Origin: Stenotrophomonas indicatrix
GTDB taxonomy: Bacteria > Pseudomonadota > Gammaproteobacteria > Xanthomonadales > Xanthomonadaceae
Assembly (NCBI GenBank): GCA_041545745.1
Contig: CP168152.1
Location: 3,966,001-4,030,000 of the forward strand
Direction: 5' to 3'
DNA: 64,000 nucleotides
Position numbers and translations under genes: made by a program. Positions 1 through 64,000 of this stretch are shown in pieces (the first letter of the stretch is position 1; each line of letters starts with the position of its first letter). Under the pieces are notes generated by a model that saw only the letters and a program-made list of their open reading frames with translations, was not told the origin of the DNA and searched no databases.

Positions 1-21
1 TCGGATTCGGCTCAGCAACAT
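1..21 (-). CDS. smeD: SmeD N-terminus (RND efflux adaptor), cut by window edge
   Basis: Only the first seven codons are visible (M-L-L-S-R-I-R), running off the left edge on the minus strand. The call rests on context: smeDEF is known to be transcribed divergently from smeT with about 220 bp between the start codons, and here the gap is 227 bp. SmeD would be the periplasmic adaptor of the SmeDEF multidrug pump. No clear ribosome binding site is visible in front of this ATG, so the exact start is uncertain. Confidence 0.55.
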
Positions 22-248
22 GATGGGAATGGCTCTTGAAGGGAGGGATCTCAGCAGGTGCTGATACGACGGACCCTCCCCTTGCAGGAGTGAAGACCGC
101 GCGAACAGCGCCCACCCGGGTGGAGTGGGAGCCAGAACAGGCCTGCCACACACACGACGGGAATGATGGGAAGGAAATATACATACATGCGCGTTTGTTT
201 GTAAAGCGGTACAATTCAGCCACGTTTCACCTGCACTCGTACCCGCTC
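22..248. promoter_or_regulatory. smeT/smeD divergent control region
   Basis: This 227-bp region between the divergent smeD and smeT starts should hold both promoters. It contains the known type of SmeT operator (see 177-205). An open frame that would extend SmeT upstream from a TTG at 36 runs through this whole region and is rejected because it would cover the operator. Confidence 0.75.
177..205. promoter_or_regulatory. SmeT operator
   Basis: An AT-rich pseudo-palindrome (half ATACATACATGC, other half GTTTGTTTGTAAA) matches the published SmeT operator as I recall it. It stands out sharply from the GC-rich surroundings. SmeT binding here is known to repress both smeT and smeDEF. It looks intact in this strain. 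Confidence 0.8.
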
Positions 249-908
249 ATGGCCCGCAAGACCAAAGAGGACACCCAGGCAACCCGCGAAGGCATCCTGG
301 ATGCCGCCGAAGCCTGTTTCCACGAACACGGTGTGGCCCGGACCACGCTGGAGATGATCGGTGCCCGCGCCGGCTATACCCGCGGCGCCGTGTACTGGCA
401 TTTCAAGAACAAGGGCGAGGTGCTGACCGCGATCGTCGAGCGGGTGCACCTGCCCTTCATGCAGGAGCTGGAGCGCACCTCCACCGAGCAGCGCACCACG
501 CCGGTGCATGACCTGCGTGCGGTGATGGTCCATTCGTTCATCGAGCTGTCCGAGGATGAGCGCCTGCGCAAGACCATGGAGATCATGCTGCGCAGCGATG
601 CCTCGGCCGACACCAGGGTGCTGACCGAACTGCAGCAGAGCGGTTTCCGCGACGCCCTGGACCGGATGGAACGTGCCCTGCGCCGTGCCCAGCAACTGGG
701 CCAGCTGCGCGACGGCGCCGACCCGAAGATCGCCGCACGCATGCTGCATGCCACCGTACTCGGCGTACTGCACGGCGCAATGGTCGAACCGGACCTGATG
801 GACCTCAAGCGCGATGGCATGCTGGCCCTGGACATGACCCTGGCCGCCTACGTGAAGGAAGGTGTGTTCGTACCAGGTTCGATGCCGGAACCGCTGCCGG
901 AGCGGTAG
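249..908 (+). CDS. smeT: SmeT, TetR-family repressor of SmeDEF
   Basis: A 219-residue TetR/AcrR-type repressor. The N-terminal helix-turn-helix (about residues 12-58, including GYTRGAVYWHFKNKGEV) binds DNA; the C-terminal helical domain binds drugs such as biocides and releases the operator. The protein start MARKTKEDTQ matches SmeT. It controls the divergent smeDEF pump, whose derepression gives multidrug resistance in S. maltophilia. ATG at 249 is chosen because the operator lies just upstream and the family start fits. The gene appears full length with no frameshift. Its TAG stop lies inside the GTAG end of a SMAG repeat, so the last codons abut a repeat. An IS element lies 71 bp downstream and does not interrupt the gene. 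Confidence 0.93.
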   Translation: MARKTKEDTQATREGILDAAEACFHEHGVARTTLEMIGARAGYTRGAVYWHFKNKGEVLTAIVERVHLPFMQELERTSTEQRTTPVHDLRAVMVHSFIELSEDERLRKTMEIMLRSDASADTRVLTELQQSGFRDALDRMERALRRAQQLGQLRDGADPKIAARMLHATVLGVLHGAMVEPDLMDLKRDGMLALDMTLAAYVKEGVFVPGSMPEPLPER

Positions 909-961
909 ATGCCGACCTTGGTCGGCATGCCCTTCGTGTGCCGACCAAGGTCGGCAACTAC
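905..961. repeat. SMAG (GTAG) palindrome pair
   Basis: Two palindromes with core TGCCGACCTTGGTCGGCA face each other, with GTAG at 905-908 and its complement CTAC at 958-961 as outer ends. This is the SMAG REP-like repeat of Stenotrophomonas. The TAG within the left GTAG is the smeT stop codon. Confidence 0.85.
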
Positions 962-1031
962 CAGAGCGCGCCCCTCTTATGACCCGTCCTGCCATAGGTT
1001 GACACCTATGGGGTGGATGATCCGGCCGCCG

Positions 1032-1913
1032 TCAGGCGGCCAAGGACGCCCGGTGCATCGCATCGGGCGTCTGCATTTTAAGGGACAGATGGGGGCGCTC
1101 GGCGTTGTAGATCTCCACTGCCTCAGCCACCATCTGCCGAGCCTGTCCCAGGTCCCGTGGGCGACGGAGCAGAAACTCGCATTTGAGGATCCCGTTGATC
1201 CGCTCTGCCAGAGCGTTCTGATAGCAATCGTAGCCGTCGGTCATGGAGCAGGTCAGGCCGTGCTTGGCATGGATCTTCTGATAGTTGTCCGAGCAGTACT
1301 GGATGCCCCGATCCGAATGGTGGATCAGCCGTTGCCTCGTTTTCCGGGTTTTCAGGGCCATCTCCAATGCCTGCGCGGTATGTTCGGTCTGCAGCGTCTC
1401 ATTCACGCTCCAGCCTACGATCTTGCGTGACCACGCATCGGTAACAAGGCTCAGGTAAACGAACTTCCCATCTGTTGGTAGATAGGTGATGTCAGCCACC
1501 CACACCTGTTCGCAGCCACTGGGAACGATGCATCCTTCACCGGATTTGAGCAGATTGGGATGCTTGCGGAAGCGATGATGGCTATCGGTCGTCTTGTGAT
1601 ACGCGCGGCGCTGCGGCACCAGCAAGCGCGCTTCTCGGAGCACGTCAAATAAACGATCGCGCCCCAGAGCGATCCCCGCCGCCTGCAGCTTCGGCTCAAT
1701 CAGATGGTGCAGCTTGCGCGTACCCACCCGAGGCTGGCGCGCGCGGCAGTCGCTCACCAGCGACAGTGCCGTAGCATCAGCAGCGTCTCGCCGCTGATGG
1801 CGGTGACCGGCCTGATAGAACGCCTGCCGACTGATGCCGAAATGGCGGCAAGCCCTTGCCACGCTTACGCCTTTGAGGCGCCCTTGCGTGAGGACTTGCC
1901 GGAAGGCTTTTTT
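1032..1913 (-). CDS. IS3-family transposase, OrfB part (DDE catalytic domain)
   Basis: This is the catalytic half of the OrfAB transposase, about 293 residues after the frameshift. The DDE triad is visible: Asp in VWVADITYLPTDG, Asp in IHHSDRGIQY and Glu in NALAERINGIL, with the conserved K/R near ILKCEF. An HTH_21-like segment (VSVARACRHFGISRQAFYQ) sits at the N-terminus. The frame is open through to 2300 but has no good independent start; it is expected to be made by -1 frameshifting from orfA at the heptamer AAAAAAG (1907-1913, minus strand). It appears intact, so the element may still be active. Confidence 0.9.
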   Translation of the reverse strand, partial: KKAFRQVLTQGRLKGVSVARACRHFGISRQAFYQAGHRHQRRDAADATALSLVSDCRARQPRVGTRKLHHLIEPKLQAAGIALGRDRLFDVLREARLLVPQRRAYHKTTDSHHRFRKHPNLLKSGEGCIVPSGCEQVWVADITYLPTDGKFVYLSLVTDAWSRKIVGWSVNETLQTEHTAQALEMALKTRKTRQRLIHHSDRGIQYCSDNYQKIHAKHGLTCSMTDGYDCYQNALAERINGILKCEFLLRRPRDLGQARQMVAEAVEIYNAERPHLSLKMQTPDAMHRASLAA

Positions 1914-2266
1914 ACGATTTTTACCCCGTAATCCTCTTTGAGGACATCCACGATGGCCTCGAACAACTGCGCCTTCTCGTTTGCCTCCCGCAACTGGACC
2001 TGCAGGGCCTTGATCTGTTGTTCCGGCGTCAGCGGCTTGGCCGCCCCGGCTTTGGGGACAGTGCTCATGGGAGGCAATGATGCCCCAGCTGACCAATCCT
2101 GCCGACCATGCCGACGAAGCCAGGAAAGCACCGTGCTGCGCCCTTGGATCCCATAACGCTCCTGGGCCTTTTTGTAGGTCAGCTCCCCGCGCTCGACCTG
2201 GTCTACCACCGACAACTTGAAGGCCAGCGAGTAATCCCGTTGGCTGCGCCTGATTGTTGATTTCAT
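1865..2266 (-). CDS. IS3-family transposase, OrfA (DNA-binding part)
   Basis: A 133-residue protein with an N-terminal helix-turn-helix (about residues 10-55, with YSLAFKLSVVDQVERG and RSTVLSWLRRHG) and a leucine-rich coiled coil (KALQVQLREANEKAQLFEA) typical of IS3-family OrfA. It recognises the inverted repeats. The end overlaps orfB. At 1907-1913 the transcript reads A AAA AAG in the orfA frame, a classic slippery heptamer that would shift ribosomes to the orfB frame and give the full OrfAB transposase. Confidence 0.9.
   Translation of the reverse strand: MKSTIRRSQRDYSLAFKLSVVDQVERGELTYKKAQERYGIQGRSTVLSWLRRHGRQDWSAGASLPPMSTVPKAGAAKPLTPEQQIKALQVQLREANEKAQLFEAIVDVLKEDYGVKIVKKPSGKSSRKGASKA
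1907..1913 (-). promoter_or_regulatory. Programmed -1 frameshift heptamer A6G
   Basis: On the coding strand the sequence is A AAA AAG in the orfA frame; slipping back one base gives AAA AAA G and continues in the orfB frame. This is the standard IS3-family control point for transposase production. Confidence 0.8.
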
Positions 2267-2342
2267 TGAACATTCCTTTTCCAGAGGGAAAAGGTGTCAA
2301 CCCAATTCAGGACGGGTCACGGCGGCCTTTTCGCATTCCCGC

Positions 2343-3722
2343 TTACAGGATGTAGCGGCTCAGGTCCGGGTCCTGCACCAGCTCGCCCAGATGCGCGTCC
2401 ACGTAGGCACTGTCGATGGACAGGGTTTCGCCATCGCGGTCCGGCGCTTCGTAGCTGAGCGAATCCAGCAGGCGCTCCAGCACGGTGTGCAGACGGCGTG
2501 CACCGATGTTCTCTTGGCGCTCGTTCACCTGGAACGCGATCTCGGCCAGGCGGTCGATGGCGTCGGTGGTGAAGCTGACCTTGACGCCTTCGGTGGCCAG
2601 CAGTGCTTCGTACTGTTTGGTCAGTGCCGCCTTCGGTTCGGTCAGGATGCGCACGAAATCCGCCTTGCTCAGCGCACCCAGCTCCACGCGGATCGGGAAG
2701 CGGCCCTGCAGCTCAGGGATCAGGTCGCTGGGCTTGGCCAGGTGGAACGCGCCCGATGCGATGAACAGGATGTGGTCGGTCTTGATCGTGCCGTACTTGG
2801 TGGACACGTTGGAACCTTCCACCAGCGGCAGCAGATCGCGCTGCACGCCTTCGCGCGAGACATCACCGCCAGACGAGCCTGCATCACCCCGCTTGGCGAC
2901 CTTGTCGATCTCGTCGATGAACACGATGCCGTGCTGCTCGCAGGCTTCGATCGCGGCGGTGCGAATATCGTCCTCGTTGACCAGCTTGCCGGCTTCTTCC
3001 TCCTGCAGCAGCGGGCGCGCGGCCTTGATGGTCAGCGTGCGCTTGTGCGCCTTGGCGCCACCGCCGAGGTTGGCGAACATCGACTTCAGCTGCTGGCCCA
3101 TTTCCTCCATGCCCGGCGGGGTCATGATGTCCATGCTGACGTTGGCGGTCAGGTCAAGCTCGATCTCGCGATCATCCAGCTCACCATTGCGCAGCATCTT
3201 GCGGAACTTGATGCGGGTCTCGTTGTCCTGCGCCGACGGTTCGTTGCGCGCCGCCTCCGGGTCGAAGCCGATGCCACCGCTGCGACGCGGCAGCAGCGCA
3301 TCGAGGATGCGGTCTTCGGCGCGCTCTTCGGCCTGCGTGCGCACGCGCACCTTGGCCTGCTCGCGGTACAGCTTGACGGCGGTATCGGCCAGGTCGCGGA
3401 TGATCTGCTCGACGTCCTTGCCGACGTAGCCGACTTCGGTGAAGCGGGTCGCTTCGACCTTGACGAACGGCGCGTTGGCCAGCGTGGCCAGGCGGCGCGC
3501 GATCTCGGTCTTGCCGACGCCGGTCGGACCGATCATCAGGATGTTCTTGGGCATGACCTCGTTGCGCAGCTCGGGCTGCAGCTGCATGCGGCGCCAGCGG
3601 TTGCGCAGGGCGATGGCGACCGCGCGCTTGGCGTCATGCTGGCCGACGATGTGCCGGTCCAGTTCCTGCACGATCTCGCGCGGGGTCATGGTGGCGGAGG
3701 AAACTTCGATCTTGTGCGGCAT
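2343..3722 (-). CDS. hslU: HslU, ATPase subunit of the HslUV protease
   Basis: A 459-residue AAA+ unfoldase that feeds substrates into the HslV peptidase in the cytoplasm. Visible motifs: [16 protein letters not shown] at the N-terminus, Walker A GPTGVGKT (about residues 65-72), Walker B IVFIDEID, sensor motif IFIASGAF-like LFIASGAFH, and the C-terminal tail SRYIL, the segment that docks into HslV. The middle I-domain (residues about 105-240) is present. The ATG at 3722 is chosen; a GTG at 3734 would add four residues and cannot be excluded. It follows hslV by 76 bp, a gap that holds a SMAG repeat. Expression is probably heat-shock controlled as in relatives, but no sigma-32 promoter was identified. 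Confidence 0.95.
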
Positions 3723-3747
3723 GGGTGTGCTCACGAATGCGTTGTCG

Positions 3748-3770
3748 GTAGCGCCGGGCCATGCCCGGCG
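3748..3770 (+). repeat. SMAG repeat between hslV and hslU
   Basis: A single GTAG palindrome with core GCGCCGGGCCATGCCCGGCG fills the short hslV-hslU spacer. On the hslVU transcript it would form a hairpin inside an operon. Confidence 0.8.
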
Positions 3771-3798
3771 GATCAGGAATGCGTGTGACGGTTCCCCG

Positions 3799-4350
3799 TC
3801 ACAACTCCTCGACCACCACGTTGCGGTTGGTGTAGATGCAGATGTCGCCGGCGATGTTGATCGCTTCGCTGGCGATGGTGCGTGCGTCCAGTTCGGTGTG
3901 CGCCATCAGCGCGCGTGCAGCGGACAACGCATACGAACCACCGGAACCGATGGCGATGATGCCGTCCTCCGGCTCGATCACGTCGCCGGTGCCGCTGATG
4001 ATCAGCGAGGTTTCCTTGTCGGCCACGGCCAGCAGGGCTTCAAGCTTGCCAAGGCGACGCTCGGTGCGCCAATCCTTGGCCAGCTCCACCGCAGCGCGCT
4101 GCAGCTGACCGTGTTTTTCCAGCTTGGCTTCGAACAGCTCGAACAGGGTGAAGGCATCGGCGGCAGCACCGGCGAAGCCGGCCAGCACCTGGCCATCACG
4201 GCCGAGGCGGCGGACCTTGCGTGCGTTGCCCTTCATCACCGTGTGGCCGAGGGTAACCTGGCCGTCGCCGGCAATGGCCACGTGCTCGCCGCGACGAACG
4301 CAGACGATGGTGGTGGCGTGGAAAACGGTGGGATTCTGACTGGGGTCCAT
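3799..4350 (-). CDS. hslV: HslV, peptidase subunit of the HslUV protease
   Basis: A 183-residue proteasome-beta-like threonine peptidase. The sequence [20 protein letters not shown] is the family start; a 12-residue leader ([12 protein letters not shown]) precedes Thr13, which should become the N-terminal nucleophile after processing. [14 protein letters not shown] and [12 protein letters not shown] are also typical. The leader is longer than the single Met of E. coli but usual for Xanthomonadales. First gene of the hslVU pair. Confidence 0.95.
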
Positions 4351-4424
4351 GCGGCCTCCGATAGCTGTTCACGGGACATGGGGACAGCCGCCGAAGCGAT
4401 CAAGCCCGTACCGATAGCTGCCGT

Positions 4425-4625
4425 TCAGCGCTTGGCATGCGATGGCCGGTCCGGATTGGGTTCAATGCCCCACGCCACGTACCAGTCCTCACCCTGCGTC
4501 TCGATCGGGTGCTGGGTGCGGCCCGAGCCGTTGCCACAGGCCAGTGCGTCGGCAGCGCAGTAACGGTCGCAGCCCCAGCAGATGCGCTCGGGGTGCTTGG
4601 GGCGCAGCGGAATGGGCTTTGCCAT
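4425..4625 (-). CDS. Small cysteine-rich DUF3079 protein
   Basis: A 66-residue protein starting MAKPIPLRPKHPER and containing CWGCDRYCAADALACGNG. The four cysteines (C-x2-C-x3-C-x6-C) resemble a small metal-binding knuckle. This matches my memory of the DUF3079 family, whose function is unknown. The ATG at 4625 is chosen over an upstream in-frame start at 4655 because the conserved family start coincides with it. It lies between hslV and xerC on the same strand and may be its own transcription unit. Confidence 0.75.
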   Translation of the reverse strand: MAKPIPLRPKHPERICWGCDRYCAADALACGNGSGRTQHPIETQGEDWYVAWGIEPNPDRPSHAKR

Positions 4626-4710
4626 GGTCGGCATCTCGTCGTGGCCTGCGGCCACGATGCACCGGCGACCACTGCCCCGCCCTGATCCAGATCAAGCGGC
4701 GGCCGTTCCG

Positions 4711-4804
4711 GTAGCGCCGGGCCATGCCCAGCGAGCGCGCAGCTCGGGCGGCGTCGCATACACGCCACATGGATCGCACAGCCGCCGGGCAGGCCCGGCG
4801 CTAC
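4711..4804. repeat. SMAG repeat pair at the xerC 3' end
   Basis: Left copy begins with GTAG at 4711 (core GCGCCGGGCCATGCCC, degenerate end); right copy has core GCCGGGCAGGCCCGGC and ends with CTAC at 4801-4804. Read on the minus strand, the right copy starts with GTAG whose TAG is the stop codon of xerC. Confidence 0.75.
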
Positions 4805-5694
4805 CCCGCCTTGTCGGGCGGGTCTTTGCGGCGTTTCGCGCGCGGGTGCGCCGCATCATAGACCTTGGCCAGGTGCTGGAAATCCAGGTGGGTGTAGATC
4901 TGCGTGGTGGCGATGTCGGCATGGCCGAGCAGTTCCTGCACGCCGCGCAGATCACCGGAGGATTCCAGGATGTGGCTGGCGAAACTGTGCCGCAGCATGT
5001 GCGGGTGCACGTGCTTGAACAGGCCTTGGCGCTGCGCCAGCTGGCGGATGCGGATCTGCACCGCGCGCTGGCTGATCGGCCCGTTGCGGCCCGGAAAAAC
5101 CGGTGTGGCGGCACCACCGCCGCTTTCGCTGCGCCAGGTCAGCAGCGCCTCGCGCGCCGGCTTTCCGAAGGGGACGCGACGTTGCCTGTTGCCCTTGCCC
5201 ATCACGTTGACCAGGCCACTGGCGAAATCCAGATCGCGCCAGGTCAGCGCGCAGACTTCGCTCAAGCGCAGGCCGGAGGAATAGAACAGTTCCAGCAGCG
5301 CGCGGTCACGACGACCCAGCTCGCCTTCCGGTTCCAGTTCAACCAGCTGCACGGCTTCATCGGCGTCGAGTACCTGCGGCAGCCGTCGCGGCGCACGCGG
5401 CGCCTTCAGCGTCGCTGCCGGGCTCGCCTCGATACGGCCATGCTTGAGCAGCCAGGCATAGAAGCTGCGGCAGGCCGACAACCGGCGTTGCAGGCTCTTG
5501 GCCGACAGGCCACGGCGATGTTCGTCGGCAACGAACTGGCGCACCGCGTCGGTATCCAGCGCCTCCACAGCCACGCCGCGGGGTTCGGCCCACACCGACA
5601 ATGCGTCGAGGTCGCGGCGGTAGGCATCGAGCGTATGCGCCGACATCCGCCGCTCCACCTGCAGGTGCTGCAGGAACGCCTGCACCGCGCTCAT
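4801..5694 (-). CDS. xerC: XerC tyrosine recombinase
   Basis: A 297-residue site-specific recombinase that, with XerD, resolves chromosome dimers at dif. The N-terminal SAM-like core-binding domain covers about residues 1-85 and the catalytic domain about 105-285. The six active-site residues can be placed: R143 (GLRLSEV), K167 (MGKGNRQR), H232 and R235 (PHMLRHSF), H258 (LLGHADI) and nucleophile Y267 (QIYTHL). It is called XerC rather than XerD because it follows dapF and the DUF484 gene, the conserved xerC context. The TAG stop is supplied by a SMAG GTAG end. Confidence 0.92.
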
Positions 5695-5710
5695 CGTCGT
5701 CGTTTCCCGC

Positions 5711-6385
5711 TCAATCCGCGAAGCGCTTGAGCCCGGTCACCAGGGCCTCGCCCATCATCCGCAGGAACAGCGTGCCCATGCCGGGATAGAAGCGGTTCGG
5801 ATCATGGCTGCCCACCGCGATCAGGCCAACGCCCGGCAACGGCAGCAGCGCGGTGGTCTGCACTTCCTCGCTGCGCGCGCCGTACAGCACCGCGTTCTTG
5901 TCGCTGTGCAGCCGTCCACAGATCGGCTCACCATCCTTCAGGCAGTCGCGGAACGGGCCCAGCTGCGCATCATCGGCAGCCAGCACCTGCAGCCACTCGG
6001 CCTGCTCCAGCCCGGCTACCGGCGCATGCACGACCAGCCGCACCAGATCGCCGGCGAAATCTTCCTGCAGCGACGCGGCCATCGCGCGCAGCGTATCGGC
6101 GGCGTTGTCCTGCTTCATCAAGGCCAGGGTGAGCTGATGCGTGCGCACCGCCAGCCGCTCGTTGACCTGCGCGGTGGCGCCCAGGTCGGCCAACCGTCGC
6201 GCCAGCTCACGGTTCTTCTCGCGCAGCACGTCCAGCTGGTAGCTGGCCAGCGATGCGGTCGGGCCGTCATCGCGTGGCACCACCAGGGTCAGCGCCAGGT
6301 CCGGGAACTGCTTGAGGAAGCCCGGATGACGCCGCAACCAGGCGGCGACTTCATGGGCACCGAGCTTGTCGACGGTCTCAGTCAT
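5711..6385 (-). CDS. DUF484 family protein (GAF-like)
   Basis: A 224-residue cytoplasmic protein of the DUF484 family, conserved between dapF and xerC in gammaproteobacteria. It begins [23 protein letters not shown], with a coiled-coil stretch (about residues 45-70) followed by a GAF-like domain. Exact function is unknown. Its ATG overlaps the dapF TGA in the tetranucleotide ATGA (6382-6385), so translation is probably coupled. Confidence 0.88.
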
Positions 6386-7233
6386 GCGATCCACTCCCCT
6401 TCGAAGACGAATGCGGTCGGGCCCGCCATCACCACCGGCTGGCCATCGCCCGGCCACTGGATGCGCAGGTCACCACCGGGCAGGCTGATGCGCGCATCGC
6501 GCTGCAGGCGGCCGCGATGCATCAGGGTCACTGCGGCAGCGCAGGCGCCACTGCCACAGGCCAGGGTTTCACCCACGCCACGCTCGAACACACGCAGGCG
6601 CGCATGTTCCGGGCCCATTACCTGGGCGAAGCCCACGTTCACCGACTTCGGGAACGAGGCATGCTGCTGCAGCAGTCCGCCCACGCGCTCGACCGGTGCG
6701 GCGTCGACCAGGCCTACTTCGATCACCGCATGCGGATTGCCCATCGACACCGCCGCGAAGCGCACGGTCTCACCCTGCAGTGGCAGCAGGTATTCCTCGC
6801 GCGGGTGGGCGAAGCCGATCAGCGGCACCTTCGCCGGTTCAAACAGCGGCACGCCCATCGCCACCGCGTACTGGCCATCGCCGAGGACGTCCACGGCGTG
6901 GCTGGCCAGCGGGCTGTCGATGACGAAGCGATCGCCCTGCGCACTGCCTTCGCGCACCAGCCAGGCCGCGATGCAGCGCGCGCCGTTGCCGCACTGCTCG
7001 GAATTGGAACCATCAGCGTTCCAGATGCGGTACGAGGCGACCGAGCCTTCGGCACGCGGCGGCTCGATGGTCAGGATCTGGTCGCAGCCAACGCCGGTAT
7101 GGCGGTCGGCCAGGCGCGCGGCCAGGTCCGGGGTGGGCGGCGGGGTGCCGTCGCGCAGGTCGATCACCACGAAATCGTTGCCCGCGCCGTGCATCTTGCT
7201 GAAGCGCAGGCCGTTGGAACCGGCCTTACTCAT
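6382..7233 (-). CDS. dapF: Diaminopimelate epimerase DapF
   Basis: A 283-residue enzyme that converts LL- to meso-diaminopimelate, used for lysine and peptidoglycan. Motifs: [15 protein letters not shown] at the N-terminus, catalytic Cys81 in [11 protein letters not shown] and Cys226 in [10 protein letters not shown]. The ATG at 7233 is chosen because the conserved start [11 protein letters not shown] follows directly; upstream extension would overlap lptM. The start overlaps the end of lptM by 8 bp. Confidence 0.95.
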
Positions 7234-7465
7234 TCCCGTCGTCCACCTTCTTGACCGGATCCGGAGTGACGGACGGACTGCCGTCACCAGTACTCTGGGT
7301 GGCGGCGGGCGTGGCGTCGGCATCGGCGGCCGGCTCGACGGTTTCTTCCACCGGCACCGGCTTCTGCGGCAGCACCAGCGGGCCCTTGTTGCCGCATGCG
7401 GCGAGGAACAGCAGCGAGGCCGCTGCCAGCGGAATCAGGATGACATTGCGATGGGGGATGTTCAT
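7226..7465 (-). CDS. lptM: LptM (YifL-type) outer-membrane lipoprotein
   Basis: A 79-residue lipoprotein precursor. A signal peptide ends in the lipobox LAAC with the lipidated Cys24, followed by [11 protein letters not shown], the CG-x-KGPL-x-LP signature of YifL/LptM. In E. coli LptM helps the LPS translocon LptD/LptE mature. The rest is an acidic, Pro/Ala-rich low-complexity tail. It heads the lptM-dapF-DUF484-xerC cluster, the usual neighbourhood. Confidence 0.85.
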
Positions 7466-7523
7466 GCCCCGAGTATAGCCATTGGCGGCTGAGCGGTTGG
7501 TGCAGGGTGCCGCGCCACGCATC

Positions 7524-7546
7524 CGCCGGGCATGGCCCGGCGCTAC
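7524..7546 (-). repeat. SMAG repeat
   Basis: Palindrome CGCCGGGCATGGCCCGGCG followed by CTAC (GTAG on the minus strand). It forms a pair with the copy at 7564, with the GTAG ends pointing at each other. Confidence 0.8.
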
Positions 7547-7563
7547 CGCAACCGGGCACCGTG

Positions 7564-7586
7564 GTAGCGCCGGGCCATGCCCGGCG
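7564..7586 (+). repeat. SMAG repeat
   Basis: GTAG followed by the palindrome CGCCGGGCCATGCCCGGCG, just downstream of the YbaN-type gene stop and upstream of lptM. Confidence 0.8.
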
Positions 7587-7593
7587 GGAGAGA

Positions 7594-8016
7594 TCAATCG
7601 GCCGGTGGCAGCGGACGGGTCCACAGCCAGATCGCCACCACGGTCATGCTGCCGATGGAGAACCACTTCACCCAAGCCACCGGCACGCACCACAGCATGA
7701 TGCCGGCGCACACCGCCATGGTGATCGTGGCCATCCACTTGCCGTAGCGGCTGACCGCACCATGTGCCTGCCAGTTGGTGATGGCCGGGCCGAAGCGCGG
7801 GTGCTGCAGCAGCCAGCTGTGCAGGCGCTCGGAGCCGCGCGAGGCGGCCCAGGCCGAAATCAGGATGAATACGGTGGTGGGCAGCCCCGGCACGAAGATG
7901 CCGACGATGCCGGTGCCCAGGCTGGCATAGGCCAGCAGCCACCACGCCCAACGGAACCGCACCTGCCGGGCGGGCGCTGGCAGGTCCTTGCTGGCAGACG
8001 GTTCGGGCAGGCTCAT
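7594..8016 (-). CDS. YbaN/DUF454 family inner-membrane protein
   Basis: A 140-residue membrane protein. The segment WAWWLLAYASLGTGIVGIFV followed by PGLPTTVFILISAWA is the DUF454 (YbaN) signature; further hydrophobic stretches around residues 95-130 suggest three or four membrane segments. The function is unknown. ATG at 8016 (MSLPEPSAS) is chosen over an upstream in-frame start that would run into the gene ahead. Confidence 0.82.
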   Translation of the reverse strand: MSLPEPSASKDLPAPARQVRFRWAWWLLAYASLGTGIVGIFVPGLPTTVFILISAWAASRGSERLHSWLLQHPRFGPAITNWQAHGAVSRYGKWMATITMAVCAGIMLWCVPVAWVKWFSIGSMTVVAIWLWTRPLPPAD

Positions 8017-8072
8017 CGCGCAAGGATACCCAGCGCAGGTGGCGGCGGCGATATCACCGCCGCCACGATGCG

Positions 8073-10205
8073 TCATTCCGTCGCAGCGCCGGCAGCGGGC
8101 GTTTCGATGCCCAGCTGCTGCAGCACGAACGCATACGACTCGGACAGTTCGCGGTAACGCTGGAAGCGCCCGGACTTGCCGCCGTGGCCGGCTTCCATGT
8201 TGGTTCGGAACAGGATCGGGAAGTGGCCGGTGTTGTCATCACGCAGCTTGGCCACCCACTTGGCCGGCTCCCAGTACTGCACCTGCGAATCCCACAGGCC
8301 GGTACCCACGAACAGCGACGGATGGGCCTGCTTTTTCACGTTGTCGTAGGGCGAGTAGGACAACATGTACTCGTAGTACGGCTTCTGCTCGGGGTTGCCC
8401 CACTCGTCGTACTCGTTGGTGGTCAGCGGGATGGTCGGGTCGAGCATGGTGGTGACCACGTCCACGAACGGCACCTGCGCCACCAGCACGCGGTAGTCCT
8501 GTGGCGCCTGGTTGGCGATGGCGCCCATCAGCAGGCCACCGGCGCTGCCACCGGAGGCGGCGACACGATCCTTCGCCGCCCAGCCCTGAGCCACCAGGCC
8601 ACGGGTGACGTCGATGAAGTCGTTGAACGTGTTCTGCTTGTGCAGCAGCTTGCCGTTCTCGTACCAGTCGCGGCCCATTTCCTGGCCGCCGCGGATGTGG
8701 GCGATGGCATACACCACGCCACGGTCGAGCAGGCTCACCGCCGTCTGGTTGAAGTACGGGTCCATCGACATGCCGTAGCTGCCGTAGGCGTACTGGAACA
8801 GCGCGCCGGTGCCGTCCTTCTTGTAGCCCTTGCGATAGACCAGCGACACCGGCACCTTCACCCCGTCGCGCGCGGTGATCCACACCCGGTCGGTCTCGTA
8901 CTTCGAGGCGTCATAGCCGATCACCGGCTGCACCTTCAGCTGGCGGCGTTCACCCGTAGCGGTGTTCAGCTCGAACACCGTGGTCGGCGTGGTCATCGAG
9001 GTGTAGACGTAGCGCAGCCACGTGGTGTCAGCCTCGGTGTTGTCGCCCAGGCCCATCGAATAGGCCGGTTCGTCAGCCTTCACGTAGTCGTTGCGACCGT
9101 CCTTGAACAGCAGGCGGATGCGCTCCAGGCCTTCGGAACGTTCGGCGATGGCGGTGTAGGTATCGAACAGTTCGAAGCCTTCGATGAACACCGCATCGTC
9201 ATGGGCGATCCAGTCCTTCCACTGCGCACGCGAGGTGGCGTCGGTCGGTGCGGTCACCAGCTTGAAGTTCTTCGCACCATCGTTGGTGCGGATCACCCAG
9301 CGGCCATCGTAGTGGTCGGCGTCGTACTCCACGTCACGCTGGCGCGGGGCGAGCACGGTGAACGTGGCCGGGTCGCTGGCCGGCGCGTAGCGCTCCTCGG
9401 AGGACACGGTGCTGTGCACGCCGATGGTGATGAAGCGATCGTCGCGGGTGCGGCCGATGCCCATGTAGAAGCTGTCGTCCTTTTCTTCGTAGACGACGGT
9501 GTCGGCGCTGGCCGGGGTGCCCAGCACGTGCTTCTTCACCCGCACGGTCAGCAGGGTTTCCGGATCGTTCTCGACATACAGCACGGTGCGGTTGTCGTCG
9601 GCCCAGACCAGGTCGCCGGAGGTGCCGGTGATCGTATCCGGCAGCACCGCGCCGGTGCGCAGGTCCTTGAAACGGATGACGTACTGGCGGCGACCCACGT
9701 CATCGTCGGCCCAGGCCAGCAGCTGGTTGTCCTGGCTGACCTCCATCGAGCCGACGCTGAAATAGCCCTTGCCGGCAGCCATCGTGTTGACGTTGAGCAG
9801 GACCTCTTCCGGCGCGTCCATGCTGGCCTTGCGGCGCGCGTGGATGGGATAGTCCTGGCCGGTCTCGTAGCGGCTGTAGTACCAGTAGCCGCGCTCGCGC
9901 GCCGGCACACTGGCATCGTCCTGCTTGATGCGGCCGACGATCTCGCCGTACAGCGCATCCTCCAACGGCTTCAGCGGTGCCAGCAGCTGGTCGGCGTAGG
10001 CGTTCTCGGCCTGCAGGTAGGCCAGCATGGCCTTGTCCTCGCGCTTGTCGTCGCGCAGCCAGTAATAGTCATCGTTGCGGGTCGCGCCGAACGGCGCCTT
10101 GACCACGTGCGGACGCTTCTCAACATCCGGCGGAACGGGCGGGGTGGCGGCGGTAGCGGTGCTGGTCATCAGGCTCGCAAGCAACAGGCAGAGAGTGGAT
10201 TTCAT
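8073..10205 (-). CDS. S9A prolyl oligopeptidase / oligopeptidase B, exported
   Basis: A 710-residue serine peptidase. A signal peptide (MKSTLCLLLASLMTSTATAA) predicts export to the periplasm. The N-terminal beta-propeller (about 60-430) gates the C-terminal alpha/beta-hydrolase domain. Catalytic residues: Ser in GGSAGG (near residue 550), Asp in the DSQVQYW region (near 640) and His in GHGGKSG (near 675). Overall it resembles oligopeptidase B (PtrB), which cuts peptides after basic residues, but the exported form means the substrate is uncertain. ATG at 10205 is preferred because it begins the signal peptide. Confidence 0.88.
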   Translation of the reverse strand: MKSTLCLLLASLMTSTATAATPPVPPDVEKRPHVVKAPFGATRNDDYYWLRDDKREDKAMLAYLQAENAYADQLLAPLKPLEDALYGEIVGRIKQDDASVPARERGYWYYSRYETGQDYPIHARRKASMDAPEEVLLNVNTMAAGKGYFSVGSMEVSQDNQLLAWADDDVGRRQYVIRFKDLRTGAVLPDTITGTSGDLVWADDNRTVLYVENDPETLLTVRVKKHVLGTPASADTVVYEEKDDSFYMGIGRTRDDRFITIGVHSTVSSEERYAPASDPATFTVLAPRQRDVEYDADHYDGRWVIRTNDGAKNFKLVTAPTDATSRAQWKDWIAHDDAVFIEGFELFDTYTAIAERSEGLERIRLLFKDGRNDYVKADEPAYSMGLGDNTEADTTWLRYVYTSMTTPTTVFELNTATGERRQLKVQPVIGYDASKYETDRVWITARDGVKVPVSLVYRKGYKKDGTGALFQYAYGSYGMSMDPYFNQTAVSLLDRGVVYAIAHIRGGQEMGRDWYENGKLLHKQNTFNDFIDVTRGLVAQGWAAKDRVAASGGSAGGLLMGAIANQAPQDYRVLVAQVPFVDVVTTMLDPTIPLTTNEYDEWGNPEQKPYYEYMLSYSPYDNVKKQAHPSLFVGTGLWDSQVQYWEPAKWVAKLRDDNTGHFPILFRTNMEAGHGGKSGRFQRYRELSESYAFVLQQLGIETPAAGAATE

Positions 10206-10245
10206 GAAATAAGGCTCCAGGCGCTTCAATGCAATGGTCTTCGAC

Positions 10246-10283
10246 GGGGTCAGATCCCTTTTCCCGAAAAGGGATCTGACCCC
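10246..10283. repeat. Perfect 17-bp inverted repeat of the GGGGTCAGA type
   Basis: Arms GGGGTCAGATCCCTTTT and its exact complement are separated by CCCG. It lies in the divergent promoter region between the S9A peptidase and the aminotransferase. The same GGGGTCAGA tip recurs at 10336 and 16867, so this is a repeat family distinct from SMAG. Confidence 0.8.
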
Positions 10284-10335
10284 AATCGCGGAGAAGCGGC
10301 AACCCTGCGGATCGTCATGGTGCGCGGTTCCTGTT

Positions 10336-10375
10336 GGGGTCAGAGCCCTTTTGCATGCAAAAGGGATCCGACCCC
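10336..10375. repeat. Inverted repeat of the GGGGTCAGA type
   Basis: Two 20-bp arms meeting at TGCATGCA with two mismatches; begins GGGGTCAGAGCCC and ends GATCCGACCCC. Second copy in the same divergent region, ending 24 bp before the aminotransferase start. Confidence 0.75.
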
Positions 10376-10399
10376 GGCACCCGGCGTACCATGTGGGGC

Positions 10400-11593
10400 A
10401 TGAGTACCCTGCCCCACACGCCGGGCTACAGCCGGCGCAGCCACGAAATCGCTCCCTTCCATGTGATGTCCCTGCTGGCCCGCGCTCAGGCGCTGGAACA
10501 GGCCGGTCACGATGTGATCCATCTGGAGATCGGCGAACCGGACTTCACCACCGCCGAACCGGTCGTGCGTGCCGGCCAGGCGGCACTGGCCGCCGGCCAC
10601 ACCCGCTACACCGCCGCACGCGGCCTGCCCGCCCTGCGCCAGGCGATCAGCGGCTTCTATCGCAGCCACTACGGCCTGGATATCGACCCCGAACGCATCC
10701 TGGTCACGCCGGGCGGGTCCGGCGCGCTGCTGCTGGCCAGCAGCCTGCTGGTCGACCCGGGCCGTCACTGGTTGCTGGCCGATCCCGGCTATCCGTGCAA
10801 CCGCCACTTCCTGCGGCTGGTGGAAGGCGGCGCGCAGCTCGTTCCGGTGGGTCCCGAAACGGCCTACCAGCTGACCCCTTCACTGGTGCAGCAACACTGG
10901 AATGGCGACAGCGTTGGCGCACTGGTGGCATCGCCGGCCAATCCCACCGGCACCGTGCTGTCAGCCGATGAACTGGCGGCCCTCTCGGCTTCGCTACATG
11001 CGCGCGGCGGCCACCTGGTGGTTGACGAGATCTATCACGGCCTGACCTACGGCCTGGACGCAGCGAGCGTGCTGCAGGTCGATGACAGTGCCTTCGTGCT
11101 GAACAGCTTCTCCAAGTACTTCGGCATGACCGGCTGGCGACTGGGCTGGCTGGTGGCACCGCCGGCGGCAGTACCCGACCTGGAGAAGCTAGCGCAGAAC
11201 CTGTACATCAGCGCCTCGAGCATCGCCCAGCATGCAGCCCTTGCCTGTTTCAGCGACGAGGCGATGGCGATCTTCGAGCAGCGCCGCCAGGCCTTCCAGC
11301 AGCGCCGCGACTTCCTGCTGCCGGCCCTGCGCGAACTGGGCTTCCGCATCGAAGTGGAGCCGCAGGGTGCGTTCTACCTGTACGCCGACGTCAGCGCGTT
11401 CACCGATGACGCGCAGGCGTTCTGTGCGCATTTCCTGGAGACCGAGCACGTGGCATTCACCCCGGGCCTGGATTTCGGCTTCCACCGATCGAACCAGCAC
11501 GTGCGCCTGGCCTATACCCAGGAAGTGCCGCGGTTGCAGGACGCGGTGGACCGTATCGCGCGCGGGTTGAAAAGCTGGGGCGGGTCGCGCTGA
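10400..11593 (+). CDS. Class I/II PLP-dependent aminotransferase
   Basis: A 397-residue fold-type I aminotransferase of the aspartate aminotransferase superfamily. Visible: HLEIGEPDF substrate loop, ASPANPTGTVLS, VVDEIYHGLTYG with the PLP-ring Asp/Tyr, and the Schiff-base lysine in NSFSKYFGMTGWRLGW (about K239). The exact amino donor cannot be read from the sequence. ATG at 10400 is taken; an in-frame ATG at 10391 is possible. It is convergent with the second prolyl oligopeptidase. Confidence 0.88.
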   Translation: MSTLPHTPGYSRRSHEIAPFHVMSLLARAQALEQAGHDVIHLEIGEPDFTTAEPVVRAGQAALAAGHTRYTAARGLPALRQAISGFYRSHYGLDIDPERILVTPGGSGALLLASSLLVDPGRHWLLADPGYPCNRHFLRLVEGGAQLVPVGPETAYQLTPSLVQQHWNGDSVGALVASPANPTGTVLSADELAALSASLHARGGHLVVDEIYHGLTYGLDAASVLQVDDSAFVLNSFSKYFGMTGWRLGWLVAPPAAVPDLEKLAQNLYISASSIAQHAALACFSDEAMAIFEQRRQAFQQRRDFLLPALRELGFRIEVEPQGAFYLYADVSAFTDDAQAFCAHFLETEHVAFTPGLDFGFHRSNQHVRLAYTQEVPRLQDAVDRIARGLKSWGGSR

Positions 11594-11595
11594 CG

Positions 11596-11667
11596 GTAGT
11601 GCCGGCCGCTGGCCGGCAACTGCAGCATCCTCGCATCCCTGGTTTGCCGGCCAGCGGCCGGCACTAC
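11596..11667. repeat. SMAG palindrome pair
   Basis: Outward GTAG ends at 11596-11599 and 11664-11667 (CTAC) flank two palindromes TGCCGGCCGCTGGCCGGCA separated by about 26 bp. It begins three bases after the aminotransferase stop. Confidence 0.88.
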
Positions 11668-11676
11668 CGGTCGAGA

Positions 11677-11702
11677 AAAACGCCGCCCTGGGGCGGCGTT
11701 TT
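11677..11702. terminator. Bidirectional intrinsic terminator
   Basis: Stem CGCCGCC/GGCGGCG with loop CCTG-like, flanked by A5 on the left and T4 on the right. It serves the convergent aminotransferase (plus) and prolyl oligopeptidase (minus). Confidence 0.8.
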
Positions 11703-11711
11703 CCGTTCTGC

Positions 11712-13808
11712 TTATTTACCGCCCAACCGCTCCCACAGGAAGCTGTAGGCCAGTGCGGACATGTGCGCAGCCTGCGCGTTGTTGGCCGCACCGCCATGAC
11801 CGCCTTCGATGTTCTCGTAGTAGGTCACGTCCTTGCCGGCATCGATCATCTTCGCGGCCATCTTGCGGGCGTGGCCCGGATGTACGCGGTCATCGCGGGT
11901 GGAGGTGGTGAACAGCACCGGCGGGTAGCTCTTCTTCGCGTCGAACAGGTGGTACGGCGAGAAGGTCTTGATGAACTCCCAGTCGCTGGTGTCCGGGTTG
12001 CCGTACTCGGCCATCCACGAAGCGCCGGCCAGCAGGTGGCTGTAGCGCTTCATGTCCAGCAGCGGAACCTGCACCACCACCGCACCGAACAGCTCCGGGT
12101 ACTGGGTCAGCATGTTGCCGGTGAGCAGGCCACCGTTGCTGCCACCCTGCACGCCCAGGTGCTTGGCAGAAGTGATCTTGCGGGTGACCAGGTCCTGGGC
12201 AACCGCAGCCATGTCTTCATAGGCCTTGTGACGGTTCTGCTTCAGCGCCGCCTGGTGCCAGCGCGGGCCGTACTCGCCACCACCACGGATGTTGGCGACC
12301 ACGTACACGCCGCCCTTCTCCAGCCAGGCGCGGCCCATGCCACCGGAATACGCCGGGGTCAGCGAAATCTCGAAGCCACCGTAGCCGTACAGCAGGGTCG
12401 GGTTGGACCCATCGAGCTTCATCGCCTTGTCGTGCACCACGAAGTACGGCACGCGGGTGCCATCCTTGCTGGTGGCGAAGTGCTGTTCGATGACCTTGCC
12501 GTCGGCATCGAAGAACGCCGGCATGGTCTTCAGCACTTCCGGCGCCTTGCCGATGTCGGCGATGGCCAGGGTGGTCGGGGTCAGGTAGTCGGTGGCGGTC
12601 AACCACACTGCATCGCTGTCATTGCTGTCGACCGCACTGACGCCCAGGGTGCCGAAGGCCGGCGCGCCGACGAAATCGCTCTTCTGCCAGCCCTTGGCGG
12701 TCGGAGTCAGCACCGACAGGCGGTTCTTGACGTCGTCAAGCACATTCAGCACCAGGTGGTTCTTCGTCCACGAGGCACTGGCCAGCGAGGTGGTCGCGGT
12801 CGGGGTGAACAGCACCTCGAAGTCGCGCTTGCCGGCCAGGAAATCATCCAGCTTGGTCACCAGCAGTGCGCCGGAGGCGTAGGTCTTGCCACCCACGGTC
12901 CACGGATCGCGCAGTTCCAGGGTCAACCACTGCTTGTGCAGGCCCTTCTCGGCCGAGTTCGGCGCGTCGATCCTGGTCAGCTTGCCATCGTCGCCGCGCA
13001 GGTAGATCTCGTTGTTGTAGAAGGCCAGCGTGCGGCTGACCAGGTTGCGCTCGAAGCCCGGGGTGTCATCGTGCATCGCCGCGATGTACATGTCTTCCGG
13101 CTTGCCTTCATAGACCAGGCTGGCCGCGGACATCGGCGTGCCACGCTTCCACAGCTTGGCCACGCGCGGGTAACCGGAGGTGGTCATCGAGCCGCTGCCG
13201 AAATCGGTGTAGACGAACACGGTGTCGCGGTCGATCCAGCTCAGGCCGCCCTTCGATTCGGGACGAAAGAAGCCGTCCTTGATCCAGCTCTTGCTGGCCA
13301 GGTCGAACTCGCGGGTGACATCGGCGTCGGCACCGCCGCGCGACAGCGCGATCAGGCAGCGGCTGTAATCCGGACGCAGGCAGTCGGCGCCGTGCCAGAC
13401 CCAGTTTTCGTTCTCGGCCTTGTTCAGCGCATCGAGGTCGAGCACGGTCTCCCAGGTCGGCGAGGCCTTGCGGTACTCGGCCAGGGTGGTACGGCGCCAC
13501 AGGCCGCGCTCGTGCTGCTTGTCCTTCCAGAAGTTGTAGTAGTAGTCGCCGATCTTCTGCACGCCGGGAATCTTGGCGTCCGAGTCGAGCACCTCGCGGA
13601 TGCTGGTCTCCATCTGCTTGAAGGCCGGGGTCTGCGCCAGGCGTGCCTCGGACTTGGCGTTCTGTTCCTTGACCCAGGACAACGGCTTGTCGCCGGTGAC
13701 GTCCTCCAGCCAGGCGTAACGGTCGGTGTCTTCAGCGGCCACAGCAGTGCCCACTGAGGCAGCGGTCATCATGCCGGCCAGCAGGCAGGCGGAAGCGAAT
13801 CGTGACAT
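11712..13808 (-). CDS. S9 prolyl oligopeptidase, exported
   Basis: A 698-residue serine peptidase with an N-terminal signal peptide (ends ...TAVAA). A beta-propeller domain precedes an alpha/beta-hydrolase domain. Catalytic Ser is in QGGSNGGLL (near residue 555), Asp in TRDDRVHPGHA (near 638) and His in EGGHGG (near 670). The GGSNGG motif and DRVHPGHA place it in the prolyl oligopeptidase branch, different from the oligopeptidase-B-like gene upstream. It probably cleaves short proline-containing peptides in the periplasm. Confidence 0.88.
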   Translation of the reverse strand: MSRFASACLLAGMMTAASVGTAVAAEDTDRYAWLEDVTGDKPLSWVKEQNAKSEARLAQTPAFKQMETSIREVLDSDAKIPGVQKIGDYYYNFWKDKQHERGLWRRTTLAEYRKASPTWETVLDLDALNKAENENWVWHGADCLRPDYSRCLIALSRGGADADVTREFDLASKSWIKDGFFRPESKGGLSWIDRDTVFVYTDFGSGSMTTSGYPRVAKLWKRGTPMSAASLVYEGKPEDMYIAAMHDDTPGFERNLVSRTLAFYNNEIYLRGDDGKLTRIDAPNSAEKGLHKQWLTLELRDPWTVGGKTYASGALLVTKLDDFLAGKRDFEVLFTPTATTSLASASWTKNHLVLNVLDDVKNRLSVLTPTAKGWQKSDFVGAPAFGTLGVSAVDSNDSDAVWLTATDYLTPTTLAIADIGKAPEVLKTMPAFFDADGKVIEQHFATSKDGTRVPYFVVHDKAMKLDGSNPTLLYGYGGFEISLTPAYSGGMGRAWLEKGGVYVVANIRGGGEYGPRWHQAALKQNRHKAYEDMAAVAQDLVTRKITSAKHLGVQGGSNGGLLTGNMLTQYPELFGAVVVQVPLLDMKRYSHLLAGASWMAEYGNPDTSDWEFIKTFSPYHLFDAKKSYPPVLFTTSTRDDRVHPGHARKMAAKMIDAGKDVTYYENIEGGHGGAANNAQAAHMSALAYSFLWERLGGK

Positions 13809-13877
13809 TGCAGCTCCAGGCAGTCATTAGCCGTGGAACGCTAGCATGGATCACCGGGGCCGCCCCCGTGTCGAAGG

Positions 13878-14195
13878 TCAGGCCGTGGCGGGGTGTGCCT
13901 TGCGCGTACGTGACTGGGAGAAGCGCCGGGCCTGCCCGGTGTCGCGTCGCAGCGAGCGGAACGCGGCCAGCGTTGGCAACGGGCAGCGCAGCAGTGCCCA
14001 CCAGGCCGCCAATGGCATGCCGACCAGCCACAGCGGCAACCAACCCAGCCAGACACTGCTACCGCGCGCGGCCGGCCACACCAGGACCACGGCCAGCCCG
14101 GCCAGGGCGATCTGCGGCGCCGCCCGCAACAGGCGTGGCTCGGCACGTTCGCTGACGCGTTCAGTTGGCGGGCGGTGGCGGGGACGTGTGCGCAT
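13878..14195 (-). CDS. Small hydrophobic membrane protein, unrecognised
   Basis: A 105-residue basic protein with two hydrophobic stretches (about 28-43 and 48-68, e.g. APQIALAGLAVVLVWPAA and WLGWLPLWLVGMPLAAWW) and a positively charged C-terminus. I do not recognise a named family. The start ATG at 14195 has a good ribosome binding site (GGAG, seven bases upstream). It sits between the prolyl oligopeptidase and the lipocalin and is probably transcribed on its own. Confidence 0.65.
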   Translation of the reverse strand: MRTRPRHRPPTERVSERAEPRLLRAAPQIALAGLAVVLVWPAARGSSVWLGWLPLWLVGMPLAAWWALLRCPLPTLAAFRSLRRDTGQARRFSQSRTRKAHPATA

Positions 14196-14321
14196 GCGGA
14201 TTCTCCGGTGGTCGATGCGGACCAGCTTGGCTGCGGGGCTTCTCACCGGCTGCGACACCATTGACGGATTGCGTGCACACAGTGACCATGCGCGGGCAAG
14301 CCCACTGGAGCCCGCTCCCGC

Positions 14322-14921
14322 ATGACCTCGATCCGCCCGCTCTGCGCTGTGTTGCTGGCCCTGTCCCTGGGCGGTCCGGCCTTGGCTGCCAATTCCCCAC
14401 CGTCGTCCCGCAACAGCGCCGCGGAAGCATCTGCAGATGGGGCCATCGACCTGCAGCGCTTCATGGGGACCTGGTACGTGATCGGCCGCGTGCCGAACTT
14501 CATCGAACGCGGCCACGTCGCCAGCGTCAACCAGTACGAGCTACGCGAGGACCACAAGGTCGCCATCACCTATCGCTACCGCGATGGTTTCGGCGAGCCT
14601 CTGCAGGAAATCCGCGCGCGCGCCAGCGTCGATCCCGACAGTGGCAACCACGGCTGGCGCACCTGGTTCTACCGGGTCGTGCCGACCCATTCGCGGGTGC
14701 TGGAAGTAGCGCCGGACTATTCCTGGGCGCTGATCGGCTATCCGGGCCGCGAGATGGCCTGGATCTTCGCCCGCACGCCTGACATGGACAAGGCCCTGTA
14801 CAAGGACCTGGCCGAACGCCTGCGCGACGAGTACGGGGTGAACACCGACAAGCTCAAGCGCGTGCCGCAGCACGCCGAACAGGTCGGCAAGCTGGGCTAC
14901 GAAGTGCCGAACGTGCGTTGA
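14322..14921 (+). CDS. Lipocalin (Blc-like), exported
   Basis: A 199-residue protein with a Sec signal peptide (cleavage near PALAA). The lipocalin signature is clear: DLQRFMGTWYVIGRVPNFIE, then a beta-barrel with WALIGYPGREMAWIFARTP, the C-terminal lipocalin motif. No lipobox Cys was seen, so unlike E. coli Blc it is probably soluble in the periplasm. Bacterial lipocalins bind fatty acids or lysophospholipids. It is monocistronic and followed by a SMAG pair. Confidence 0.88.
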   Translation: MTSIRPLCAVLLALSLGGPALAANSPPSSRNSAAEASADGAIDLQRFMGTWYVIGRVPNFIERGHVASVNQYELREDHKVAITYRYRDGFGEPLQEIRARASVDPDSGNHGWRTWFYRVVPTHSRVLEVAPDYSWALIGYPGREMAWIFARTPDMDKALYKDLAERLRDEYGVNTDKLKRVPQHAEQVGKLGYEVPNVR

Positions 14922-14930
14922 TCGAATGCG

Positions 14931-15006
14931 GTAGTGCCGGCCGCTGGCCGGCAACTGCAGGATGCTTCAGGAATTCATGAGGTTGCCGGCCAGCGGCCGG
15001 CACTAC
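14931..15006. repeat. SMAG palindrome pair
   Basis: GTAG at 14931 and CTAC at 15003-15006 flank two copies of TGCCGGCCGCTGGCCGGCA, the same subtype as at 11596. Confidence 0.88.
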
Positions 15007-15013
15007 CCCAACG

Positions 15014-15034
15014 ATGCCGGGCGCCGCCCGGCAT
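15014..15034. terminator. Hairpin at the end of metI / lipocalin
   Basis: Perfect 9-bp stem ATGCCGGGC/GCCCGGCAT with a 3-base loop between the convergent lipocalin and metI. There is no strong T-tract on either strand, so termination strength is uncertain. Confidence 0.5.
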
Positions 15035-15038
15035 TCTG

Positions 15039-15728
15039 TTATCTGCGGCTGTAATGCGCGACGAGGCGGTCGCCCAGCATCTGCAGCAGCTGCACCAGCA
15101 CCAGCAGCAGGACCACGGTGACCAGCGCCACGTCGGTATGCGAGCGCTGGTAGCCATCGCGGAACGCCAGATCACCGAGGCCACCGGAACCGATCGCACC
15201 ACCCATCGCCGTGAAACCGATCAGGGCCACGGTGGTCACCGTCGCACCGGCAATCAGGCCTGGCCGCGCTTCGGGCAGCAGCACGCGGGTGACCAGCTGC
15301 CAGGTGGTGGCGCCCATTGCCTGGGTCGCCTCGATCACGCCACGGTCCACTTCACGCAGCGCGGTTTCCACCAGTCGCGCATAGAACGGCGCAGCGCCGA
15401 TGACCAGCGGCACGATCGCGCCACGCACGCCCAGCGAGGTACCCATCATGAACAGGGTCACCGGGATCAGCACGATCATGAGAATGATGAAGGGCACCGA
15501 GCGCAGCAGGTTCACCACCAGCGCAAGCACGCCGTAGGCAACCGGCCGGCGTTTCAGCTGTGGCGCACCGAACAGGTACAGCAGCACGCCCAGCGGCAGG
15601 CCGATGGCCAGGGTCAGCGGCAGCGAACCGGCCAGCATCAGCAGGGTGTCGATGGTGGCCTGGCCGATATCGGCCCACTTGCCCGCATCCAGGTGACGGA
15701 AAAAGCCGCCAGCAGTGGCGATGATCAT
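15039..15728 (-). CDS. metI: MetI, methionine ABC transporter permease
   Basis: A 229-residue inner-membrane permease with five to six hydrophobic segments. The cytoplasmic coupling loop [22 protein letters not shown] is the EAA motif that contacts MetN. Overlaps metN by four bases (ATGA), indicating coupled translation. The usual third gene, metQ (substrate-binding protein), is not downstream; the lipocalin faces it. Confidence 0.92.
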
Positions 15729-16732
15729 CGACGCAGTTCCTCAACGTGCACGCCGGCGGCCACGAATGCGGCCTGCGCGGCGGACTGGTCACCGCCCACC
15801 AGGGCGACGATCAGCTGGCCATACGGGGTGTCCTTGATCCGGTCGATACGGCCGGACAGAATGTTGTAGTCGACCCCGGTCTGCCGCGCGACACTGCCGA
15901 GCAGGGGTTCGTAGGTGTCAGCGCCGAGAAAGGTCAGGCGCACGACACGGCCACCGACCGCGTCGAAATCGCGGTGCAGCGTGCCCTCGTCCACCTGCTC
16001 CGATTCGCTGACGAAACGACGGGTGGTCGGGTGCTGCGGATGCAGGAATACCTGGGTCACCGGGCCGGTCTCGACCAGCTGGCCGGCATCGAGCACGGCC
16101 ACGCGGTCGCAGACGCGGCGGATCACGTCCATTTCGTGGGTGATCAACACGATGGTCAGGCCCAGTTCGCGGTTGATCTTCGACAGCAGCGCCAGCACCG
16201 ATGCGGTGGTCTGCGGATCGAGCGCGCTGGTGGCCTCATCGCACAGCAGGATCTGCGGGCGGGTGGCCAGCGCGCGGGCGATGCCCACACGCTGCTTCTG
16301 CCCGCCCGACAGCTGCGCCGGGTACTTGTCCGCATGCGCCTGCAGGCCGACGGTCTGCAGCAGTTCGGCCACGCGCGCATCGATCTCGGCCTTCGGCGTA
16401 CCGGCCAGTTCCAGCGGGAAGGCGACGTTGCCGGCAACCGTACGCGAGGACAGCAGGTTGAAGTGCTGGAAGATCATGCCGATCCGGCGGCGCAGCGCGC
16501 GCAGGCCCTCCGGCTCCAGCGCGGTTACATCTTCACCGGCGATCAGCAGACGGCCACCGCTGGGCTCTTCCAGACGGTTGATCATGCGGATCAGCGTCGA
16601 TTTGCCCGCACCGGAATGGCCGATGATGCCGAACACCTCACCGGCCTCGATGGTCAGGTCCAGCGGCTGCAGCGCGCTGACCGCGCGGCCGGCAACGGCG
16701 TAGGATTTGTGCAGGCGCTGGAACTCGATCAC
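15725..16732 (-). CDS. metN: MetN, methionine ABC transporter ATPase
   Basis: A 335-residue ATPase. Walker [10 protein letters not shown] (residues 38-46), Q-loop MIFQHFNLL, signature [15 protein letters not shown], Walker [13 protein letters not shown] and the H-switch LITHEMDV are present. The C-terminal ACT-like NIL domain (about 260-335), which lets methionine inhibit transport, is present. First gene of the metNI pair. No MetJ-type operator was recognised upstream; instead there is a long palindrome. Confidence 0.93.
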
Positions 16733-16854
16733 GGGATCAGCTCACCGGGAGGGCGATGGAAGGGGCGTGCAGCCTACCAGCGCCGGCGCTCGCGCGCCCG
16801 CGCCATGGGCCAGAATGTTATTCCTTTTGGTTCTAAGGCGCCCGCACCGGCTCA

Positions 16855-16941
16855 TTGGCCGGGGAATGGGGTCAGAGCCCCTGCGGGGATCTGACCCCGG
16901 GTCGGATCCCCGCAGGGGCTCTGACCCCATTCCCCGGCCAA
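16855..16941. repeat. Long perfect palindrome (37-bp arms)
   Basis: Arms 16855-16891 and 16905-16941 are exact inverted copies (starts TTGGCCGGGGAATGGGG), separated by a 13-bp centre that is itself partly palindromic. Each arm carries a GGGGTCAGA unit. It lies between metN and the EamA gene stop and could act as a terminator-like barrier, but no T-tract follows. Confidence 0.85.
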
Positions 16942-16947
16942 ACCGGT

Positions 16948-17844
16948 TCAGGGATGGTCCAACGGTTTCGGCGGCTCCTGCCGGTTCACCCGTTCCCGGT
17001 GCAGCAGGTACAGGCCCGAAGCGACGATGATCGCCGCGCCCGCCCAGGTGTAGCCATCCGGCAACTGCCCCCAGAAGGCCAGATCCCAGCCGATCACCCA
17101 GACCAGACCGCTGTACTCCAGCGGCGCGATCATCGATGCCTCACCCAGTTGGAAGGCCTTGGTCAGCGCGATCTGGCCCAGCGCACCGGCCAGGCCCATG
17201 CCGGCGATCAACGGCGCATGCGCCATCTGCAGCGGCACCCAGCCGGGGATTGCCAGCAGCCCGGCGCCGATGGCCATGATGACCAGGAACCAGACCACCA
17301 TCGACTGCGAGGTATCGGTGCGGGTCAGCAGGCTGACGGTGATCGCGGCGATGGCATAGGCGGTGGCAGCGGCCAGCACCATCAGGCCCGGCACCGAGAT
17401 GAAACCGCCCACGCCCGGCCGCAGCACCACCAGCACGCCGACCAGGCCGATGCCGATGGCGACCCAGCGCCGCGGCCCGACCCGCTCGCCCAGCAGCGGC
17501 ACCGACAACGCAGCGATCAGCAGTGGCGCAACGAAATAGATGGTGTAGGCGGTGGACAGCGGCAGGTCGCGCAGGGCGAACACGAAGCAGCCGATCATCG
17601 CCATGCCCAGCCCGCCGCGCAGCAGGTGCAGGCCCCAGCGACGCGGGATCAGCGAGCGTGGCCCGGCACTGGCCAGCACCCAGACCAGTACGAAGGGCAG
17701 CGACGCCACACCCCGCAGGAAGGTCACCTCCAACGAGGGATAGCTGGCCGAGAGCTGCTTCATGCCAGCGTCCATCAGCGAAAAACAGGCGACAGCAGCG
17801 ACCATCCAGGCCACGGCGCGCGAAGGGGAGCGTTGCAGGTTCAT
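16948..17844 (-). CDS. EamA/DMT-family transporter
   Basis: A 298-residue inner-membrane protein with about ten membrane segments arranged as two EamA repeats (about 10-140 and 155-290). Motifs such as TAYTIYFVAPLLIAALSVPLLGERV and ALGQIALTKAFQLGEASMIAPLEYSGLVW are typical of this drug/metabolite transporter group (RhaT/YdcZ-like). Substrate unknown. It is divergent from yajQ. Confidence 0.88.
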   Translation of the reverse strand: MNLQRSPSRAVAWMVAAVACFSLMDAGMKQLSASYPSLEVTFLRGVASLPFVLVWVLASAGPRSLIPRRWGLHLLRGGLGMAMIGCFVFALRDLPLSTAYTIYFVAPLLIAALSVPLLGERVGPRRWVAIGIGLVGVLVVLRPGVGGFISVPGLMVLAAATAYAIAAITVSLLTRTDTSQSMVVWFLVIMAIGAGLLAIPGWVPLQMAHAPLIAGMGLAGALGQIALTKAFQLGEASMIAPLEYSGLVWVIGWDLAFWGQLPDGYTWAGAAIIVASGLYLLHRERVNRQEPPKPLDHP

Positions 17845-17979
17845 GGCCCATTATCACCGACCATGCCGGATTGTTGGGTCTGCCGAGCGGTCCTATCGGG
17901 CAAGGCTCGACCCTGCACGGGCAGGCACACGGGCCCCCGCGATAGAATGGCAGCCACTGATTTCTGCGGAGTAACGCCC

Positions 17980-18462
17980 ATGCCTTCCTTCGACGTTGTG
18001 TCCGAAGTCGACACCCACGAACTGACCAATGCACTCGACCAGGCCAACCGCGAGCTTGCCACCCGTTTCGACTTCAAGGGCGTGGACGCCAGGTTCGAGC
18101 GCGAGGGTGAAGTGATCACCCAGTCCGCGCCGAGCGAGTTCCAGCTCAAGCAGATGAACGACATCCTGCGCGCACGCCTGGCCGCCCGCAGCATCGACGT
18201 GCTCAGTCTGGAATATGGCGACGTGGAAACCAACCTTGCGCAGGCCCGGCAGAAGATCACCGTCAAGCAGGGCATCGAGCAGAAGATCGCCAAGAAGATC
18301 GCCGCAGCGCTGAAGGAAGCCAAGCTGAAGGTGGAAACCCAGATCAACGGCGATAAGCTGCGGGTGATGGGCAAGAAGCGCGACGACCTGCAGGACGCCA
18401 TCGCCGTGCTGAAGGCCGGCAAGTTCGAGCTGCCGCTGCAGTTCAACAACTTCCGCGATTGA
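17980..18462 (+). CDS. yajQ: YajQ-family protein
   Basis: A 160-residue protein with two ferredoxin-like repeats. It starts MPSFDVVSEVDTHELTNALD and contains the family segments ATRFDFKGV and KVETQINGDKLRV. The Xanthomonas homologue binds cyclic di-GMP and affects transcription of virulence genes; E. coli YajQ binds nucleotides. The upstream in-frame extension is rejected because it crosses the EamA gene and a palindrome. Monocistronic; a degenerate SMAG follows. Confidence 0.93.
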   Translation: MPSFDVVSEVDTHELTNALDQANRELATRFDFKGVDARFEREGEVITQSAPSEFQLKQMNDILRARLAARSIDVLSLEYGDVETNLAQARQKITVKQGIEQKIAKKIAAALKEAKLKVETQINGDKLRVMGKKRDDLQDAIAVLKAGKFELPLQFNNFRD

Positions 18463-18475
18463 TCGACGCCGGGGT

Positions 18476-18500
18476 GTAGCGCCGGCCCCGGTTGCCGGCC
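18476..18500 (+). repeat. Degenerate SMAG repeat
   Basis: GTAG followed by an imperfect palindrome GCGCCGGCCCCGGTTGCCGGCC, between yajQ and the convergent regulator gene. Confidence 0.55.
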
Positions 18501-19595
18501 TCACTCGCGCAGCAGTTTGTACAGCGTTGTCCGCGAGATTCCGAGTTGGCGTGCGGCGAGGCTGAGGTTGCCTTCGGCAGCACGTGCGGCTCGCCGCGCT
18601 GCATCGCGCTGCTGGTCACGCAGTGGCGCCGCCTGCACGGGCGCCGCGGCCGTAGCCGGCGAACGCGACCGTGCAGCGCGCGGTGCCTGCAGATGCTGAA
18701 GATGGACCGCACTGCCCTCGCCCAACCGCACCCGATGCGCAGGACCAGGCTGCAGCAGTCGGCGTCGCTGAGCGGCGCTGGCGCCGGCAAACAACGTGTC
18801 CAGCGACAGCAACGGCAGCGGCCCACGCCGTGGCAGGCCGAGCAGACGCCGGGCGACGCGGTTGGCGGCAAGCAACTGGCCATCTTCCTGCACCGCCAAC
18901 AGGCCCTGCAGCGGTGATGCCAGCCAGCGCGGATCATGCTGCACCGCCAGAAGGTGCACATCGCTGAGCGTGTGCATCAAGCGGTTCTCGATGGCCAGCG
19001 CCGCCTGCCGGAAATAGCCCTGCAGCAATGCCGGATCGCGCTCCCCCAGCCCGGTGATGTCGATCGCACCGCAGACCTGCCCCTGCAGATCATGCAGCGG
19101 CTCACTCAAGCAGAACACGGGAGCGAATCGCTGCAGATAGTGTTCGTTGCCGCGTACCAAGGCGGGCAGGTCATCGGCCAGGCTGACCGCAGGCGCGGTG
19201 GTGCCGATCTCGGCCTCGCCCAGCCGCCGGCCCACCTGGATCGGCCGCAGCAGCGGCGCATCTTCCAGGCCATGGGCGCGATGCACGATCACCATGCCCT
19301 CGAGGTTGGCGCAGAACATCGTCCATCCCCGCGCACCGAACGCGGCCCACAACTGCTCCAGCTCGGGCTGCACGCAACGCGCCAGGCGGCGGTCGTGGCG
19401 GGATTCCAGGTGGTGGCCGTTGCCCTGCAATGGCGGGTAATACGGCTCCTGGCCGGGGCGCACACCGGCCGCATGCGAACGCTGCCAGGACTGCTGCAAC
19501 GGCAAGGGCAGCATCGCCAGCGACTGCACGTCGCCCTCGGCAAAAGCGGCACGCGCCGCCACCAACTGCTGTTGCCCGACTGTCGTGGCCATCAT
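18501..19595 (-). CDS. GAF-PAS-Fis transcriptional regulator without AAA+ domain
   Basis: A 364-residue regulator resembling AcoR-type activators. A GAF domain occupies about residues 60-220 (TTAPAVSLADDLPALVRGNEHYL, then CGAIDITG), a short PAS-like segment follows (LLAVQEDGQLLAANRVARRLLGL), and the C-terminus is a Fis-type helix-turn-helix (LAARQLGISRTTLYKLL). The AAA+ ATPase module that sigma-54 activators need is absent: the region between PAS and HTH is only about 70 residues and low-complexity. It lies downstream of, and codirectional with, the alcohol/aldehyde dehydrogenase genes and probably senses a related small molecule. ATG at 19595 is chosen (MMATTVGQQQ); the longer frame would cross repeats. 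Confidence 0.8.
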   Translation of the reverse strand: MMATTVGQQQLVAARAAFAEGDVQSLAMLPLPLQQSWQRSHAAGVRPGQEPYYPPLQGNGHHLESRHDRRLARCVQPELEQLWAAFGARGWTMFCANLEGMVIVHRAHGLEDAPLLRPIQVGRRLGEAEIGTTAPAVSLADDLPALVRGNEHYLQRFAPVFCLSEPLHDLQGQVCGAIDITGLGERDPALLQGYFRQAALAIENRLMHTLSDVHLLAVQHDPRWLASPLQGLLAVQEDGQLLAANRVARRLLGLPRRGPLPLLSLDTLFAGASAAQRRRLLQPGPAHRVRLGEGSAVHLQHLQAPRAARSRSPATAAAPVQAAPLRDQQRDAARRAARAAEGNLSLAARQLGISRTTLYKLLRE

Positions 19596-19649
19596 GGACG
19601 CAGGGTACACCCGCGCACGCCACGCCCGCGTTACGTCCCGGCAACGGAG

Positions 19650-19750
19650 CGTTTCCGTTTCCGTCAGGCGTTCATCCACGCATGGCGTGGATCTACTTCC
19701 ACGACGCGCCGTTCCGTGAAAGTACGTTTCCTTCTCCGTCAAGCATTCAT
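19650..19750. repeat. Two near-identical 26-bp leaders, each followed by a SMAG
   Basis: The 26-bp segments 19650-19675 and 19725-19750 share CGTTTCC, CTCCGTCA-like and TTCAT blocks with few mismatches, and each directly precedes a CTAC-ended palindrome. This points to duplication of a unit larger than SMAG itself. Confidence 0.6.
19674..19696 (-). repeat. SMAG repeat
   Basis: Palindrome ATCCACGCATGGCGTGGAT ending in CTAC. Confidence 0.8.
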
Positions 19751-19774
19751 GTGTCGACCAAGGTCGACACCTAC
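19751..19774 (-). repeat. SMAG repeat
   Basis: Palindrome GTGTCGACCAAGGTCGACAC followed by CTAC. Confidence 0.8.
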
Positions 19775-19798
19775 CAACAGCAGCGGGAACCTGTCGAA

Positions 19799-19900
19799 GG
19801 CGGGGTGGGTCCGGTTGCGGGGGTGTAAGCGCCATGGATGGCGCGCCCAAGCCTCCAGGGACGGATTCACGGCGTCCCCCGCAACCGGACCCACCCCGCC
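19799..19900. repeat. Intergenic element with perfect 25-bp inverted arms
   Basis: Arms 19799-19823 and 19876-19900 (starting GGCGGGGTGGGTCCGGTTGC) are exact inverted copies around a 52-bp centre with its own small hairpin (GCCATGGATGGC). It resembles a repeat I associate with intergenic regions of Stenotrophomonas. With the SMAGs it fills the 379 bp between the regulator and the alcohol dehydrogenase gene; no gene was seen there. Confidence 0.8.
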
Positions 19901-19974
19901 ATCCCACGGAATGCCCGCTTTTGACGTTGCCGTCGATTCGGCGGGTGCAGGGCGCAGCCCTGCAAACCCTCACC

Positions 19975-21102
19975 TCACGCAGCGATCCGCAGGATCGGCT
20001 TCAGGGTGATGCCCCGCGTACTGTCCTCGGCCGCCTGGTTGATCTGCTCCAGCGGATAGAACTTCACCAACCTGTCGAACGGGAAGCGCCCCTGCTGGTA
20101 CAGCGTCACCAGCTGCGGAATGAACACCTGCGGCACGCTGTCGCCCTCGACAATGCCACGGATGCTGCGGCCACCCAGCAGCAGGTTGTTCACATCGAAA
20201 CTGGCGGTCGTGCCCAGCTTCGGCGCACCGACCACGCCCATCATGCCCAGCCCGGCCAAGGCTTCGATGCCGGCCGACAGCACCTCCGGCCGACCGGTGG
20301 ATTCCAGTGCGAAATCGGCGCCGCCGCCGGTGATCGCACGCACCGCCTCGATCACATCGGTCTCGCGGCTGTTGACCACGTGGGTGGCACCCAGCTCCAT
20401 GGCCAGCTGCAACCGCGAGGGCACCACGTCGATGGCGATGATGGTGGTGGCACCGGCGACCTTGGCCGCCATCACCGCGCTCAGGCCCACCGCACCTGCG
20501 CCATAGCTGGCGAAGCTGCTGCCCGATCGCACCTGCAGCGAGTTGAGCACCGCACCGGCACCGGTCTGGATGCCGCAGCCCAGTGGCCCGAGCAGCTCCA
20601 GCGGCGCATCGTCAGGCACCTTGATGGCGTTGATCTCGCGCGCCAGCGCAAACGTGGCAAACGACGACTGTGCGAAGAAGTGATCGTGCAGCGGCTGGCC
20701 CTGCGCATCGGTGATGGCGGTATGGCCGTGGCCATCGTCGCCACCGAAGTTCAGCGCGAAGAAATCGCGGCAGTACGCACCATGTCCACCACGACAGGGA
20801 TTGCAGTGACCGCACTGGCCGTAGGTCAGCACGACGTGGTCGCCGGCCTTCAGCTCGCGCACGTTGGGACCGACCGCCTCGACGATGCCCGCGCCCTCAT
20901 GGCCCAGCACCGCCGGCAGCGGCACCGGATAGTATTGGTCACGCACGATCAGGTCGGTGTGGCACAGGCCGGTCGCCACGATCTTCACCAGTACTTCGTC
21001 GTCCTGCGGGCCGCGCAGGCGCGCCTGCTCGATGACGAAGGGCTGTTCCTTGCCGCGCACCACGGCGGCGGTGATGTCACGCGATCCACTGTTGCTGCTC
21101 AT
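19975..21102 (-). CDS. Zinc-dependent aryl-alcohol dehydrogenase (XylB-like)
   Basis: A 375-residue medium-chain dehydrogenase. Catalytic zinc ligands are in GLCHTDL and GHEGAG; the structural zinc cluster is CGHCNPCRGGHGAYC. The NAD-binding motif GAGAVGLSAVMAAKVAGA is present. Length and neighbour suggest a benzyl/aryl-alcohol dehydrogenase of the XylB type, making an aldehyde for the adjacent dehydrogenase. ATG at 21102 (MSSNSGSRD) has an AGGAG-like site. It is 17 bp downstream of the aldehyde dehydrogenase gene, so the two form an operon. Confidence 0.88.
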   Translation of the reverse strand: MSSNSGSRDITAAVVRGKEQPFVIEQARLRGPQDDEVLVKIVATGLCHTDLIVRDQYYPVPLPAVLGHEGAGIVEAVGPNVRELKAGDHVVLTYGQCGHCNPCRGGHGAYCRDFFALNFGGDDGHGHTAITDAQGQPLHDHFFAQSSFATFALAREINAIKVPDDAPLELLGPLGCGIQTGAGAVLNSLQVRSGSSFASYGAGAVGLSAVMAAKVAGATTIIAIDVVPSRLQLAMELGATHVVNSRETDVIEAVRAITGGGADFALESTGRPEVLSAGIEALAGLGMMGVVGAPKLGTTASFDVNNLLLGGRSIRGIVEGDSVPQVFIPQLVTLYQQGRFPFDRLVKFYPLEQINQAAEDSTRGITLKPILRIAA

Positions 21103-21119
21103 CGTTGCGTTCTCCTCGA

Positions 21120-22586
21120 TCAGATCGGATAGGCCGGGGCTTCGCCCTTGACCGTCATCCATTGCCACTGGGTGAATTCCTCCACGTTGGCCGGGCCGCC
21201 GATGCTGGTGCCGTTGCCGGACGCCCCTACCCCGCCGAAGGGATTGATGACCTCATCGTTCACGGTCTGGTCGTTGATGTGCAGCAGGCCGGTACGCAGG
21301 CGCTCGCCCAGCTTCAGCGCGCGGCCGACGTTGCTGGAGACGATCGCCATCGACAGGCCGTACTCGCTGTCATTGGCCAGGCGCACGGCTTCGTCGTCGT
21401 CATCGAACGGCACCACCACCGCTACCGGCGCGAAGATCTCTTCGTTGAACGCCGGATTGTCCGCGCTGACGTTGCCGAGCACGGTCGGTGCGAAGAACAG
21501 GTCCTGGTAGGTGCCGCCGGTTTCGAGGGACGCACCTGCCTTCACCGCGTCGTCGACCACGCGCGCCGCATGGTCGCGTTGCACGGCATTGATCAGTGGG
21601 CCCAGCGCCACGTCCTCGCGTGCCGGGTCGCCCACCTTCAGCGACTTCGCCTTGGCCACCAGCTTCTGCAGGAACGCCTGATGGATGCTGCGCTGTACCA
21701 GCACACGGCCGGTGGCCATGCAGATCTGGCCCTGGTGCAGATACACGCCCCATGCGGTGTTGGCCACGGCCAGGTCCAGATCCGCATCGTCGAGGATGAT
21801 CAGCGCGTTCTTGCCGCCCAGCTCCAGCGACACCTTTTTCAGGTGCTTGCCGGCGGCTTCGCCAACCTTGCGTCCGGCCGCCGTCGAGCCGGTGAACTGG
21901 ATCATCGCCACATGCGGGTCGCTGGTCAGCGCGGCACCGGCGGCGCCGTCGCCGGGCAACATGTGCAGCACACCCTGCGGAAGACCAGCCTGCTCGAACA
22001 GGCGTGCGATCACCGCACCACCACACACCGCCGTGCGCGGGTCCGGCTTGAGCACCACGGCATTGCCGAGCGCGATCGCCGGCGCCACCGCGCGCATCGC
22101 CAGGTACAGCGGAAAATTGAACGGAGAGATCACCCCCACCACACCCAGCGGACGGCGCCGCGCCAGATTCAGGCGCCCAGGCTCGGACGGCAGGATCTCA
22201 CCCACGCTGCGCGAAGGCAGCGCGGCGGCCTCATGCAGCGCCTTGATGGTCACCTTGGCCTCGAAACCAGCCTTCAGGCGGGTGGAGCCACTTTCGCGGA
22301 CCAGCCAGTCGACCAGCGTATCGATGTTTTCTTCGGCCAGGCGTGCAGCCTTGCGCAGCACCTCGGCGCGCTGTTCGTACGGCGCCGCCGCCCATGCCTG
22401 TTGTGCCTGCGCCGCAGCGGCTGCAGAACGCGATACCTGCGCCACGTCGGCCAGGCCGATCTCACCAAGCGACTGCCCGGTGGCGGGCTCGATCACTGGC
22501 TGGCGCTGTGCGGCAGCGCTCCATTGACCATCGAAGAAGGCGCCTGACCAGAGTGTGTCCGGCAGCCATGGGGAAGATGCAGTCAT
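21120..22586 (-). CDS. Aldehyde dehydrogenase (benzaldehyde dehydrogenase-like)
   Basis: A 488-residue NAD(P)-dependent aldehyde dehydrogenase. Motifs: GVVGVISPFNFPLYLAMRAV, the cofactor motif FTGSTAAGRKVGE, catalytic Glu in LELGGKN and nucleophile Cys in HQGQICMATGR. The HxGQICMAT form is seen in benzaldehyde and related dehydrogenases (XylC group). Together with the alcohol dehydrogenase it would turn an aromatic alcohol into the acid. First gene of the operon. The ATG at 22586 is preceded by AGGAGGAC, a strong ribosome binding site. Confidence 0.88.
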   Translation of the reverse strand: MTASSPWLPDTLWSGAFFDGQWSAAAQRQPVIEPATGQSLGEIGLADVAQVSRSAAAAAQAQQAWAAAPYEQRAEVLRKAARLAEENIDTLVDWLVRESGSTRLKAGFEAKVTIKALHEAAALPSRSVGEILPSEPGRLNLARRRPLGVVGVISPFNFPLYLAMRAVAPAIALGNAVVLKPDPRTAVCGGAVIARLFEQAGLPQGVLHMLPGDGAAGAALTSDPHVAMIQFTGSTAAGRKVGEAAGKHLKKVSLELGGKNALIILDDADLDLAVANTAWGVYLHQGQICMATGRVLVQRSIHQAFLQKLVAKAKSLKVGDPAREDVALGPLINAVQRDHAARVVDDAVKAGASLETGGTYQDLFFAPTVLGNVSADNPAFNEEIFAPVAVVVPFDDDDEAVRLANDSEYGLSMAIVSSNVGRALKLGERLRTGLLHINDQTVNDEVINPFGGVGASGNGTSIGGPANVEEFTQWQWMTVKGEAPAYPI

Positions 22587-22781
22587 GTGAAGTCCTCCTG
22601 TGTCGTGCCGCCATTGCACGCCTGGCCCGCAGCGCCGGCAATCGGCCATTGGCGTGATATCGGCAAGGGATTGAATCGATGGGAATTTCCAGCATCGCCG
22701 TTGTCCAGTTCCTGCACAGTGAACGGCGCTCCCGCACCGGCACGCCTACAATGGCCACCCACGCCAGCCGATGCGCCCGCC

Positions 22782-23348
22782 ATGACCGACACCCCCCTGC
22801 CCACCGATGACCCGATCGCCGCCACCCGCCTATGGCTGGAGCGCATCGTCATCGGCCTGAACCTGTGCCCGTTCGCCAAGGCGGTGTATGTAAAGGACCA
22901 GGTCCGCATCGTGCTGAGCGACGCGACCACACCCGAAGCCCTGGTGGAAGAACTGGCCGAAGAACTGGTGCTGCTGCGCGACACGCCGGCCGAGCAGATC
23001 GATACCACGCTGATCGTGCACCCTCAGGTGCTGACCGACTTCCTCGACTACAACGACTTCCTCGACAACGCCGATGCGGCGATCGAGGCGCTGGACCTGC
23101 AGGGCATCCTGCAGGTGGCCAGCTTCCACCCGGAGTATCAGTTCGATGGTGTCGCCGCTGATGACGCCAGCAACTACACCAACCGCGCGCCCTACCCCAC
23201 CCTGCACCTGCTGCGCGAAGACAGCGTGGAACGCGCGGTGGATGTCTACCCGGATCCGGACGTGATCGTCGAGCGCAACATCCAGACCCTGGACCGGATT
23301 GGTGTCGAGGGCTGGCACCGTCGCCTGCGCGGTGACGACCTGTCATGA
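22782..23348 (+). CDS. DUF1415 family protein
   Basis: A 188-residue cytoplasmic protein. The family segment LNLCPFAKAVYVKDQVRIV near the N-terminus, with a CPFA motif, and the later ASFHPEYQF and NRAPYPTLHLLRE segments identify DUF1415. Function is unknown. ATG at 22782. Its TGA overlaps the next ATG in ATGA, so it is translationally coupled to the SDR gene. Confidence 0.85.
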   Translation: MTDTPLPTDDPIAATRLWLERIVIGLNLCPFAKAVYVKDQVRIVLSDATTPEALVEELAEELVLLRDTPAEQIDTTLIVHPQVLTDFLDYNDFLDNADAAIEALDLQGILQVASFHPEYQFDGVAADDASNYTNRAPYPTLHLLREDSVERAVDVYPDPDVIVERNIQTLDRIGVEGWHRRLRGDDLS

Positions 23349-24145
23349 GCGCAGTGCCGCCGATTGCTGCCTGGCCAGTTGCGCCGCTGCACAACAGAGT
23401 CGTGCTGGTCACCGGTGGTGCCAACGGCATCGGCCGCGGCATCGCCCAGGCGGTGCTCGGGGCCGGCGGCCGGGTGCTGATCGGCGATCTGGATGTGGAG
23501 GCAGGCCAGGCCTCCCTTGCCGAATGGCAGCGCGGCGATGATGCCGCGTTCCAGCGGCTGGACATCACCGACGAAACCAGCGTACGCGACTTCATCGCGG
23601 TGGCCCTGCAACGCTTCGGCCGCGTCGACGGCCTGGTCAACAATGCCGGCATCGCCGGGCCGCACGGCACCCTGCTGCAGGACATGGACTGGGAAGAATG
23701 GCAGCGCCGGCTGTCGTCGCTGCATGGTGCGTTCCTGTGCAGCAAGCATGCATTGCCGGCGCTGTCGGCCGATGCAGGCGCAATCATCAACATCGCATCG
23801 ACACGCGCCTGGCAGTCCGAGCCGCACAGCGAAGCCTACGCAGCGGCCAAGGGTGGCCTGGTGGCCTTCACCCATGCGCTTGCGATCAGTGCCGGACCGG
23901 CGGTGCGGGTGAACAGCATCAGCCCCGGCTGGATCAGCACCGATGCCTGGCAGGCGCCGTCGCGGCGGCACGTGCCGCAGTATTCGGCCACCGACCATGC
24001 CCAGCATCCGGTTGGCCGCGTCGGCGAACCAGGGGACATCGGCGCACTGGCGGTGTACCTGTTGTCCTCATTGTCCGGCTTCAGCACCGGCCAGGATTTC
24101 ATCGTCGACGGCGGCATGACCCGGAAGATGATCTACGCCGAATGA
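23345..24145 (+). CDS. Short-chain dehydrogenase/reductase (SDR)
   Basis: A 266-residue classical SDR. The cofactor motif TGGANGIGRGIA (TGxxxGxG), NNAG, catalytic Ser in NIASTRAW, and the Y-x3-K pair in EAYAAAKGG are all visible; SPGWI follows. The Asp after the second strand (GDLDVEAG) suggests NAD(H). The substrate is unknown. Overlaps DUF1415 by four bases. Confidence 0.88.
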   Translation: MSAVPPIAAWPVAPLHNRVVLVTGGANGIGRGIAQAVLGAGGRVLIGDLDVEAGQASLAEWQRGDDAAFQRLDITDETSVRDFIAVALQRFGRVDGLVNNAGIAGPHGTLLQDMDWEEWQRRLSSLHGAFLCSKHALPALSADAGAIINIASTRAWQSEPHSEAYAAAKGGLVAFTHALAISAGPAVRVNSISPGWISTDAWQAPSRRHVPQYSATDHAQHPVGRVGEPGDIGALAVYLLSSLSGFSTGQDFIVDGGMTRKMIYAE

Positions 24146-24164
24146 TCCCGGGCCACGACACCCG

Positions 24165-24239
24165 GTAGATGCCAACCAAGGTTGGCACCTACCAGGGCAT
24201 CACGCATCGATTTCCGGTAGATCCACGCCATGCGTGGAT
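24165..24239. repeat. Two SMAG repeats
   Basis: First copy 24165-24192: GTAG, palindrome TGCCAACCAAGGTTGGCA, and CTAC at the far end as well. Second copy 24217-24239: GTAG then ATCCACGCCATGCGTGGAT. They lie between the convergent SDR and prlC genes. Confidence 0.8.
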
Positions 24240-24252
24240 GGCGGCAACCTGC

Positions 24253-26283
24253 TTACGCCATGCCCGAATGGCGAAGCAGCGCGTCGATCTGCGGCGCGCG
24301 GCCGCGGAAGGCCTTGAAGTTTTCGGCGGCCGGACGACTACCGCCGCGTGACAGCACCTCGTCGCGGAAACGCGCGCCGGTTGCTGCCAGCGCCTGCGGC
24401 GCTTCCTCGAACGCGGCATACGCATCGGCACTCAGCACTTCAGCCCATTTGTAGCTGTAGTAACCGGCGGCATAACCACCGGCGAAGATGTGGCTGAACT
24501 GGTGCGGGAAGCGATTCCAGCTCGGCGGATGGTTCACCGCCACTTCCCCACGCACGCGTTCAAGCAGTGCCAGCACGCTGTCCTGTGCAGCTTCGAACTG
24601 ACTGTGCAGCAGCATGTCGAACAGGCCGAATTCGAGCTGGCGCACGGTCGCCATGCCGCTGTGGAAATTGCGTGCGGCCAGCATGCGCTCGTACAGCGCA
24701 CGCGGCAGCGGCTCGCCGGTTTCCACATGCGCGGTCATGCCCTGCAGGTGGTCCCATTCCCAGCAGAAGTTCTCCATGAACTGGCTGGGCAGCTCCACCG
24801 CATCCCACTCCACGCCGTTGATGCCGGCCACGCCCAGTTCGCCGATACGGGTCAGCAGCTGATGCAGGCCGTGGCCCATTTCATGGAACAGCGTGGTCAC
24901 TTCATTGTGGCTGAAGGTTGCCGGCTTGCCATCGGCACCACGGCCGAAGTTGCATACCAGGTACACCAGCGGCGTCTGCACGCTGCCATCGGCGCGCTCG
25001 CGGCGGTTGCGGCAGTCATCCATCCACGCGCCGCCACGCTTGCCCTCGCGGGCATACAGGTCCAGGTAGAACTGGCCGACCAGGGTGCCCTGCGCATCCA
25101 CCAGGCGGAAGAAGCGCACGTCCTCATGCCAGACCGGCGCACTGTCTTCCTGCACGCGCAGGCCATACAGCTGTTCGATCACCGAGAACAGGCCACCCAG
25201 CACTTTCGGCTCAGTGAAGTACTGCTTCACTTCCTGCTCGGAGTAGCTGTAACGCGCCTGCTTCAGGCGGTCGGCGGCGAACGCCAGATCCCAGGCCTGC
25301 AGGCTGTCGATACCGAGATGCTCGCGGGCGAACTGCTCCAGCTCGGCGCGGTCCTTGGCGGCGAACGGCTTGGCGCGCGCAGCCAGGTCACGCAGGAAGC
25401 CCAGCACTTCGGCGGGGTCGCTGGCCATCTTGGTGGCCACCGAATAGTCGGCGTAGGAATCAAAGCCCAGCAGCGCGGCCAGCTCGGCACGCAGTGCAAG
25501 GATGCGATCGATGTTGCCGCCGTTGTCCAGCGCATCGTCGCCGAACTCGGAAGCGCGTTGCGCGCTGGCGCGGTACAGGATCTCGCGCAGGTCGCGGTCC
25601 TCGCCCCAGGTCTGCACCGGCAGGTAGCACGGCATCTGCAAGGTCAGCTTCCAGCCCGCTTTGCCGTCTTTCTCCGCAGCGGCGCGTGCAGCAGCCTTCA
25701 CGTCGTCCGGCACGCCGGCCAGGCGCGCCGGGTCTTCGACGATCAGCGACCACGCATCGGTGGCGTCGAGCACGTTCTGCGAGAACTTGGCCGACAGCGC
25801 CGACAGTTCTTCCTTGATGGCGGAAAAACGCTGCTGCGCCTCCGCATCCAGTTCGGCACCGCCGAGGCGGAAATCACGCAGGGTGTTTTCCAGCACCTTG
25901 CGGCGCGCCTCGTCGAAACCGGCCGCTTCGGTGCTGGCCGCCAGGGCCTGGTACTGGCGGTACAACGCCAGGTTCTGCCCCAGCGCACTGGCGAAGCGGG
26001 TCACCCTCGGCAGGTTGCTGTTGTACGCCTCACGCAGCTCGGGCGTGTTGACCACGCCCTGCAGATGGCCGACAAGGCCCCAGGCACGCCACAGCCGTTC
26101 GGTGGCATCGTCCAGCGGGGTAACGAAGGTCTGCCAGCTGACCGGCTGCACCTGCTCGGCAGCGCTGACCGCCGCCTCGGCCTGCGCCAGCAGCACGTCC
26201 AGCGCCGGCGCCACATGCTCAGGGCGGATCGCCTCGAAGCGCGGCAGGCCGGAAAAATCGAGCAGGGGGTTGGCAACGGTCAC
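24253..26283 (-). CDS. prlC: Oligopeptidase A (PrlC), M3 metallopeptidase
   Basis: A 676-residue zinc metallopeptidase that degrades short peptides, including cleaved signal peptides, in the cytoplasm. The zinc motif HEMGHGLHQ (HExxH) lies near residue 460, with the third ligand Glu in GVEWDAVELPSQFMENFCWE. The C-terminal HIFAGGYAAGYYSYKW segment is typical of the M3 family. No signal peptide. Monocistronic. Confidence 0.93.
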   Translation of the reverse strand: MTVANPLLDFSGLPRFEAIRPEHVAPALDVLLAQAEAAVSAAEQVQPVSWQTFVTPLDDATERLWRAWGLVGHLQGVVNTPELREAYNSNLPRVTRFASALGQNLALYRQYQALAASTEAAGFDEARRKVLENTLRDFRLGGAELDAEAQQRFSAIKEELSALSAKFSQNVLDATDAWSLIVEDPARLAGVPDDVKAAARAAAEKDGKAGWKLTLQMPCYLPVQTWGEDRDLREILYRASAQRASEFGDDALDNGGNIDRILALRAELAALLGFDSYADYSVATKMASDPAEVLGFLRDLAARAKPFAAKDRAELEQFAREHLGIDSLQAWDLAFAADRLKQARYSYSEQEVKQYFTEPKVLGGLFSVIEQLYGLRVQEDSAPVWHEDVRFFRLVDAQGTLVGQFYLDLYAREGKRGGAWMDDCRNRRERADGSVQTPLVYLVCNFGRGADGKPATFSHNEVTTLFHEMGHGLHQLLTRIGELGVAGINGVEWDAVELPSQFMENFCWEWDHLQGMTAHVETGEPLPRALYERMLAARNFHSGMATVRQLEFGLFDMLLHSQFEAAQDSVLALLERVRGEVAVNHPPSWNRFPHQFSHIFAGGYAAGYYSYKWAEVLSADAYAAFEEAPQALAATGARFRDEVLSRGGSRPAAENFKAFRGRAPQIDALLRHSGMA

Positions 26284-26452
26284 GGCAGGTCTCCAGATAA
26301 CGGGCCCGGCAGTGCGGGCAGCCAGATCGATATGGCGCTTGCCGGGCTGGCAGACAAGGGGGGCGGGCCATTGTTCACGTCGGCCTTACGGCCGTCGGCT
26401 GAAGCTTGCGGCGCGGGGGAGACCGCAGCGGAACGTGTCGAGGAGGCCCCAC

Positions 26453-26857
26453 ATGGAAGGTCTGGCTCCAGCTCCATCCGCAGTACGTTCACCATCGCTG
26501 GCGCTGTCGGCCAGCCCGACCGAACTGGCCTGGATCGCCGCGCTGTGCGATGCGGGCGACGATGCGCCGCGCCACCTGCAGCAGCTGCAGGCGCTGCAAC
26601 ACCAGGGCGGCAGGTTCAGCGACGAGCAGGAATGGTATCCGTTCGAAGTGATCGAGCGCGGTGCCAGCCAGGTGCGGCTGGGCCACGAGCGCGAATTCGT
26701 CATCTGCGTGCTGCTGTGGCTGCAGGCCCTGGCCCAGGGCCGGGCCAGCAGCCTGGACCCGCGCCTGCACCTGGACGACCGCGCCGTGGAGATCGAGGCC
26801 CTGCCCGACGCCCTGCGCGATGCGGTGCTGGATGCGTTCATGGCCGCAGGCTACTGA
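26453..26857 (+). CDS. Small acidic protein, unrecognised
   Basis: A 134-residue protein. The first 20 residues are low-complexity (Pro/Ser/Ala), the remainder is mostly helical with a repeated Leu/Gln pattern (HLQQLQALQHQGG) and ends in LPDALRDAVLDAFMAAGY. I do not recognise a family. The start is supported by a strong ribosome binding site GAGGAG seven bases before ATG 26453. It is divergent from prlC. Codon use is like its neighbours, so it appears to be a genuine gene. Confidence 0.7.
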   Translation: MEGLAPAPSAVRSPSLALSASPTELAWIAALCDAGDDAPRHLQQLQALQHQGGRFSDEQEWYPFEVIERGASQVRLGHEREFVICVLLWLQALAQGRASSLDPRLHLDDRAVEIEALPDALRDAVLDAFMAAGY

Positions 26858-26882
26858 GCCTGCGCAGCGCCACGCGAAACAC

Positions 26883-26903
26883 GGGTCGAGCATGGCTCGA
26901 CCC
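26883..26903. terminator. Hairpin between convergent genes
   Basis: Stem GGGTCGAG/CTCGACCC with loop CATGG-like, SMAG-like in sequence but lacking GTAG. It lies between two convergent genes; no T-tract is present. Confidence 0.4.
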
Positions 26904-26917
26904 TGCAGAAGTCCGGC

Positions 26918-28030
26918 TTACAGCGCTTCCAGACTACACCACGGCAATCCAGGCAGGCCCTGCCCGGCCGCTGCCGCCGCTACCTGCGCGTCGGCGGTGT
27001 CCACATCGATTCCCTGCCGCACATACCAGGCCGGGTCGTAATAGCTGTGCGCGTAGCGATCGCCGCTGTCGCACAGGATGCTGACGATGCTGCCCTGGCG
27101 GCCAGCCTCGCGCATCCACTGCGCCGCCTGCAGCACGCCGATGAAATTGGTGCCGGTGGAGCCACCGACGCGGCGCCCCAGCTGGCGGCTGACGTGCCGC
27201 ATCGCGGCCAGGCTCAAGTCGTCGGGCACCTTCACCATGGCATCGACACTGGTCGGGATGAAGCTGGACTCCACCCGCGGCCGGCCGATGCCTTCCACCC
27301 GCGAGCCGCCGTTGCAGGTCATGCCGCGCCACTCATTGCCACCGGCCAGGGCAGCCTGGTAGCCATCGAAGAACACCGAGATTTCCGGATCCGCACACAG
27401 GATGCGGGTGTCGTGCCGGCGATAGCTGACGTAGCGCCCGAGCGTTGCGGCAGTACCGCCGGTGCCGGGGCTGCACACGATCCAGTCCGGAATCGGGCTG
27501 GGCTCCTCGGCCATCTGCTTGAAGATGGATTCGGCGATATTGTTGTTGGCACGCCAGTCCGTGGCGCGCTCGGCATAGGTGAACTGGTCCATGAAGTGGC
27601 CGCCGGTTTCGCGGGCCAGCTTTTCCGAATCGCAGTTGAGGTCGCAGGCGCGCTCGACCAGATGGCAGCGGCCACCGTGAAACTCGATCGCGGCGATCTT
27701 CTCCGGCGACGTCGTGGCCGGCATCACTGCGATGAACGGCAGGCCGAGCAGGCGCGCGAAGTAGGCCTCGGAAACGGCGGTGGAGCCGCTGGAGGCCTCG
27801 ATCACCGGCCGCCCTTCACGCAGCCAGCCGTTGGCCAGCGCATACAGGAACAGCGAACGCGCCAGCCGGTGCTTGAGGCTGCCGGTGGGATGGCTCGACT
27901 CATCCTTCAGATACACCTCGATGCCCTCGAACCCGGGCAAGGCCAGCGGGATCAGGTGGGTATCGGCGGAACGGTTGAAATCGGCTTCGATCTTGCGGAT
28001 GGCGGCGGCCACCCATTCACGCTGCGACAT
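26918..28030 (-). CDS. Cds1-like PLP enzyme (cysteine desulfhydrase/synthase family)
   Basis: A 370-residue fold-type II PLP enzyme. The lysine that binds PLP is in [14 protein letters not shown]; the phosphate loop is likely [29 protein letters not shown] is strongly conserved. From memory it resembles mycobacterial Cds1, which releases H2S from cysteine, more than CysK or CysM. The activity (desulfhydrase versus synthase) is an inference. ATG at 28030 is chosen; a TTG at 28039 would add three residues. Confidence 0.75.
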
Positions 28031-28156
28031 GGCGGGCAATGGTCATCAGGACGGAACGGTGCGATCTGTCCATTGTACGTCGCGGTGCCGTCAGCTGCCG
28101 GCCCGTAGAATGACACCCATCCGGCCGGCAACGGCCCCCTCTGAAGGACCTCCCCC

Positions 28157-28672
28157 ATGACCATTCCCGCCCTGCGCGATGTCCCCGGCGTCGCCGCCCA
28201 GGCCCCGGCCGAGACCACCGGCTTCGTCTTCAACCACACCATGCTGCGGGTCAAGGACGCCACCGCCTCGCTGGACTTCTACACCCGCGTGCTGGGCTAC
28301 CAGCTGATCGACAAGCGCGACTTCGCCGAGGCCCAGTTCAGCCTGTACTTCCTGGCCTACGTTCCGGCCGGCACTGCGGTGCCGGAAGACGACGACACCC
28401 GGCGCCTGTGGATGGCCAGCCTGCCGGGCGTGCTGGAACTGACCCACAACCACGGTACCGAGAACCAGGAAGGCTCCGTCTACCACGACGGCAACAGCGA
28501 CCCGCGCGGCTTCGGCCACATCTGCGTGTCGGTGCCGGACATCGAAGCGGCCTGCCAGCGCTTCGAAGACCTGGGCGTGACCTTCCAGAAGCGCCTGACC
28601 GACGGCCGCATGAAGAACCTCGCCTTCATCAAGGACCCGGACGGCTACTGGGTCGAGATCATCTCCAACTGA
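28157..28672 (+). CDS. gloA: Glyoxalase I (lactoylglutathione lyase)
   Basis: A 171-residue enzyme that converts the methylglyoxal-glutathione adduct to lactoylglutathione. Likely metal ligands: His in FNHTMLRVKD, Glu in LELTHNHG, His in GFGHICVSV and Glu in YWVEIIS. About 25 extra N-terminal residues relative to E. coli GloA make it resemble the longer, zinc-type enzymes. It is followed by a strong hairpin with a T-tract. Confidence 0.93.
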   Translation: MTIPALRDVPGVAAQAPAETTGFVFNHTMLRVKDATASLDFYTRVLGYQLIDKRDFAEAQFSLYFLAYVPAGTAVPEDDDTRRLWMASLPGVLELTHNHGTENQEGSVYHDGNSDPRGFGHICVSVPDIEAACQRFEDLGVTFQKRLTDGRMKNLAFIKDPDGYWVEIISN

Positions 28673-28674
28673 CC

Positions 28675-28753
28675 AAAAAGGGGACGGAGGGGATTAAGTC
28701 GTTTCTGGCACTATTGGGCCGAAAGCGACTTAATCCCCTCCGTCCCCTTTTTT
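28675..28753. terminator. Long hairpin terminator with 27-bp perfect arms
   Basis: Arms 28675-28701 and 28726-28752 are exact inverted copies (begins AAAAAGGGGACGGAGGGG), with a 24-bp loop, and T6 on the right. It starts two bases after the gloA stop and should terminate gloA on the plus strand. The arm sequence is a repeat-like motif unlike SMAG. Confidence 0.75.
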
Positions 28754-28764
28754 GTGAGGTTGGC

Positions 28765-29193
28765 ATGGAAACGATGGAACTGCACCGCGGGCGACTGATC
28801 GACCACATCCAGCTGGTCGTGCGCGATCTGGCCGCCAGCCGCCGCTTCTACCAAGCGGTGTTCGACACGATCGGCATTCCCATCGCCGGTGAAGGCGATG
28901 ACTACTTCTGGGCCGACGAGCTGTTCATTTCCAGCGCCAGCAGCGAGGCCGCCGCCGGCCAGTTGACCGGCCGCCACCACCTGGCCTTCCAGGCCCGCGA
29001 TACCGCCACCGTCGATGCCTTCCACAGCGCTGCGCTGGCTGCTGGCGGCAAGGACAACGGCGCGCCCGGCGAGCGCCCTTACCATCCCGGCTACTACGGC
29101 GCCTTCGTGCTCGATCCGGATGGCAACAACATCGAGGTCGTCTACCACGGCCCGGCGAACTACAGCGCCGATTCGGTGAAGGTCAGTTTCTGA
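28765..29193 (+). CDS. VOC (glyoxalase/bleomycin-resistance fold) protein
   Basis: A 142-residue vicinal-oxygen-chelate protein. Two beta-alpha-beta-beta-beta modules: IDHIQLVVRDLAASRRFYQAV at the N-terminus, and HHLAFQARD and VLDPDGNNIEVVYHGP at the C-terminus, with potential ligands His, His and Glu. Substrate unknown. It lies just after the gloA terminator and is probably expressed separately. Confidence 0.85.
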   Translation: METMELHRGRLIDHIQLVVRDLAASRRFYQAVFDTIGIPIAGEGDDYFWADELFISSASSEAAAGQLTGRHHLAFQARDTATVDAFHSAALAAGGKDNGAPGERPYHPGYYGAFVLDPDGNNIEVVYHGPANYSADSVKVSF

Positions 29194-29210
29194 TTCCTGC
29201 GCTACGCGCT

Positions 29211-29233
29211 CGCCGGGCATGGCCCGGCGCTAC
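29211..29233 (-). repeat. SMAG repeat
   Basis: CGCCGGGCATGGCCCGGCG followed by CTAC, just after the VOC gene. Confidence 0.8.
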
Positions 29234-29240
29234 CAACGAA

Positions 29241-29263
29241 GAAGCCGGGCATTGCCCGGCTTC
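29241..29263. terminator. Hairpin between convergent VOC and CBS genes
   Basis: Perfect 10-bp stem GAAGCCGGGC/GCCCGGCTTC with a 3-base loop. Only a short T-rich run follows on either side. Confidence 0.6.
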
Positions 29264-29285
29264 GTCTCATCGCACTGCGCAGGCC

Positions 29286-29717
29286 TCAGTGGGCCGCCAT
29301 GTAGATGTCCTGCAGCACGGCCTTTTCCAGTTCCAGCTCGCCCAGCAGGTTCTTCACGATGTCACCCAGGCTGAGGATGCCGACCAGCTGGTTGCCATCG
29401 GTGACCATCAGGTGGCGACGACGCGAGTAGGTCATCAGGGACATGGCCTGCTTCAACGTGGCGTCCGGCGCAATGCCTTCCAGGCCGGTGGACGGCAGGC
29501 TGGAAATCACCCGTCGGCCAGCCTGCGGACCATCATCGGCCAGGCTGCGGACGATGTCCTTCTCGGAAATGATGCCGACCGGGGCATCATCCTTCATCAC
29601 TACCAGTGCGGCGATTTTATTCGCGCTCATCTTGTGCGCGGCGGCACCAATCGTGTCTTCCGTGTCGATGGTGATGACAGCTTCTTTCTTGGATTGCAGG
29701 AGCTCGCGGACGTTCAT
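29286..29717 (-). CDS. Tandem CBS-domain protein
   Basis: A 143-residue protein made of two CBS domains (about 8-65 and 75-135; KIAALVVMKDDAPVGIISEKDIVR and RRRHLMVTDGNQLVGILSLGDIVK). Such stand-alone CBS pairs bind adenine nucleotides and signal energy state. The ATG at 29717 follows AGGAAACAAG, a good ribosome binding site. Confidence 0.88.
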   Translation of the reverse strand: MNVRELLQSKKEAVITIDTEDTIGAAAHKMSANKIAALVVMKDDAPVGIISEKDIVRSLADDGPQAGRRVISSLPSTGLEGIAPDATLKQAMSLMTYSRRRHLMVTDGNQLVGILSLGDIVKNLLGELELEKAVLQDIYMAAH

Positions 29718-30063
29718 TCTTGTTTCCTGGTGCAGGTCACTCAAGTCAAAAAAGTGTGCTCTGCCGATTCGCCCCCTCCCCGGGAACAGACCCTTCAGCG
29801 CACGTCTGGCGCACTTTGCCGGATCTGGCATTTCGCCAGCAGGCGGGCTAGGTGCTGCAACGCGAACGAGGCGGGTTCAACGGCTCAACCCGGATCTCGG
29901 TCAACTTGATTCTACGACTGCGTCCATCGGTCACTAGCGGCATCGATGGGACAGATTGTCGTGGGAACCGGCCAACGATCCAGAGAATGGCACCGTGGGT
30001 GAAACCGCCGCTGAATGCTGCCTGCAGGGAGCCCTAAAGTTTGCCGATTGCCAACACCGGTCT
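29718..30063. other. 346-bp intergenic stretch, nothing recognised
   Basis: Between the CBS gene start and the EmrB-like gene stop. It should hold the CBS gene promoter on the minus strand. No SMAG, hairpin with T-tract or convincing small gene was seen. Its composition is less GC-rich than nearby coding DNA around 29880-29960. Confidence 0.5.
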
Positions 30064-31653
30064 TCACCCTGGGCGGACATGCTTCTTGCCACGAAGCATC
30101 AGACTGCCAGCCGCACAGGCAAGCATGGCAATGCCTGCCACAAGGAAGGCATCGCTGTAGGCCAGCAGCAGTGCTTCGCGATGAACGATCCTGTCCAGGA
30201 TCGCGAACGCCTGCTGCCGTTCCAGTGCATGTCCATTGCCGAACAGAGCAGTGGCGCTGTCCATGGGCGCTTTGGCCAGCATCCTGACCAGCTCGACCAC
30301 GCGCGCCTGGGTCGCTGGCGCGAAGGACGTGACCGATTCCCCGATGTGCAACGCATGCAGTCGCTCCCGCGTCACGATGAACTGGCTGGCTACAGCGATA
30401 CCGATCGCGCCACCCACATTGCGCACCATCGAGAACACGCCTGCCGCCGAGCCGAGCTCAGTGCGTTCCAGCCCTTCCACGGCCATCACACTGAGTGCGA
30501 CCACGATCAGCGATTGGCCGATGCCACGCACGATCAACGACGGCACGATGACGTTGCTTGCCGCGTTGGCATCCAGGTGGATGTTCATCAGGCAGCCCAC
30601 CGCCATGATGACGAAGCCCAGCACGATGACGGTCCGCACGCTGGTGCGCTTCATCAGCGGCGGCGTGGCGAAGGACATGATGAACTGCACGATGCCGTAC
30701 GGAATCATGGTCAACCCGATCTGGCGAGCGTTGTAACCATGCACATCGGCAAAGTAATTGGGGATGAGGAACACCACCCCGAACACCACCGCGCCGAAGG
30801 TGAACTGCATCAGGCTGGCCAACCCGAAGTTGTAGCGGGAAAGCAGCCGCAGGTTGAGGAACGGCTCGCTGCGGCGCAGCTCGATGGCGACGAATGCCAC
30901 CAGGCCCACTGCGGCAATGAGCGCTGCCTCGATGATGAACGTCGAAGAGAACCAGTCCTTGCGACCGCCCTCCTCCAGCATGATCTGCAGCGCGGACAAG
31001 CCCAGGGCCATGGCAATGATGCCGCCCCAGTCGCCGCTCCGGAACTTGTGCAGCGCCATCGGCTGCGGCCGGATCGACCAGCCGATGGCGGCCAGCAGCA
31101 GCAGGCCGGGCGGCACCTGCAGATAGAAGATCGCCCGCCAGGAATAGACATCGGTCAACCAACCGCCGAGCGATGGCCCCGCCGCCTGCGCCACGTTGTT
31201 GGCAATGGCGAACAACGCCATGCCAAACGGATGTTTTGATGATGGCAGCTCGGTCACGATGAGCTGGAACGAAAGTGGGATCAGCACACCGCCGAACGCG
31301 CCCTGCAGCGTGCGCGCCAGGATCATCGCGTTGATGTTGGGTGCGATCGAGCAGGCCATCGAGAAGAGCACGAAACCTGCGGCCCCCACCATCAGCACGC
31401 GGCGCACGGTGAAAACCGATGCCAGCCACGCTGCCAACGGAATGACGATGATCTCCGCAACAAGATAGGCCGTGGTGATCCACGATCCTTCCTCGAAGGT
31501 GGCACCCAATGATCCGCGCACATCCGGCAGCGACGCATTGGTGACGTGCACGTTCATGCCCGCCATGAAGCAGCCAACCACGCCACCGATCACCGCGACC
31601 CACGCACGCAGTGATACTGCATCCTCGGCAGGGGTTGCCATGGTGGCGCTCAT
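30064..31653 (-). CDS. EmrB-like MFS drug transporter (DHA2 family)
   Basis: A 529-residue inner-membrane transporter with about 14 membrane segments. The DHA2 signatures are present: MNVHVTNASLPDVRGSLGA with the motif D1 region, and WRAIFYLQVPPGLLLL (motif C neighbourhood). It would exchange drugs for protons and pass them to the adaptor encoded just upstream. Overlaps the adaptor gene by four bases (ATGA). Last gene of a three-gene efflux operon. Confidence 0.9.
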   Translation of the reverse strand: MSATMATPAEDAVSLRAWVAVIGGVVGCFMAGMNVHVTNASLPDVRGSLGATFEEGSWITTAYLVAEIIVIPLAAWLASVFTVRRVLMVGAAGFVLFSMACSIAPNINAMILARTLQGAFGGVLIPLSFQLIVTELPSSKHPFGMALFAIANNVAQAAGPSLGGWLTDVYSWRAIFYLQVPPGLLLLAAIGWSIRPQPMALHKFRSGDWGGIIAMALGLSALQIMLEEGGRKDWFSSTFIIEAALIAAVGLVAFVAIELRRSEPFLNLRLLSRYNFGLASLMQFTFGAVVFGVVFLIPNYFADVHGYNARQIGLTMIPYGIVQFIMSFATPPLMKRTSVRTVIVLGFVIMAVGCLMNIHLDANAASNVIVPSLIVRGIGQSLIVVALSVMAVEGLERTELGSAAGVFSMVRNVGGAIGIAVASQFIVTRERLHALHIGESVTSFAPATQARVVELVRMLAKAPMDSATALFGNGHALERQQAFAILDRIVHREALLLAYSDAFLVAGIAMLACAAGSLMLRGKKHVRPG

Positions 31654-32786
31654 GGCGCGCGATCCGCGCGTGTGTCGATGGCCGCTACCACCGACATCCC
31701 CGGCCGCAGGAACGACAGCTTCGCCTGGCCGGCATCCACGGTGATACGCACCGACATGCGCTGGACGATCTTGGTGAAGTTCCCGGTCGCGTTGTCGGGC
31801 GGCAACAGCGCGAACTGTGCGCCGGAGGCAGGGGCAAAGCTTTCCACGTGTCCCTTCAAGGCGCGTCCGCCGAGTGCATCGACCTCGATCTCCACAGGCT
31901 GGCCCGGCGCCACGCGTTCCAGCTGCACCTCTTTGTAGTTCGCGACGATGTAGATCTGGTCCGGCACGATCGCCATCAGCGGTGCGCCGGCACCCACGTA
32001 ATCTCCCATCCGCAAGCTGCGTTGACCGACCGTTCCGGCCTGCGGTGCACGGATCACCGTGTGCTCCAGGTCAAGGGTGGCAAGGGCCAGACCTGCCTGG
32101 GCCTGCACCAATGCTCCCTGCGCCTGGTCAAGCGCGGCGCTCGCGCGCTCACGCTCGGTCACCAGTACCCTGGTGTAAGCCGTGCTCGCAGCCACCGCAG
32201 CGCGCGCAGCATCCGCGTTCGCTGCAGTGCGCTGTGCGCTGGCATCTGCGGCCTCTAGGTGCTTCGCATCCGATGCCTGCTGGTCGGCAAGCAGCCGTTC
32301 CCGGCGGTAGGCCTGGGCGGCCTGACGGAGATCTGCCTGGTGCGCCCGCAGATCTGCGGCAGCAGCGGCAATCACGCTCTGCTGCCGCGTGCTCTGCGCG
32401 TCGAGGTTGGCGATGGCAGCCCGCTGCGCCCTTACCTGCGCCGTCGCCACTGCGACCGCGCCTTCGGCCTGGACCAAGCGCGAGCGATAGTCCCGATCAT
32501 CCAGCGTGGCCAGAATCTCACCCACGGCCACGTGCTGGTTGTCGCGCACCCGGACCGTGGCGATGTAGCCAGCGATTCGTGGATTGACCGTTACGATGTC
32601 GGCCCTGACGTAGGCGTTGTCGGTGCTGACCTGGAAGCGGCCTACTGTCCACCAGCGCAGCCCGGCACCGCTGCCGGCCAGGACGAGCAGCACGATTGCG
32701 CCGATGACCATGGGCCTGCGCTTCATCCGCAGGAGGGAGCGGGGCGAACGAACGGGTGCGCCGCGTGGAATGTCTGTGTCTGTCAT
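31650..32786 (-). CDS. EmrA/HlyD-family membrane fusion protein
   Basis: A 378-residue periplasmic adaptor with a short cytoplasmic N-terminus, one membrane segment (about 26-43, MVIGAIVLLVLAGSGAGL), a biotinyl-lipoyl-like domain split around a long coiled coil rich in Ala/Arg/Gln (about 95-230), and a beta-barrel domain. AYVRADIVTVNPRIAGYI is the EmrA family start of the lipoyl domain. It links the MFS pump to the outer-membrane factor. Confidence 0.9.
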   Translation of the reverse strand: MTDTDIPRGAPVRSPRSLLRMKRRPMVIGAIVLLVLAGSGAGLRWWTVGRFQVSTDNAYVRADIVTVNPRIAGYIATVRVRDNQHVAVGEILATLDDRDYRSRLVQAEGAVAVATAQVRAQRAAIANLDAQSTRQQSVIAAAAADLRAHQADLRQAAQAYRRERLLADQQASDAKHLEAADASAQRTAANADAARAAVAASTAYTRVLVTERERASAALDQAQGALVQAQAGLALATLDLEHTVIRAPQAGTVGQRSLRMGDYVGAGAPLMAIVPDQIYIVANYKEVQLERVAPGQPVEIEVDALGGRALKGHVESFAPASGAQFALLPPDNATGNFTKIVQRMSVRITVDAGQAKLSFLRPGMSVVAAIDTRADRAP

Positions 32787-32821
32787 GTCGTCTATCGGGG
32801 AGTGCGGGGGAAAAGGGTGGA

Positions 32822-34288
32822 TCAGCGCGCGGCGTCATCGCTGCGGGTGATGGTGGGGAGATGTACGGCAGGCGCCTGCTCCCAGCCGCCGCCAAGCGAC
32901 CGGAACAACGCAATCTGGTCGGCGGCGATCTCCGCCTCGGCGGACGCGGCCATGGCCTGTGCCTCGACATCGCGGCGCTCCGCCTCGAGCACGTCCAGCT
33001 CGCTCGCCGCGCCGGCGTGTCGGCCCACCTGCGCCAGTCGAAGCGCCTCACCGCTCTGCACGGCAGCTGTCTTCAGCGCAGCGTGCTGACGCAGTGCTGC
33101 CTGGTAGGTCGCCAGCGCCTGTTTCACGTCTTTCAATGTGGCCAGGATCACCGCATCGAAACGCGCAAGCGCGGCGTGTTCCTGCGCTTCGGCATCGGCG
33201 ATCTGCGCGCGCGCCGCGCTGCTGTTCGGGAAGCGCCAGGACAAGGCCGGGCCCAGGCTCCAGGCGATCGACCCGTGATCGCTCAACCCGCCGGGCGTCG
33301 GCGCCGAACTGGCCACGGTACCCAGAATGGAAACCGTGGGATACAGGCTCGCGGTAGCCACGCCGATGCGCGCGGTGCTGGCTTCCAGCCGGCGCTGTGC
33401 CTCCCGGATGTCCGGCCGCCGCTGCAGCAGCGTGGTGACATCACCGATCGGAAGCGGGGTATCAAGCTGCGGAACTGCGGCGCAGCTGGTTGCGTCTGCG
33501 GGCAGGTCGTCCGGCGTCCTCCCGGTAAGCACGGCCAGTGCATACAGGGCATTCTGCCGACCTGCCTCCAGCGCGGGAATGGCAGCGCGGGTCTGCTCGA
33601 CCAGCGCAGCGGCACGCGCGACATCCAGTGATGTCGCATTCCCTGCATCACGCTGGGCCGTCTTCAGTGCCAGGCTGCGACTGACCAGGGCCAGCGAGCG
33701 GTGGGCAATGTCGGCACGCGAGGCGTAGCCACAACTTTCCACGTAGGCGCGCGTGGTTTCGGCGGCAACGACGACCCGCACGCTGTCTTCGGTGGCCTGG
33801 ATCGCCTCGGCATCTGCCCGCGCCGCCTGGATGGATCGAGCAATCCGGCCAAACAGATCCAGGCTCCAACCGGTTGCGAATCCCACGCCATGGCGTTGCC
33901 CGGTGCGGACTGCGGTCTGCTCCAGTGCGGCCGCGATCTGGTCGCTCATCGTGCTGCCATAGCCGACATCGCTGGACACCGTAGTGGTCGGCAGCCGATC
34001 ACCCTCGCGTTCGCGGAGCACCGCGTAGGCGGACTGCAGGTTGGCCGACGCAACCCGCAGATCGCGATTGTTTTCCAGGGCCTGGATGACCAGCGCATCC
34101 AGCGTGGCATCGCCATACAGGCGCCACCATCGGGGCACGGCGGGCGCGCCCGTGATCGCGTCGTTGTCGACGACAGTCATCGGCGGCGGGGCGAGGGTGG
34201 AACGTGGCGAACTGCTGGGACCGACCGCGCACCCACACAGCGCGGAAGAGACCAGAAAAGACAACAGCAAAGGACGGAAGACAATCAT
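32822..34288 (-). CDS. Outer-membrane efflux factor (NodT/OprM family lipoprotein)
   Basis: A 488-residue TolC-like channel. The signal peptide ends with a lipobox (SALCGC), so the mature protein is a lipoprotein. WWRLYGDATLDALVIQALENNRDLRVA is the family N-terminal signature; two OEP repeats follow (about 60-250 and 270-470) with LLQRRPDIREAQRRLEA between. First gene of the operon OMF-adaptor-MFS. ATG at 34288 is chosen for the signal peptide; a GTG at 34324 would add a charged leader. Confidence 0.9.
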   Translation of the reverse strand: MIVFRPLLLSFLVSSALCGCAVGPSSSPRSTLAPPPMTVVDNDAITGAPAVPRWWRLYGDATLDALVIQALENNRDLRVASANLQSAYAVLREREGDRLPTTTVSSDVGYGSTMSDQIAAALEQTAVRTGQRHGVGFATGWSLDLFGRIARSIQAARADAEAIQATEDSVRVVVAAETTRAYVESCGYASRADIAHRSLALVSRSLALKTAQRDAGNATSLDVARAAALVEQTRAAIPALEAGRQNALYALAVLTGRTPDDLPADATSCAAVPQLDTPLPIGDVTTLLQRRPDIREAQRRLEASTARIGVATASLYPTVSILGTVASSAPTPGGLSDHGSIAWSLGPALSWRFPNSSAARAQIADAEAQEHAALARFDAVILATLKDVKQALATYQAALRQHAALKTAAVQSGEALRLAQVGRHAGAASELDVLEAERRDVEAQAMAASAEAEIAADQIALFRSLGGGWEQAPAVHLPTITRSDDAAR

Positions 34289-34383
34289 TGACGGGGTACT
34301 TGGGGTGGCGTGTGCCCAGGACACACATCACATCACCCGCCACACTGTCCTTCTCCCGCCTACTGGACTACCATCGTCTAGAT
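34289..34383. promoter_or_regulatory. Divergent promoter region, efflux operon / AraC regulator
   Basis: A 95-bp space between divergent starts, where both promoters must lie. It contains a small inverted repeat (GTGTG, seven bases, CACAC at 34310-34326) that could be an operator. Too short to hold anything else. Confidence 0.45.
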
Positions 34384-35160
34384 ATGGACAGAAAACGCAC
34401 TGTCAGGGCGTGCCACGCAACCGAGCGCCCCGTTGCGGCATTGGCCACCCGACATCCTCACGGCGAACACATTGCCGCGCACCGCCATGCCCGCGCGCAG
34501 TTGATCCACGCGCTGACCGGGGTCTTGACGGTCATCAGCGCCGAGGGAAGCTGGGTCGTGCCATCCGGCAGGGCCGTGTGGATGCCAGAGGACGTGGAGC
34601 ATCGGATCCGCATTGCCGGCGAGGTCGCGATGCGGACCATCTACGTTGCACCCGGGATACGGCCGGATCTTCCCACCGGTTGCGAGGTCATCGAGGTCTC
34701 CGCGCTGCTGCGCGAGGCCATCATTGCTGCCACCAGCATACCGCTGGACTATCGCGATGGCGGGCGGGACCACCGCATCATGGAACTGATCCTGGACGAG
34801 ATCGAAGTGGCGCCGCGGCTTGGGCTGCACGTTCCATTACCGCGCAACGCACATCTGCTGCGTCTGTGCGAATGGATGATCGCCGAGCCTGCCGAGCCTG
34901 TAACGCTGGACGATCTGGCCGCACGGATGCACGTCAGCGGACGGACAGTGGCACGGCTGTTCCACCGCGAGGTCGGGATGAGTTTCGGCGACTGGCGGCG
35001 GCGGATGTGCCTGCTGCTCAGCCTGCCCCGGCTGGCCTCGGGGGCATCCATCCTGGAAGTATCGCTGGAGCATGGCTATCTGAGCCCCAGCGCCTTCTCG
35101 GCGATGTTCCGCCGCTCGCTCGGGGTGTCACCCACCGAGTACCTGGTTTCCAAAGCATGA
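34384..35160 (+). CDS. AraC-family transcriptional regulator
   Basis: A 258-residue regulator with an N-terminal cupin (about 10-100; HRHARAQLIHALTGVLTVI and WMPEDVEHRI) and a C-terminal pair of helix-turn-helix motifs (about 160-255; TLDDLAARMHVSGRTVARLF and the second with GYLSPSAFSAMFRRSLGVSPTEY). It is divergent from the efflux operon and is its likely regulator. ATG at 34384; the longer frame upstream would cover the promoter region. Confidence 0.88.
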   Translation: MDRKRTVRACHATERPVAALATRHPHGEHIAAHRHARAQLIHALTGVLTVISAEGSWVVPSGRAVWMPEDVEHRIRIAGEVAMRTIYVAPGIRPDLPTGCEVIEVSALLREAIIAATSIPLDYRDGGRDHRIMELILDEIEVAPRLGLHVPLPRNAHLLRLCEWMIAEPAEPVTLDDLAARMHVSGRTVARLFHREVGMSFGDWRRRMCLLLSLPRLASGASILEVSLEHGYLSPSAFSAMFRRSLGVSPTEYLVSKA

Positions 35161-35399
35161 ACCGCGCAGACTGGTTCGACGTATTCCCTGCAGTACCCGC
35201 CGCCGAAGCGTCTGCTCTTGCCGGTGGCGTCCAGTCTGGCCGGTGTGGAGGATGCAGAGGGCGAGAGCAACCGCGCCCTCGCCCTCGTTCTTGATCAGCA
35301 CGTCGTGGAATACACCGTCGTTCAGGCGGTCTGAGGCTTGCCCACTCTATAGCGCGAACACATCGAGGGCAGCACATCACCCGCCAGCCACGTCCGGCC

Positions 35400-37238
35400 T
35401 TACTCCACCGTAACGCTCTTGGCCAGGTTGCGTGGCTTGTCCACGTCGGTGCCGCGTGCCAGCGCGGTGTGGTACGCCAGCAGCTGCACCGGGATGGTGT
35501 GCACCACCGGGCTGAGCACGCCGGCATGGCGCGGGGTGCGGATCACGTGCACGCCCTCGGACGCGTTGAAGTTGCTGTCCTGGTCGGCGAACACGAACAG
35601 CTCACCGCCACGCGCACGCACTTCCTGCATGTTGGATTTGACCTTCTCCAGCAGGCTGTCGTTGGGCGCGATCACCACCACCGGCATGTCCTCGTCCACC
35701 AGCGCCAGCGGCCCGTGCTTGAGCTCACCAGCCGGGTAGGCCTCGGCGTGGATGTACGAGATTTCCTTCAGCTTGAGCGCGCCTTCCAGGGCGATCGGAT
35801 AGTGCAGGCCACGGCCCAGGAACAGCGCGCTGCTCTTGCGCGCGAAGCGTTCGGCCCATGCAGCGATCTGCGGCTCCATGTTCAACGCATGCTGCACACT
35901 GCCCGGCAGGAAACGCAGCTGCTCCAGGTAGTCCGCTTCCTGTGCGGCATCAACGCGGCCATGCAGCTTGCCCAGCACCACGGTCAGCTGGAACAGCGCG
36001 GCCAGCTGGGTGGTGAAGGCCTTGGTCGACGCCACGCCGATCTCGGCGCCAGCGCGGGTGTAGCAGACCAGTTCGCTGGCGCGCGGAATCGCGCTTTCCG
36101 GCACGTTGCAGATCGACAGCGTGTGCTTGTGGCCCAGCGACTTGGCGTACTTCAGCGCTTCCATCGTATCCAGCGTTTCGCCGGACTGGGAGATGGTCAC
36201 GATCAGGTGCTTGGGATTGGCATACGCGGCGCGATAGCGGTACTCGCTGGCGATCTCCACGCTGCACGGCAGGCCGGCGATGGCCTCGATCCAGTAGCGC
36301 GCGGTCAGGCCCGAGTAGTAACTGGTACCACAGGCCAGAATCTGCACGCCCTCGATGCCCGACAACACCGCTTCGGCATTCCTGCCGAACAGTTCGGCCG
36401 GGAAGCCACCGGCGTCGATCGCCGCTTCGATGGTGTCGCCCAGTGCACGCGGCTGCTCGTGGATTTCCTTCTGCATGAAGTGCCGGTACGGGCCCAGCTC
36501 CAGCGAGGCCAGCGAGACATCGGAGAGATGCACATCGCGCTCGATCGACTGATCGTTACCGTCGAAGATGCTCACACCATCACGGCGGATCTCGGCGGTG
36601 TCGCCCTCTTCCAGGAAGATCACCTTGCGCGTGGCCGACAGCACGGCCGACACGTCGGATGCCACGAAGTTCTCGCCCTCGCCCAGACCGACCAGCAGCG
36701 GGCAGCCCATGCGGGCGCAGACGAAACGTTCCGGCTCGGCACGGCTGACAACAGCCAGTGCATAGGCACCGGTCAGTTCCTTGACCGTGTGCTGCAGCGC
36801 GACCAGCAGGTCATCGCCGTTCTTCAGGTGGTGGTGGATCAGGTGGGCGATCACTTCGGTGTCGGTCTGCGACTCGAAGGTATAGCCCAGCGTGCGCAGC
36901 TTCTCACGCTGCTCTTCATGGTTCTCGATGATGCCGTTGTGCACCAGCGCCACGCCATGGCTGATGTGCGGATGCGCGTTCGCCTCGGTGACACCGCCAT
37001 GGGTGGCCCAACGGGTGTGGCCGATACCCAGGCTGGCGTTGAAGCCTTCAGCCTCGGCAGCAGTTGCCATCTCCGAGACACGACCGGTACGGCGCACGCG
37101 GCGCACGTCGGGCCGTTCGGCTTGATCGATCACCGCAATGCCGGAGGAATCGTAACCGCGGTATTCCAGTCGCTTCAGTCCTTCGATCAGCAGCGGCACC
37201 ACGTCGCGCCCGGCGATCGCACCCACGATTCCACACAT
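35400..37238 (-). CDS. glmS: GlmS, glucosamine-6-phosphate synthase
   Basis: A 612-residue enzyme that makes glucosamine-6-phosphate from fructose-6-phosphate and glutamine, the first step toward peptidoglycan and LPS amino sugars. The mature N-terminus is the nucleophile Cys2 ([10 protein letters not shown]), followed by the glutaminase domain (1-240) and two SIS isomerase domains (about 285-610; [23 protein letters not shown]) and the C-terminal KSVTVE. ATG at 37238 is chosen because Cys must follow Met directly; an ATG three codons upstream is rejected. No glmS ribozyme is present. GlmU, the next pathway enzyme, lies 9 kb away. Confidence 0.96.
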
Positions 37239-37275
37239 GTCACGCATTTCCTTGAAGACGGTCGCCGCATTCTAG

Positions 37276-37348
37276 CCTGCGTGTCCGCCAGCCCCCTCCT
37301 GTCCGCTTAATGAAAGTGTCCGGAAAGGTGTCCGCGGACACCCGGACA
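37276..37348. promoter_or_regulatory. Candidate enhancer (response-regulator) binding sites
   Basis: A perfect 16-bp palindrome GGTGTCCGCGGACACC (37327-37342) is flanked by further half-sites TGTCCG at 37282, 37300 and 37317 and CGGACA at 37343. The centre is about 85 bp upstream of the predicted sigma-54 start, the normal position for an enhancer-binding protein. The likely binder is the NtrC-type regulator encoded at the end of the operon. Confidence 0.65.
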
Positions 37349-37363
37349 GCAACGGTAGATCTG

Positions 37364-37376
37364 CAAATCATTGATG
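37364..37376 (-). promoter_or_regulatory. Candidate IHF site
   Basis: On the minus strand CATCAATGATTTG matches the IHF consensus WATCAANNNNTTR at all but the first position. It lies between the enhancer palindrome and the -24/-12 promoter, where IHF usually bends DNA. Confidence 0.6.
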
Positions 37377-37392
37377 GAAAAGGAAATAAAAT

Positions 37393-37408
37393 TGGCACGC
37401 TGTGTGCT
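37393..37408 (+). promoter_or_regulatory. Sigma-54 (-24/-12) promoter
   Basis: TTGGCACGCTGTGTGCT has GG at 37394-37395 and GC at 37406-37407 with exactly ten bases between, and fits TGGCACG-N4-TTGCW with one deviation. Expected start of transcription is near 37419, giving a leader of about 34 nt before the adaptor gene. Confidence 0.8.
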
Positions 37409-37452
37409 TTATGTAGGGCACCACTCTGGCACCACCGACAGGCACGAACCCG

Positions 37453-38730
37453 ATGATCCGCGACACCTCCGCCCAGGACCAGATCGTTTCCTCCGCTTCG
37501 GCCAGTGCTCCCAAGGCCGCATGGCACCGTTACCGCTGGCCGGCGCTGGCTGGCATCGCCCTGCTCGCCGGCATCGGCTGGGCCGTGCATGCCTGGTCCA
37601 ACGCCAGCCGCTCGTTCGACAGCAGCCGGGTGCGCGTGGCCGAGGTGCAGCGTGGCGACCTGGTGCGCGACATCGCCGCCGACGGCCGTGTGATCGCCGC
37701 CAACAACCCGGTGCTGTATGCGATCTCCGCCGGCACCGTCGACCTGAAGGTGGTCGCCGGTGACGTGGTCAAGAAGGGCCAGGAGCTGGCGATCATCGAC
37801 AGCCCCGAGCTGCGCAGCAAACTCGCCCAGGAGGAGGCCACCCTGGCCGGCCTGGAAGCCGAGGCCAGCCGCGCCAACCTGGATGCCACCCTGGCCCGTG
37901 CCAAGTCGCGCAAGGAAACCGATCAGGCCAGCATCGAGCGGCAGGCCGCCGACCGCGACCTGCAGCGCTACCAGCGCGGCTTCGATGGCGGTGCGGTGCC
38001 GCAGATCGATCTGGCCAAGGCCCAGGACACCCTGAAGAAGGCCGACATCAGCCTGGCCAATGCCACCACCGATGCGCGCCTGCAGAGCCAAGGCGCGGAC
38101 CTGGACGCCCGCAACAAGCGCTTGCTGGCCGACCGCCAGAAGGCCGTGGTGGCCGAAGTGCAGCGCCAGGTCGACGCGCTGACCCTGCGCGCACCGTTCG
38201 ATGGCCAGGTCGGTCAGGTGCAGGCCACCCAGGCCACCAACCTTGCTGCCAACGCGCCGGTGCTCGGTGTGGTCGACCTGTCCAAGTTCGAAGTCGAGAT
38301 CAAGGTACCGGAAAGCTTCGCGCGCGATCTGGCGATCGGCATGCCGGCGCAGCTGACCGGCGGCAACGGCCAGCCGTTCCCGGGCGAGATCAGTGCGGTG
38401 TCGCCGGAAGTGGTCAATGGCGAGGTCAATGCCCGGGTCCGCTTTGCCGCCGCCCAGCCGGAAGGCCTGCGCCAGAGCCAGCGGATGTCGGTGCGGGTGC
38501 TGTTGGATACCCGCAGGAACGTCATGAAGGTCGAGCGTGGCCCGTTCGTGGAACAGGGCAACGGCGTGGCGTACGTGATGGATGGCCGCACCGCGGTGCG
38601 CCGTCCGATCGAACTGGGCGTCAGCAGCCTGGGCGAAGTGGAAATCAAGTCGGGTGTGCAGCCGGGGGACCGCATCGTGGTCTCGGGCAGCGACCTGTTC
38701 AAGGACGCCGAACGCGTCTCCGTCAACTGA
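37453..38730 (+). CDS. MacA-like periplasmic adaptor (HlyD family)
   Basis: A 425-residue membrane fusion protein. One N-terminal membrane anchor (about 30-48, WPALAGIALLAGIGWAVHAW) is followed by a lipoyl domain (ISAGTVDLKVVAGDVVKKGQ and its partner LRAPFDGQVGQV), a coiled-coil hairpin (about 115-230) and a beta-barrel plus membrane-proximal domain ending in ISGVQPGDRIVVSGSDLF-like sequence. First gene of the sigma-54 operon; partner of the ABC proteins downstream. No outer-membrane factor gene is in the operon, so a shared TolC-like channel would be needed. Confidence 0.88.
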   Translation: MIRDTSAQDQIVSSASASAPKAAWHRYRWPALAGIALLAGIGWAVHAWSNASRSFDSSRVRVAEVQRGDLVRDIAADGRVIAANNPVLYAISAGTVDLKVVAGDVVKKGQELAIIDSPELRSKLAQEEATLAGLEAEASRANLDATLARAKSRKETDQASIERQAADRDLQRYQRGFDGGAVPQIDLAKAQDTLKKADISLANATTDARLQSQGADLDARNKRLLADRQKAVVAEVQRQVDALTLRAPFDGQVGQVQATQATNLAANAPVLGVVDLSKFEVEIKVPESFARDLAIGMPAQLTGGNGQPFPGEISAVSPEVVNGEVNARVRFAAAQPEGLRQSQRMSVRVLLDTRRNVMKVERGPFVEQGNGVAYVMDGRTAVRRPIELGVSSLGEVEIKSGVQPGDRIVVSGSDLFKDAERVSVN

Positions 38731-38761
38731 CAACTCATACATCCTGGAGAGAGGACACCCC

Positions 38762-39484
38762 ATGTACATGCTCGAAATGCGTTCGGTCGCCAAGGTCTTC
38801 CGTACCGAACAGGTGGAAACCCACGCGCTGCGTTCTCTTGAACTGCAGGTCAAGGAAGGCGAGTTCGTCGCCGTCACCGGTCCGTCCGGCTCCGGCAAGA
38901 CCACCTTCCTCAACATCGCCGGCCTGCTGGAGACCTTCACCAGCGGCACCTACATGCTGGATGGCCAGGACGTCAGCAAGCTTGGCGATGATGCCCGCAG
39001 CCGCCTGCGCAACCAGAAGATCGGCTTCATCTTCCAGGGCTTCAACCTGATTCCGGACCTCAACCTGTTCGACAACGTGGACGTGCCGCTGCGCTATCGC
39101 AAGATGAGCGCCGGCGAGCGCCGCGAGCGCATCGAGAAGGCGCTGAGCCAGGTCGGCCTGGGCTCGCGCATGAAGCACTACCCGAACGAACTCTCCGGCG
39201 GCCAGCAGCAGCGCGCGGCGATTGCCCGTGCCCTGGCCGGCAGCCCCCGTCTGCTGCTGGCCGACGAACCGACCGGCAACCTGGACACGCAGATGGCGCG
39301 CGGGGTGATGGAACTGCTGGAGGAGATCAACGCCGCCGGCACCACCATCGTGATGGTCACCCACGACCCGGAACTGGCCGCGCGCGCGCAGCGCAACGTG
39401 CATATCGTCGACGGCCAGGTCACCGACCTGGTACGCGAGCCGGTGCTGGCCACCCCACGTCGCATCGTCGCCGTCAACGAGTGA
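38762..39484 (+). CDS. ABC transporter ATPase (MacB/LolD type), stand-alone
   Basis: A 240-residue ATPase. Walker A GPSGSGKT (about 40-47), Q-loop FIFQGFNLIPDLN, signature LSGGQQQRAAIARAL, Walker B LLLADEPTGNLD and H-loop VMVTHDPE are all intact. It is of the mechanotransmission (MacB/LolD/FtsE) group. Unlike MacB it is not fused to a permease. An AGAGAGG site precedes the ATG. Confidence 0.92.
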   Translation: MYMLEMRSVAKVFRTEQVETHALRSLELQVKEGEFVAVTGPSGSGKTTFLNIAGLLETFTSGTYMLDGQDVSKLGDDARSRLRNQKIGFIFQGFNLIPDLNLFDNVDVPLRYRKMSAGERRERIEKALSQVGLGSRMKHYPNELSGGQQQRAAIARALAGSPRLLLADEPTGNLDTQMARGVMELLEEINAAGTTIVMVTHDPELAARAQRNVHIVDGQVTDLVREPVLATPRRIVAVNE

Positions 39485-39494
39485 GGGCACGCCC

Positions 39495-40799
39495 ATGTTC
39501 GCCTACTACGCCCGACTGGCGGTGCGCAGCTTCCGCCGCAACAAGGTACTGACCGCGCTGATGGTGGTAGCCATCGCGCTGGGCATCGGTGCTTCGATGA
39601 CCACCCTGACCGTGTTCCATGTGCTGTCCGGCGACCCGATCCCGGACAGGAGCGACCGCCTGTTCTACGTGCAGGTCGATCCGCGCCCGCGCTCGGGTTA
39701 CCTGACCGGCGAAGAGCCGGAAACCCAGATGACCCGTTTCGATGCCGAGACGCTGCTGCGCGAGAAGCGTGGCGAGCGCCAGGCGATGATGAGTGCCGGC
39801 GCTGTGACCGTCGAACCGGAAGGCAGCACGTTGAAGCCGTTCAACATCGATACGCGCTGGACCTCAGCCGATTTCTTCCCGATGTTCAACGTGCCGATGC
39901 TGTATGGCCGCGCCTGGACGGCCAGCGACGATGACGGCCGCGCCCGCGTGGTGGTGCTGTCCAAGGTCATCAACGACAAGCTGTTCCAGGGTGCCGACAG
40001 TGTCGGCCGCCAGGTCCGTGTCGATGGCCATTCGCTGCGGGTGATCGGCGTGATGGACACCTGGAATCCGGAACCTCACTTCTTCGACCTGACCGTGGGC
40101 AACTACGGCCGCGAAGAGGATCTGATGATGCCGCTGTCCACCGCGATGGACCTGAAGTTCGGCAGCAACGGCAACATGAACTGCTTCCGCGACGGTGCTC
40201 CCGGCGACGACAGCAATTCCATCAATGCACCGTGCACCTGGATCCAGTACTGGGTGGAGCTTGACCCGTCCAAGGCCGAAGACTATCGCCGCTACCTGGT
40301 CAACTATTCGGACCAGCAGCGTGCTGCCGGCCGTTTCGAACGCCCCGCCAACGTGCGCCTGCGCAGCGTGATGGAGTGGCTGACCTTCAACAACGCGGTG
40401 CCCAGCGACGTGCGCCTGCAGATGTGGCTGGCGCTGGGTTTCCTCGGTGTCTGCCTGGTCAACACCGTCGGCCTGCTGCTGGCCAAGTTCCTGCGCCGCA
40501 GCGGTGAGATCGGCGTGCGTCGCGCACTGGGCGCCAGCCGCGGGCAGATCTTCCTGCAATGCCTGGTTGAGGCGGGCGCGGTGGGCGTGGTCGGTGGCGT
40601 GCTCGGCATCGGCCTGGCACTGCTGGGCCTGTATGCAGTGCGCCAGCAGCCGGTGGACTACGCCAAGCTGGCCCACCTGGACGGCAACATGCTGCTGCTC
40701 TCCCTCGGCCTGACCCTGCTCGCCAGCGTCGCTGCCGGTTTCCTGCCCGCCTGGCGCGCGATGCAGGTCACCCCGGCCATCCAGCTCAAGTCGCAGTAA
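39495..40799 (+). CDS. FtsX/MacB-type permease 1
   Basis: A 434-residue inner-membrane protein with a MacB topology: one membrane segment at about 18-40 (VLTALMVVAIALGIGASMTTL), a large periplasmic core domain (about 45-310), and three C-terminal segments (about 315-430) with GEIGVRRALGASRGQIFLQ, the coupling helix of this family. Eleven bases after the ATPase gene. Confidence 0.88.
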   Translation: MFAYYARLAVRSFRRNKVLTALMVVAIALGIGASMTTLTVFHVLSGDPIPDRSDRLFYVQVDPRPRSGYLTGEEPETQMTRFDAETLLREKRGERQAMMSAGAVTVEPEGSTLKPFNIDTRWTSADFFPMFNVPMLYGRAWTASDDDGRARVVVLSKVINDKLFQGADSVGRQVRVDGHSLRVIGVMDTWNPEPHFFDLTVGNYGREEDLMMPLSTAMDLKFGSNGNMNCFRDGAPGDDSNSINAPCTWIQYWVELDPSKAEDYRRYLVNYSDQQRAAGRFERPANVRLRSVMEWLTFNNAVPSDVRLQMWLALGFLGVCLVNTVGLLLAKFLRRSGEIGVRRALGASRGQIFLQCLVEAGAVGVVGGVLGIGLALLGLYAVRQQPVDYAKLAHLDGNMLLLSLGLTLLASVAAGFLPAWRAMQVTPAIQLKSQ

Positions 40800-40820
40800 G
40801 CACCAGAACGAGGACTTTCC

Positions 40821-42035
40821 ATGGACATCCGCCCCATCCTCAGCACCCTGCGCCGGCACAAGACCGCAGCCGCATTGATCGTGCTGGAAATCGCCCTGAC
40901 CTGCGCCATCGTCTGCAATGCCCTGTTCCTGGTCACCCAGCGCGTGGAAAAGATCAGCCAGCCCAGTGGCCTGGCCGAGAACGAACTGGTCATGGTCCGG
41001 GTCAGCGGCATCGGCAAGCAGACCAACGCCATGGCCCGCACCAACGAAGACCTGGCGTCGCTGCGCGCGATCCCCGGCGTGACCAGCGTGGCCAAGGTCA
41101 ACCAGCTGCCGTTCCGCCGCAACTCGAGCAACACCAGCATCTCGCGCGAGCGGGAGCAGGAACGCCCGACGGCCTTCGTGTCGCAGTACATGGTTGGTGA
41201 GAACGCTCTGTCCACGCTGGGCCTGCAACTGGTCGCCGGGCGAGACTTCCTGCCCAGCGAGTACATCGACCTGGAAGAAGCGCAGAAGAACCCGAAGCCT
41301 GACCGCGCCGCGCCGGTAATCATCAACCAGCAGGTCGCCGCCAAGATGTACCCGGACCAGAGTGCGCTGGGCAAGACGTTCTACATGGGCAACCAGGCCC
41401 TGCATGTGGTCGGCGTGGTCGCCCATCTGGCCACCCCCACCGATTACAACGACAACAGCACCTTGTCGATGATCCTGCCGGTACGTACCGACTTCACCCG
41501 TGGGCCGTACATGCTGCGGACCTCACCGGAACGCCGCGATGAAGTGTTGAAGGGCGCGCTGGCCGCGCTGGAGCATAACGACCCCAACCGCCTGGTGCGC
41601 GAGAAGCTGACCTACCAGGAACAGCGCGCCGACTACTTCAAGAACGACCGCTCCATGGTCGGCCTGCTGGTCACCGTGTGCATCGCGCTGCTGGTGGTCA
41701 CCGCACTGGGCATCGTCGGCCTGGCCAGCTTCTGGGTGCAGCAGCGCAGCAAGCAGATCGGCATCCGCCGCGCATTGGGCGCCACCCGTGGGCAGATCCT
41801 GCGCTACTTCCAGACCGAGAACTTCCTGCTGGCCACGCTCGGCATTGTGCTCGGCATGCTGGCGGCGTACGCCATCAACCTGGCACTGATGAACATGTAC
41901 GAGCTGCCGCGCATGCCGCTGCTGTACCTGCCGCTGGGCGCAGCGCTGCTGTGGCTGCTGGGCCAGATCGCCGTGTTCGGTCCGGCCCGCCGCGCTGCGG
42001 CGGTGCCCCCGGCCGTCGCCACGCGGGGCGCGTGA
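40821..42035 (+). CDS. FtsX/MacB-type permease 2
   Basis: A 404-residue inner-membrane protein with the same layout as permease 1: first membrane segment at about 17-40, periplasmic domain, three terminal segments, and the coupling motif KQIGIRRALGATRGQILRYF. Sequence is only distantly similar to permease 1, so the transporter is probably a heterodimer of the two. Starts 21 bp after permease 1. Confidence 0.88.
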   Translation: MDIRPILSTLRRHKTAAALIVLEIALTCAIVCNALFLVTQRVEKISQPSGLAENELVMVRVSGIGKQTNAMARTNEDLASLRAIPGVTSVAKVNQLPFRRNSSNTSISREREQERPTAFVSQYMVGENALSTLGLQLVAGRDFLPSEYIDLEEAQKNPKPDRAAPVIINQQVAAKMYPDQSALGKTFYMGNQALHVVGVVAHLATPTDYNDNSTLSMILPVRTDFTRGPYMLRTSPERRDEVLKGALAALEHNDPNRLVREKLTYQEQRADYFKNDRSMVGLLVTVCIALLVVTALGIVGLASFWVQQRSKQIGIRRALGATRGQILRYFQTENFLLATLGIVLGMLAAYAINLALMNMYELPRMPLLYLPLGAALLWLLGQIAVFGPARRAAAVPPAVATRGA

Positions 42036-42036
42036 G

Positions 42037-42417
42037 ATGCGTGCCAGCCTGCTGGTGCTGTTGTTGGCCCTGCCGCTGCCGGTACTCGCCGGCACCAGCA
42101 GCGCGCAGACGCTGGAGTGGCGCCAGGACGATGCGCGGCTGGCGCTGCGCTCGACCGAGGGCGTGGTGCGGGTGGATGTGGCCAGCCCGGAAGCCCGCTT
42201 CGGTGTGCGCAGCGGCGACCGCATCCTGCGCGTGGACGATTCGCCGGTGCGGCAGATCGAGCAGCTCGTCGACGCCGTGCAGGCGGTATCGACGCCCACC
42301 GTCTACCTGCTGCTGCGCCGCGACGGGCGGATGCTCACCGTGCCGGTGAACGTGGCCCAGTGGCGCCCCGCGCTGGCGCCGCCGGCTCCCCCGCCTCCGC
42401 CTCCGCCACGGCGCTGA
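42037..42417 (+). CDS. Secreted PDZ-domain protein
   Basis: A 126-residue protein with a signal peptide (LLVLLLALPLPVLAG), a single PDZ domain (about 40-105; ARFGVRSGDRILRVDDSPVR is the PDZ core), and a proline-rich C-terminal tail ending PPPPPPRR. No protease domain. The start codon lies one base after the permease 2 stop, so translation is coupled and the protein probably works with the transporter in the periplasm, for instance by binding a peptide or protein tail. Confidence 0.82.
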   Translation: MRASLLVLLLALPLPVLAGTSSAQTLEWRQDDARLALRSTEGVVRVDVASPEARFGVRSGDRILRVDDSPVRQIEQLVDAVQAVSTPTVYLLLRRDGRMLTVPVNVAQWRPALAPPAPPPPPPPRR

Positions 42418-42508
42418 GGCCGGGCGGCTCCTGCGCCGCCATCGGTTTGGCTATGCTTGGTGGGTGGCGCCGAAAGCTCCGGCCTCATCCACCCTTTTCC
42501 GTGCGCGG

Positions 42509-42530
42509 CGCCGGCGCTTTCCGGCGCTTC
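42509..42530 (+). promoter_or_regulatory. Hairpin ahead of the response-regulator gene
   Basis: Stem GCGCCGG/CCGGCGC in the 136-bp space between the PDZ and regulator genes. It could lower read-through from the sigma-54 promoter into the regulator genes; no T-tract follows. A weak -10-like TATGCT near 42452 might give the regulator its own promoter. Confidence 0.35.
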
Positions 42531-42553
42531 CCTGCCCTCCCAGAAGCCGCCGA

Positions 42554-43896
<1,343 letters not shown>

Positions 43897-43900
<4 letters not shown>

Positions 43901-45258
43901 AACGGCGCTCCTTCACCTTCCGCCTGTTCCTGCGCCTGCTGCCGGTGCTGGCGCTGGCTGCCGCGCTGCCGTGGCTGCTGGCCTACTGGATGGACCATGG
44001 CTGGGTGGTGACCACGGTCTCCACGATCATCCTGCTGTCATTGATGTGGTGGACACTGCGCCGCGCCACCGCACCGGTGCGCTCGTTGATGCGGGCGCTG
44101 TCCGGGACCACCAGCAGCTACCGCGACGGTGAGTACAACTTCGGCATCTACTGGCCCGGCAATGACGAACTGGGTGACCTGGTGCAGGCGCACCGCGAAC
44201 TGGGCGAAGTGCTGCGTGCGCAGCGCCAGGGCCTGGTGCAGCGCGAACTGCTGCTGGATACCATGGTGCAGAACACGCCGGTGGCGATGCTGCTGATCGC
44301 CGCCGGTGGCGATGGCATTTCCCGCGTGGTGTTCTCCAACCTGGCCGCGCGCAAGCTGCTGCACAGCGGCTGGAAGCTGGAAGGCCAGCGCATGGAAGAC
44401 GTGCTCGAGCAGCTGCCGGTGGAGCTGCGCGACGCCATCGGCCGCGGCGGCGACAGCTTGTTCGCGGTGAAGTCGGAAAGCGAAGACGGCGTGGAAGGCG
44501 ACGAGGATGACGAACAGGTCTATCACCTGTCGCGGCGCGCGTTCCAGCTCAACGGCCGCCCGCATGACCTGCTGTTGGTACGCCAGCTCACTGCCGAACT
44601 GCGCCGGCAGGAAGTACAGACCTGGAAGAAGGTGATCCGGGTGATCAGCCACGAGCTCAACAACTCGCTGGCGCCGATCGCATCGCTGGCACACTCCGGC
44701 GGCGAACTGGTCAAGCGCGAACGCTTCGACCGGCTGCCGGAGATCTTCACCACCATTGAAGACCGCGCACGGCATCTGGAAGGCTTCATCCGGGGCTACG
44801 CACGTTTCGCCAAGCTGCCGCAGCCGCAGCTGCAGACCGTGCACTGGGCGCCGTTCCTGTCCAGCCTGTGCCAGCAGATTCCGTTCACGATGGAGCGTGA
44901 ACTCGACGAGGAGCTGAGCAGCCGGATCGACATCGCCCAGTTCGGCCAGGCCCTGCTCAACCTGCTGAAGAACGCGCACGAGGCCTGCGCCGAAGCAGAT
45001 CCGCCGAACGACGACGTACAGGTGCAGCTGACCCGGCTGCCACAGTGGTTGCGGCTGGATGTGCTGGACCGGGGCAAGGGCATGAACGAGCAGGTGCTGC
45101 AGAATGCGTTGATGCCGTTCTATTCGACCAAGCGCAATGGCACCGGCCTGGGGCTGGCACTCACCCGCGAGATCGTCGAGGCGCACGGTGGCAGGGTATC
45201 GCTGCAGAACCGCACCGACGGCGGGCTGTGTGTGTCGATCCTGTTGCCGGTGGGGTAG
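43897..45258 (+). CDS. Membrane sensor histidine kinase
   Basis: A 453-residue kinase. Two membrane segments close together (about 12-30 and 36-53) leave a periplasmic loop of only a few residues, then a HAMP-like linker, a PAS domain (about 115-190), an acidic insert (about 193-206), the phospho-acceptor H252 in VISHELNNSLAP, N-box NLLKNAHEAC and G-boxes DRGKGMN and GTGLGLAL. Of the NtrB/NtrY-like class that pairs with NtrC regulators. Overlaps the regulator gene by four bases (ATGA). The lack of a real periplasmic domain suggests sensing in the membrane, in the cytoplasm or through the transporter. Confidence 0.92.
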
Positions 45259-45272
45259 GTTTGTTCTTCCTT

Positions 45273-45727
45273 CTTCTGTTGATTGCTGAAGGTTGATCAC
45301 GGTTCATGGGCGTCACTTTTCTTTTCGCGCGAAAAGAAAAGTAACCAAAAGAAACGCGCCGCCAGTCCGCGAGCCGTCGTGCTGCGCACGCCGACACCCT
45401 GCGGTGCTCGGCTCGCTTCAAGGCGGACTCGAGAAGCAGAGCAAAAGCATCCACGCATGACGTGGATCTACTGGGTGCAGCTGTGGACTTTGACTTGGGT
45501 CCGCCTTGAAGCGAGCCGAGCACCGCAGGGGAATCAGGGGCGAAGAGGTGCCGATGTCTGAGCGCAGCGAGTTCGGCACCGGCCCCTGATTCGCCGAGGA
45601 GCGCAGGGCACCGATGCGCAGCATCGGCTCGCGGCCGGCGGAACGTTTCTTTTGGTTACTTTTCTTTGCGTACAAAGAAAAGTGACACCCATTAACAATG
45701 ATCAACCTTCAGCAAGCAACAGAGGAA
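45273..45727. repeat. Large multi-branched palindromic intergenic element
   Basis: Outer arms of about 74 bp (45283-45356 and 45644-45715) are inverted copies with few mismatches, extending further to about 45273 and 45727; each arm also holds its own small palindrome around TTTTCTTTTCGCGCG. Nested inside are a perfect 32-bp inverted repeat (45397-45428 with 45499-45530), a second stem (45532-45554 with 45573-45591) and a small hairpin (45611-45627). A SMAG palindrome lies in the loop of the 32-bp stem. No open frame of note. It fills the space between the kinase and GNAT genes and may also stop transcription from both sides. Confidence 0.85.
45449..45471 (-). repeat. SMAG repeat inside the large palindromic element
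   Basis: ATCCACGCATGACGTGGAT followed by CTAC. Confidence 0.75.
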
Positions 45728-45733
45728 GCAAAA

Positions 45734-46267
45734 CTAAAGCACCCGTCGCATCGCCACCCGCAGGTGCATCGGAAATCCCAGCGCGGCTTCCTCCGCCATC
45801 ACCGCTTGCAGGCCCACGCCCCACTCAGCCTCCGGCAGCACGTTGAATCCTTCGCTGGCGTAGAATGGCGCATTCCACGGCACATCGGACAGCGTGGTCA
45901 GGACTGCGGCAGCGTAGTCACGCATCTTGGCCACGGCCAGCGCATGGCGCAGCAACGCGCGTCCGTAGCCACGCCGCGCGTGGTTGGGATCCACATCCAT
46001 CTGCAGCACATGGAAATCGCCGTCGAGTGCACCGCCCAGCAGGTAGCCAGCGATGTCGCCATCGGCGCCCTCGATGACCCACAACTGACCACGCCGCAGT
46101 CCAGCCTGCAGCGTGAGCAGATCCAGACCATGACCGGCGAACACCGGGTACGCCTCGTGCCCGCGCAGCAGTTCGCCCGCACGCTGTTCGATGCGGGGCA
46201 ACGCGTCGAGCTCGTCGACGCGCGGTGGCCTCGGCTCAGCTTTTCTTGATGGGGCGCTGCCAGCCAT
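45734..46267 (-). CDS. GNAT-family acetyltransferase
   Basis: A 177-residue protein with a GNAT fold. The acetyl-CoA motif A is [20 protein letters not shown] (R/Q-x-x-G-x-G/A as RRGYGRA). Residues [13 protein letters not shown] form the C-terminal motif B region. Substrate unknown. Its ATG lies 32 bp inside the end of glmU in another frame, so it is likely cotranscribed with glmU. Confidence 0.85.
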
Positions 46268-47603
46268 CGATCGTTTCCTGGCGCGCGCGGGCCACGGTCA
46301 GCTTGCCGTCCGGCGCAGTGCGGGTGATGACCGAACCTGCGGCAATCGTTGCCCCTTCACCGATCTGCACCGGCGCCACCAGCGAACTATTGGAGCCGAT
46401 GAAGGCGTTGTCGCCGATGGTGGTGGTCGACTTGTTCACGCCGTCGTAGTTGCAGGTGATGGTGCCCGCACCGATGTTGACCTTGCTGCCGATCACTGCA
46501 TCGCCCAGGTAGGTCAGGTGGTTGGCCTTGCTGCCCACCCCCAGGGTGACCTTCTTGGTTTCCACGAAGTTGCCCACGTGCACGCCATCGGCCAGCACGG
46601 TACCGGGGCGCAGGCGCGCGAACGGGCCGATCTGTGCCGCACCCTCGCTGATCACGCCTTCCACATCGCAGTGCGCACGCACTTCGGTGCCCGCGCCGAG
46701 AGTAACGTCCTTCAGCCGGGTGAACGGGCCGACGGTCACGCCATCGCCGAGCACCACCTTGCCTTCAAGAATCACATCGACATCGATCATCACGTCGCTG
46801 CCGACGATCACTTCACCGCGGATATCCACCCGCGCCGGATCCCGCACGCGCGCGCCCTGGATGCATAGCGCGCGCACTGCGCGGCGTTGCCAGGCGCGTT
46901 CCAGCTGCGAGAGCTGCCAGGGATCGTTCGCGCCTTCCGCGTCCTGCGCATCGGCCACCAAGGCCATCTCCGCCGGAGTGAACTCGCGGGCGGCGAAGGC
47001 GAACACATCGGTCAGGTAGTACTCGCCCTGCGCGTTGCTGTTGGACAGCTGCGACAGCCAACGGCGCAGCGCGGTCGACTCGGCAGTGATGATGCCGGTG
47101 TTGATGATGCGCACCCGGCGCTGTTCGTCATCGGCGTCCTTCTGCTCGACGATCGCCCCCACCTTGCCTTCCGCATCGCGCAGCACGCGACCATAGCCGG
47201 TGGGATCCTCGACATCGGCAACCAGCACGGCCAGCCGGCCCGGCTGGGCCAGCAGGTCGCGCAGGGTCTGCGCACGGATCAACGGCACATCGCCATACAG
47301 CACCAGCACCTGTGCGGCGTCGGGCACCTCCGGCATGGCCTGGGCCACGGCGTGGCCAGTACCCAGCTGCTGCACTTGTTCCGCCCACAACAGGTCCGGC
47401 TGGTCAGCGAAGTAGTGCCGCACCTGGTCCCCGCCGTGGCCGTACACCACGTGGATGGCAGCCGGCTGCAGTTCGCGCGCCGTGGCGATCACATGCGCCA
47501 GCATCGGCTTGCCGGCGATCGGCTGCAGTACCTTGGGCAGCACCGATTTCATGCGCTTGCCGGCGCCAGCGGCGAGGATGATCACGTGCAGGGGTTGGGT
47601 CAT
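46236..47603 (-). CDS. glmU: GlmU, bifunctional UDP-GlcNAc synthesis enzyme
   Basis: A 455-residue enzyme that acetylates glucosamine-1-phosphate and then uridylylates it to UDP-GlcNAc. N-terminal pyrophosphorylase domain: [38 protein letters not shown]-terminal left-handed beta-helix acetyltransferase (about 250-455) with hexapeptide repeats and the conserved [11 protein letters not shown] and [12 protein letters not shown]. Length is standard. Confidence 0.96.
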
Positions 47604-47681
47604 GCGGGTGGTCCACGATTTGATGCGGTGATTCTAGAACGGGGGCCGTTAACATGGAGCCCCCACCATGACCCCGGCACC

Positions 47682-48065
47682 ATGAGCCTGCTCCGCCAAG
47701 GCCGTTCCTATTTCGTCATCGGCCTGCTGCAGCTGCTGCTGGACTGGGCGGTGTTCGTACTGGCAACGGCAGCCGGCATGCCTGCTGCACCCGGCAACGT
47801 CTGTGGACGCGTGGCCGGCATGCTGCTGGGTTTCTGGCTAAATGGACGCATCACCTTCGCCGACGCCAACGGGCAGCGCCTGGGTTGGCGTCGCTTCGCA
47901 CGATTCCTGCCGCTGTGGTTGCTGCTGACCACGGCCAGCACGCTGCTGGTGGCCGCCGCCGACCATGTGCTGGGCCTGCAGTACGCGTGGCTGGCAAAGC
48001 CGCTGGTGGAAGCGGGCCTGGCGGTGGTGTCTTTCCTGCTGCTGCGCCATGTCGTGTACCGGTAA
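47682..48065 (+). CDS. GtrA-like membrane protein
   Basis: A 127-residue protein with four hydrophobic segments (about 10-30, 40-58, 75-95, 102-122). The pattern VIGLLQLLLDWAVFVLAT and GFWLNGRITFAD at the end of helix 2 match the GtrA family, which is linked to transfer of lipid-linked sugars. Divergent from glmU with a 78-bp spacer. The substrate is unknown. Confidence 0.78.
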   Translation: MSLLRQGRSYFVIGLLQLLLDWAVFVLATAAGMPAAPGNVCGRVAGMLLGFWLNGRITFADANGQRLGWRRFARFLPLWLLLTTASTLLVAAADHVLGLQYAWLAKPLVEAGLAVVSFLLLRHVVYR

Positions 48066-48095
48066 CGGCGTCTCCGCTGCGTCGTCGACACATAC

Positions 48096-48121
48096 AAAAA
48101 CGCCGGCACGTGGCCGGCGTT
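48096..48121 (-). terminator. atp operon terminator
   Basis: On the minus strand, stem CGCCGGC/GCCGGCG with a five-base loop is followed by T5. It lies just after the atpC stop and should end the atp transcript. It also lies just downstream of the convergent gtrA-like gene. Confidence 0.8.
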
Positions 48122-48142
48122 CCTGCTTGATGGTGCTGGACC

Positions 48143-48565
48143 TCAGTGCTTGAGGGTCTTGCGCAGGCGCTCCAGCGCCTGCAGCTGGACAACGGCTTCG
48201 GCCAGCTTCTGCTGGGCTTCGGCCACTTCCATCGCTTCGCCGCGGTTGGCCAGGATGCGCTCGGCTTCTTCCTTGGCCTTGCGAACCGAGGCTTCGTCGA
48301 TGTCCTGTGCGCGGATCGCGGTGTCGGCCAGCACGGTCACCACCTGCGGCTGCACTTCCAGGATGCCGCCGGAAATGGCGAAATCCAGCTGCTCGCCGCT
48401 CGGCGTGGTCACTACCACCTTGCCCGGCTTCAGGCGGGTGATCAGCGGTGCGTGCTTGGGCGCGATGCCCAGTTCGCCCAGCTCACCGGTGGCCACGACC
48501 AGGGTCGCTTCGCCACGGAAGATTTCCTGCTCGGCGCTGACGATGTCGCAACGGATGGTGCTCAT
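48143..48565 (-). CDS. atpC: ATP synthase epsilon subunit
   Basis: A 140-residue F1 subunit: N-terminal beta-sandwich ([37 protein letters not shown]) and C-terminal helical hairpin (about 90-138) that can inhibit hydrolysis. ATG at 48565. Last gene of the operon, separated from atpD by 112 bp with two hairpins. Confidence 0.95.
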
Positions 48566-48595
48566 GTAACTCTCTTCGCTAGGGGGCGGGTCGAA

Positions 48596-48670
48596 CCCAC
48601 CGCAGGGATTCCGCAGCGGTGGGCGCAGGCCCACCCCGTGTCACGGTCGGGACGGGCGTGTGCCCGTCCC
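48596..48670 (-). other. Two hairpins between atpD and atpC
   Basis: Perfect 8-bp stem CCCACCGC/GCGGTGGG (48596-48623) and perfect 9-bp stem GGGACGGGC/GCCCGTCCC (48649-48670). No T-tracts. They may affect mRNA stability or epsilon-subunit levels. Confidence 0.5.
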
Positions 48671-48677
48671 TGCCGCA

Positions 48678-50986
<2,309 letters not shown>

Positions 50987-51002
50987 CTTTTATTCCCGTG
51001 GC

Positions 51003-51071
51003 GCGGGGCCTGGGCCCCGCGTTGTTCAACCGTTTGATCGTCTGGTCCAGCGGAGCATCGCTCCGCTCTAC
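51003..51071. repeat. Palindrome and SMAG between atpA and atpG
   Basis: A stem GCGGGGC/GCCCCGC-type palindrome (51003-51020) and a SMAG copy (51049-51071: AGCGGAGCATCGCTCCGCT then CTAC) fill the 95-bp spacer inside the atp operon. Confidence 0.7.
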
Positions 51072-51081
51072 AGGACCTCGA

Positions 51082-52629
51082 TTACCAGCTGCCGGTGGTC
51101 TTGAACTCGACGATGCCCTTCTTGAAGGCACCTTCGATGTCGTTGTCCCAACCGCCGGTGGCGTTGACCTTGCCGATCAGCTCGCCCTGGGTGTTGGCGA
51201 AGTGCGCGTGCAGGCCTTCTTCGAACGCCAGCAGCTTGCTGACCGGCACGTCGTCGAGGTAACCCTCGTTGACGGCGTAGATCGACAGCGCCTGGTTGGC
51301 GATCGACATCGGTGCGTACTGCTTCTGCTTCATCAGCTCGGTGACGCGCTGACCGCGCTCCAGCTGCTTGCGGGTGGCTTCGTCCAGGTCCGACGCGAAC
51401 TGCGCGAACGCAGCCAGCTCGCGGTACTGGGCCAGCGAGATACGGATGCCGCCAGACAGCTTCTTGATGATCTTGGTCTGCGCCGAACCACCGACGCGCG
51501 ACACCGAGATACCGGCGTTCACGGCCGGGCGGATGCCGGCGTTGAACAGATCGGTTTCCAGGAAGATCTGGCCGTCGGTGATCGAGATCACGTTGGTCGG
51601 AACGAACGCGGAGACGTCGCCGGCCTGGGTTTCGATGATCGGCAGCGCGGTCAGCGAACCGGTCTTGCCGGTGACCTTGCCTTCGGTGAACTTCTCGACA
51701 TATTCCTCGGACACGCGGGCAGCGCGCTCGAGCAGACGGGAGTGCAGGTAGAACACGTCACCCGGGTAGGCTTCACGGCCCGGCGGGCGCTTCAGCAGCA
51801 GCGAGATCTGGCGGTAGGCCACGGCCTGCTTGGACAGATCGTCGTACACGATCAGCGCGTCTTCGCCGCGGTCCATGAAGTACTCGCCCATGGTGCAGCC
51901 CGAGTAGGCGCTGATGTACTGCATCGCGGCCGATTCGGACGCGGTGGCAGCCACCACGATGGTGTGCGCCAGGGCGCCGTTCTCTTCCAGCTTGCGCACG
52001 ATGTTGGCAACGGTCGAGGCCTTCTGGCCGATCGCTACGTACACGCACTTGATGCCGGTGCCCTTCTGGTTGATCACCGCATCGATGGCCAGCGCGGTCT
52101 TGCCGGTCTGGCGGTCACCGATGACCAGCTCGCGCTGGCCACGGCCGATCGGGATCATCGAGTCGACCGACTTGTAACCGGTCTGCACCGGCTGGTCGAC
52201 CGACTTGCGCCAGATCACGCCCGGCGCAACGCGCTCCACCGGAGCGGTCAGGTCGGTGCCCAGCGGGCCCTTGCCGTCGATCGGTTCGCCGAGTGCGTTG
52301 ACGACGCGGCCCAGCAGTTCCGGACCGACCGGCACTTCCAGGATGCGGCCGGTGGTCTTGGCGACGTCACCTTCGCGCACTTTCTCGTAGCCACCCAGGA
52401 CCACGGCGCCGACCGAGTCGCGCTCCAGGTTCAGGGCCAGGGCGAAGGTGTTGTTCGGCAGTTCGATCATTTCGCCCTGCATCACGTCGGCCAGACCGAA
52501 GATGCGCACGATGCCGTCGGACACGCTGGTCACGGTGCCTTCGTTGCGCGATTCCGCGGCCAGCTTGACCTTCTCGATGCGGTTCTTGATCAGTTCGCTG
52601 ATTTCGGAGGGGTTGAGCGTGGTTGCCAT
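51082..52629 (-). CDS. atpA: ATP synthase alpha subunit
   Basis: A 515-residue F1 subunit. Walker [21 protein letters not shown] [11 protein letters not shown], and the arginine finger region [13 protein letters not shown] are present. ATG at 52629 ([11 protein letters not shown]) is chosen over a TTG two codons upstream. Standard length. Confidence 0.97.
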
Positions 52630-52673
52630 CGTCAAGTCCTAGTGCCGGCAGCGGGGCCGGACGTTAAATGAAT

Positions 52674-53201
52674 TCAGTTAGCGAGCGCGGTCTGCAGACG
52701 GGCCAGCTTGCCCTTCAGCGAACCATCGATGACCACGTCGCCGGCGTCGATCACAGCGCCGCCGATCAGCGAGGCGTCGACCGCGGTGGTCACTTCGACC
52801 TCGCGGTTGAAGCGCTTGCGCAGCGCAGCCTTGATCGCGTCCAGCTCGGCAACCGACAACTCGGCCGCGGAGGTCACCGTGGCCTTGACCACGTGCTCGG
52901 CCTCGGCGCGCAGTGCGTCGAACATGCCAGCGATTTCCGGCAGCAGCGGCAGACGATGCGATTCGGCAAGCACAGCCAGGAAGCGCGAGTAGGTCTCGCC
53001 GCGGGACTCCGGCGCCAGCAGGGCGACGGCGTCATCGCGACCCAGCTCCGGGTTGGCGAGCAGGGCCGCCACGCGCGGGTCGGCGGCGACGTGGGCGGAG
53101 AACGCCAAAGCGTCCGACCACGGCGCGAACGCGCCTTCGTCACGCGCGGTCGCGAAGGCGGCGCGGGCGTACGGGCGGGCAAGCGTGAGGGCCTGGCTCA
53201 T
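52674..53201 (-). CDS. atpH: ATP synthase delta subunit
   Basis: A 175-residue peripheral stalk subunit (OSCP type). N-terminal six-helix domain ([20 protein letters not shown]) and C-terminal segment with [20 protein letters not shown], the family signature. Two bases after atpF. Confidence 0.95.
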
Positions 53202-53203
53202 CC

Positions 53204-53674
53204 TTAAATCTCCGAGGCCAGCTCGTCGAGCAGCGCCTTGTGGGCGTTGGCGTCGATTTCGCGCTTGAGCAGCTTTTCGGCACCGGTCACGGCCAGCGCG
53301 GACACCTGCTTGCGCAGATCTTCACGGGCACGGTTGGCGGCGGCGTCGATTTCAGCCTGGGCCAGGTCCTTCTGACGGGTGGCTTCGGCAACAGCTTCGT
53401 TGCGGGCCGCGTCGACGATCTGGTTGGCACGCGCATGGGCCTGGTCGATGATCTCGTTGGCCTTGGTGCGGGCTTCCTTCAGCGCTTCATTGACCTTGTC
53501 CTGCGCCTGGGCCAGATCTTTCTGGCTGCGGTCGGCAGCAGCGAGGCCTTCAGCGATCTTCTGCTGACGCTCTTCGATCGCGTTCATCAGCGGCGGCCAG
53601 ATCTTGGTCGCGATGAGCCAGATCAGGGCGGCAAAGGCCAGGGCCTGGGCGATGAGGGTAAAACCGATATCCAT
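53204..53674 (-). CDS. atpF: ATP synthase b subunit
   Basis: A 156-residue peripheral stalk subunit: one N-terminal membrane helix ([20 protein letters not shown]) followed by a long charged, Ala/Glu/Gln-rich coiled coil that reaches delta. Follows atpE after a 114-bp spacer with hairpins. Confidence 0.95.
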
Positions 53675-53707
53675 GGGGTTCGCTCAGTCGGTTGTGACGG
53701 GATGGAG

Positions 53708-53771
53708 GCGCCGCCACACGGGCGGCGCATCCGAACCTTCATCCGCGACCAGGCGCCTGCGGCGCCCGGTC
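53708..53771 (-). other. Two hairpins between atpE and atpF
   Basis: Perfect 8-bp stem GCGCCGCC/GGCGGCGC (53708-53728) and a near-perfect 11-bp stem GACCAGGCGCC/GGCGCCCGGTC (53747-53771), right after the atpE stop on the transcript. They may protect or stabilise the atpE end, fitting the high copy number of subunit c. Confidence 0.5.
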
Positions 53772-53788
53772 GTTTCGCTTTCGCTGGA

Positions 53789-54944
<1,156 letters not shown>

Positions 54945-54975
54945 GTGTCCGGAACCTTAAGTTAAATGAATTCGA

Positions 54976-55341
54976 TTAGCGCCTGGCCATGGCCAGGACC
55001 TGGAACATCAGCCCGACGGCGATACCGGCCAACAGCGCCAATGCAGGCAGCTTGAAGACCAGGAACCCCACCATCAGGACACCAAAAACGAGCGCCCACT
55101 TGGCCACGATCGCAACGATCAGGCGTGCCATGGCCGAACCGGCCCCCAGCGCACCACCACCCAATGCCATCCGTGCCGCCACCCAACCACCGGCCGAAAC
55201 CGCCACACCGGATGCCAGGGCACCAAGGGCATACTTCGGCCCTACCAGCAGGAAGGCCAGAGCCAGGACAGCCACTGCGGCCAGCGGGTAGACCGCGGCG
55301 CGCAGCATCAGTCGCCGACCCGTTTCTACGGAGTTCAGCAC
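54976..55341 (-). CDS. atpI: AtpI, ATP synthase assembly protein
   Basis: A 121-residue membrane protein with four hydrophobic segments, first gene of the operon; AtpI helps assemble the c ring or import magnesium. The predicted start is GTG at 55341; an ATG at 55308 would give a 110-residue protein, and the choice is not certain. Confidence 0.85.
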   Translation of the reverse strand: MLNSVETGRRLMLRAAVYPLAAVAVLALAFLLVGPKYALGALASGVAVSAGGWVAARMALGGGALGAGSAMARLIVAIVAKWALVFGVLMVGFLVFKLPALALLAGIAVGLMFQVLAMARR

Positions 55342-55411
55342 AGGACGTCCCGCGTGGTTACAAGTGGATGGCTGAGGCGACTACAGCAGGGGGGCCTCAT
55401 CGAGCCGCCAA

Positions 55412-55441
55412 ATTATAGCAATGGGACAATTTGCGAGACAA
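55412..55441 (-). promoter_or_regulatory. atp operon promoter
   Basis: On the minus strand a perfect -10 box TATAAT (55412-55417) preceded by TGC (extended -10, TGN) lies 18 bp from a -35-like TTGTCT (55436-55441). Expected start near 55405, about 64 nt before atpI. Confidence 0.75.
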
Positions 55442-55554
55442 CCGGTGCCTGTTCATATCGGAACAGCGCAAGTTGCGGTAAGGGCTGCGCTTCTACAGCC
55501 CACCATGGGGACAATGACATCTGCGCGATGTTGCGCCGCAACGTATTCAACTTT

Positions 55555-55685
55555 GGTCGCAGGCGATGGAACTTTCCGCCGAGGGCGATGGTCCGATCTT
55601 GCGACCTGCCTGCAGCTACCTCGTCGACGCTTCGCCTGCAGGTCCCCATGATGGCCCCGAAGCGCCGCTCCGGGGCCATCTTTTT
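55555..55685 (+). ncRNA. Candidate small RNA, function unknown
   Basis: No protein gene on the plus strand leads into the strong terminator at 55650-55685, so it probably ends a small RNA. The segment folds by eye into three stems: GGTCGCA (55555-55561) with TGCGACC (55600-55606), CCTGCAG (55609-55615) with CTGCAGG (55636-55642), and the terminator. Single-stranded CCCC tracts between stems could bind G-rich ribosome binding sites. No clear promoter was seen; TATTCA near 55544 is only a weak -10. The 5' end is therefore a guess. Confidence 0.45.
55650..55685 (+). terminator. Strong intrinsic terminator
   Basis: Perfect 10-bp stem GATGGCCCCG/CGGGGCCATC with an 11-base loop, followed by T5. 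It lies 120 bp upstream of the next plus-strand gene. Confidence 0.85.
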
Positions 55686-55805
55686 CGCTCGGCACCGACA
55701 GCGCTGAACCGTCCACACCGCGTGGACCATACGTTCACGGATGGTGGACAGCGACGTCCGGCAAAGTGGTCTTCATTCCGATGAACCACTGCAAGGACTC
55801 TTTCG

Positions 55806-56624
55806 ATGCGCTCCGTCCCCACCCTGCTCGCCCTCTCGCTTCTCGCCGCCGGCGCGTCGTTCGCCTCCGCCGCCCATGCCGCCGAAGGCGATGACCGCTT
55901 CGCCCTGCGCCTGGGTGCGATGAACATCGACTCGGACAATACCCTGCGCGGCAACACCAACGTCGCCGGCCAGGACATCGGCTTCTCCGAGGACTTCAAG
56001 CTGGGTGGCAAGGAATGGGAGCCGCGTATCGACGGCATGTTCCGCATCAGCAACCGCCAGCGCCTGCTGTTCAACTACTTCAAGTACGACAAGGACCGCC
56101 GCGAGACGCTCGGCCAGGATATTTCCTTCGGCAACGTCAACGTGCCGGCCGACAGCTTCGTCAAGGCCGAGCTGAAGTACCAGGTGGCCAGCCTGGTGTA
56201 TGACTACTCGGTGGTGGACACCGAGAAGTTCGACCTCGGCCTGCAGCTGGGTGCCGAGTACGCGAAGGTCAGCACCAAGGGCTACGCTGACCTGGGCACG
56301 GTGTACGAAGGCCAGTTCCTGGACGAGAAGACCGACGGTGTGGCGCCGGTGGTCGGTGCACGCCTGAGCTTCACCCCGTCCGAAAAGTGGATGATCACCC
56401 TGCAGGGCCAGTACCTCAACACGCGCTGGGGCAGCTTCGACGACTACAAGGGCGACCTCAGCCGCGCCAACGCGATCGTCGATTACCGCTTCACCGACAA
56501 CTTCGGCGTGTTCGCCGGCTACGACTGGTTCAAGCTGGATGCGGACAAGAAGGGCAGCGACGGCACCATCGGCCTGAAGCAGGAATTCAAGGGCCCGGTG
56601 GCCGGTATCAGCGTCACCTTCTAA
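55806..56624 (+). CDS. OmpW-like outer-membrane beta-barrel protein
   Basis: A 272-residue exported protein (signal peptide ending ...AAHAA). Alternating beta-strand pattern and a terminal aromatic (GISVTF) indicate an outer-membrane barrel. RFALRLGAMNIDSDNTLRGN and FGVFAGYDWFKLDADKKG are typical of a conserved barrel family in Xanthomonadales; ligand unknown. Followed by its own terminator. Confidence 0.8.
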   Translation: MRSVPTLLALSLLAAGASFASAAHAAEGDDRFALRLGAMNIDSDNTLRGNTNVAGQDIGFSEDFKLGGKEWEPRIDGMFRISNRQRLLFNYFKYDKDRRETLGQDISFGNVNVPADSFVKAELKYQVASLVYDYSVVDTEKFDLGLQLGAEYAKVSTKGYADLGTVYEGQFLDEKTDGVAPVVGARLSFTPSEKWMITLQGQYLNTRWGSFDDYKGDLSRANAIVDYRFTDNFGVFAGYDWFKLDADKKGSDGTIGLKQEFKGPVAGISVTF

Positions 56625-56657
56625 GCCCTGCGCCTCTTCCACAACTCTCTCTCCTGG

Positions 56658-56691
56658 CGCGGCCTCCGGAACATCGGGGGCCGCGTTTTTT
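56658..56691 (+). terminator. Intrinsic terminator of the barrel gene
   Basis: Stem CGCGGCC/GGCCGCG followed by T6. Confidence 0.85.
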
Positions 56692-56760
56692 GTGCTGTTG
56701 TTCCGTGCAGGGGCAAGAGCAGGATGGTCGAGCGCTGGAGGGAGAGGGGGCTGCGTGCGA

Positions 56761-56989
56761 ATGTCCCCCGGCGCCAGCCTGCGGCCGTCCCCTCCTCCTT
56801 TACTTCGCACCCACCCCCCTCTCCCTCCGCGTGTCAGGCATCCGGGCGGCTTTGGCACTGGCTCTCGACTGTCCGCAAGCCGAGCCGCTGCGCGGGTGGC
56901 AGGCGTTTCGACAAAGTAAAGGAGGAGGCGACCGCCGCAGGCGGACGACGGGGGACATTTGTCGAAATGCCTGCCGCCCGCGCAGCGGC
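56761..56989. repeat. Intergenic element with interleaved long inverted repeats
   Basis: Arm A (56761-56804) is an inverted copy of A' (56915-56958), 39 of 44 matching; arm B (56884-56915) is an inverted copy of B' (56958-56989), 30 of 32 matching. The order A-B-A'-B' means both stems cannot form fully in one strand except as a pseudoknot-like fold, so the RNA or DNA could switch between two structures. No gene is seen in it. Lies between the barrel terminator and the lpd terminator. Confidence 0.8.
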
Positions 56990-57022
56990 CCTACAGCTCG
57001 CAAAAATCCGGAACGGAGAAAC

Positions 57023-57053
57023 AAAAAAACCCCGGCAATGCCGAGGCTTTTTG
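57023..57053 (-). terminator. lpd terminator
   Basis: On the minus strand, stem CCTCGGC/GCCGGGG (one mismatch) with loop ATT, followed by T7, just after the lpd stop. Confidence 0.85.
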
Positions 57054-57073
57054 TTCGGGAAGGCGCGGGCGCC

Positions 57074-58882
57074 TTATTTCTTCTTCGGCATGTACAGATC
57101 GGTGATCGTGCCGTCGTAGATTTCCGAGGCCATCGCCACCGATTCGCTCAGCGTCGGGTGCGCGTGGATGGTGTGGCCGATATCTTCGGCTTCGGCACCC
57201 ATTTCGATTGCCAGGCCGATCTCGGCCAGCAGATCACCAGCATGCACGCCGACGATGGCACCACCGATGATGCGGTGGCTGTCTTCGTCGAAGATCAGCT
57301 TGGTGAAGCCCTCAGTGCGACCGATGCCGATCGCGCGGCCGCTGGCGGCCCACGGGAACTTGGCCACGCCGACCTTCAGGCCCTTGGCCTTGGCTTCGGT
57401 CTCGGTCACGCCGACCCAGGCGATTTCCGGGTTGGTGTAGGCCACCGACGGAATCACGCGGGCCACCCACTCCTTCTTGTGCCCGGCAGCCACTTCGGCC
57501 GCCAGCTTGCCCTCATGCGTGGCCTTGTGGGCCAGCATCGGGTTGCCGACGATATCGCCGATGGCAAAGATGTGCGGCACGTTGGTGCGCATCTGCCGGT
57601 CGACCGGAATGAAGCCGCGGTCGGTGACCTGCACGCCGGCCTTGTCCGCGTCGATCTTCTTGCCGTTCGGCGAGCGGCCCACGGCCACCAGCACGCGGTC
57701 GAAGGTGCCCTGTGCCAATGCCGGCGCCTGGCCTTCCTCGGCAGCCTCGAAGGTCACGGTGATGCCCTTGGCATCGGCGGTCACGCCGGAGGCCTTGGTC
57801 TTCAGGTGAACCTCGATGCCCTGCTTCTTCAGGCGGTCGGCCAGCGGCTTGACCAGGTCCTTGTCAGCGCCCGGCATCAGCTGGTCCATGAACTCGACCA
57901 CGGTGACCTTGCTGCCCAGCGCACCGTACACGGTGGCCATTTCCAGGCCGATGATGCCGCCACCGACGACCAGCAGCGAACCCGGCACTTCGGCCAGTTC
58001 CAGTGCGTCGGTGGAGTCCATCACGCGCTTGTCGTCCCACGGGAAGTTCGGCAGCTTCACCGCCTGCGAACCGGCGGCGATGATGCACTTCTGGAAGCGC
58101 AGCAGTTGGGTGCTGCCGTCTTCAGCCGTGATCAGCAGTTCGTTGGCCGACACGAACGTGCCAACGCCCTGCACGTTGCGGACCTTGCGCTGCTTGGCCA
58201 TGCCGGCCAGGCCCTTGGTCAGCTGGTTGACGACCTTTTCCTTGTACTGGCGCAGCTTGTCCAGGGTGATGGTCGGCTTGCCGAACTCGACGCCGAAATC
58301 ACCGGCGTGGGCGACTTCGTCGATCACCGCAGCGGCATGCAGCAGCGCCTTGGAGGGGATGCAGCCCACGTTGAGGCAGACGCCGCCGAGGCTGGCATAG
58401 CGCTCGACCAGCACGGTATCCAGGCCGACGTCGGCGGCGCGGAACGCGGCGGTGTAGCCGCCTGGGCCCGAGCCCAGCACGACCATTTCGCATTCGATGT
58501 CGGCGGCCTTGCCACTGGCCAGCGCTGGCTTCGGTGCGGCAGGCTCGGCCGGGGCGCGGTGCGACGGGGTCACCGGCGGCTTGCTGGCCGGAGCGGCTGC
58601 AGCCGGGGCCGGCGCAGCGGCCTTGGCCGGCGCTTCAGCGGCGCCCTCGGTCTCCAGCAGCACGACAACCGCGCCTTCGGACAGGGTGTCGCCCAGCTTG
58701 ACCTTGATTTCCTTGACCACGCCGGCAGCCGAGGACGGCACTTCCAGGGTGGCCTTGTCCGACTCCAGGGTCACCAGACCCTGGTCTTTCTTCACCGTAT
58801 CGCCAACGGCGACCAGCACTTCGATCACCGGTACATCGCTGTAATCGCCGATGTCGGGAACCTTGATTTCAATCGTGGCCAT
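57074..58882 (-). CDS. lpdA: Dihydrolipoyl dehydrogenase with N-terminal lipoyl domain
   Basis: A 602-residue E3 of pyruvate dehydrogenase. Residues 1-80 form a lipoyl domain (lipoyl Lys43 in LESDKAT), then an Ala/Pro linker, then the flavoenzyme: FAD motif GSGPGGYTAAFRAAD, redox disulfide in GGVCLNVGCIPSK, NAD motif VVGGGIIGLE and C-terminal catalytic HAHPTLSE. The fused lipoyl domain is usual in the Neisseria/Xanthomonas type of E3. Follows aceF by 107 bp. Confidence 0.94.
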   Translation of the reverse strand: MATIEIKVPDIGDYSDVPVIEVLVAVGDTVKKDQGLVTLESDKATLEVPSSAAGVVKEIKVKLGDTLSEGAVVVLLETEGAAEAPAKAAAPAPAAAAPASKPPVTPSHRAPAEPAAPKPALASGKAADIECEMVVLGSGPGGYTAAFRAADVGLDTVLVERYASLGGVCLNVGCIPSKALLHAAAVIDEVAHAGDFGVEFGKPTITLDKLRQYKEKVVNQLTKGLAGMAKQRKVRNVQGVGTFVSANELLITAEDGSTQLLRFQKCIIAAGSQAVKLPNFPWDDKRVMDSTDALELAEVPGSLLVVGGGIIGLEMATVYGALGSKVTVVEFMDQLMPGADKDLVKPLADRLKKQGIEVHLKTKASGVTADAKGITVTFEAAEEGQAPALAQGTFDRVLVAVGRSPNGKKIDADKAGVQVTDRGFIPVDRQMRTNVPHIFAIGDIVGNPMLAHKATHEGKLAAEVAAGHKKEWVARVIPSVAYTNPEIAWVGVTETEAKAKGLKVGVAKFPWAASGRAIGIGRTEGFTKLIFDEDSHRIIGGAIVGVHAGDLLAEIGLAIEMGAEAEDIGHTIHAHPTLSESVAMASEIYDGTITDLYMPKKK

Positions 58883-58989
58883 GGTGGGTTTTCCTCGTGC
58901 CCGACCGGCGTGGCCGGTGGGCTGTCACTGCGTTTCGACAGGCGGCCGCGCCAGGGGCAGCGGCCGCACGGTGGGGGCGAAGCGGTGCC

Positions 58990-60702
58990 TTACAGCAGCA
59001 CGCGGCGCATGTCGGCCAGCACCTGCGAGAGGTACGTGGTGAAGCGTGCGGCCAGGGCGCCATCGATGACGCGGTGGTCGTAGCTCAGCGACAGCGGCAG
59101 CATCAGCTTCGGTGCGAATTCCTTGCCGTTCCAGACCGGCTGGATGGACGACTTGGAGACGCCGAGGATGGCCACTTCCGGTGCATTGACGATCGGGGTG
59201 AACGCAGTGCCGCCGATGCCGCCCAGCGAGCTGATCGAGAAGCAGCCGCCGCTCATGTCGGCCGGGCCCAGCTTGCCGTCGCGCGCCTTCCTGGCCAGCT
59301 CGCCGGTTTCCTGCGCGATCTGCACCACGCCCTTCTTGTCGACATCGCGGATGACCGGAACGACCAGGCCGTTCGGGGTATCGGCCGCGAAACCGATGTT
59401 GAAGTACTTCTTCAGGGTCAGGTTCTCGCCGCTGGCATCCAGCGAAGCGTTGAACTCCGGGAACTGCTTCAGCGCCGCAGCGCTGGCCTTGATCAGGAAG
59501 GCGAGCATGGTCAGCTTGATGCCGGCCTTCTCGTTCTCCTTGTTCAGCGCCACGCGCAGGCCTTCCAGGTCGGTGATGTCGGCCTGCTCGAACTGGGTGA
59601 CGTGCGGGATCATCGCCCAGTTGCGGGCCAGGTTCGCACCGGAGATCTTCTTGATGCGCGACAGCGGCTGCACTTCAACGTCGCCGAACTTGCTGAAATC
59701 GACCTTCGGCCACGGCAGCAGGTTGAGGCCACCGCCGGCGGCCACGGTACCACCGGCAGCCACCGGGGCGCCGCCGCTGAGCGCGGCCTTGACGAACTTC
59801 TGCACGTCGGCCTTGGTGATGCGGCCGCCCTTCTCGCTGCCGCTGACCTGCAGCAGGTCGACACCCAGCTCACGGGCGAACACACGCACCACCGGCGACG
59901 CGTAGGGCACCTTGGCCGGCAGCACGCCATCGGCGTTGAACTGCACCGGCGGGCTGCTCGGCGCGCCGGCCGAGGGGGCGCTGGCGATCTCGCGGGCGGC
60001 CAGCTTGTCCGGCTGTGCCGGCACGGCGACTGGCTCGACCTTGGTGGCCGTCTCGGCGGCGGCCGGGGCGGCAGCGGCGGCGGCCTTGCTCGGGGCCGGG
60101 GCGGCAGCGCCTTCGGCTTCGATGATGGCGACCACGTTGCCCTGCGACAGATTGTCGCCGACCTTGACCTTGATCTCCTTGACCACGCCGGCGACCGACG
60201 ACGGCACTTCCATGGTGGCCTTGTCGCTTTCCAGCGTGACCAGACCCTGGTCTTTCTTCACCGTATCGCCCACGGCGACCAGCACTTCGATGACCGGAAT
60301 ACCGCTGTAGTCGCCGATATCCGGCACCAGCGCTTCAACCGCGCCGCCGCTGGCAGCGGGGGCGGCCGGGGCGGGAGCGGCCTGGGTGGCGGCCGCCGGA
60401 GCAGCGGCCTTGGCCGGAGCCGGAGCAGCGGCAGCAGCGGCCGGCTGGGCAGCCTCGCCGTCGGCCACTTCGATCAGCGCCACGACCTTGCCTTCGGACA
60501 GGCTGTCGCCCAGCTTGACCTTGATTTCCTTGACCACGCCGGCCACCGAGGACGGTACCTCCATGGTCGCTTTATCGCTTTCCAGCGTGACCAGGCCCTG
60601 GTCCTTCTTCACCGTATCGCCGACGGCAACAAGCACCTCGATTACCGGGATATCGCTGTAGTCACCGATATCGGGGACACGTGCTTCCTTGATTTCGGCC
60701 AT
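58990..60702 (-). CDS. aceF: Dihydrolipoyl acetyltransferase E2 of pyruvate dehydrogenase
   Basis: A 570-residue E2. Two lipoyl domains (about 1-80 with Lys44, and about 120-200), Ala/Pro-rich hinges, a peripheral subunit-binding domain (about 265-300; ASPVVRVFARELGVDL), and the C-terminal acyltransferase with catalytic SYDHRVIDGA. ATG at 60702; upstream extension rejected. Cotranscribed with lpdA. The E1 gene aceE is not adjacent: upstream is a DNA glycosylase gene. Confidence 0.95.
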   Translation of the reverse strand: MAEIKEARVPDIGDYSDIPVIEVLVAVGDTVKKDQGLVTLESDKATMEVPSSVAGVVKEIKVKLGDSLSEGKVVALIEVADGEAAQPAAAAAAPAPAKAAAPAAATQAAPAPAAPAASGGAVEALVPDIGDYSGIPVIEVLVAVGDTVKKDQGLVTLESDKATMEVPSSVAGVVKEIKVKVGDNLSQGNVVAIIEAEGAAAPAPSKAAAAAAPAAAETATKVEPVAVPAQPDKLAAREIASAPSAGAPSSPPVQFNADGVLPAKVPYASPVVRVFARELGVDLLQVSGSEKGGRITKADVQKFVKAALSGGAPVAAGGTVAAGGGLNLLPWPKVDFSKFGDVEVQPLSRIKKISGANLARNWAMIPHVTQFEQADITDLEGLRVALNKENEKAGIKLTMLAFLIKASAAALKQFPEFNASLDASGENLTLKKYFNIGFAADTPNGLVVPVIRDVDKKGVVQIAQETGELARKARDGKLGPADMSGGCFSISSLGGIGGTAFTPIVNAPEVAILGVSKSSIQPVWNGKEFAPKLMLPLSLSYDHRVIDGALAARFTTYLSQVLADMRRVLL

Positions 60703-60815
60703 GGGGAGAACTCCGGCAATCTGGTGTAGGGAAACGTCTATTGTGCGGCCAGCGGGGGCCTGCGCCAACCGTTACAGGTGTTTTCAGTACGCACGCAGCC
60801 GGGACACGCTGTTGC

Positions 60816-61385
60816 TCATGGCTCGCCGGCGCTTCCAGTCGGTAGCGTATTGTCCCGTCGATGTCCGCTTGATGTCGCCAGTGCGAGGGCCACCTGCTGC
60901 CAGGCCTGGCGCAGGCGCGGCAACGACCATGCTGCATTGGCTGGACTGGTGGACGGCAGCGCCAACACATTGGGCGACGTGGCCAGCTGCGGCTGCACCC
61001 AGCGCTGGAAGGCCCGCATCGCAGCGCCGCCATTGCAGCCGATCAGTTGCAGGTCAGGCAACGTGGCGATCAGTGCGGGAAGTGCATTGGCCACTTCCGT
61101 GCCACGCACGATGTCCGCATCCAGGCTGCCGCGTCGTTCGCAGCGGCCGATCACATCCCACAGGCCGACACCATTGACGGCCAGCGCCTGCAGTCGCTGC
61201 GCATACGGCAACGACGGATCGAAGCCGCACAGATCGCCGAGCAAGGGCCAGAAGCGATTGCGTGGGTGGGCGTAGTAATGCTGTGCCTGCAACGACGCAA
61301 TACCGGGCATAGAACCCAGCAGCAACACCCGGCAATCCGTGTTCACCTGCGCAGGCAGGCCGATGCACAACGTTGCGGCGCTCAC
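60816..61385 (-). CDS. DNA-deoxyinosine (hypoxanthine) glycosylase, UDG family 6
   Basis: A 189-residue protein. LLLGSMPGIASLQAQHYYAHPRN-like start (GSMPG, YYAHPRNRFW) and a C-terminal LPSTSPANA motif fit the hypoxanthine-DNA glycosylase branch of the uracil glycosylase superfamily, which removes deaminated adenine. GTG at 61385 is chosen because GGAG lies six bases upstream; an ATG at 61430 would add 15 residues but no good ribosome site. Confidence 0.8.
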   Translation of the reverse strand: MSAATLCIGLPAQVNTDCRVLLLGSMPGIASLQAQHYYAHPRNRFWPLLGDLCGFDPSLPYAQRLQALAVNGVGLWDVIGRCERRGSLDADIVRGTEVANALPALIATLPDLQLIGCNGGAAMRAFQRWVQPQLATSPNVLALPSTSPANAAWSLPRLRQAWQQVALALATSSGHRRDNTLPTGSAGEP

Positions 61386-61448
61386 ATCTTCTCCAACTGC
61401 ATGAATATTCCGGAAGGGCACAAACCGCATGGAAACAGGGATTTCGCG

Positions 61449-61463
61449 CTGTTCGCTGAACAG
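61449..61463. promoter_or_regulatory. Perfect 15-bp palindrome, possible operator
   Basis: CTGTTCGCTGAACAG is an exact inverted repeat (arms CTGTTC/GAACAG around GCT) in the region between the divergent glycosylase and ompW-like genes. Which regulator would bind is unknown. Confidence 0.4.
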
Positions 61464-61571
61464 TGCGAACTAATTTTTAACGCGCGTCGGATTCGATTCA
61501 TGTTGGGGCGACTACGGTGTGCTCGCCCCGCAACCGGGGGCCCAAAACAAGAAACATTAGGAGATTCCCCC

Positions 61572-62207
61572 ATGCGCTCCATCCGTATCCTGAGCCTCGC
61601 CCTGCTGACCTCCGCCGCGTTCGCACCGGCTGCCTTCGCGCAGGACAGCAGCACCACCGATACCGCCTCGGGCAAGCATTTTGCCGTGGTTGGCGGCGTC
61701 TCGCTGCTGCAGCCGAAGAATGACCCGATCGACGGCATCAAGAAGGTCGATGGCGGCCCGGCACCGACCGTCAGCTTCAGCTACTACATCAACGACAACT
61801 GGGCCGTTGAACTGTGGGGCGCTGCAGACAAGTTCGACCACAAGGTGAAGGGCCCGGGCAATGCCCGCCTCGGCAGCGTCGAGCAGCAGCCGGTCGCACT
61901 GAGCGGCCAGTACCACTTCGGCCAGGCCGACAACGTGTTCCGTCCGTTCGTGGGCGTGGGCTACTTCCAGTCGGCTTTCAGCAATGAAACGCTGGCCGAC
62001 GGCAGCGACTCCGACATCCGCCTGAAGGATGCCAAGGGCGTGATCGGCACCGTCGGTGTGGACATGAACATCAACTCGACCTGGTTCGCCCGTGCCGACG
62101 CCCGCTACATGCGCTCGCGTCCGGACGTGAAGGTCGGCGGCGAGAAGATCGGCGAAGCGAAGATGGATCCGTGGACCGTCGGCTTCGGCATCGGCGCCCG
62201 CTTCTAA
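61572..62207 (+). CDS. ompW: OmpW family outer-membrane protein
   Basis: A 211-residue exported protein (signal peptide ends ...AAFAQ). GKHFAVVGGVSLLQPKNDP, YYINDNWAVELWGAADKFDH, and the C-terminal WTVGFGIGARF with terminal Phe are OmpW signatures; OmpW forms an eight-stranded barrel for small hydrophobic molecules. A good ribosome site (AGGAG) precedes the ATG. The 5' leader can form a GGGGCGA/TCGCCCC stem. Confidence 0.88.
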   Translation: MRSIRILSLALLTSAAFAPAAFAQDSSTTDTASGKHFAVVGGVSLLQPKNDPIDGIKKVDGGPAPTVSFSYYINDNWAVELWGAADKFDHKVKGPGNARLGSVEQQPVALSGQYHFGQADNVFRPFVGVGYFQSAFSNETLADGSDSDIRLKDAKGVIGTVGVDMNINSTWFARADARYMRSRPDVKVGGEKIGEAKMDPWTVGFGIGARF

Positions 62208-62232
62208 GCGCTTCTGCATCATTGTTGTACCG

Positions 62233-62256
62233 CGACGGGCCCTTCGGGGCCCGTCG
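62233..62256 (+). terminator. ompW terminator with UUCG loop
   Basis: Stem GACGGGCCC/GGGCCCGTC closed by the stable TTCG tetraloop, followed by a T-rich run. Confidence 0.75.
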
Positions 62257-62278
62257 TCGTTTCCGTCACCCGCATTAG

Positions 62279-62305
62279 GTAGAGTCGACTGCCAGTCGAC
62301 TCTAC
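62279..62305. repeat. SMAG repeat
   Basis: GTAG at one end and CTAC at the other around AGTCGACTGCCAGTCGACT, 23 bp before glpD. Confidence 0.75.
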
Positions 62306-62327
62306 ACAAACGGGATGCGGAGGCGCG

Positions 62328-63812
62328 ATGGACGAGGTCGACCTGCTGGTGATCGGCGGTGGCATCAACGGTGCCGGTATCGCCCGTGATGCCAGTGGCC
62401 GTGGCCTGAAGGTGCTGCTGTGCGAACAGCACGACCTCGCAGCGCACACCTCCAGCGCCAGCAGCAAGCTGATCCATGGCGGCCTGCGCTACTTGGAGCA
62501 GAGCGAGTTCGGCCTGGTGCGCAAGGCGCTGGGTGAGCGCGAGGTGGTGCGCCGGCAGGCGCCGTTCCTGGTGCGGCCGCTGTGTTTCGTGCTTCCGTGG
62601 CAACCGCACCTGCGGCCACGCTGGATGCTGCGCCTCGGCCTTTGGCTGTACGACCACCTGGGCCGGCGCAGCCCCGCCTTCCCTGCATCGCGCCGCATGG
62701 ATCTGCACGACGATCCGCTCGGCGCGCTGCTGTCGCCCCAGCTGCGGCAGGCCTTCAGCTATGCCGATGCGCAGGTGGATGATGCGCGGCTGGTCATCCT
62801 CAACGCGCTCGACGCTGCGCAACGGGGTGCGCGCATCCTGACCGGCACGCGCTGCGTGGATCTGCGACGCGGGCAGGGGCGCTGGCGCGTCGTGCTGGAA
62901 GACACATCCGGCCATCAGCAGACCGTGCAGGCACGGGCGGTGGCCAACGCCGCAGGCCCTTGGGCTGGCGGCCTGCTGGAGCGCATGCACGCCCGCAGCG
63001 GCGGACCCGCGCTGCGCCTGGTGCAGGGCAGCCACATCGTGCTGCGCCGCCCCTGGCCGAACGACAGGGCCTGCCTGCTGCAGCAGCCCGACGGCCGCGT
63101 GGTATTCCTGCTGCCCTTCCACGACCATCTGCTCGTCGGTACCACCGACACCGACTATCGCGGTGACCCCGCACGCTGCGGCGTGCTGCCTTCGGAGGTG
63201 GACTACCTGTGCAGCGCGGCCAACGGCTACCTGCGCGACCCGATCACACCTGCCGAGGTGGTCTGGCAGTTTGCTGGCGTGCGCCCGTTGCTGGCCGACC
63301 CGGACCCGCGCGCGGCGAAACTGAGCCGCGACTATCGCCTGCAACTGGACGCCGAGGGTGCGCCTGCGCTGCACGTGCTGGGCGGCAAGCTGACCACGTA
63401 CCGGGTGCTGGCCGAGGAAGCACTGGACCTGCTGCGCCCCTATCTGCCAGGCGCTGGCCCCGCCTGGACGGCGGCAGGCGACCCGCTGCCCGGCAGCGAC
63501 TGGGGCGATGCCGGGCAGGCACGCGAGCAACTACAGCAACAGGCCCCGTGGCTGCCGGAGACCATGGTGCGGCGCTGGGCAAGCGCCTATGGCAGCCGCA
63601 GCGTCGATCTGCTGCACGGCGCGAGCACCCTGCTCGATCTGGGCGAAGACTTTGGCGCTGGCCTGCACGCACGCGAGGTGGCGTTCCTGTGCGACCACGA
63701 GTGGGCCCGCAGCGCCGAGGATGTACTGTGGCGACGGAGCAAGCTGGGGCTGCAGATGGATGCGGCGCAGGCGGCACGGCTGCAGGCGTGGATGGATTCA
63801 CATTGCCGGTAA
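62328..63812 (+). CDS. glpD: Aerobic glycerol-3-phosphate dehydrogenase
   Basis: A 494-residue flavoprotein that oxidises glycerol-3-phosphate to dihydroxyacetone phosphate at the inner membrane, feeding quinone. FAD motif DLLVIGGGINGAGIARDASG at the N-terminus, SSASSKLIHGGLRYLE, and LLVGTTDTDYRGDP are typical. A ribosome site is weak (GGCG). Followed by glpK 63 bp later, a glycerol-use pair. Confidence 0.94.
   Translation: MDEVDLLVIGGGINGAGIARDASGRGLKVLLCEQHDLAAHTSSASSKLIHGGLRYLEQSEFGLVRKALGEREVVRRQAPFLVRPLCFVLPWQPHLRPRWMLRLGLWLYDHLGRRSPAFPASRRMDLHDDPLGALLSPQLRQAFSYADAQVDDARLVILNALDAAQRGARILTGTRCVDLRRGQGRWRVVLEDTSGHQQTVQARAVANAAGPWAGGLLERMHARSGGPALRLVQGSHIVLRRPWPNDRACLLQQPDGRVVFLLPFHDHLLVGTTDTDYRGDPARCGVLPSEVDYLCSAANGYLRDPITPAEVVWQFAGVRPLLADPDPRAAKLSRDYRLQLDAEGAPALHVLGGKLTTYRVLAEEALDLLRPYLPGAGPAWTAAGDPLPGSDWGDAGQAREQLQQQAPWLPETMVRRWASAYGSRSVDLLHGASTLLDLGEDFGAGLHAREVAFLCDHEWARSAEDVLWRRSKLGLQMDAAQAARLQAWMDSHCR

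Positions 63813-64000
<188 letters not shown>

Follow-up and report, generated by a model that had tools for sequence, protein, structure and literature searches.

A conserved, predicted sigma-54 promoter with a TGTCCG half-site array precedes a Xanthomonadaceae exporter operon that encodes its own candidate NtrC-type activator

We analyzed a 64,000-nucleotide stretch of the Stenotrophomonas indicatrix genome (hereafter, the window) and found that the intergenic region at 37276..37452 is, with high probability, the enhancer-promoter region of an operon that encodes an envelope exporter together with its own two-component switch, a switch that probably also drives a gene located beside trmL. 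The promoter and array are conserved in front of orthologous operons and, outside the family, co-occur with the operon's regulator. An operator and a likely regulator can now be assigned to an exporter that is nearly universal in Xanthomonadaceae.

Results

Promoter and half-site array

The control region contains the following elements:

37282..37287, plus strand, TGTCCG half-site, distal, absent from some relatives (pattern scan and alignment)
37300..37305, plus strand, TGTCCG half-site, kept in most closer relatives (pattern scan and alignment)
37317..37322, plus strand, TGTCCG half-site, 12 bp before the core (pattern scan and alignment)
37327..37342, perfect 16-bp palindrome GGTGTCCGCGGACACC (sequence scan)
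37329-37340, 12-bp core of the palindrome, TGTCCGCGGACA, identical in 76 of 79 named loci and altered at one base in the other 3
37343..37348, minus strand, inverted half-site CGGACA (pattern scan and alignment)
37364..37376, minus strand, IHF-like site CATCAATGATTTG, 8 of 9 specified bases (consensus match)
37393..37408, plus strand, sigma-54 promoter element TGGCACGCTGTGTGCT (consensus scan and conservation across named loci)

The sigma-54 element matched 11 of the 12 specified bases of TGGCACG-N4-TTGCW, the top score among the six window sites scoring at least 10, and the exact GG-N10-GC spacing that an earlier note had read at 37394-37407 was confirmed. The element at 37393-37408 contains this core within TGGCAC-N5-TTGCW, the consensus given in the accessible text of PMC7280030, and is accordingly a predicted sigma-54-dependent promoter. 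The same note's perfect palindrome stood, as did its 12/13 IHF match, a figure that includes the N positions; its count of three extra half-sites was mistaken, since four lie outside the palindrome and the inverted one had been overlooked.

Six half-sites lie within 67 bp, on the plus strand at 37282, 37300, 37317, and 37329 and on the minus strand at 37335 and 37343. TGTCCG was not enriched across the window (46 found versus 48.3 expected), whereas 6 of the 46 sites crowd this single 67-bp stretch, compared with a maximum of 4 per such stretch in 20,000 random placements. The palindrome core begins 64 bp before the -24 element, and the 12-mer TGTCCGCGGACA occurs only once in the 4.66-Mb S. 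indicatrix genome. Scans for sigma-70 promoters and terminators found none in the control region or in the 136-bp gap before the regulator gene.

The sequence CTTAAYRAAAG, located between half-sites (37300-37322), is conserved in closer relatives only and is possibly an element of the glmS promoter. We considered it as a dedicated glmS -10 element; because more distant loci that still adjoin glmS do not contain it, it is reported here as an observation.

Operon genes and the divergent glmS gene

Downstream of the control region lie, in order, the genes of the adaptor, ABC ATPase, FtsX permease pair, PDZ protein, NtrC-type regulator, and kinase; the divergent glmS heads the list below:

35400..37238, minus strand, glmS, start taken at MCGIVGA, divergent from the same intergenic region
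37453..38730, plus strand, periplasmic adaptor (membrane fusion protein), 425 aa, with a conserved MIRDTSAQD N-terminus
38762..39484, plus strand, ABC ATPase, 240 aa, LolD/MacB/DarD-like
39495..40799, plus strand, FtsX/MacB_PCD permease 1
40821..42035, plus strand, FtsX/MacB_PCD permease 2
42037..42417, plus strand, small PDZ-domain protein, 126 aa
42554..43900, plus strand, NtrC-type response regulator with receiver, sigma-54 AAA+, and Fis-type HTH domains and a GAYTGA loop (Pfam)
43897..45258, plus strand, sensor histidine kinase (domain search)

The three domains and the GAYTGA loop are those of an NtrC-type bacterial enhancer-binding protein, which bears out the earlier reading of this gene, and the top PDB matches of the regulator were NtrC-family activators. 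A long Pro/Ala-rich linker precedes its HTH. In the kinase, a hydropathy scan and reading of the sequence indicated two hydrophobic segments separated by a very short loop.

The signature MIRDTSAQD (37453-37479), unusual for a membrane fusion protein, was near-invariant in five aligned adaptor homologues from three families with overall identities down to 41%, position 3 being the sole variable residue. Directly 3' of the kinase gene lies a perfect 28-bp palindrome, ACTTTTCTTTTCGCGCGAAAAGAAAAGT (45315-45342), perhaps a terminator. Beyond glmS, the translations at 30064-35160 were read as an Emr-type MFS pump, an HlyD adaptor, an outer-membrane factor, and a divergent AraC-type regulator.

Conservation of the control region

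The adaptor was present in 52 of 61 genomes sampled at genus and order level (E<=1e-30). The family survey found it in no fewer than 213 of 247 genomes (E<=1e-70), and the absences there are soft because in most cases at most seven candidates per genome were scored. Rescoring 20 of the 34 adaptor-negative family genomes added one, G429, in which the adaptor is split into two pieces. At E<=1e-70, it was found in 10 of 369 class genomes, relatives of S. indicatrix included.

We then compared the best 80 of 453 loci (the named loci), which carry Stenotrophomonas, Xanthomonas, and bracketed Pseudomonas names, with one Luteimonas and one under Bacillus. A sigma-54 element scoring 10 or 11 of 12 was identified in 79 of the 80, starting 47-59 bp before the adaptor start, and the palindrome core lies 63-67 bp upstream of the -24 element in 79 loci. 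The core reads TGTCCGCGGACA in 76 of these and CGTCCGCGGACA in 3. The single exception, the Luteimonas locus (L278), has neither the promoter nor an adjacent glmS. The earlier note had made its proposal depend on conservation of the palindrome and the -24/-12 element before orthologous operons, and both are kept in 79 of the 80 named loci. In the 85-bp stretch compared across 78 distinct sequences, the motif columns averaged 1.66 bits, compared with 0.47 for the remaining columns. The IHF site matched 8 or 9 of 9 bases in 59 of 79 named loci, compared with approximately 3% of shuffled spacers.

Co-occurrence of the motif with the regulator outside the family

An upstream region was scored as motif-positive when it contained a sigma-54 element of at least 10/12 (GC or GT at -12) preceded, at a distance of 25-130 bp, by two or more GTCCG/CGGAC half-sites, and a protein was accepted as a regulator orthologue at E<=1e-150 and at least 55% identity. 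We checked 32 genomes for the orthologue and set aside 3 from the S. indicatrix family and 8 that did not contain the adaptor. Under this scoring rule, which was set after most upstream regions had already been viewed, the motif preceded the transporter in 12 of 13 orthologue-bearing genomes outside the family (G037, G048, G057, G058, G047, G056, G038, G046, G055, G240, G398, and G303) but in none of the 8 genomes without the orthologue (G045, G039, G052, G050, G042, G054, G199, and G226). The Fisher test yielded p=4.4e-5, a value that ignores kinship and is optimistic because the genomes are related. The thirteenth orthologue-bearing genome (G049) has four exact half-sites and a 9/12 promoter, one base short of positive, and two of the positives (G398 and G303) have GT at -12. 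Composition shuffles of the positive upstream regions gave 0 or 1 positive per 300.

This association is not mere linkage, because the regulator gene is more than 1 Mb distant from the transporter in G038, and the two are on separate contigs in both G046 and G055; the 1500 bp before the unlinked regulator gene in these three genomes contained no sigma-54 element with half-sites. In G056, the regulator lies approximately 18 kb further along the same contig on the same strand. The predicted link between the operon-encoded regulator and the TGTCCG motif is supported by these comparisons, and autoregulation can hold only in genomes in which the regulator gene is inside the operon.

The motif is missing before additional, more distantly related transporter copies (L338, L339, and L341) in genomes that do contain the regulator. 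In one Stenotrophomonas, an incomplete extra copy (L343) scored positive at the atypical position -257 and was left uncounted. Among the 21 regulator orthologues read (23 tried), the sigma-54 loop is GAYTGA in 19 and GAFTGA in the other 2; in 6 of 7 paralogues it is GAFTDA.

A second target beside trmL

Matches to the 12-mer core of the palindrome with at most one mismatch were no commoner in the S. indicatrix genome (15, forward strand) than in a reversed control (17), and the palindrome was rejected as a genome-wide regulon probe; the half-site plus sigma-54 pattern TGTCCG-N44-74-TGGCAYG-N5-TGC was adopted for this reason. This pattern had matches in 176 of 247 family genomes. Among 31 relatives, 26 contained matches, 75 in total versus 9 in the reversed control. 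The S. indicatrix genome contained six versus one in the control: two at the operon promoter, one beside trmL, one before a paralogous operon, and two isolated. Of 60 scanned loci, a set biased because the pattern itself picked them, 29 were before the adaptor, 13 before a small exported-looking protein, with trmL visible behind it in some, and 18 elsewhere, including one operon-type promoter at a contig end. The site in S. indicatrix is as follows:

C1:212718-212793, minus strand, trmL-side promoter (L128; pattern scan)

The gene after this promoter, with trmL next, encodes a protein of 158 aa that contains LxxVxVRPxxxQ repeats and whose start, judged by eye, resembles a signal peptide. It matched no significant Pfam family, and its 103 homologues are mostly unnamed or annotated as "hypothetical". 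The small, signal-peptide-like trmL-side proteins evolve fast. A VRP-repeat type occurs in Stenotrophomonas and Xanthomonas, and a short type of approximately 76 aa (GLARMPGDLGLL...C) occurs in another genus (L128, L074-L081).

A trmL-side promoter was defined as a sigma-54 element of at least 9/12 with at least one exact half-site no more than 1.1 kb upstream of trmL, which was found in 66 of 70 genomes. Such a promoter was present in 16 of the 48 operon-bearing genomes (17 if G470, with a 9/12 element and one half-site, is included) and in 5 of the 18 without the operon (p=0.77). Perfect co-occurrence of the two was therefore rejected, and the link of the regulator to the trmL-side promoter is weaker because this promoter does not track the operon within the family. 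Three of the five operon-lacking genomes with a trmL-side promoter retain operon remnants: the two-piece adaptor and a regulator piece in G429; the operon promoter and a kinase match, with no adaptor, in G531; and, in G557, the operon promoter with a match limited to adaptor residues 1-34, although the contig continues for 1.7 kb more. In the other two (G451 and G472), neither the operon nor a regulator orthologue (E<=1e-90) was found. We consider that the operon's regulator probably also drives the small exported-looking protein gene.

In 13 of the 22 genomes examined for it, a GGTG-N16-CACC box is located between the trmL-side sigma-54 promoter and the probable start of the protein. This box is the motif of a YtrA-like regulator of X. 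citri, as described in the available part of PMC6746942, and its position suggests dual control of the trmL-side gene. In two genomes (G430 and G458; L206 and L207), trmL immediately precedes the exporter operon in the same orientation, so the two loci were perhaps neighbours in the past. A further TGTCCG/sigma-54 site precedes an 86-aa protein read as FeoA-like in one genome (L073, G541).

The half-site spacing was tallied with a locus counted, where applicable, under several spacings. Inverted half-sites were separated by 0 bases in 21, 1 base in 11, and 2 bases in 5 of 33 operon promoters, and by 4 bases in 9 and 5 bases in 4 of 21 trmL-side promoters. Overlapping pairs of the TGTCCGGACA type occurred in 6 of the 33 and 7 of the 21, respectively. 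The linker before the HTH could permit the regulator to accommodate such variable spacing.

Alternative activators and targets

A search of the S. indicatrix genome for the sigma-54 AAA+ family gave 13 matches, of which 10 were strong. A paralogous activator belongs to a second exporter module:

C1:4076000-4090500, paralogous exporter module L239, own TGTCCG/sigma-54 promoter TGTCCGGAGTGTCCGAAAACGGACG + TTGGCACGATTTGTGC

Its adaptor, ATPase, regulator, and kinase are 25%, 53%, 40%, and 30% identical to those of the operon, respectively, and its fused ADOP-like permease has 812 aa. The L239 regulator, encoded approximately 71 kb beyond the operon's, has a GAFTDA loop and a very similar recognition helix (SRQSLYRKM versus SRQALYRRM), and it may recognize the same motif. 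A different sigma-54 activator such as this one could thus bind the array and control the exporter, alone or by cross-talk, an explanation that the other AAA+ proteins and the retention of the trmL-side promoter in G451 and G472 would also suit. We nevertheless consider it improbable: five of the eight motif-negative genomes (G045, G039, G050, G054, and G226) carry paralogous regulators of 39-44% identity, so paralogues do not account for the motif at the transporter, and the motif is found in all but one of the orthologue-bearing genomes, with that one nearly positive.

It is considerably less probable that the array serves mainly glmS, with the regulator bound over the glmS promoter repressing or activating the first enzyme of amino-sugar synthesis. 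The glmS gene lies within 1.5 kb in 79 of 80 named loci, divergent wherever coordinates were given, and the distal half-sites are on its side; but the array and its spacing to the -24 element are kept where glmS is not adjacent (L039, L042, L043, L047, and L055), and the best-conserved half-sites are on the sigma-54 side. A third possibility, in which a different promoter expresses the operon and this one is a degenerate remnant, is scarcely credible, with strong conservation falling precisely on the motif columns and the motif missing where the regulator is missing.

Discussion

The preferred reading, an exporter operon switched by its own two-component system, implies the following sequence of events. 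The kinase would phosphorylate the NtrC-type regulator, as their domains suggest, and the phosphorylated oligomer would occupy the array of TGTCCG half-sites, a step that the comparative data support. IHF, for which the spacer holds a candidate site, would bend the DNA between the array and the promoter. The regulator would then activate RpoN-dependent transcription by sigma-54 RNA polymerase at 37393-37408, so that exporter, regulator, and kinase rise together, and the trmL-side gene would probably respond to the same regulator. A more speculative extension, which we rate as possible but rather unlikely, is a self-contained sigma-54 module for sensing and export. In it, the kinase with its short loop would monitor what state the FtsX-type exporter is in, and the regulator would co-induce the exporter and the rapidly evolving, Sec-exported small protein encoded beside trmL, the latter being the exporter's cargo or a periplasmic accessory.

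The nearest named families for the adaptor, ATPase, and permeases include the darobactin exporter DarC/DarD, MacAB, and ADOP. Membership in these was rejected because the NCBIfam cut-offs were missed widely (DarD, 257.5 of 375 bits; MacB, 215.9 of 966; ADOP, 179.5 and 198.8 of 622.3). For the adaptor, the general RND_mfp subfamily was the sole cut-off exceeded (133 versus 94.9), and the exporter reaches no specific named-exporter cut-off among the models shown. The exporter may function like the darobactin, MacAB, or ADOP systems and is not a named member of them.

The Bce-type resistance modules of Firmicutes combine an FtsX-type exporter with its own kinase, which has a minimal extracytoplasmic loop, and an OmpR-type regulator, and their signalling depends on the transporter (flux sensing). 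The operon shares with them the FtsX-type exporter and dedicated kinase, with a short loop predicted by hydropathy only, but differs in its NtrC-type sigma-54 regulator and in the presence of an adaptor. SmaCDEF and MacABCsm of S. maltophilia carry the locus tags Smlt1651-4 and Smlt2642 onward in the accessible text of PMC11356428; an identity of the operon with either was tentatively set aside on these tags.

The QseE/QseF (GlrK/GlrR)-glmY system of E. coli comprises a two-component sigma-54 activator, three upstream activating sequences, assistance by IHF, and an envelope function (PMC6075780, in the portion available), and GlmY acts on glmS (PMC7073468, likewise). The operon resembles it in having a candidate two-component sigma-54 activator, upstream sites, an IHF-like site, and an envelope function. 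In contrast, the QseF/GlrR operator is TGT-N12-ACA whereas the operon core is TGT-N6-ACA (TGTCCG-N0-CGGACA), and the target there is a small RNA whereas here it is an exporter operon, with glmS only a neighbour. With this core and a GlrR model score of 282.8 of 763 bits, we did not assign the operon to the QseF/GlrR regulon.

No description of this operator, of its assignment to the regulator, or of a regulon with two targets was found among the papers listed in the literature searched, which covers few subscription journals. The general link is already published: sigma-54 control is predicted for, and sigma-54 promoters are enriched before, FtsX-like antimicrobial-peptide permeases (COG0577), including those of gammaproteobacteria, according to the available text of PMC12316311, a text in which no operator, regulator, or Xanthomonadaceae case was found for COG0577. 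From this general sigma-54/FtsX-permease association, the present analysis derives a specific regulon hypothesis that includes another recurrent and previously undescribed target.
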